Assembly (NCBI GenBank): GCA_938017915.1
Contig: CALIKW010000066.1
Span: 1-20,177, forward strand
DNA: 20,177 nt
Direction: 5' to 3'
Source: an uncultured archaeon
GTDB lineage: Archaea > Aenigmatarchaeota > Aenigmatarchaeia > CG10238-14 > SCSR01
Positions 1-20,177 of this stretch are shown here, one piece after another. The stretch's first letter is position 1. Each line of letters opens with the position of its first letter. A model generated the notes under the pieces. That model was not told the origin of the DNA. It did no database searches and saw only the letters and a program-made list of their open reading frames with translations. The position numbers and the translations under genes are program-made.

Positions 1-358
1 TGCAAGGGAAAATATTAAAAATTCCGGTCTTTCAAAATTCATAAGGTTGAAGCAAAAGGATATAACAAAAGGTATAGATGAAAAAAATGTTGATATGATA
101 ACCTTGGATATGAAGGATGCAGAAAAAGTAATTAGTCATGCTTATAAATCTTTAAAGCCTGGTGGTTGGTTAGTTGTTTATTCCCCTTACATTGAGCAAG
201 TAATTTCTGTTTTTAGAGAAATAGAAAAGTTTAACTTTTCCCAAGTTAAAATTGTTGAAAATGTTGTGAGGGAATGGCAAGTTGAAAAATATACTAGGCC
301 AAAAACTTTTGGCTTAGTTCATACAGGCTTCTTAACTTTTGCAAGAAAAATTTATTAA
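1..358 (+). CDS. trmI: tRNA (adenine-N1)-methyltransferase TrmI, 3' part only
   Basis: Only the last 118 residues are in the window; the frame is open from base 2 and the start lies upstream. Visible are an ARENIKNSGL-type segment that follows the SAM-binding acidic motif, a VDMITLDM strand (motif IV, with the catalytic-region Asp) and a LKPGGWLVVYSPYIEQV segment, all typical of the class I SAM-dependent TrmI family. In archaea this enzyme makes m1A at tRNA positions 57/58, which stabilises the T-loop core and matters in thermophiles. The C-terminal strand pair with FLTFARK closes the Rossmann fold. A 20-base gap separates it from the DUF371 gene, so the two may be co-transcribed. Family assignment is firm; exact site specificity is known from the family, not shown here. 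Confidence 0.9.
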   Translation, partial: ARENIKNSGLSKFIRLKQKDITKGIDEKNVDMITLDMKDAEKVISHAYKSLKPGGWLVVYSPYIEQVISVFREIEKFNFSQVKIVENVVREWQVEKYTRPKTFGLVHTGFLTFARKIY

Positions 359-378
359 GTTAAGCTAAAGGTAAAATT

Positions 379-969
379 ATGGTAGAAAAGATAAAATCGC
401 AAGAATTCCCTAAGCCAATGCCAGAAATTACTCCTGAAATGCTTCAAACTGCTTTAAAAGCTCTTGAAGCAAAGGGTATGGTTTATTACACAGAAAAAGG
501 AGCTTATATACCAACAGAAAGCGGATGGAAACTTCTAATGGAAATTAAGCCTGTAAAAGAAGAAATAATAGCTTATGGCCATCCTAATATTACTGCTAAG
601 CATGAAAAAACTTTTGAAATAACAAAGGAGGAAAATTTGGGAAAAGAAGGGGATTGTATAATTGGGGTAAGGGCAAATAAAGCATGTAAGGATTTGAGCG
701 AAGAATTTAAGAATGGTTTAAAAGAAGGGAAAAAAGTAGAAATAAGGATTGAAGTTGAGGGAATTTCAGATAAAATTATTGCTTTTGGTTCTCCTGCTTT
801 AAAATTGAGCGATGAAAAAAGTATTGTAATAAGAAAAAGCGATTTTATAGATAGGAGGACCTTAGCTATTCTTGCGGATAAGGCTGCATGCGATATAAAA
901 AGGGAAATTATAGAAAAGATGAAAAATCCTCAAACTAAGATGAGAATAATTTTTGAAATAAAGGTTTAG
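379..969 (+). CDS. DUF371 family protein with N-terminal winged-helix-like extension
   Basis: Protein of 196 residues. Residues about 62-195 match the archaeal DUF371 family: EIIAYGHPNITAKHEKTFEI near the start, a GVRANKAC segment, an IIAFGSPALKL repeat of the first strand, and a basic RKSDFIDRRTLAILADKAA stretch. The two GHP/GSP segments suggest an internally duplicated fold. The function of the family is not established; its conservation in archaea hints at a core role. Residues 1-60 look like a small helix-turn-helix (EITPEMLQTALKALEAKGMV followed by a beta-wing), which I infer only from pattern. Its neighbours are a tRNA methyltransferase upstream and a tRNA gene directly downstream. The last base of its TAG stop codon is also the first base of tRNA-Pro. 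Confidence 0.8.
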   Translation: MVEKIKSQEFPKPMPEITPEMLQTALKALEAKGMVYYTEKGAYIPTESGWKLLMEIKPVKEEIIAYGHPNITAKHEKTFEITKEENLGKEGDCIIGVRANKACKDLSEEFKNGLKEGKKVEIRIEVEGISDKIIAFGSPALKLSDEKSIVIRKSDFIDRRTLAILADKAACDIKREIIEKMKNPQTKMRIIFEIKV

Positions 970-1053
970 GGGCTGTAGTCTAACTTGGAAGGACACCAGC
1001 CTCGGGTCATTTGGAGAACGCTGGTAATCTGGGTTCAAATCCCAGCAGCCCCA
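969..1053 (+). tRNA. tRNA-Pro (CGG) with a 12-nt intron
   Basis: A complete cloverleaf can be drawn. The acceptor stem is GGGGCTG (969-975) with CAGCCCC (1046-1052), then discriminator A1053. The D stem is GTC/GAC, with a GG in the D loop. The anticodon stem is CCAGC (996-1000) with GCTGG (1020-1024). The T arm is CTGGG-TTCAAAT-CCCAG (1029-1045). The anticodon loop region is 19 nt instead of 7, so a 12-nt intron is inferred at the canonical 37/38 site. The mature loop would be CTCGGGC, giving anticodon CGG (1003-1005), with G37 as usual for tRNA-Pro. CCA is not encoded. The 5' end overlaps the stop codon of the DUF371 gene by one base, so the tRNA may ride on that transcript. Confidence 0.92.
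1007..1018 (+). other. intron of tRNA-Pro(CGG)
   Basis: The 12 extra bases lie between G37 and C38. The boundaries fit a reduced bulge-helix-bulge: 3-nt bulges at 1005-1007 and 1017-1019 separated by a short helix C1001-G1016, U1002-A1015, C1003-G1014 and one G-G mismatch. There is no room for an outer intron helix. Splicing would be by the EndA-type endonuclease. Exact ends are inferred from geometry. Confidence 0.75.
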
Positions 1054-1083
1054 CTTTGAAATTGAACTTTTTGTATGAGTAAA

Positions 1084-1090
1084 TTTAAAT
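1084..1090 (+). promoter_or_regulatory. TATA-like box of the IMPase-family gene
   Basis: TTTAAAT is centred about 26 bases before the ATG at 1113, with no Shine-Dalgarno site between. This spacing fits a leaderless archaeal transcript. Similar boxes stand before many other genes here, for example 1969-1980 before the Nudix-like gene and 2967-2974 before archaemetzincin. Confidence 0.45.
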
Positions 1091-1112
1091 CCATTATTTT
1101 AATTATATTTTC

Positions 1113-1943
1113 ATGAGCAAAGCTAAGGAAGTAAAATACTGGCTTAAAATCTCTGAAGACTTATTAACTCAGATTTTCAAAGAAATAAGGAGTTCGAGTA
1201 AAGAAGGCTTGAAGGAAGTTAGCAGAGGGTATGCTGACGATTTTTCAACTAAGCTTGACAAAGTTATCAATGAGATAACCTTTAAATATTTTCTTAAAAA
1301 TAGAATTCCAATAAGGTTATATTCTGAAGAAGTAGGATGTAAAGATATTTACCATAACCCAAGTGTAGTTGGTTTTTTTGATGAGTTAGATGGAACAGCA
1401 ATGGCCTATCATAACATACCAGAATACTCTACAACGATAACAATTTTAGATAACTTGGAAGATTTAAGTTTAGACAGAGTAATAGTTGGAGCTACTTTAA
1501 GGTATTCGGATGGAACTATTTACTCAGCTGGGAAAGGCGTTGGTTGCTTTGTAAATGGAAGAAAAGTTAAAGTTTCATCAAGAAGAAGTTTAAATGATGT
1601 TAGAAGCTTATTACTTTTTGACCTATCTTCAGAAAATTCTGATTCTTTTTCTAGAATTTCCCAACTTTTAAAACTTAAGTGTTTTAAGAGAGATCTTGGC
1701 TCTAATGCTTTGCATCTTGCTTACGTTGCTTCAGGTCAAGCAGATGCATACATAAATACTAAACAAAAGTTAAATGATTTAGGAGCAGGTTTTTTACTGG
1801 TAAAAGAAGCTGGAGGAATTATAACAGATTTGGAAGGAAAAGAACTTAGAGCAAAGATCGGCTTAAAAGGAACAGTACCAATAATAGCAGCAAGTAATAA
1901 ATACGTACACAGTGAAATACTTTCTTTATTAAAAGATTATTGA
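1113..1943 (+). CDS. inositol monophosphatase-family phosphatase (archaeal IMPase/FBPase type)
   Basis: Protein of 276 residues, the normal size for this Mg2+-dependent sugar phosphatase family. Metal-binding residues are present: E73 in YSEEVG (70-75), D90 and D93 in FFDELDGT (89-95), and D222 in LNDLGAGFLL (220-229), followed by KEAGG. The usual Pro of DPxDGT is Glu here and the usual Trp of the WD motif is Asn, so the active-site frame is intact but the flanks are divergent. Archaeal members hydrolyse inositol-1-phosphate and often fructose-1,6-bisphosphate; which substrate is used cannot be read from the sequence. It could serve inositol phospholipid or compatible solute synthesis, or gluconeogenesis. 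The ATG is placed by the TATA-like box 26 bases upstream. Confidence 0.88.
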   Translation: MSKAKEVKYWLKISEDLLTQIFKEIRSSSKEGLKEVSRGYADDFSTKLDKVINEITFKYFLKNRIPIRLYSEEVGCKDIYHNPSVVGFFDELDGTAMAYHNIPEYSTTITILDNLEDLSLDRVIVGATLRYSDGTIYSAGKGVGCFVNGRKVKVSSRRSLNDVRSLLLFDLSSENSDSFSRISQLLKLKCFKRDLGSNALHLAYVASGQADAYINTKQKLNDLGAGFLLVKEAGGIITDLEGKELRAKIGLKGTVPIIAASNKYVHSEILSLLKDY

Positions 1944-1998
1944 AAAAAGTAATTGTAAAAAGTAAAAACTTAAATATTTAACATTTTTACTTCCTTTC

Positions 1999-2961
1999 AT
2001 GCATATTATTGAGGTAATTGATTTTTACAAAAGTGGGATAAAGCCAAGTGAAATTACCCACACATTTACACAAACGATTACAGTTCCGTATAAGAGTAAA
2101 ATTCTTGCAGAAATAGATGGCAAGGAAGTTGAAGTTAGGTTTCCACGAGATCCTATAGAAGTACCTGATTGGCTTGCTGAGAAATTTGAGCAAAACTGGA
2201 TTGAAGTAAAAAATTCAAACCCAAAGATAACTAATAGAGTAATTGCTAATCTTAAGAAGTTTGATGTTATAAGAAAGCAATGGCAAGAAAACTTAACCGA
2301 TTTTAAAACTTTAAGCGGATTACGTGCTGGTATTCTAGCAGAATTGGAAGAAGAATTGCAAGATAAGTTGTTAACAAAGTTTGCACCAACAGGAATTGGA
2401 GCTGTAGTAGAAACTTCTGATGAAAAACTTATTCTTGGGATAAGGGGCAAAATACACTTAGAAGGAAAAATAATGCCATTTCCTGCTGGTCATCCAGAAT
2501 ATACTCAAAACAACTTAGAAAATCCTTTACAAGCTTTAACTAGAGAGGCAATTGAAGAGATGAATTTACCTCTTTCTTCTGAAGAATATGAGGAACTTTA
2601 TTTAATAGGTATGGTGAGAGATAGAGGTACAACTTTTGATCCAAAGGGCTCATGGAATCCATTAGCAACATTTTATGTTAAAACAAAATTAGATTCTGCA
2701 TCACTATCCAAAACATGTTTATCTGCTACAGATAAGTACGAGCATTTAAGAATTTTAATAAGTCAATCAGACGAGAAAATTCTTTCAAAAATTATTGAGG
2801 AATTGTATCCAAAATTTGTCGGCAATGGTTTGGGAGAGCTTTTACTTTATGGAAGATTTAAGTTTGGAGAAAAATGGTATGAAGGTTGTAAAACAAAACT
2901 TTGTAGAAAGTATAAAGCTCGAATAAGAGAAGGAAACCCATTCTCTGATCCTTACGAATAA
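1999..2961 (+). CDS. Nudix-like protein with a degenerate Nudix box
   Basis: Protein of 320 residues. A Nudix signature is recognisable: E174, seven residues later R182-E183, then E186-E187 (REAIEEM), with hydrophobic positions kept. The leading Gly of the box is not at the expected spacing because extra residues sit between GHPEYTQ and E174, and the Gly after EE is Asn. Preceding strands (GAVVETSDEKLILGIRG, then FPAGHPE) resemble the start of a Nudix fold. About 125 N-terminal residues, with many charged helices, and a C-terminal tail rich in Lys/Arg with a CKTKLC pair have no family I recognise. Nudix enzymes hydrolyse nucleoside diphosphates linked to another moiety; substrate is unknown. 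A TATA-like box at 1969-1980 supports the ATG. Fold assignment is likely, activity uncertain. Confidence 0.65.
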   Translation: MHIIEVIDFYKSGIKPSEITHTFTQTITVPYKSKILAEIDGKEVEVRFPRDPIEVPDWLAEKFEQNWIEVKNSNPKITNRVIANLKKFDVIRKQWQENLTDFKTLSGLRAGILAELEEELQDKLLTKFAPTGIGAVVETSDEKLILGIRGKIHLEGKIMPFPAGHPEYTQNNLENPLQALTREAIEEMNLPLSSEEYEELYLIGMVRDRGTTFDPKGSWNPLATFYVKTKLDSASLSKTCLSATDKYEHLRILISQSDEKILSKIIEELYPKFVGNGLGELLLYGRFKFGEKWYEGCKTKLCRKYKARIREGNPFSDPYE

Positions 2962-3000
2962 ACTCATTTAAAATTCTTTATGTTTTTCTAAATATTAATT

Positions 3001-3522
3001 ATGAAAAGTTTAAGGATAATGCCATTCGGAGATGTTCCTGATTATATTTTAACTGCAATAAGCGAAGAGTTAAGGGCTTCATTAAATTTAATAACAGAAA
3101 TTGGTGAGCCAAGAGGATTGCCAAAAGAATTTTACAATCCGATAAGAGGCCAATATCTTGCAGAAAAAATTCTTGATTTTATTTACCAAAAATTTAAGGG
3201 GAATATACTAGCAGTTTCAAGTGAAGATTTGTATGCAGAAGGTTTGAATTTTGTTTTTGGACAAGCAGAACTTCCTGGAAGAGTATGTATAATCTCTCTT
3301 CACAGGCTTAACCCAAAATTTTACAGAGAGCCTGAAAATAAGCTTCTTTTCATAGAAAGGGCTGTAAAGGAGGCTAAGCATGAAGTATGTCATGCATTAT
3401 TCGGCTTAAGGCATTGTAATGATTCAAGTTGCGTAATGAGCTTTAGCAATACTATATTTGATGTGGATAGAAAAAGCAAGGAATTGTGTGAAAGATGTAA
3501 AAGGAAAATTTTAAGAAAGTAA
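3001..3522 (+). CDS. amzA: archaemetzincin, zinc metalloprotease-like
   Basis: Protein of 173 residues. The zinc region reads HEVCHALFGLRHC (127-139), then C144 and M146, then C163-x2-C166. This matches the archaemetzincin signature: a catalytic HExxH helix, a third His ligand, the Met-turn and a second, four-Cys zinc site. The N-terminal start KSLRIMPFGDVPD and the central LNFVFGQAELPGRVCIISLHRL strand also fit the family. One feature is off: there are three residues, not two, between the second His and the Gly, so the usual HExxHxxGxxHC has one residue inserted. The biological substrate of archaeal members is unknown and their proteolytic activity is weak or undetected. Flanked by single genes with their own promoters, so no operon link is evident. 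Confidence 0.9.
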   Translation: MKSLRIMPFGDVPDYILTAISEELRASLNLITEIGEPRGLPKEFYNPIRGQYLAEKILDFIYQKFKGNILAVSSEDLYAEGLNFVFGQAELPGRVCIISLHRLNPKFYREPENKLLFIERAVKEAKHEVCHALFGLRHCNDSSCVMSFSNTIFDVDRKSKELCERCKRKILRK

Positions 3523-3553
3523 ATTTTAAAATTTATTTAACCTAGGTGGTTTT

Positions 3554-4117
3554 GTGGAAGAAGAATGGGAAGGAGAATTGATTGAGAATAGAGTAATAAT
3601 TTGGAATCCAAATTCTGTTACTCTTTATGATGAATCAGGATATGGCAAGCCACAACCAGAGAATAAGCCAGAAAGGCTTGAATTAGATTTAGTAGAAGCA
3701 GCTTTTTTAATTGAGAGGAAAAAACTTAAAGTCTGGAAAAGGGAAAATGATCAAAAAAAGTTTTTAACATTTCAAGAATTTATGGAAATAGCTAGCGAAA
3801 AAATGAATCAATTTATACCCCAATTTATAGTTTATAGAGATTTGAGAAATAGAGGATTTTTGGTTAAAACAGGCTTTAAATTCGGAACATTTTTTAGATT
3901 GTATGATAGAGGAGTTAAGCTTAAGCGTGGCCCCAAAGCACCCCATGAGCATACAAAAGCTGTTGTACATGCAGTTTCAGAAGAGGCAGCATTTAGCTTG
4001 CCTGAAATGTCAAGGGCAGTTAGGTTGGCTCAAAATATTAGAGCAACTATGTGGTGGGCTGTTGTTGATAGGGAAGGAGATGTAACTTACTATGAAATTA
4101 AAAGGATTACTCCATAG
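3554..4117 (+). CDS. endA: tRNA-splicing endonuclease EndA, catalytic Lys replaced
   Basis: Protein of 187 residues, the length of homotetrameric (alpha4) EndA. The N-terminal domain (about 8-65) and the catalytic domain (about 90-187) are both recognisable, with FIVYRDLRNRGFLVKTGFKFG leading into the active site. The enzyme cuts bulge-helix-bulge introns from pre-tRNA. Y117 (in FRLYDRG) and H133 (in HEHTKAVVHAV) match the catalytic Tyr and His. The position of the catalytic Lys, in the usual SVRKKL segment, reads NIRATM here: R163 is kept but the Lys position is A164. About six extra residues rich in Lys/Arg sit between the Tyr and His. A GTG start is used; GGTGG lies five bases before it. 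Two intron-bearing tRNAs in this window are its expected substrates. It may need a second subunit or use another residue. Confidence 0.9.
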   Translation: MEEEWEGELIENRVIIWNPNSVTLYDESGYGKPQPENKPERLELDLVEAAFLIERKKLKVWKRENDQKKFLTFQEFMEIASEKMNQFIPQFIVYRDLRNRGFLVKTGFKFGTFFRLYDRGVKLKRGPKAPHEHTKAVVHAVSEEAAFSLPEMSRAVRLAQNIRATMWWAVVDREGDVTYYEIKRITP

Positions 4118-4135
4118 CAGTATTTCAGTGAGCTT

Positions 4136-4324
4136 ATGGGGAGGATAAAAACTGCTTTAATAAAAAGAATAGCTTCAAGCCTTTTGGAAAAATATCCTGA
4201 AAAGTTTTCTCAAGATTTTGAAAAAAATAAAGAAGTTTTAAAGGAAGTTATGGAAATTAAGTCAAAGAAGATTAGGAATATGGTAGCAGGTTACATAACT
4301 TCTTACTTAAAAAGAAAAAGCTAA
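4136..4324 (+). CDS. rps17e: 30S ribosomal protein eS17 (S17e)
   Basis: Protein of 62 residues, the full length for archaeal eS17. The start MGRIKTALIKRIA, the central LEKYPEKFSQDFEKNKEV and the end SKKIRNMVAGYITSYLKRK are family signatures. It is a basic, helical small-subunit protein shared by archaea and eukaryotes and absent from bacteria. It starts 18 bases after endA with a weak GTGAG motif upstream, so the two are likely co-transcribed. The stop is followed by a T-rich stretch. Confidence 0.95.
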   Translation: MGRIKTALIKRIASSLLEKYPEKFSQDFEKNKEVLKEVMEIKSKKIRNMVAGYITSYLKRKS

Positions 4325-4354
4325 TTTTTATTCTTTCAATTTCAAAATTAAATT

Positions 4355-5455
4355 ATGAAAAAATCGCAAGCAAAAATAGATGAGTTTGCTTTTATTCTTC
4401 TTGCAGGTCTTCTATTCATAATAATTTTAACAGTTGCATGGTCTAGCTTGCCAAAGCCATTCCTAGAAATTTCCCCAGAATTTTTATCTTTAGTTGTAGT
4501 AAGAGGAGGTAAAGCAGAAGCAACTTTATTCCTCAACGGCTCAGCCAACAACGTTACTTTAAGGGCAAAGGGTGACATAACCAATTGGGTAAAGTTCAGT
4601 AAAAATAATTTTCCATTGACAAGAGAACTTGAACTAAAAGTAAGTTTTATAATTCCGCTTTCTGTACGAATAGGCACTTATTCTGGCAGCATAGAAATAG
4701 AATTTGATGGCGAGAAAAAAGCAATTCCTGTTACTTTAGATGTTGTTGAAAGAGAAGCTTTTTCCTACACTACTTTCAGGTTTGGCGATTTTTCTGTTTC
4801 TTATTTTTCAAGAAAGGAGAAAATAGCTTCAAAAACAGATTTCGAAGTTTCGAGAAGCTATTTTTCAAACTATCCATCAACTCTTGTAGCTATTGTTGAT
4901 AAGTTTGAGAATATAAAGTTGGGTCGAATTTCTTTAGTTATAGGAGAAACTAACAGTGAAGGGAACTTAGCGATTAGCTTTAACGGAAAAAACATTTTTA
5001 ATGAAAAGGCAAGAGAAGGGAAGATGGAATTTCTGGTAGAAAAAGAAGAAATAAAAAGTTCAAATACGATAAAACTTGAAGCAGGATTGCCAGGATGGAA
5101 GTTTTGGATGAGCACTGTTTATAGAATTAAAGAACTAAGTTTTGAAGTAGAGTATGAGGGAATTAATTTTAAAGAATCTACCTTTTCTCTTAAGCAGTAT
5201 GAAATAGAAAATTACAAGTGGGGAAAAATAACCTTTCAGCTTAAGAACAGAACAGGAACAGGAAATTTAATAATTAAGTTGAACGATGAGGAAATTTACA
5301 ACGGCATTCCAAATATACCCTTTGGAGGTTATTTTGATATTTTTCTTGATAATGCTAAATTAAACAGAACTAATAAACTTATTTTCTCAACTCAAAAAGA
5401 TTCTACTTATGAATTGGCTAATACTATTTTGGTTCTAGCTTATTCAGCCTATTAA
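4355..5455 (+). CDS. membrane-anchored extracellular beta-rich protein
   Basis: Protein of 366 residues of no family I can name. The N-terminus is short and basic, then SQAKIDEF and a hydrophobic stretch (about 12-29, FAFILLAGLLFIIILTVAW). This resembles an archaeal type IV pilin-like (class III) signal, where a Gln/Ser-Glu motif precedes the helix, but it could equally be a plain signal anchor. Residues about 36-130 look like an immunoglobulin-like strand domain (FLSLVVVRGGKAEATLFLNG, then GTYSGSIEIEFDG), as in archaeal surface proteins. The rest alternates short beta strands with GNLAISFNG and GNLIIKLND repeats, perhaps two further carbohydrate-binding-like or Ig-like modules. The product is probably outside the cell. 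Its last 12 bases overlap the end of the convergent DUF63 gene. Confidence 0.75.
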   Translation: MKKSQAKIDEFAFILLAGLLFIIILTVAWSSLPKPFLEISPEFLSLVVVRGGKAEATLFLNGSANNVTLRAKGDITNWVKFSKNNFPLTRELELKVSFIIPLSVRIGTYSGSIEIEFDGEKKAIPVTLDVVEREAFSYTTFRFGDFSVSYFSRKEKIASKTDFEVSRSYFSNYPSTLVAIVDKFENIKLGRISLVIGETNSEGNLAISFNGKNIFNEKAREGKMEFLVEKEEIKSSNTIKLEAGLPGWKFWMSTVYRIKELSFEVEYEGINFKESTFSLKQYEIENYKWGKITFQLKNRTGTGNLIIKLNDEEIYNGIPNIPFGGYFDIFLDNAKLNRTNKLIFSTQKDSTYELANTILVLAYSAY

Positions 5456-6205
5456 AGTTGTAAGTGCTATAAAATCCCTTGTTCCTGTTGCTCCACCCAA
5501 AATTCCTATGCACAACTTCAAGAACTTGTTAAATTCCTTATCTTCAGAGAACTTATCTATTAAAATCAAAACAAGAACAACCGCAAAAAATTTTGCAAAC
5601 AGGAAAGAAGCAGGAGAAAAAATGTTTATCAAAAATGTTGGAAGAATATGTTGCTCACTAAAACCAAAAAATTGTATTGAGGTAAAAGTTACCGTTGCAT
5701 CAAACATTTGAATTAGAGTAACAAGCTTGTTTTCTAAATTCCATTTTTTAAAGAAATAAAAAATCAAAACCCATGGAGCATAAAATAAAATAGAAAGAAA
5801 TATTCCATAAAAATTTTTGATTTCTAGGAAAGGAAGTGGAATAGATGCTAAAATTATTCCAATAATAAAAACCGGTTTGTAATAGGATATTTTTGTTTTT
5901 TTCTCCAAGAATTTGAAAATGAGGATTAAGGGAAAAATTATGCAAAAAACAAAAAAGTAAATTCCTGGTGTTACAAAGAGATAAGAATTTAAAATTTTAG
6001 CATCCTGCAAAACTCTTATTGCACTACCAAAAACTATGTATGGTGAAATTGCTAAAACTAGTTTTTTATCTATTTCTATTTTTAATTTTCTTAAAACTTT
6101 AAAAATTAAAAAAATAGCAATTATGAAAATAATACCATAAGTTAAAGTTTTTGGCAGATCATATCCAGTTTTCTTGGGGTAAAGAAAATAATCAAGAATG
6201 GACAT
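5444..6205 (-). CDS. DUF63 family multi-pass membrane protein
   Basis: Protein of 253 residues with about seven hydrophobic segments. Signatures of the archaeal DUF63 family are present: the short N-terminal LDYFLYPKKTGYDLPKTLTYG, the PYIVFGSAIRVLQDAKIL segment, an FDATVTFTSIQFFGFSEQH stretch with polar residues inside membrane helices, and a C-terminal GGATGTRDF. Function is unknown; the buried Asp, Arg and His residues suggest a transporter or a membrane enzyme, which is inference. It points away from the lipoprotein block; only 39 bases separate its start from the first lipoprotein, so the divergent promoters are close together. It overlaps the preceding convergent gene by 12 bases at the stop codons. 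Confidence 0.85.
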   Translation of the reverse strand: MSILDYFLYPKKTGYDLPKTLTYGIIFIIAIFLIFKVLRKLKIEIDKKLVLAISPYIVFGSAIRVLQDAKILNSYLFVTPGIYFFVFCIIFPLILIFKFLEKKTKISYYKPVFIIGIILASIPLPFLEIKNFYGIFLSILFYAPWVLIFYFFKKWNLENKLVTLIQMFDATVTFTSIQFFGFSEQHILPTFLINIFSPASFLFAKFFAVVLVLILIDKFSEDKEFNKFLKLCIGILGGATGTRDFIALTTLIG

Positions 6206-6244
6206 AACTTAAATTAATATTTTCTGAAATTTAAAAAATATTCA

Positions 6245-7171
6245 ATGAAAGAAAAAATTTTTTTATCTTTTGGCTTAATTTTAGTCTTATTCCTTTCTGG
6301 TTGTACTTTGCCATGGTTTAAACCAGCTTTACCTACTTACAAGGATGATGCAGTAACTATAGAGGATTATGCAGTTTCTTCTACAGAACCTTATGCAGGA
6401 AGTTCTGTTACAATCAAATTCCTTGTTCAAAATAATATAGAGGATAAAATTGAGAATATAGAAGTTAATTTCTTTGACCTTTCTGGCTTTTCGTTTCAAT
6501 CCCTGGACTGTGGCCCAAATTCGAAACAAGTAGATAAAACTTGCTTTTTTAGCTTGGATAGCTTGGATTATCAACCGATTAAAATAACTCTTCTAGCTCC
6601 TTCAAAAAATGTTATTACAGCTCCAATAAGCTTTTCTGTAAGTTTTTATGTAAAATATACCATAAAATCTAAGAGAAGTGTTATGATACCTGTTGTTGAT
6701 GGGGTAATAAAAACTGAGCCAGAATCTAGCTTTCTAGTTAGCGAGCAAAAGCGTGGCCCAGTTAGAGTTGACTTCGATTTTCCGATTAAAAGAGTAAGGA
6801 AGGAAGATAATAGAGAAATTGTTGAAAGATGGGTTGTTGCAGGAGAACCCTTTGAAACTAAGATAACTTTTAGTCATACAGGAACTTTGGCAGATGTACA
6901 ACCAATTAATATCTCAGGTGACAGCATAAGAATCCAGCTTAATAGAATAACATACGCTACCCCACTTCCATGTGATTTTAATCCTTTAACTGGTTCCTCC
7001 ACTAAAAACATTATACTTCTTTCAACAAGTGAAAGAAAAGTTTTAAGCTGCAATTTCAACGCTCCAGATACCACTTATCCTGAATATTTGGCTGAACTTT
7101 CTATAGAGTATACTTATGCTTATACTTTCATTAAAAAGGAAACTTTTACTGTTAAACCCGCTATCTTTTAA
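6245..7171 (+). CDS. lipoprotein, first and most divergent of a four-gene paralogous array
   Basis: Protein of 308 residues. The signal peptide is MKEKIFLSFGLILVLFLSGC with lipobox LSGC and lipidated C20, so the product is anchored on the outer face of the membrane. The mature part is beta-rich: an early domain with a TEPYAGSSVTIKFLVQNN strand pattern typical of Ig-like or CARDB-like folds, then a second domain starting near GPVRVDFDFPIKRV. The C-terminus (PCDFNPL, then LSCNF, IEYTYAYTF) matches the ends of the next three proteins, including a pair of Cys that could form a disulfide. It lacks the YDYYKRT motif of the other three. The role is unknown; adhesion or ligand binding at the surface is inference. 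Confidence 0.8.
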   Translation: MKEKIFLSFGLILVLFLSGCTLPWFKPALPTYKDDAVTIEDYAVSSTEPYAGSSVTIKFLVQNNIEDKIENIEVNFFDLSGFSFQSLDCGPNSKQVDKTCFFSLDSLDYQPIKITLLAPSKNVITAPISFSVSFYVKYTIKSKRSVMIPVVDGVIKTEPESSFLVSEQKRGPVRVDFDFPIKRVRKEDNREIVERWVVAGEPFETKITFSHTGTLADVQPINISGDSIRIQLNRITYATPLPCDFNPLTGSSTKNIILLSTSERKVLSCNFNAPDTTYPEYLAELSIEYTYAYTFIKKETFTVKPAIF

Positions 7172-7203
7172 ATTTATATTCACAAGATTTTAAATTAAAA
7201 TTG

Positions 7204-8067
7204 ATGAATATGAAGAAAATACTTGGGTTATTGGCATTAATAGGAATAATATCACTTTCAGGTTGTGTAGTTCCAGGAGTTCCTACAGCACCAGTAGGAG
7301 GAGAAATTGCAATTGGCATGCTTGTTGAGGAAACAACTGTTCCAAGGGGTTCTCCACTTGGAGTTACAGTAACTGTAGAGAACAAGGCTTTAGTTCCTGT
7401 AGAGAATGTGTATGCAGAAGTTTACGGACCTTTAGACTGGTCAGGATTTAGTAAGAAAGGTCCTTACACAATTAGGCCAGAAGAATCAAGAGATTTTTAC
7501 TGGGTTTTAACAAGTCCTACAGTTTTTGCTGATACAAGGTATACGTTGTATGGGAAAGTTCAATATGATATGAAGGTAAATAAGACTTTTACAGCAACCA
7601 TAGTTACTTATGATTATTATAAGAGGACAAAGAAAATTTCTACTGTTGAAGAATCTGCAACAAATGTTGGTGGGCCAGTAAGTATTTCGATATCTGCAGC
7701 AGGTGCTCAGAGGTATATATATCCTGAACAAGAAAGCATAAGGTTCCCAGTAAAAGTTGTAATAAACAACAGGGGCTCAGGAAAAGTCTTCCTACAAGGA
7801 AGTCAGCCAACCTTAGAGGATGGGTTGAATAAAGTAAACGTAACTGTAAGCTCAACTAAGAATGTATTAAGTTGTGCAGATGTTCCAGGAACAGTAACTT
7901 TAGGAAAAGATGGAACGTATGTCTTAATATCATGTGATTTAATAATAAGCAGAGCAGATATTGAGGCAAGTGGAATAGCAACTTATACAGGAACAGTAAC
8001 AGTCCAATTTAGCTATATCCAAGACTTTAGTTCACCAAGCATAACAGTAACTGCATTGCAAAGATAA
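7204..8067 (+). CDS. lipoprotein, second of the paralogous array
   Basis: Protein of 287 residues from the ATG at 7204 (a further ATG at 7210 is possible; a TTG at 7201 is in frame but less likely). The lipobox LSGC gives lipidated C21. An Ig-like first domain carries VPRGSPLGVTVTVENKALVPVENV; then comes the array's signature YDYYKRT, followed by GGPVSISI, a NNRGSGK turn, an LNKV segment, two Cys about 22 apart (LSC and ISC) and the terminal FSYIQDFSSPSITV. The close match to the next two genes in all these segments shows tandem duplication. A TTTATATT box at 7171-7179 is about 27 bases before the ATG, so the gene probably has its own leaderless promoter. The function is not recognised. Confidence 0.82.
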   Translation: MNMKKILGLLALIGIISLSGCVVPGVPTAPVGGEIAIGMLVEETTVPRGSPLGVTVTVENKALVPVENVYAEVYGPLDWSGFSKKGPYTIRPEESRDFYWVLTSPTVFADTRYTLYGKVQYDMKVNKTFTATIVTYDYYKRTKKISTVEESATNVGGPVSISISAAGAQRYIYPEQESIRFPVKVVINNRGSGKVFLQGSQPTLEDGLNKVNVTVSSTKNVLSCADVPGTVTLGKDGTYVLISCDLIISRADIEASGIATYTGTVTVQFSYIQDFSSPSITVTALQR

Positions 8068-8141
8068 ATTTTTTCCAATTTTAATTTTTTGAAATTTTCT
8101 TAATTTTTATTTTATATTTTTGAAAAAGAAAAAAATATTTG

Positions 8142-8987
8142 ATGAAGAAGTTTGCATATCTTTTTCCACTGGTCCTAATATTCCTTTCAGGTTGTGTTCA
8201 GACTTCTGTCCAGCCAACTAAGACAAAGGATGTAAAAATAGAGTTAAGAGTAGAAACAACAAACATACAATCTGGTGGAAAGGTTGGTGTAAGTATAACA
8301 GTAGAAAATAATGCTGAGTTTAAAATAGAAAATGTAAAGGCAAGAGTATATGGACCTACTGATGACTGGGAGGGATTGGGGGAAACTAAAAGTTGTAGGA
8401 ATCTTCATACACAGACAGGATGCGAACTTAGTTGGAAACTTAAAGCTCCTTCTGTTGAATATAAAAAATATTATCAAATATTTGCTGACGTTAAATATAA
8501 TGGTTACAATAAGAAAAGGGTGATAATTACAGGAGTAGGTTATGATTATTATAAGAGGACAGGAAGAGAATCAGCAATTACCTTTTCTGATTCACTTGGT
8601 GGACCTATAGAAATAGATATTGTTCCTTACCAATCACAATTAATTGCTTATGAAGATAACTTACCCTTTAAGTTTGCTGTTATAATATCGAATAAAGGAA
8701 GAGGAAAGCCATGCTCAGACTATTTTAATCTTAACTGTAATAAGGAAAATTTGAATAAGGTTTTATTTGATTTTAAGAGAGAAACTTCTAATATTGAAAT
8801 ATCCTGCGAGAAAAGTGGTGAAGTTAATTTAATTAAATCTGGAAGCTATGCTCATTTCGATTGTGTAGGTAATTTAATTAATGTGAAAGATATTTCAACT
8901 CAAATAATAGAATTTTCAGTAAATTATGCTTACATAGAGACATTAACTTCTCCTTCGATAGGAGTCGAACCTGTCATACTTAAGTGA
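8142..8987 (+). CDS. lipoprotein, third of the paralogous array
   Basis: Protein of 281 residues from the ATG at 8142 (an in-frame TTG precedes it). The lipobox LSGC gives C18. It has the same order of segments as its neighbours: IQSGGKVGVSITVENNAEFKIENV, YDYYKRT, GGPIEIDI, SNKGRGK, LNKV, paired Cys, and SPSIGV at the end. It is the most Cys-rich copy, with extra pairs CRNLHTQTGC and CSDYFNLNC that could be disulfides outside the membrane. T-rich DNA at 8068-8121 lies between it and the second copy and holds a TATA-like TTTTATATTTT, pointing to a separate transcript. The function is not recognised. Confidence 0.82.
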   Translation: MKKFAYLFPLVLIFLSGCVQTSVQPTKTKDVKIELRVETTNIQSGGKVGVSITVENNAEFKIENVKARVYGPTDDWEGLGETKSCRNLHTQTGCELSWKLKAPSVEYKKYYQIFADVKYNGYNKKRVIITGVGYDYYKRTGRESAITFSDSLGGPIEIDIVPYQSQLIAYEDNLPFKFAVIISNKGRGKPCSDYFNLNCNKENLNKVLFDFKRETSNIEISCEKSGEVNLIKSGSYAHFDCVGNLINVKDISTQIIEFSVNYAYIETLTSPSIGVEPVILK

Positions 8988-9015
8988 TTTATATTTTAAA
9001 GTTTAAATATTTCTT

Positions 9016-9864
9016 ATGAGAAAATTAACAATTTTACTTTTAATTCCCCTACTTTTACTTTCAGGTTGCGTAGGACAAATTCCAGGAATTCAAACAGGTG
9101 CTAAGGGAGGGGATATTTCTGTAAGCTTAAGCGTTGATTCTACCGAAATTCCTGCAGGAAATCCCTTAGGATTAAGTATTTCGATAGAAAATAGAGCAAT
9201 GATGCCAATTAAAAATGTTAATATTTTTATAACAAAGCCGGAAAAATGGACTCAAGTTTCAGGACCGCCCAGTTTCCCAGATATACAAAGAGATGGTATA
9301 TGGGAAGGTATTTGGTTATATACAGCACCTTCTTCAGTTATGGTTGACACACCCTATAAGTTTTACGCAAGAATAACTTTTTCCATGAGTACAAGTAGGG
9401 GGGTTTCTGTAACTCTTGTTTCATATGATTATTATAAAAGAACAGGAGAAAGATCTAAAGTCTCAACACAAACTCCAGATACCGGAGGACCCATAGGAAT
9501 AGAGTTTGGTCAACTTGGCCAAATGAGTTACATGTATTCTGGTCAAGGAGCAACAATTCCATTAAAGGTTATAATTTCAAACAGGGGAGCTGGAAAAGCT
9601 TATGTGGGTAATGAACCGAGCTCAACAAATTTAAATAAAGTTAAGTTCTCGTATACAGGAGATTTCTTTAGTTGCTCAATTCCTTCGGGTGAAATAGTGT
9701 ACTTAATGAAAGAAGGTTCTGTAGCAACTGTAATGTGCAATATTAATATTCCTGCTAATCAAGTAACAGATATTAAAACAATTTCAGTTTCTGTTACAGT
9801 AGAGTATAATTACGTATATGATTTAGTTTCTCCTACAATTACAGTTAGATCAACAACATATTAG
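9016..9864 (+). CDS. lipoprotein, fourth of the paralogous array
   Basis: Protein of 282 residues. The signal peptide MRKLTILLLIPLLLLSGC ends in the lipobox, with C18 lipidated. Shared segments are IPAGNPLGLSISIENRAMMP, YDYYKRTGE, GGPIGIEF, SNRGAGK, NLNKV, two Cys in FSC and VMC, and VEYNYVYDLVSPTITV at the end. A loop with KPEKWTQVSGPPSFP and IWEGIWLY is Trp-rich and unlike the others, a candidate ligand-facing region. TTTATATT at 8991-8998 is about 22 bases before the ATG. The gene ends 17 bases before the convergent tRNA-Val gene. The function is not recognised. Confidence 0.82.
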   Translation: MRKLTILLLIPLLLLSGCVGQIPGIQTGAKGGDISVSLSVDSTEIPAGNPLGLSISIENRAMMPIKNVNIFITKPEKWTQVSGPPSFPDIQRDGIWEGIWLYTAPSSVMVDTPYKFYARITFSMSTSRGVSVTLVSYDYYKRTGERSKVSTQTPDTGGPIGIEFGQLGQMSYMYSGQGATIPLKVIISNRGAGKAYVGNEPSSTNLNKVKFSYTGDFFSCSIPSGEIVYLMKEGSVATVMCNINIPANQVTDIKTISVSVTVEYNYVYDLVSPTITVRSTTY

Positions 9865-9880
9865 CTAACAAAAATCAAAA

Positions 9881-9963
9881 TGGGCCTGCCAGGAATTGAA
9901 CCTGGTTCTCCACCGTTCTTAATAGTTTGTGAGGGTGGCGTCCTACCATTAGACTACAGGCCC
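9881..9963 (-). tRNA. tRNA-Val (CAC) with a 12-nt intron
   Basis: On the minus strand the acceptor stem is GGGCCTG (9963-9957) with CAGGCCC (9888-9882), then discriminator A (9881). The D stem is GTC/GAC. The anticodon stem is CCACC/GGTGG, and the T arm is CCAGG-TTCAATT-CCTGG. The anticodon loop region is 19 nt, so 12 nt are intron at the 37/38 site. The mature loop would be CTCACAC with anticodon CAC (9931-9929), reading the GTG codon of valine. No CCA is encoded. A TATA-like stretch at 9980-9990, about 20-25 bases upstream of the tRNA 5' end on the minus strand, is a suitable promoter. Confidence 0.92.
9916..9927 (-). other. intron of tRNA-Val(CAC)
   Basis: The 12 bases lie between A37 and C38 of the minus-strand tRNA. 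The fit to a bulge-helix-bulge is the same as for the tRNA-Pro intron: three of four pairs in the short helix (C-G, U-A, one C-A mismatch, A-U) and the same AGAA end before C38. Ends are inferred from the stem geometry. Confidence 0.75.
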
Positions 9964-10062
9964 TATATTATTCTTTAAGTTATAAAATATTTTTATTTCA
10001 TCTTAAGATTAAAATTTAAAACTGCTTTGTTTTTCATAACTTTCTTGAAAAGCAAAATATTT

Positions 10063-10078
10063 ATATATTCGAATATAT
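10063..10078. promoter_or_regulatory. 16-bp palindromic operator overlapping the TATA box of the arsR operon
   Basis: ATATATTCGAATATAT is a perfect inverted repeat centred on 10070/10071. Its left half merges with a TATA-like ATTTATATAT run (from 10059). The arsR start codon is at 10091. ArsR/SmtB dimers bind such short AT-rich palindromes, so autorepression by blocking the TATA-binding protein is the natural reading, with release on ligand binding. This is inference from position and symmetry. Confidence 0.65.
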
Positions 10079-10090
10079 CAATATGAAGAT

Positions 10091-10348
10091 ATGCAAATTA
10101 AAATCTTCAAATCACTTTCAGATCCTACAAGATTAAAAATAGTAGAGCTTTTAGCAAAAAAGGAAATTTGTGCTTGTGAGTTTGTTCCTTTTGTGAAAAA
10201 GGCTCAACCAACAGTTTCTCAACATTTGAGAATTTTAGAGAATGCTGGTATAGTTAAATCTAGGAAGGAAGGAAAAATGGTTATTTACTCTCTTGCAAAC
10301 CCAAAAGTTATTGAAATGATAAAAATCGCTAAGAGGATGAGCAAATGA
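10091..10348 (+). CDS. ArsR/SmtB-family transcriptional regulator
   Basis: Protein of 85 residues, short but complete for the family. A winged helix is clear: LSDPTRLKIVELL (9-21), the recognition region QPTVSQHLRILENAGIV (39-55) and the wing KEGKMVIYSL. C27 and C29 in EICACEF sit where As(III)-type ArsR proteins have their ELCVC ligands, so a soft metal or metalloid, or a thiol-reactive signal, is a plausible inducer. It is probably the repressor of its own operon through the palindrome just upstream. Its stop codon overlaps the ATG of the permease gene (ATGA), which suggests translational coupling. A second ATG at 10083 is out of frame. Confidence 0.9.
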   Translation: MQIKIFKSLSDPTRLKIVELLAKKEICACEFVPFVKKAQPTVSQHLRILENAGIVKSRKEGKMVIYSLANPKVIEMIKIAKRMSK

Positions 10349-11448
10349 TTCAAGATATAATTTTTAAAGCAATTAATGGTGGAATTTCTGCAATTCTCGA
10401 TTACTTAGGAGCTCATGTTCTAACTTGCTTGGTACCAGCTTTTTTTATAGCTGGAGCAATGTCTGCTGTATTACCAAAAGAAAAGATAACTAAATACCTA
10501 GGTAAGAATTCCCCAAAGTATTTAGCATATCCTTTATCAGTAGTTGCTGGCTTACTATTAGCGGTTTGCTCTTGCACAATTTTACCTTTATTCGCAGGAA
10601 TAAAAAAGAAAGGAGCAGGTATAGGCCCTGCTATAGCTTTTTTATATACTGCCCCTGCTACAAACCTTCTTGCCATAGTTTTTACAGGAGCATTAATTGG
10701 TTGGGACCTTGCTATTTCTAGAATATTGCTATCTATAACTTTTGCTGTATTAATTGGAATTATCATTTCCAAATTTTTCAAGGAAGAAGAAAAAGAGGAA
10801 AAAGAGCTTGTAAGCAGGCTTATAGAAGAGCAAAGAAAATTAAATGGTATAGATGGTTTGCCATTGTACAAAAGAGTTGTCAAAAAACTAGAGTACAATA
10901 GATTAGTAATTTTTTTTGCTATACTGTTTGCAATTTTAATTATCGGCGCTTGGAAAATGTTTGAAAGTATAAGATTAGTTAGTTTAACTTTTTTAATATC
11001 ATTTCTCTTAATTGTTGTTAAGTCTTGGTTTAAAAAAGATGAAGTTAAAAATTGGTTAAAAGAAACTTACAGATTTTTCAAAACAATTTTTCCTCTACTT
11101 TTAGTAGGTGTTTTTATAGCAGGAATTTTAACATCTTTACTTCCAGAAAAGTTTTTAGCTAGCTATATGGGTAGTAATACTGTGCTTGCAAATTTTGTGG
11201 GTGTTCTTTTCGGAGTTTTCATGTACTTTCCAACTCTTGTTGAAGTACCGATGGCTAAAATGTTTCTTGCTTTGGGTATGGCTAGAGGTCCTTTGCTTGC
11301 ATACTTATTGGCAGACCCTGTCACCTCATTACCAAGCTTGCTTGTTGTTAGAAAAATAATGGGAACAAAAAGAACTTTGGTTTATGCTCTTCTCATCACA
11401 ATATTTTGCACTTTAGCTGGTTTAATTTACGGCAGTTTTGCAGGTTGA
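10345..11448 (+). CDS. ArsP/DUF318-type permease
   Basis: Protein of 367 residues with about eight to ten membrane helices in two homologous halves: each half has a SAVLPKEKITKYLG or TSLLPEKFLASYMG segment that marks the repeat. AVCSCTILPLFAGI (73-86, with C75 and C77) and YTAPATN (101-107) are signatures of the DUF318/ArsP permease family. Characterised ArsP members export trivalent organoarsenicals; many relatives are uncharacterised, so the substrate here is open. The charged cytoplasmic loop near 145-180 separates the halves. The paired Cys in the permease, in the regulator and in the thioredoxin downstream suggest that all three handle the same thiophilic ligand. Confidence 0.85.
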   Translation: MIQDIIFKAINGGISAILDYLGAHVLTCLVPAFFIAGAMSAVLPKEKITKYLGKNSPKYLAYPLSVVAGLLLAVCSCTILPLFAGIKKKGAGIGPAIAFLYTAPATNLLAIVFTGALIGWDLAISRILLSITFAVLIGIIISKFFKEEEKEEKELVSRLIEEQRKLNGIDGLPLYKRVVKKLEYNRLVIFFAILFAILIIGAWKMFESIRLVSLTFLISFLLIVVKSWFKKDEVKNWLKETYRFFKTIFPLLLVGVFIAGILTSLLPEKFLASYMGSNTVLANFVGVLFGVFMYFPTLVEVPMAKMFLALGMARGPLLAYLLADPVTSLPSLLVVRKIMGTKRTLVYALLITIFCTLAGLIYGSFAG

Positions 11449-11493
11449 TTAAATGAAACAAAAATTTTTAAAATTTAAAGGAATTAAAATCAA

Positions 11494-11502
11494 GAGGTGA
11501 TC
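11494..11502 (+). promoter_or_regulatory. strong ribosome binding site of the thioredoxin-like gene
   Basis: GAGGTGATC is a nine-base match to the complement of the archaeal 16S rRNA 3' end. The core GGTGA ends four bases before the ATG at 11505, which fixes that start. It contrasts with the leaderless look of most genes here and fits an internal cistron of the arsR operon. Confidence 0.8.
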
Positions 11503-11504
11503 AA

Positions 11505-11744
11505 ATGAAAATTGAAATACTGGGACCTGGTTGCCCAAAATGCATAGTAACAGAAGAAATAGTAAAGAGAGTTGTGAATAAGCTTGGGATAAAAGCAGAA
11601 GTTGAGCATGTGTATGATATAGAGAAAATTATAGATTATGGAATTATGATGATACCAGCAGTTGCTATAAACGGTGAAGTAAAAATTGAGGGCAAAATTC
11701 CAACAGAAGAAGAAATTGAAGAAATAATTAAAAATTTAAAGTAG
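11505..11744 (+). CDS. small thioredoxin-like redox protein (CPKC, MTH895 type)
   Basis: Protein of 79 residues. The active-site motif CPKC is at 10-13, right after the first strand (KIEILGPG). The cis-Pro region is MMIPAVAINGEV, and a final helix is rich in Glu. This is the compact Thioredoxin_3 fold (MTH895/TM0996 type), smaller than classical thioredoxins. It lies 56 bases after the permease and is probably in the same transcript, though an AT-rich stretch at 11462-11480 could hold a separate promoter. ArsR, DUF318 permease and this thioredoxin form a recurrent genomic trio. It may reduce or deliver the permease substrate; this is inference. Confidence 0.9.
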   Translation: MKIEILGPGCPKCIVTEEIVKRVVNKLGIKAEVEHVYDIEKIIDYGIMMIPAVAINGEVKIEGKIPTEEEIEEIIKNLK

Positions 11745-11984
11745 TTATTGCAGTTAAAATTTTTTTAAGCTAGAAGAAGTAATGTTTTTTACTCGGCTCT
11801 ATGTTTTCTTCGCAATACTCTTAACATTTTCTGGACATTTACGATGTAGTTTTTTGTTTTTAAGATTTTTTGGGATATAAATTCTGCAATTTTGCTTTCT
11901 TTTAAATTTACATGCTATTAACAATTTTCATTTGTAATAGATCATTCTTTTAGAACATAATGTTTAAATTTTTAGAAATATGTA

Positions 11985-12016
11985 CATTTAATTGAAAAAT
12001 ATGTTCCAATTAAATG
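11985..12016. repeat. inverted repeat spanning the start of the toxin-antitoxin operon
   Basis: CATTTAATTG (11985-11994) and its perfect reverse complement CAATTAAATG (12007-12016) are separated by 12 bases and straddle the ATG at 12001. Smaller palindromes lie just upstream (AACATAATGTT at 11954-11964, ATGTACAT at 11980-11987). An operator bound by the HTH domain of the antitoxin is the likely role. The preceding stretch 11745-11984 holds no gene I can support. Confidence 0.6.
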
Positions 12017-12533
12017 AAATATTTGGGAAAAAAGTCCCAATAAAAATACTTAGCTTTTTTTCAGTTAACCTAGTTCAGAATTTAATGAAAGTGAAATAAG
12101 AGAAAAATTAAAGTTATCAAGAGGTAGTGTAAGTAAATGGTTAAATTTGCTCTCTAAATATCAAATACTTATTAAGCAAGTGAAAGGAAGAATGTGCTTG
12201 TATAAGCTTAACACAGAATCACCAATAGTAAAACAATTCAAAATTTTGCTTAATATCACTAAAATTTTTCCTTTAATTGCTAAAGTTAAAGGAGTACAGA
12301 TATATTTGTACGGAAGTATGGCAAGAGGTGAAGATTTGGAGGATAGTGACATTGACTTATTAATTATAGGAAAAACATCTGAAGATATTCTTACAACTAT
12401 TAGAAAAATTGAAAGCGAATTAGGGAAAAGGGTGAAAGCAAGCTTTTACAGCGAAGTAGAATGGAGTAAGATGGCAAGAAAAGATCCCGCATTTTACGAA
12501 AGGGTAGAGAAAGATAAAATAAGGTTAGTTTAA
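12001..12533 (+). pseudogene. HTH-nucleotidyltransferase (MNT) antitoxin, interrupted by a -1 frameshift
   Basis: Frame 1 runs from the ATG at 12001 through MFQLNEIFGKKVPIKILSFF to a stop at 12097-12099. The winged-helix continuation NPSSEFNESEIREKLKLSRG starts in the next frame at 12069 and runs to 12533 with no ATG or GTG of its own near its beginning. One added C in AACCTAG (12067-12073) would join them into about 177 residues. The first part is a wHTH (NESEIREKLKLSRGSVSKWL as helix-turn-helix). The second is a minimal nucleotidyltransferase with GSMARG and SDIDLLI, the GS-x-DxD active site of MNT antitoxins. Such antitoxins can AMPylate or bind the HEPN toxin. It overlaps the HEPN gene by one base (TAATG). 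It is either a decayed gene, a sequence error or recoded; no slippery heptamer is seen at this break. Confidence 0.8.
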
Positions 12534-12948
12534 TGGAAATAAAAGAACTTTTAAGAAAAAAGTATTTAAATAAAATTCCTGTTGACAAAAAGCTTATCGA
12601 GAAAGAGTTAAAAGAAGCCAAGTATGACTTAGAAAGGGCAAAAATAAGTATGGAGCAGGGTGATTTAAAGTGGGCTATTTTAAAGCTTATTATGCAATGT
12701 TTCATTCAGCAAGAGCCTTACTTTTTTCTATGGGATTAAAAGAAAGGAGATATTTTGCTATCGCTATTGTCTTAGAAAGATTAAGCAAAGAAGGGAAGCT
12801 AGAATCAAGGTATGTCAACGATTTTCGTGCAGCTATGGCATCCAGAGAGGATGCTGATTATCGTTATGTTTATTCTAGCGATACAGCTACTTATATGATT
12901 GAAGTAGCAGGAGAGTTCCTAGGTAGAATTAAAAAAATGATTAAATGA
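12533..12948 (+). pseudogene. HEPN-domain toxin, interrupted by a -1 frameshift at a slippery heptamer
   Basis: The ATG at 12533 overlaps the antitoxin stop. Frame 2 encodes the first HEPN helix (KELKEAKYDLERAKISMEQG, then DLKWAILK) and would stop at 12737-12739. The continuation AYYAMFHSARALLFSMG is in the -1 frame and ends at 12948. Joined, the product is about 138 residues, the usual HEPN size, with WAILKAYYAMFHSARALL matching the family signature with no gap. The late ASREDADYRY segment is the HEPN RxxADY-type active site seen in MNT-linked toxins, expected to be an RNase. The join falls exactly on T-TTA-AAG (12679-12685). It may be a pseudogene with one lost T, an assembly error, or a gene read by programmed frameshift. 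Confidence 0.8.
12679..12685 (+). other. in-frame -1 slippery heptamer in the HEPN gene
   Basis: T TTA AAG fits the X XXY YYZ pattern in the upstream frame, and a -1 slip gives GCT TAT TAT (AYY), the conserved HEPN continuation. No strong downstream stem is seen; only a weak AATG-TTT-CATT hairpin follows at 12696-12706. In such AT-rich DNA the heptamer could be chance. Confidence 0.45.
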
Positions 12949-12961
12949 TAGGCGATAAAAG

Positions 12962-14224
12962 CTAGAAGTCCGTAAGCGATTTTTGAGTTGAAAATTTTGC
13001 TTTTTCTTCGACAAATTTCTCGTTAAAGAGGGGTGAGCCATATTGCCCATCTGCTCCAGGCTTATAATTTACCCTTCCTTCCCTAACCTTTATTATTGCA
13101 TCAGCAATTTTTTCATTAGTAACTTTTAGCAATTCTTCTTTTTGAACATTTAACAAAACGTTTAGCTCATTTCCAAATTTTTCTATTAGTTTATCGTGCT
13201 CTTGCAGAACTTTTTTTGAATAAAGCTCTCCTGCTCCCCAAGCAAAAGATATTATCTCATACAAAGGCAATAAAGTTTTAAACGGAATTGCATCTTTTGG
13301 AACAAAACCCTCTTGTCTGTCTGCTAATTCTTCAACTCTTTGTAATACTCCTATAGTTAATTTTTTTCCGCACTTTGGACAAATGTTATTTAATTTAATT
13401 GCATCCTTTGGATGAAGGCTTATACCGCAGGCTCGATGTCCTGTATAGTAGTAACGCCCATAGGGTGGGGGTGTTTCGATTGTGTATAAAATTCTATCTT
13501 TATCTTTGTTCTTTATAGCTCTAAAAATTTCTTCAAAAGATAATTCTTTTAAATCAAAAACCGTTTGCTCTCTACCACATCTCCAAGGCCAAAATGAGTG
13601 AGCATCAGAAAAGCTTACTAAGGTAAATTTATCCAAGGAACTTACTCTAAAATTCATTAAAGGATCTGATGACATTCCAGTTTCTAACGCATAAACATGT
13701 TTTACTTCTTCTTGATAACATTCTTCTAATGAATTAAAGTCTGAAAATGCTCCTAATGCACCAAAATGCGAAGTCCAGCAATGAGCAGGTATTATTAAAA
13801 TTTTTTCTGAAATTTCCCTTAAAACTTCAACAAGATGAGAAGAAGTCATTTTAAGCGTTGGTCTTGCATCAGCTGAAAGGTTTCCAAATTTTGCTAAAGT
13901 TTCTTTAATTTGGTCTGCAACTTCTAAATTTGGAATGAGAAGCAAATGATGTACTTTTCTTACTTTATTTTCCTGTACATAAACAGTATTAACTTCTGCT
14001 GTAATTATCCAATTAATTCCCTTATATTCATAAATCCCTGTATCATTTATTTCTTTCAATTTACTTTTAACTTCTTTAAACCAAGCATCAAACGTTATGT
14101 CGCCTGTACCAAGCATATTCATTCCTTTTAACTTAGCGAATATAGCAAGATGTTCTAAATCCATGTTTTTGCTAGTTGCTCTTGAATACTTGCTATGGAG
14201 GTGGGCATCAAGAAACACTTTCAT
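12962..14224 (-). CDS. endonuclease Q (PHP-domain DNA repair nuclease)
   Basis: Protein of 420 residues, the size of Pyrococcus EndoQ. The PHP domain starts DAHLHSKYSRATS (6-18; H8 and H10), with further metal-site candidates E77 in ITAEVNT, H92/H93, H148 in IPAHCW, and D207/H209 in SFSDAHSFWPW. A zinc region follows: C266 and H271 in GHRACGISLHP with C282 and C285 in CPKCGKK. The C-terminal part ends in a helical region with KPGADGQYGSP. In Thermococcales EndoQ nicks DNA 5' of deaminated bases (uracil, hypoxanthine, xanthine) and abasic sites. That role fits a hot environment where deamination is fast. It is the last gene of a minus-strand cluster; 36 bases separate its start from the next gene upstream. 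Confidence 0.9.
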   Translation of the reverse strand: MKVFLDAHLHSKYSRATSKNMDLEHLAIFAKLKGMNMLGTGDITFDAWFKEVKSKLKEINDTGIYEYKGINWIITAEVNTVYVQENKVRKVHHLLLIPNLEVADQIKETLAKFGNLSADARPTLKMTSSHLVEVLREISEKILIIPAHCWTSHFGALGAFSDFNSLEECYQEEVKHVYALETGMSSDPLMNFRVSSLDKFTLVSFSDAHSFWPWRCGREQTVFDLKELSFEEIFRAIKNKDKDRILYTIETPPPYGRYYYTGHRACGISLHPKDAIKLNNICPKCGKKLTIGVLQRVEELADRQEGFVPKDAIPFKTLLPLYEIISFAWGAGELYSKKVLQEHDKLIEKFGNELNVLLNVQKEELLKVTNEKIADAIIKVREGRVNYKPGADGQYGSPLFNEKFVEEKAKFSTQKSLTDF

Positions 14225-14259
14225 TCTTCTACCTCTTTTAATTTGCTTTTTTTACTTTT

Positions 14260-14673
14260 TCAAATTCTTTTTCTAATTTTCCAGTGGCTATGAGTTTTTA
14301 AAGCAAAGCTATCAGCAAGAAAATCTAGGAACAAATGACAAACCATTGCGATGATAAAAATTCCAACATAAAAATTTATCCAGTTTGCTATTGGAAGAAT
14401 TATAAGTAATGTCATTATTGTTGGAAAATTGTGAAAAAGTAGAAAAGCTTCTCTATACCTTTGGCTCTTAAAACAATATTTTAAAAAACTTTTAAAATTT
14501 CTAAAATACTTAGTTGCCCAAATTGCTAAATGGTCTATGTCAGGAACAAAACTTCCTAAAAATACTGCTATTAGCAAGTAAAAATCAAAACCTTTAATTA
14601 AACCAAAAATTTCGAAAAGGAGAAAGGGTAGTAAAAAATGAGCTATGTTATGGAGTAATATGCTTTTTTTCAT
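14260..14673 (-). CDS. small membrane protein with His/Asp motifs (DUF457/YdjM-like)
   Basis: Protein of 137 residues with about four hydrophobic segments. Conserved-looking polar residues lie at membrane edges: GSFVPDIDHLAIW (40-52), FHNFPTIM (80-87) and CHLFLDFLADSF (112-123). This D-x-DH, HN, H-x3-D pattern resembles the YdjM/DUF457 group of predicted membrane metal-dependent hydrolases. The match is by pattern only and the canonical HR is HN here, so activity is uncertain. It starts three bases after the stop of the site-2 protease gene, so it is surely in the same transcript. Confidence 0.6.
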   Translation of the reverse strand: MKKSILLHNIAHFLLPFLLFEIFGLIKGFDFYLLIAVFLGSFVPDIDHLAIWATKYFRNFKSFLKYCFKSQRYREAFLLFHNFPTIMTLLIILPIANWINFYVGIFIIAMVCHLFLDFLADSFALKTHSHWKIRKRI

Positions 14674-14676
14674 TTT

Positions 14677-15243
14677 TCACACCAGATAAAATATTATAAA
14701 AACTAGTGAAATGACAAACATAACAAGCCAAACCCAAGGCTTCCACAAAATTATTTTACTTCCATCCAATGGCTTTATGGGCAAAAGGTTGAAAAGTGCC
14801 AGCCAAGCATTTGTTAAAGCAACAATTTTTCCTATTTCTCCAGGAACTAAAGCAAATACTAATGCAAAGAAAAGGTTTGTTGCAGGCCCAGCAAATGCTA
14901 TTATCCCCATTTCGCTTGCAGTTAAAGAAACTACTCTAAAACCCCATCTTCCAAAAGTATAAGGATAAATCACAACCGCACCAGGAGAAATGAACTTAAA
15001 GCTTCCAAAACTTACAAAAGTTATTAAAAGGGCAAATATTATGCCTGGATACCAGATTTTGTAAAATGCTGCGCATCCAAATTTTCTAGCAATAAACTTA
15101 TGAGCAAGCTCATGAAAAAGAAATGCTGTGATTACAACTATTAAATAAACAGGAAATTTTTGGATCTTGGGAAAAGAAAAGATAAACGTAATTACTAAAA
15201 CTGAAATTGCTATTTCTTTTATTTCCTGCTTTGTAAATTCCAT
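14677..15243 (-). CDS. site-2-type intramembrane zinc metalloprotease (M50)
   Basis: Protein of 188 residues, the core size of archaeal M50 proteases without PDZ or CBS domains. The zinc motif HELAH (44-48) lies in the second membrane helix, AGPATN (118-123) is the family's GPxxN element, and NLLPIKPLDG (152-161, D160) supplies the third ligand. About six membrane helices are visible. These enzymes cut transmembrane segments, typically of anti-sigma or regulatory proteins; the archaeal substrate is unknown. It follows a membrane Lon-like protease gene on the same strand after 39 bases, so the two may act together in membrane proteolysis (inference). Confidence 0.9.
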   Translation of the reverse strand: MEFTKQEIKEIAISVLVITFIFSFPKIQKFPVYLIVVITAFLFHELAHKFIARKFGCAAFYKIWYPGIIFALLITFVSFGSFKFISPGAVVIYPYTFGRWGFRVVSLTASEMGIIAFAGPATNLFFALVFALVPGEIGKIVALTNAWLALFNLLPIKPLDGSKIILWKPWVWLVMFVISLVFIIFYLV

Positions 15244-15282
15244 GATAATCTATTGTTTAAAAAGTATTTTATACTTTTTTAG

Positions 15283-16026
15283 TTATGAAAAGAAATAATT
15301 TAAAGCTTCCCTTATATTTGAAACTTCTTTAACTTCTATTCCAGCCTCTTCTCCAATACTTACTTTTTTTGGTTTGTATTCAATTGTGCAATAAGTTATG
15401 AAGCCAAACTTTTGACAAACTTGCTTTGGCTCATAATAAGTTTGAACTGCTTGTCCTAAAGGAACTAAGAATAAAGTTGCACCAACATCCTTTGCTGCCT
15501 TTGCTTTTGTAGCAACCTCGCCCACAGGCCCGATACTTCCATCAGAGTTTATAGTTCCTGTTATCATTACACTTTCATTTATACTTTTATTCTCTATTAA
15601 AGCTATAGTTGCTACAGTAATTGCTGCCCCTGCTGAAGGTCCTTCTATCACAGAAGCATTAGTTTCTATGGCATAAAATAAATCTACGTTTGATAAATCA
15701 ATTCCTGTAACATTTTCTGCAACTTTTTTTGCTAATCTTATAGAATGTTGTGTATCTATCCAAAAAAGCAGTTGGTCTATGTTTACCAAAGTTCTACCTT
15801 CCCCAGGCTTTGCCTCTACTTTAAGTTTTGTTACAACTCCTTTTCCCTCGCTATCAACAGCAGGGATTTTTAAGTATACTGTTGGAAAAGAATAGTTTGT
15901 TAAAATAACTTTCTGAGTTCTTACTATTTCTACTGTTGTTGGGCTTTGAATGCTCGATATTAAAAATAGAGAAAAAACTATTAAAGAAATTATTAGGATT
16001 ATGAAGGAGGAAATTATTTTTTCCAT
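15283..16026 (-). CDS. membrane-anchored Lon-like serine protease (S16, COG1750 type)
   Basis: Protein of 247 residues. One N-terminal hydrophobic helix (about 5-25) anchors or exports it; the rest is a Lon-type proteolytic domain with no ATPase part. S131 lies in VIEGPSAGAAITVA and K174 in GPVGEVATKAKAAK, exactly 43 residues apart as in the E. coli Lon Ser-Lys dyad. The domain start (VYLKIPAVDSEGKGVV) and the end (EVKEVSNIREALNYF) also fit. This is the archaeal predicted secreted protease group COG1750. A CQKFGFITYC pair near 204-213 could form a disulfide outside the cell. It lies directly downstream of the SRP RNA gene on the same strand, with a TATA-like stretch at 16050-16062. Confidence 0.9.
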   Translation of the reverse strand: MEKIISSFIILIISLIVFSLFLISSIQSPTTVEIVRTQKVILTNYSFPTVYLKIPAVDSEGKGVVTKLKVEAKPGEGRTLVNIDQLLFWIDTQHSIRLAKKVAENVTGIDLSNVDLFYAIETNASVIEGPSAGAAITVATIALIENKSINESVMITGTINSDGSIGPVGEVATKAKAAKDVGATLFLVPLGQAVQTYYEPKQVCQKFGFITYCTIEYKPKKVSIGEEAGIEVKEVSNIREALNYFFS

Positions 16027-16065
16027 GTTAAATTATTTCTTGAAATTAGCTTAAATTTTTAAAAT

Positions 16066-16347
16066 GCAGGGGGCGTGCTTCGGGTGGACATAACTTCCCA
16101 AGCCAGTTTTTCTGAACATCCTTCTCCACCCTGCAAGCCCTATAGCATCCTGCTACCTAGTTACCCTTGCTTCCTTCCGGACCTGGGGGGTTTCCAGATA
16201 GCAAAACCCATAGGGACAGGGCTTCTCAGTTGGATGTTCAGGCTGACTTGAGTTGCTATGCCGCCCCTCAGCTATGGTCGGCCATTTAGACCATTTGCCA
16301 CCTTTGACGGTACGGGAGGCCTAGCCCCGCGACCAGAGGCCCCCTGC
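16066..16347 (-). ncRNA. ffs: 7S signal recognition particle RNA
   Basis: A GC-rich island of about 282 bases in AT-rich DNA. On the minus strand the ends pair as helix 1: GCAGGGGGC (16347-16339) with GCCCCCTGC (16074-16066). The helix 8 signature GGTCCGGAAGGAAGC (16183-16169) is the SRP54-binding loop, and the adjacent helix 5 arms are long and GC-rich. The 5' part (GGTCGCGGGGCTAGGCCTC) fits the helix 2-4 region of archaeal SRP RNA. The RNA works with SRP54 and SRP19 in targeting proteins to the membrane. A TATA box at 16368-16376 is about 25 bases upstream. Ends are set by helix 1 and may be off by a few bases. Confidence 0.95.
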
Positions 16348-16367
16348 AAAATAAAAATAGAAAACTC

Positions 16368-16376
16368 TTTTTATAA
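16368..16376. promoter_or_regulatory. shared TATA box between SRP RNA and the divergent PH-domain gene
   Basis: TTTTTATAAG contains the palindrome TTATAA. It lies about 25 bases from the 5' end of the SRP RNA (minus strand) and about 23 bases from the ATG at 16395 (plus strand). One box could thus serve both directions. This is inferred from spacing alone. Confidence 0.5.
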
Positions 16377-16394
16377 GTTTAACTATTTTAAATT

Positions 16395-16892
16395 ATGAAA
16401 AAAGAAAAAATTTTATTAAATTTAAAACCAAAGCCTTCATTAACAGCATACTTTTTTGTTTCAAGAGGTTTGATAATGATTTTAGCAATTTCTCTAGCTT
16501 TTTTTCTAACTTCGCCGCTAATTTTTAACATTTTTTTCACCCCCTCAAACAAACTTTCTGTTTACAATTCTGTTTTTGCAGTAAACCTTTGGATTTTATT
16601 GGGCATAGCACTTTCATTTTTTATTTCTATACTTTACTGCAATAATTTAAGGAAATCGTTAAGGCTTAAAGTAGTTGGCTCTTATATTTATTTAAAAGGA
16701 GGAATTTTTTTTAAAAATGAAACTATAATACCTCTTGAAAGTTTAAAAACAGCTCAATCTTCCCAAAATTTTATAGAAAGGATTTTTAAAATTTCTAGAA
16801 TTAAAATTTACTTTAATAATTCTTGCGTAGAATTTCCTGGAATAGAAAATAGTTTTGAAGTTGCTAATTTACTTTTAGAATTAAAGTCCTAA
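16395..16892 (+). CDS. membrane protein with a bacterial-type PH domain (YdbS/DUF304-like)
   Basis: Protein of 165 residues. Two membrane helices (about 22-47 and 64-82) are followed by a C-terminal beta-rich domain: LRLKVVGSYIYLKGGIFFKNETIIPLESL, then the TAQSSQNFIERIFKISRIKIYF segment that marks the bPH2/DUF304 family. Such proteins are small membrane proteins of unknown function, common in bacteria and archaea. The ATG is supported by the TATA box at 16368-16376. The last 12 bases overlap the convergent acetyl-CoA synthetase gene. Confidence 0.75.
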   Translation: MKKEKILLNLKPKPSLTAYFFVSRGLIMILAISLAFFLTSPLIFNIFFTPSNKLSVYNSVFAVNLWILLGIALSFFISILYCNNLRKSLRLKVVGSYIYLKGGIFFKNETIIPLESLKTAQSSQNFIERIFKISRIKIYFNNSCVEFPGIENSFEVANLLLELKS

Positions 16893-18809
16893 GACCTTTT
16901 TTATTTTCTCAATACTTTCAGGATTTGCTAGAGTAGTTAAATCACCCAACTCTTCCTTTAATAAAATTTTTTTAAGTACCCTTCTCATAATTTTTCCACT
17001 TCTTGTTTTTGGCAGATCCTCAATAAAAATAATTTTTGCAGGTTTGGCAATTGGGCTAATTTTTTTAGAAACAATTTCCTTAAGTTCTTCTTCCAATTTT
17101 TCAGAAACTAAAAAGCCTGGCTTAAGTGTTACAAAAGCAAGTGGAACTTCGCCCTTTATTTCATCTGGCACTCCAACAACAGCAGATTCTACCACACCTT
17201 CATGAGAATTTAATGCATTTTCTATTTCTCCTGTGCTAAGCCTATGACCAGCAACTTTTATTACATCGTCAACCCTTCCAACAATCCTTATCAAACCATT
17301 TTCATCCTTAAAAGCAGCATCACTTGTAAAGTAAATTTTATTTCCATACTTGCTCCAGTAAGTTTCTAAGTATTTCTTCTCATCCTTATAAATTCCTCTC
17401 AATAAGCCAGGAGGAAAAGGTGGAAGTACAACCAAGTTTCCTTGCTTTCCTTTTTCACACTTTTTTCCTTCTTCATCAAGAATTTCAGCTTTTACTCCAG
17501 GAAAAGGCAAACCAACAAAACCAGGTTTAAAAGGGCCAATTCCTGGCAAAGAAGAAATTAAAATTCCTCCAGTTTCTGTTTGCCACCAGGTATCAACTAT
17601 TGGACATCTTTCCTTTCCAACGTTTTTAAAATACCAAAGCCATGAGGCTTCATCCAACACTTCACCTACTGATCCAAGCAAACGTAAAGTTTTAAACTCA
17701 TACTTTTTTGCAATATTTCCATTCATCCTTTCAAACATTCTTATGGCAGTAGGAGCAGTATAAAAAATTGTTACTTTATGTTTTTCTATAATCTGGGCCC
17801 ATCTGTCTGGAGTTGGATAATCAGGAGCACCTTCAAATATTAAGGTTGTTATTCCGTTAAGCAAAGGAGAGTAGCAAGTATAGGAATGACCAGTAATCCA
17901 ACCAAAATCAGAAGTACACCACAAAACATCTTTTTCATGAAAGTCAAAAATCCATTTTCCGGTTAAGTAAGCTTGAACTGTATAGCCTCCACAAGTATGC
18001 AAAATACCTTTGGGCGTGCCAGAAGTACCTGAGGTAAACAAAATAAAAAGTAAGTCTTCTGAATCCATTTCTTCTGGTTTACATTCATCGCTCTCGTTTT
18101 TTGTTAAATCCTCGTACCAAACATCTTTTTCATTATTCCAAGAAATTTCATTTCCTGCTCTTTTAACAACAATTACTTTTTCAACTTTTGTTTCTTTTAT
18201 TCCTTCATCTGCATTTTGCTTTAAGTTTATTATTTTCCCTCTTCTGTAATAGCCATCAGCAGTAATCAAAAATTTTGCTTCACTAACTTGAAGTCTTGTT
18301 CTTAAGGCTTCAGGAGAAAATGCAGAAAATATTACTGTATGAACTGCACCAATTCTTGCACAAGCGAGCATTGAAATTAAAGTTTCAGGAATCATTGGTA
18401 AGTAAATTCCAACTACATCTCCTTTTTTTATTCCTAGCTTTTTGAGAGCATTTGCAAGTTTGTTGACCTGCTTATAAAGTTCGTAATAGGTAAAAGCCCT
18501 TGGCTTTTCTTCCAAAGGCTCAGGCTCCCAAATCAAAGCAATTTTATCCTTTTTATCTTTTAAATGTCTGTCTAAGCAATTGTAAGAAATGTTAAGCTTG
18601 CCGCCAACAAACCACCTAAAGTAAGGGGGCTCTTCTAAGTAAACTTTTTCCCATGGTTTAAACCAAACTATTTGCCTTGCTTGCTCTTCCCAAAATTTTA
18701 TCGGGTTTTCCCTCGCTTCTTTATAAATTTTTTTATTACTTATCAAAGCAATTTTTTTCATTTCTTTTGTTGGGAAGTAAAGGCCATTTCTTTTTTCAAC
18801 AAATTTCAT
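16881..18809 (-). CDS. acsA: acetyl-CoA synthetase, AMP-forming
   Basis: Protein of 642 residues, full length for this enzyme, which makes acetyl-CoA from acetate, ATP and CoA with AMP and pyrophosphate. The ATP-binding loop FTSGTSGTPKG is at 258-268, the acyl pocket and adenylate motif TWWQTETGG at 407-415, the hinge-region GRVDDVIKVAGHRLSTGEIE at 511-530, and the catalytic, regulable Lys in TRSGKIMRR is K606. The N-terminal NISYNCLDRH is typical of Acs rather than other acyl-CoA synthetases. A propionate or mixed preference cannot be excluded. Minus-strand TATA-like DNA lies near 18830-18837. It stands alone: both neighbours point elsewhere. Confidence 0.95.
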   Translation of the reverse strand: MKFVEKRNGLYFPTKEMKKIALISNKKIYKEARENPIKFWEEQARQIVWFKPWEKVYLEEPPYFRWFVGGKLNISYNCLDRHLKDKKDKIALIWEPEPLEEKPRAFTYYELYKQVNKLANALKKLGIKKGDVVGIYLPMIPETLISMLACARIGAVHTVIFSAFSPEALRTRLQVSEAKFLITADGYYRRGKIINLKQNADEGIKETKVEKVIVVKRAGNEISWNNEKDVWYEDLTKNESDECKPEEMDSEDLLFILFTSGTSGTPKGILHTCGGYTVQAYLTGKWIFDFHEKDVLWCTSDFGWITGHSYTCYSPLLNGITTLIFEGAPDYPTPDRWAQIIEKHKVTIFYTAPTAIRMFERMNGNIAKKYEFKTLRLLGSVGEVLDEASWLWYFKNVGKERCPIVDTWWQTETGGILISSLPGIGPFKPGFVGLPFPGVKAEILDEEGKKCEKGKQGNLVVLPPFPPGLLRGIYKDEKKYLETYWSKYGNKIYFTSDAAFKDENGLIRIVGRVDDVIKVAGHRLSTGEIENALNSHEGVVESAVVGVPDEIKGEVPLAFVTLKPGFLVSEKLEEELKEIVSKKISPIAKPAKIIFIEDLPKTRSGKIMRRVLKKILLKEELGDLTTLANPESIEKIKKVLGL

Positions 18810-18875
18810 AATTAAATTTAATTTTTTGCAATTTAAGAAATTGTTTTAATCCTTAAGCTAGAGCTAAACAGAAAA

Positions 18876-18885
18876 ATTTATATAC
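18876..18885 (+). promoter_or_regulatory. TATA box of the hyperacidic microprotein gene
   Basis: ATTTATATAC is a good archaeal TATA box, 33 to 42 bases before the ATG at 18918. Transcription would start near 18904-18908 and leave a leader of about ten bases that still contains the ribosome binding site GGTGA (18910-18914). Confidence 0.65.
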
Positions 18886-18917
18886 TTTCTGCAAGATTAG
18901 AAAAGATTAGGTGAAAT

Positions 18918-19013
18918 ATGGAAGAAGAATGGGAAGAAGAGGAAGAAGGAGAAGAAGAGGAAGAAGAATGGGAAGAAGAGGAGTTTGAAGAGTTTGAAGA
19001 TGTAGAGGAATAA
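18918..19013 (+). CDS. 31-residue hyperacidic (poly-Glu) microprotein
   Basis: The reading frame ATG to TAA gives 31 residues, of which 23 are Glu and one Asp; the others are M1, W5, G11, W18, F23, F26 and V29. There are no basic residues. A TATA box (18876-18885) and the ribosome binding site TAGGTGA (18908-18914, core GGTGA three bases before the ATG) argue that it is expressed. Glu runs with spaced Trp and Phe suggest a disordered or helical acidic tail that docks on a basic partner such as a nucleic-acid-binding or ribosomal protein; this is inference. I know no family for it. Its first bases (18919-18936) are identical to 3555-3572 at the start of endA. A low-complexity GAA/GAG run translated by chance is the alternative. 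Confidence 0.65.
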   Translation: MEEEWEEEEEGEEEEEEWEEEEFEEFEDVEE

Positions 19014-19017
19014 AAAA

Positions 19018-19037
19018 GTTTTTTCCCTTTTTCTTTT
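19018..19037 (+). terminator. T-rich tract after the microprotein gene
   Basis: GTTTTTTCCCTTTTTCTTTT begins five bases after the TAA. Such T runs end archaeal transcripts. The next gene (AMMECR1, from 19049) has no well-placed TATA box of its own, so read-through is likely and the site may be leaky. Confidence 0.4.
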
Positions 19038-19048
19038 ATATTTTTATT

Positions 19049-19651
19049 ATGCTTTCTTTAGCTCTTGGAAAAAAACTTATTTATCTTGCGAGAAAATGCT
19101 TGGAAAAAAGTTTTGAAAAATTTGAAATTGAAGAAGTTAAGGAGAAAGAGTTAAGGAAAAGGAGAGGGGTTTTTGTAACGTTAAAAGAATTTCCTTCTCA
19201 AGCTTTGAGAGGATGCATAGGCTTTCCTTATCCCTATTATCCCTTATACGAGGCTGTTCAAAGAGCTGCTTTTTCTTCGGCTTTTGAGGATTTTAGGTTT
19301 TCCCCTTTAAAGAAAGAGGAGCTTAATAAAATAGTTATAGAAGTTTCTGTCCTTTCTAAGCCAAGACTTTTAAAAGTTAAGGAGCCAGAAGAATATTTTA
19401 AAAAAATCAAAGTAGGAAAAGATGGGTTAATTTTAAAGAATGGTCCATTTTCAGGTTTATTACTTCCACAAGTTCCTTTAGAAATGAATTGGGATGTAAA
19501 GGAATTTTTGGAAAACCTTTGTTATAAGGCTAATTTAACTCCAGATTTTATTTACGATAAAAATACAAGAATATGGAAGTTTCAAGCACAAATTTTTTAC
19601 GAAGTTAAGCCAGGAGGAATGATTAAAGAATTAACTGAACATGGAAAATAA
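19049..19651 (+). CDS. AMMECR1 domain protein
   Basis: Protein of 200 residues, the full AMMECR1 domain. The family signature LRGCIGFPYPYYPL is at 53-66, with FVTLKEFPSQALRG before it and RAAFSSAFEDFRFSPLKKEEL after it. NGPFSGLLLPQVPLEMNWD is the conserved C-terminal core around a possible active site. The family is found in archaea, bacteria and eukaryotes; its activity is unknown, and C56 with nearby conserved residues has led to proposals of an enzymatic role. It starts 35 bases after the microprotein stop, so the two may share a transcript. Confidence 0.93.
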   Translation: MLSLALGKKLIYLARKCLEKSFEKFEIEEVKEKELRKRRGVFVTLKEFPSQALRGCIGFPYPYYPLYEAVQRAAFSSAFEDFRFSPLKKEELNKIVIEVSVLSKPRLLKVKEPEEYFKKIKVGKDGLILKNGPFSGLLLPQVPLEMNWDVKEFLENLCYKANLTPDFIYDKNTRIWKFQAQIFYEVKPGGMIKELTEHGK

Positions 19652-19864
19652 AGAACTTTTCCTTTTACACAATCACTTTCCTTTTATTTTCAAAAAGCAT
19701 TTACACCAATTTTGCTAAATTTTTGCATTAGATAAGCTCTTAAACTTTTGATTCGCAATTTGGGCAAAGGACTTTCTTTAAATTTATTACTAAAAAGAAG
19801 TTACTTTTTGATAATAAGAACTTAAGTTTAAATATCTTCTTAATTTTAAGAAAATAAGGAGAAA

Positions 19865-20149
19865 ATGGCTGTAATTGGGGACTTAGTTTTGCTTGGTTTG
19901 GCCTTTCTCTTAGCTCCAGCAATAGCAGAATATGCAAACATAAGGAAAAAGGCAGAAAGGGGCTTTAATTGGATATCATCTGCAGGAGTTTTATTCTTGT
20001 TTGCAGGAACATTAGGTTCAAGCGTAACTCCAGCATCGCTTGGAACACTAGGAGAGCTTTACATCAGAGAACTTTTTTACGTAGTAGGATGGATATTCGC
20101 CTTAATAGGAGCAGTGCTAGGAGCTTATGAAATATTAACTAAGAAATAG
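19865..20149 (+). CDS. small three-helix membrane protein
   Basis: Protein of 94 residues with three hydrophobic segments (about 5-22, 36-53 and 68-88). Charged residues (EYANIRKKAERGFNW) form one loop; the second loop is small and rich in Gly, Ser and Thr. No family is recognised. AAGGAG (19855-19860) is a clear ribosome binding site five bases before the ATG, and TTTAAATA (19827-19834) is a likely TATA box. The upstream stretch 19652-19854 holds no supported gene. Confidence 0.75.
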   Translation: MAVIGDLVLLGLAFLLAPAIAEYANIRKKAERGFNWISSAGVLFLFAGTLGSSVTPASLGTLGELYIRELFYVVGWIFALIGAVLGAYEILTKK

Positions 20150-20177
20150 TTCTTTGCTTTTTAATTTTTTTAATTAT

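Follow-up and report, generated by a model that had tools for sequence, protein, structure and literature searches.

Hyperacidic, aromatic-containing microprotein genes recurring in the archaeal phylum Aenigmatarchaeota

A hyperacidic 31-residue ORF in a 20,177-nt stretch of DNA from an uncultured archaeon (hereafter the window) was analyzed, and we are almost certain that it is a real protein-coding gene. Similar ORFs recur in the phylum Aenigmatarchaeota as a kind of microprotein that, within the databases and literature searched, was previously undescribed. The gene is well supported, and we infer the mechanism. As the most likely mechanism, we tentatively propose that a disordered polyanion covers the basic surfaces with which proteins bind nucleic acids, with a putative partner and effect.

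The window ORF

The translation of the ORF was MEEEWEEEEEGEEEEEEWEEEEFEEFEDVEE, with 31 residues. It consisted of 23 Glu, 1 Asp, 2 Trp, 2 Phe, 1 Gly, 1 Val and Met1, contained no Lys, Arg or His, and ended in Glu. The first-pass annotation of the window had given the coordinates and composition (23 Glu among 31 residues, no basic residue) exactly to the base, and the TATA box and GGTGA site that it described were both present (Table 1). The ORF was the single one in the window with at least 20 aa and at least 50% Asp/Glu codons (77%). When the whole window was shuffled 200 times with dinucleotides preserved, no such ORF arose, and the highest acidic fraction was 0.318, compared with 0.77 observed. 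This result upheld the earlier view of the ORF as a gene, as opposed to a run of purines that arose by chance.

Table 1. Features of the window in and around the hyperacidic gene.
Feature	Position	Strand	Basis
Hyperacidic 31-residue microprotein gene	18918..19013	+	Translation, shuffle test, similar ORFs in 31 genomes
TATA-like promoter element TTATATA	18878..18884	+	Sequence; 40 nt before ATG
Shine-Dalgarno (SD)-like site GGTGA	18910..18914	+	Sequence; 3 nt before ATG
T-rich tract past the stop codon, possible terminator	19019..19048	+	Sequence
AMMECR1-family gene (PF01871), neighbor	19049..19651	+	Pfam 7.7e-51
Acetyl-CoA synthetase gene (acs), divergent neighbor	16881..18809	-	Pfam PF00501, PF13193, PF16177
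94-aa hydrophobic protein, neighbor	19865..20149	+	No Pfam match; relatives in 12/36 order genomes

Distribution of similar ORFs

The AMMECR1 protein was searched in 57 genomes (the window's own, G000, and relatives). The search was then extended to 36 order genomes and 156 phylum genomes, in sets that overlap. The first locus scan covered 231,549 bases (L001-L064, some overlapping) and selected short ORFs in which Asp/Glu exceeded 33% and acidic residues outnumbered basic ones by at least 6. Seven distinct sequences were obtained, all immediately upstream of AMMECR1 on the same strand (G000, G002, G003, G004, G005, G019 and G029). The first-pass annotation had proposed looking in relatives for a short ORF between acs and AMMECR1, and one was found in G005, where acs was divergent as in G000. 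In G002 and G004, acs was codirectional and upstream. AMMECR1 was detected in 23 of the 36 order genomes, and most AMMECR1 genes had no acidic ORF beside them.

With a limit of E 10, a profile of the seven members matched in 3 of the 36 genomes but failed to recover the ORF of the window itself; therefore, DNA patterns were used. These described acid-acid-Trp-acid-acid and a Phe version of it, and in DNA form such genes would be expected as clusters of GANGANTGGGANGAN plus TATA and SD. Matched ORFs were read in the retrieved loci, and all loci were then scanned for acidic short ORFs. Pattern matches that occurred singly lay mostly inside ordinary proteins or in other frames. We kept at least 37 microprotein ORFs in at least 31 Aenigmatarchaeota genomes, numbers that are lower bounds since part of the matches were read. 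At least 28 of these members were found in at least 23 of the 36 order genomes, and at least nine in at least eight of the 120 other genomes of the phylum. Together they span at least 12 family-level groups. No member was found by the patterns and acidic-ORF scans in 13 of the 36 order genomes, which does not imply absence there. The microprotein search covered Aenigmatarchaeota and eight further loci that were included in the acidic-ORF scans; of these eight, only L039, whose record matches G005, contained an acidic ORF.

The window's genome contained a second copy of 18 residues, MEEEWEEEEEETEEEEEW, at G000:C50 (L084, minus strand), with a TATA-like element 39 nt upstream and no SD-like motif by the criteria used. 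A ribosomal protein L18e-like gene lay close by. Tandem pairs were found in G031 and G089. Three sequences were left out of the counts: MQDDVFDPFEDWEDEEESLGI of G010:C69, which was less convincing; MAEEESKEEETKEEEQTEEESKEEETKEEEQSEEEKE of G033, a Lys-containing repeat of a different type; and, in L089, the terminal part of a longer ORF. The member of G124 was added after the composition test, so that the composition set held 36 members and the signal set 37.

Database searches were in line with the earlier statement that no family of this kind had been described, since none was matched in the Pfam, NCBIfam, PDB-sequence and protein-database searches made. Six members had no match in Pfam and NCBIfam at E up to 1. 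For ten members and a Pfam limit of E 10, the sole matches were two at chance level, far below the cut-offs. Among PDB sequences, neither two single members nor a 12-member profile had a match at E up to 10. A search of 5.8 billion proteins with a 43-aa and a 41-aa member returned 78 and 19 candidates, respectively, none of them at E up to 1 and 10. Local phmmer self-matches at this database size gave 1.4e-6 and 2.7e-13, so identical database entries should have been found. The literature searched contained no description of such a microprotein family. It is quite probable that most members form one family. Common descent of all of them would be a further step, and composition-driven convergence is possible, above all outside the neighborhoods of AMMECR1 and the 94-aa protein. 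Genes this short and biased can be lost twice, through length cut-offs and through low-complexity handling. A recurrent part of a small archaeal proteome, which by its promoters may be well expressed, can be overlooked in this way.

Evidence for a protein-coding gene

Closely related members were compared between species. The third codon position held 12 of 15, 7 of 10, 7 of 9 and 13 of 17 base differences in four species pairs, which came from two genera other than the window's, with three pairs sharing species and the window copy in none. The changed codons were mostly synonymous or Asp/Glu exchanges. This pattern indicates selection at the protein level in both genera. A noncoding origin of the ORF, as a microsatellite or as a purine-rich run that arose by chance, could be argued from the window gene, which is almost wholly purine, and from GAA/GAG repeats, which are prone to slippage. 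However, other members freely use GAT/GAC, positions 1 and 2 were kept while third positions changed, and initiation signals were enriched. The shuffles and the codon-position data ruled out such a run, and we assign it a negligible probability.

A TATA-like element 30-70 nt upstream was found in 28 of 37 members, compared with 46 of 452 short non-acidic control ORFs, which are mostly non-genes and were scored from the first ATG only. An SD-like motif lay at most 18 nt from the start in 26 of 37 members and 19 of 452 short controls; the member count is somewhat inflated because, among several possible starts, the nearest ATG or the one better spaced from the SD was taken (e.g., TTG in G020, G023, G027 and G033). 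Both signals together were found in 18 of 37 members (tallied by hand), compared with 4 of the 452 controls. Among long ORFs of the same loci, scored by the same criteria, the TATA-like element preceded 6 of 53, the SD-like motif 3 of 53, and both 0 of 53, although in these ORFs the first ATG may be a wrong start or the gene may be operon-internal. One or more runs of at least four T lay within 60 nt past the stop codon in every member except that of G028 (36 of 37), a count from AT-rich DNA taken without a control. The initiation signals say that the members resemble genes with their own signals, and expression strength is not implied. The window ORF is probably a genuine gene with its own transcription.

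Composition, aromatic spacing and C-terminus

The Asp/Glu share of the 36 members was 64% on average, with a minimum of 46%. Charge was the most constant feature, and it was accompanied by strong initiation signals. Both would suit a polyanion that simply serves, by its charge alone, as an abundant buffer for cations or hydration. However, aromatic residues and Trp were enriched and evenly spaced, and a charge buffer needs neither. We consider the buffer quite improbable.

Eleven members that had been found by position or acidity alone, without the aromatic pattern, served as a bias control. Aromatics made up 30 of the 98 non-acidic residues in these members, compared with 13.5% in 12 ordinary window proteins, and Trp made up 17 of the 98, compared with a background of 1.5%. 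The P values of the tests on composition, C-terminal residue and spacing are too optimistic because the members are related. Successive aromatics were spaced by 4, 5 and 6 residues 18, 17 and 16 times, compared with 10.6, 9.0 and 7.6 times in shuffles. Spacings of 1 and 2 occurred 1 and 4 times, compared with 16.7 and 14.4. The spacing test included pattern-found members, and the pattern bars aromatics beside the matched Trp or Phe, so that the depletion at 1 and 2 arises partly because adjacent aromatics are forbidden. Some members had fewer than two aromatics, for example G010b with one.

The C-terminal residue was aromatic in 21 of the 36 members (5.1 expected). It was aromatic in 7 of the 11 pattern-free members (1.2 expected) and in 20 of the 28 order members (3.8 expected). 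Outside the order, 1 of 8 ended in an aromatic residue and most ended in Glu. The window copy, G002, G018, G022, G028, G010 and G031b had non-aromatic ends. Bacterial SSB and T7 gp2.5 carry an acidic C-terminal tail that ends in an aromatic residue and is attached to a DNA-binding domain. The same acidic run with a terminal aromatic was found in the members in part, chiefly within the order. This excess of aromatic ends speaks for a docking peptide, whose C-terminal aromatic would enter one specific pocket to recruit or block a replication or repair protein in trans. However, the SSB and gp2.5 tails are joined to an OB-fold domain, whereas no such domain is attached to the members, which are free-standing, each ORF having a start codon and a stop codon of its own. 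The mostly Glu-ending members outside the order and the Glu end of the window copy also argue against it. A docking peptide of this kind is unlikely.

Genomic context

Members were found beside several kinds of genes. Those of G020, G021, G023, G027, G029 and G031 were convergent with a radical-SAM/UPF0004/TRAM protein, identified by Pfam for G021 and through similar N-termini for the others. The G022 member was convergent with a TRM5/TYW2-type methyltransferase, and the G018 member with a similar protein. The G026 member lay between a class-V aminotransferase and acs, and the G034 member adjoined alanyl-tRNA synthetase. In G008, G010, G016 and G024, the acidic ORF lay shortly upstream of relatives of the window's 94-aa hydrophobic protein. 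Across the 12 order genomes that have them, relatives of this protein were often near AMMECR1 or an acidic microprotein. The acidic gene itself is the constant unit, and it is not tied to any single neighbor.

These contexts bear on whether the acidic ORF could be a leader peptide or a cis-acting upstream ORF that regulates AMMECR1. Its place just upstream of AMMECR1 in seven order genomes, and the gap of 35 nt between the two genes in the window, agree with such a role. However, most members lie away from AMMECR1, and several have neighbors in convergent or divergent orientation. Members are also present in G008, G009 and G010, incomplete genomes in which no AMMECR1 was detected. A structured RNA was rejected: positions 18600-19400 gave no Rfam match at the gathering threshold, and the RNA fold was not unusual (z -0.63). 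A leader peptide was rejected on account of the members that adjoin unrelated or convergent genes, or whose genomes had no detected AMMECR1, and we regard a cis-acting role as very improbable.

Proposed function and related systems

The product would be too charged for folding alone and is predicted to be an extended disordered polyanion. Its aromatic side chains are spaced along the chain, often with one at the very C-terminus. We tentatively propose that it acts in trans, binding abundant proteins on the basic face with which they contact nucleic acids. Its acidic stretches would replace the phosphates of DNA or RNA, and the aromatics would be anchored in hydrophobic pockets. As an outcome, the microprotein might chaperone, recycle or damp the bound proteins. 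The third-position excess, the enriched initiation signals and the enrichment and spacing of the aromatics speak for this reading. The composition also suits the role suggested earlier, in which an acidic tail would act on a basic protein that binds DNA or RNA.

Histones were considered the first candidate partner. Histone PF00808 was above the cut-off in 35 of the 36 order genomes, the sole miss being G035, which is 74% complete. This co-occurrence does not discriminate because histones are near-universal in the order. Gene linkage to histones was unsupported: none of the 40 histone loci examined, of 65 listed, had an acidic short ORF nearby. The only such case was G028, looked at in addition to these 40, where a histone gene is followed after 42 nt by the acidic microprotein in the same orientation (L178, 425-772). 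The members with non-aromatic ends, and the 13 order genomes in which no member was found, also count against the proposed mechanism.

Acidic segments of histone chaperones offer a likeness for the proposed capping of basic surfaces. Histone binding by the acidic segment of FACT needs negative charge as well as two aromatics (PMC6629675). The segments described there (FACT Spt16 and the double anchor of APLF) likewise combine negative charge with at least two aromatic anchors and are able to replace DNA on histones. The window copy, an acidic chain with 2 Trp and 2 Phe, has this feature. The chaperone segments are parts of large proteins and are partly reliant on phosphorylation, whereas the acidic chain makes up the entire protein in the members, for which binding is putative.

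DSS1/Sem1 was the second system compared. The members are about half as long as DSS1. The DSS1/Sem1 family PF05160 was not matched by six members at E up to 1 or by ten at E up to 10, and HMMER is weak on such sequences. DSS1/Sem1 is likewise small, acidic and disordered, and its hydrophobic or aromatic residues flanked by acidic ones are binding sites (PMC4232310, PMC9381478). Its acidic-Trp motifs bind ubiquitin (PMC9381478, PMC4232310). Aromatics a few residues apart in an acidic chain, as in Dss1, were found in the members, with an excess at spacing 4 and also at 5 and 6. For the members, a ubiquitin system and a PCI or BRCA2-type partner would be hypothetical.

A DSS1/Sem1-like adaptor would bind a ubiquitin-like modifier or stabilize a helicase- or proteasome-like assembly via acidic-Trp motifs. 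It gains support from the excess at spacing 4 and from the motif W-x-x-x-W with acidic x (PMC9381478), which is literally present in G053 and G070. However, spacings of 5 and 6 were as common as 4, whereas the optimum given for the Dss1-type motif is two or three residues between aromatics (PMC9381478). The members scanned did not match PF05160, and they are shorter. They also end within the acidic-aromatic chain, as judged by sequence only, whereas a C-terminal helix, F55-K66, is described for Dss1 (PMC4232310). We consider such an adaptor doubtful, and less probable than a docking peptide.

Returning to the capping of basic surfaces, a broader picture is possible, and we put it forward with more reserve than the mechanism itself. 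The members might be free-standing acidic-aromatic disordered microproteins, widespread in Aenigmatarchaeota and with dedicated promoters, which would act in trans as DNA or RNA mimics on histones or other nucleic-acid-binding proteins. They might then be functional equivalents, in prokaryotes, of DSS1/Sem1 and the acidic segments of histone chaperones, overlooked by gene finders and homology tools. If they bind histones or other basic proteins, they would give a route to ask how such archaea handle those proteins. Such binding would likewise give a route to ask how a protein can consist of acidic-aromatic disorder on its own.

Additional observations

A second conserved small protein of 45-54 aa with two C-x-x-C pairs (M..WKNIKCP.C.KPN...) was observed upstream of AMMECR1 in L005, L006, L008 and L009 (G033, G034, G021 and G029). 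Its G021 copy had no Pfam match. In G029, the acidic ORF lay between this small protein and AMMECR1. Elsewhere in the window, four consecutive ORFs with lipoprotein-like starts (..LSGC..) occupied positions 6245-9864, and the last three looked alike by eye, a possible local duplication. An ArsR-like regulator, a permease-like membrane protein and a small thioredoxin-like protein followed one another at positions 10091-11744, a row that presumably resembles a metal/arsenic-type export cluster.
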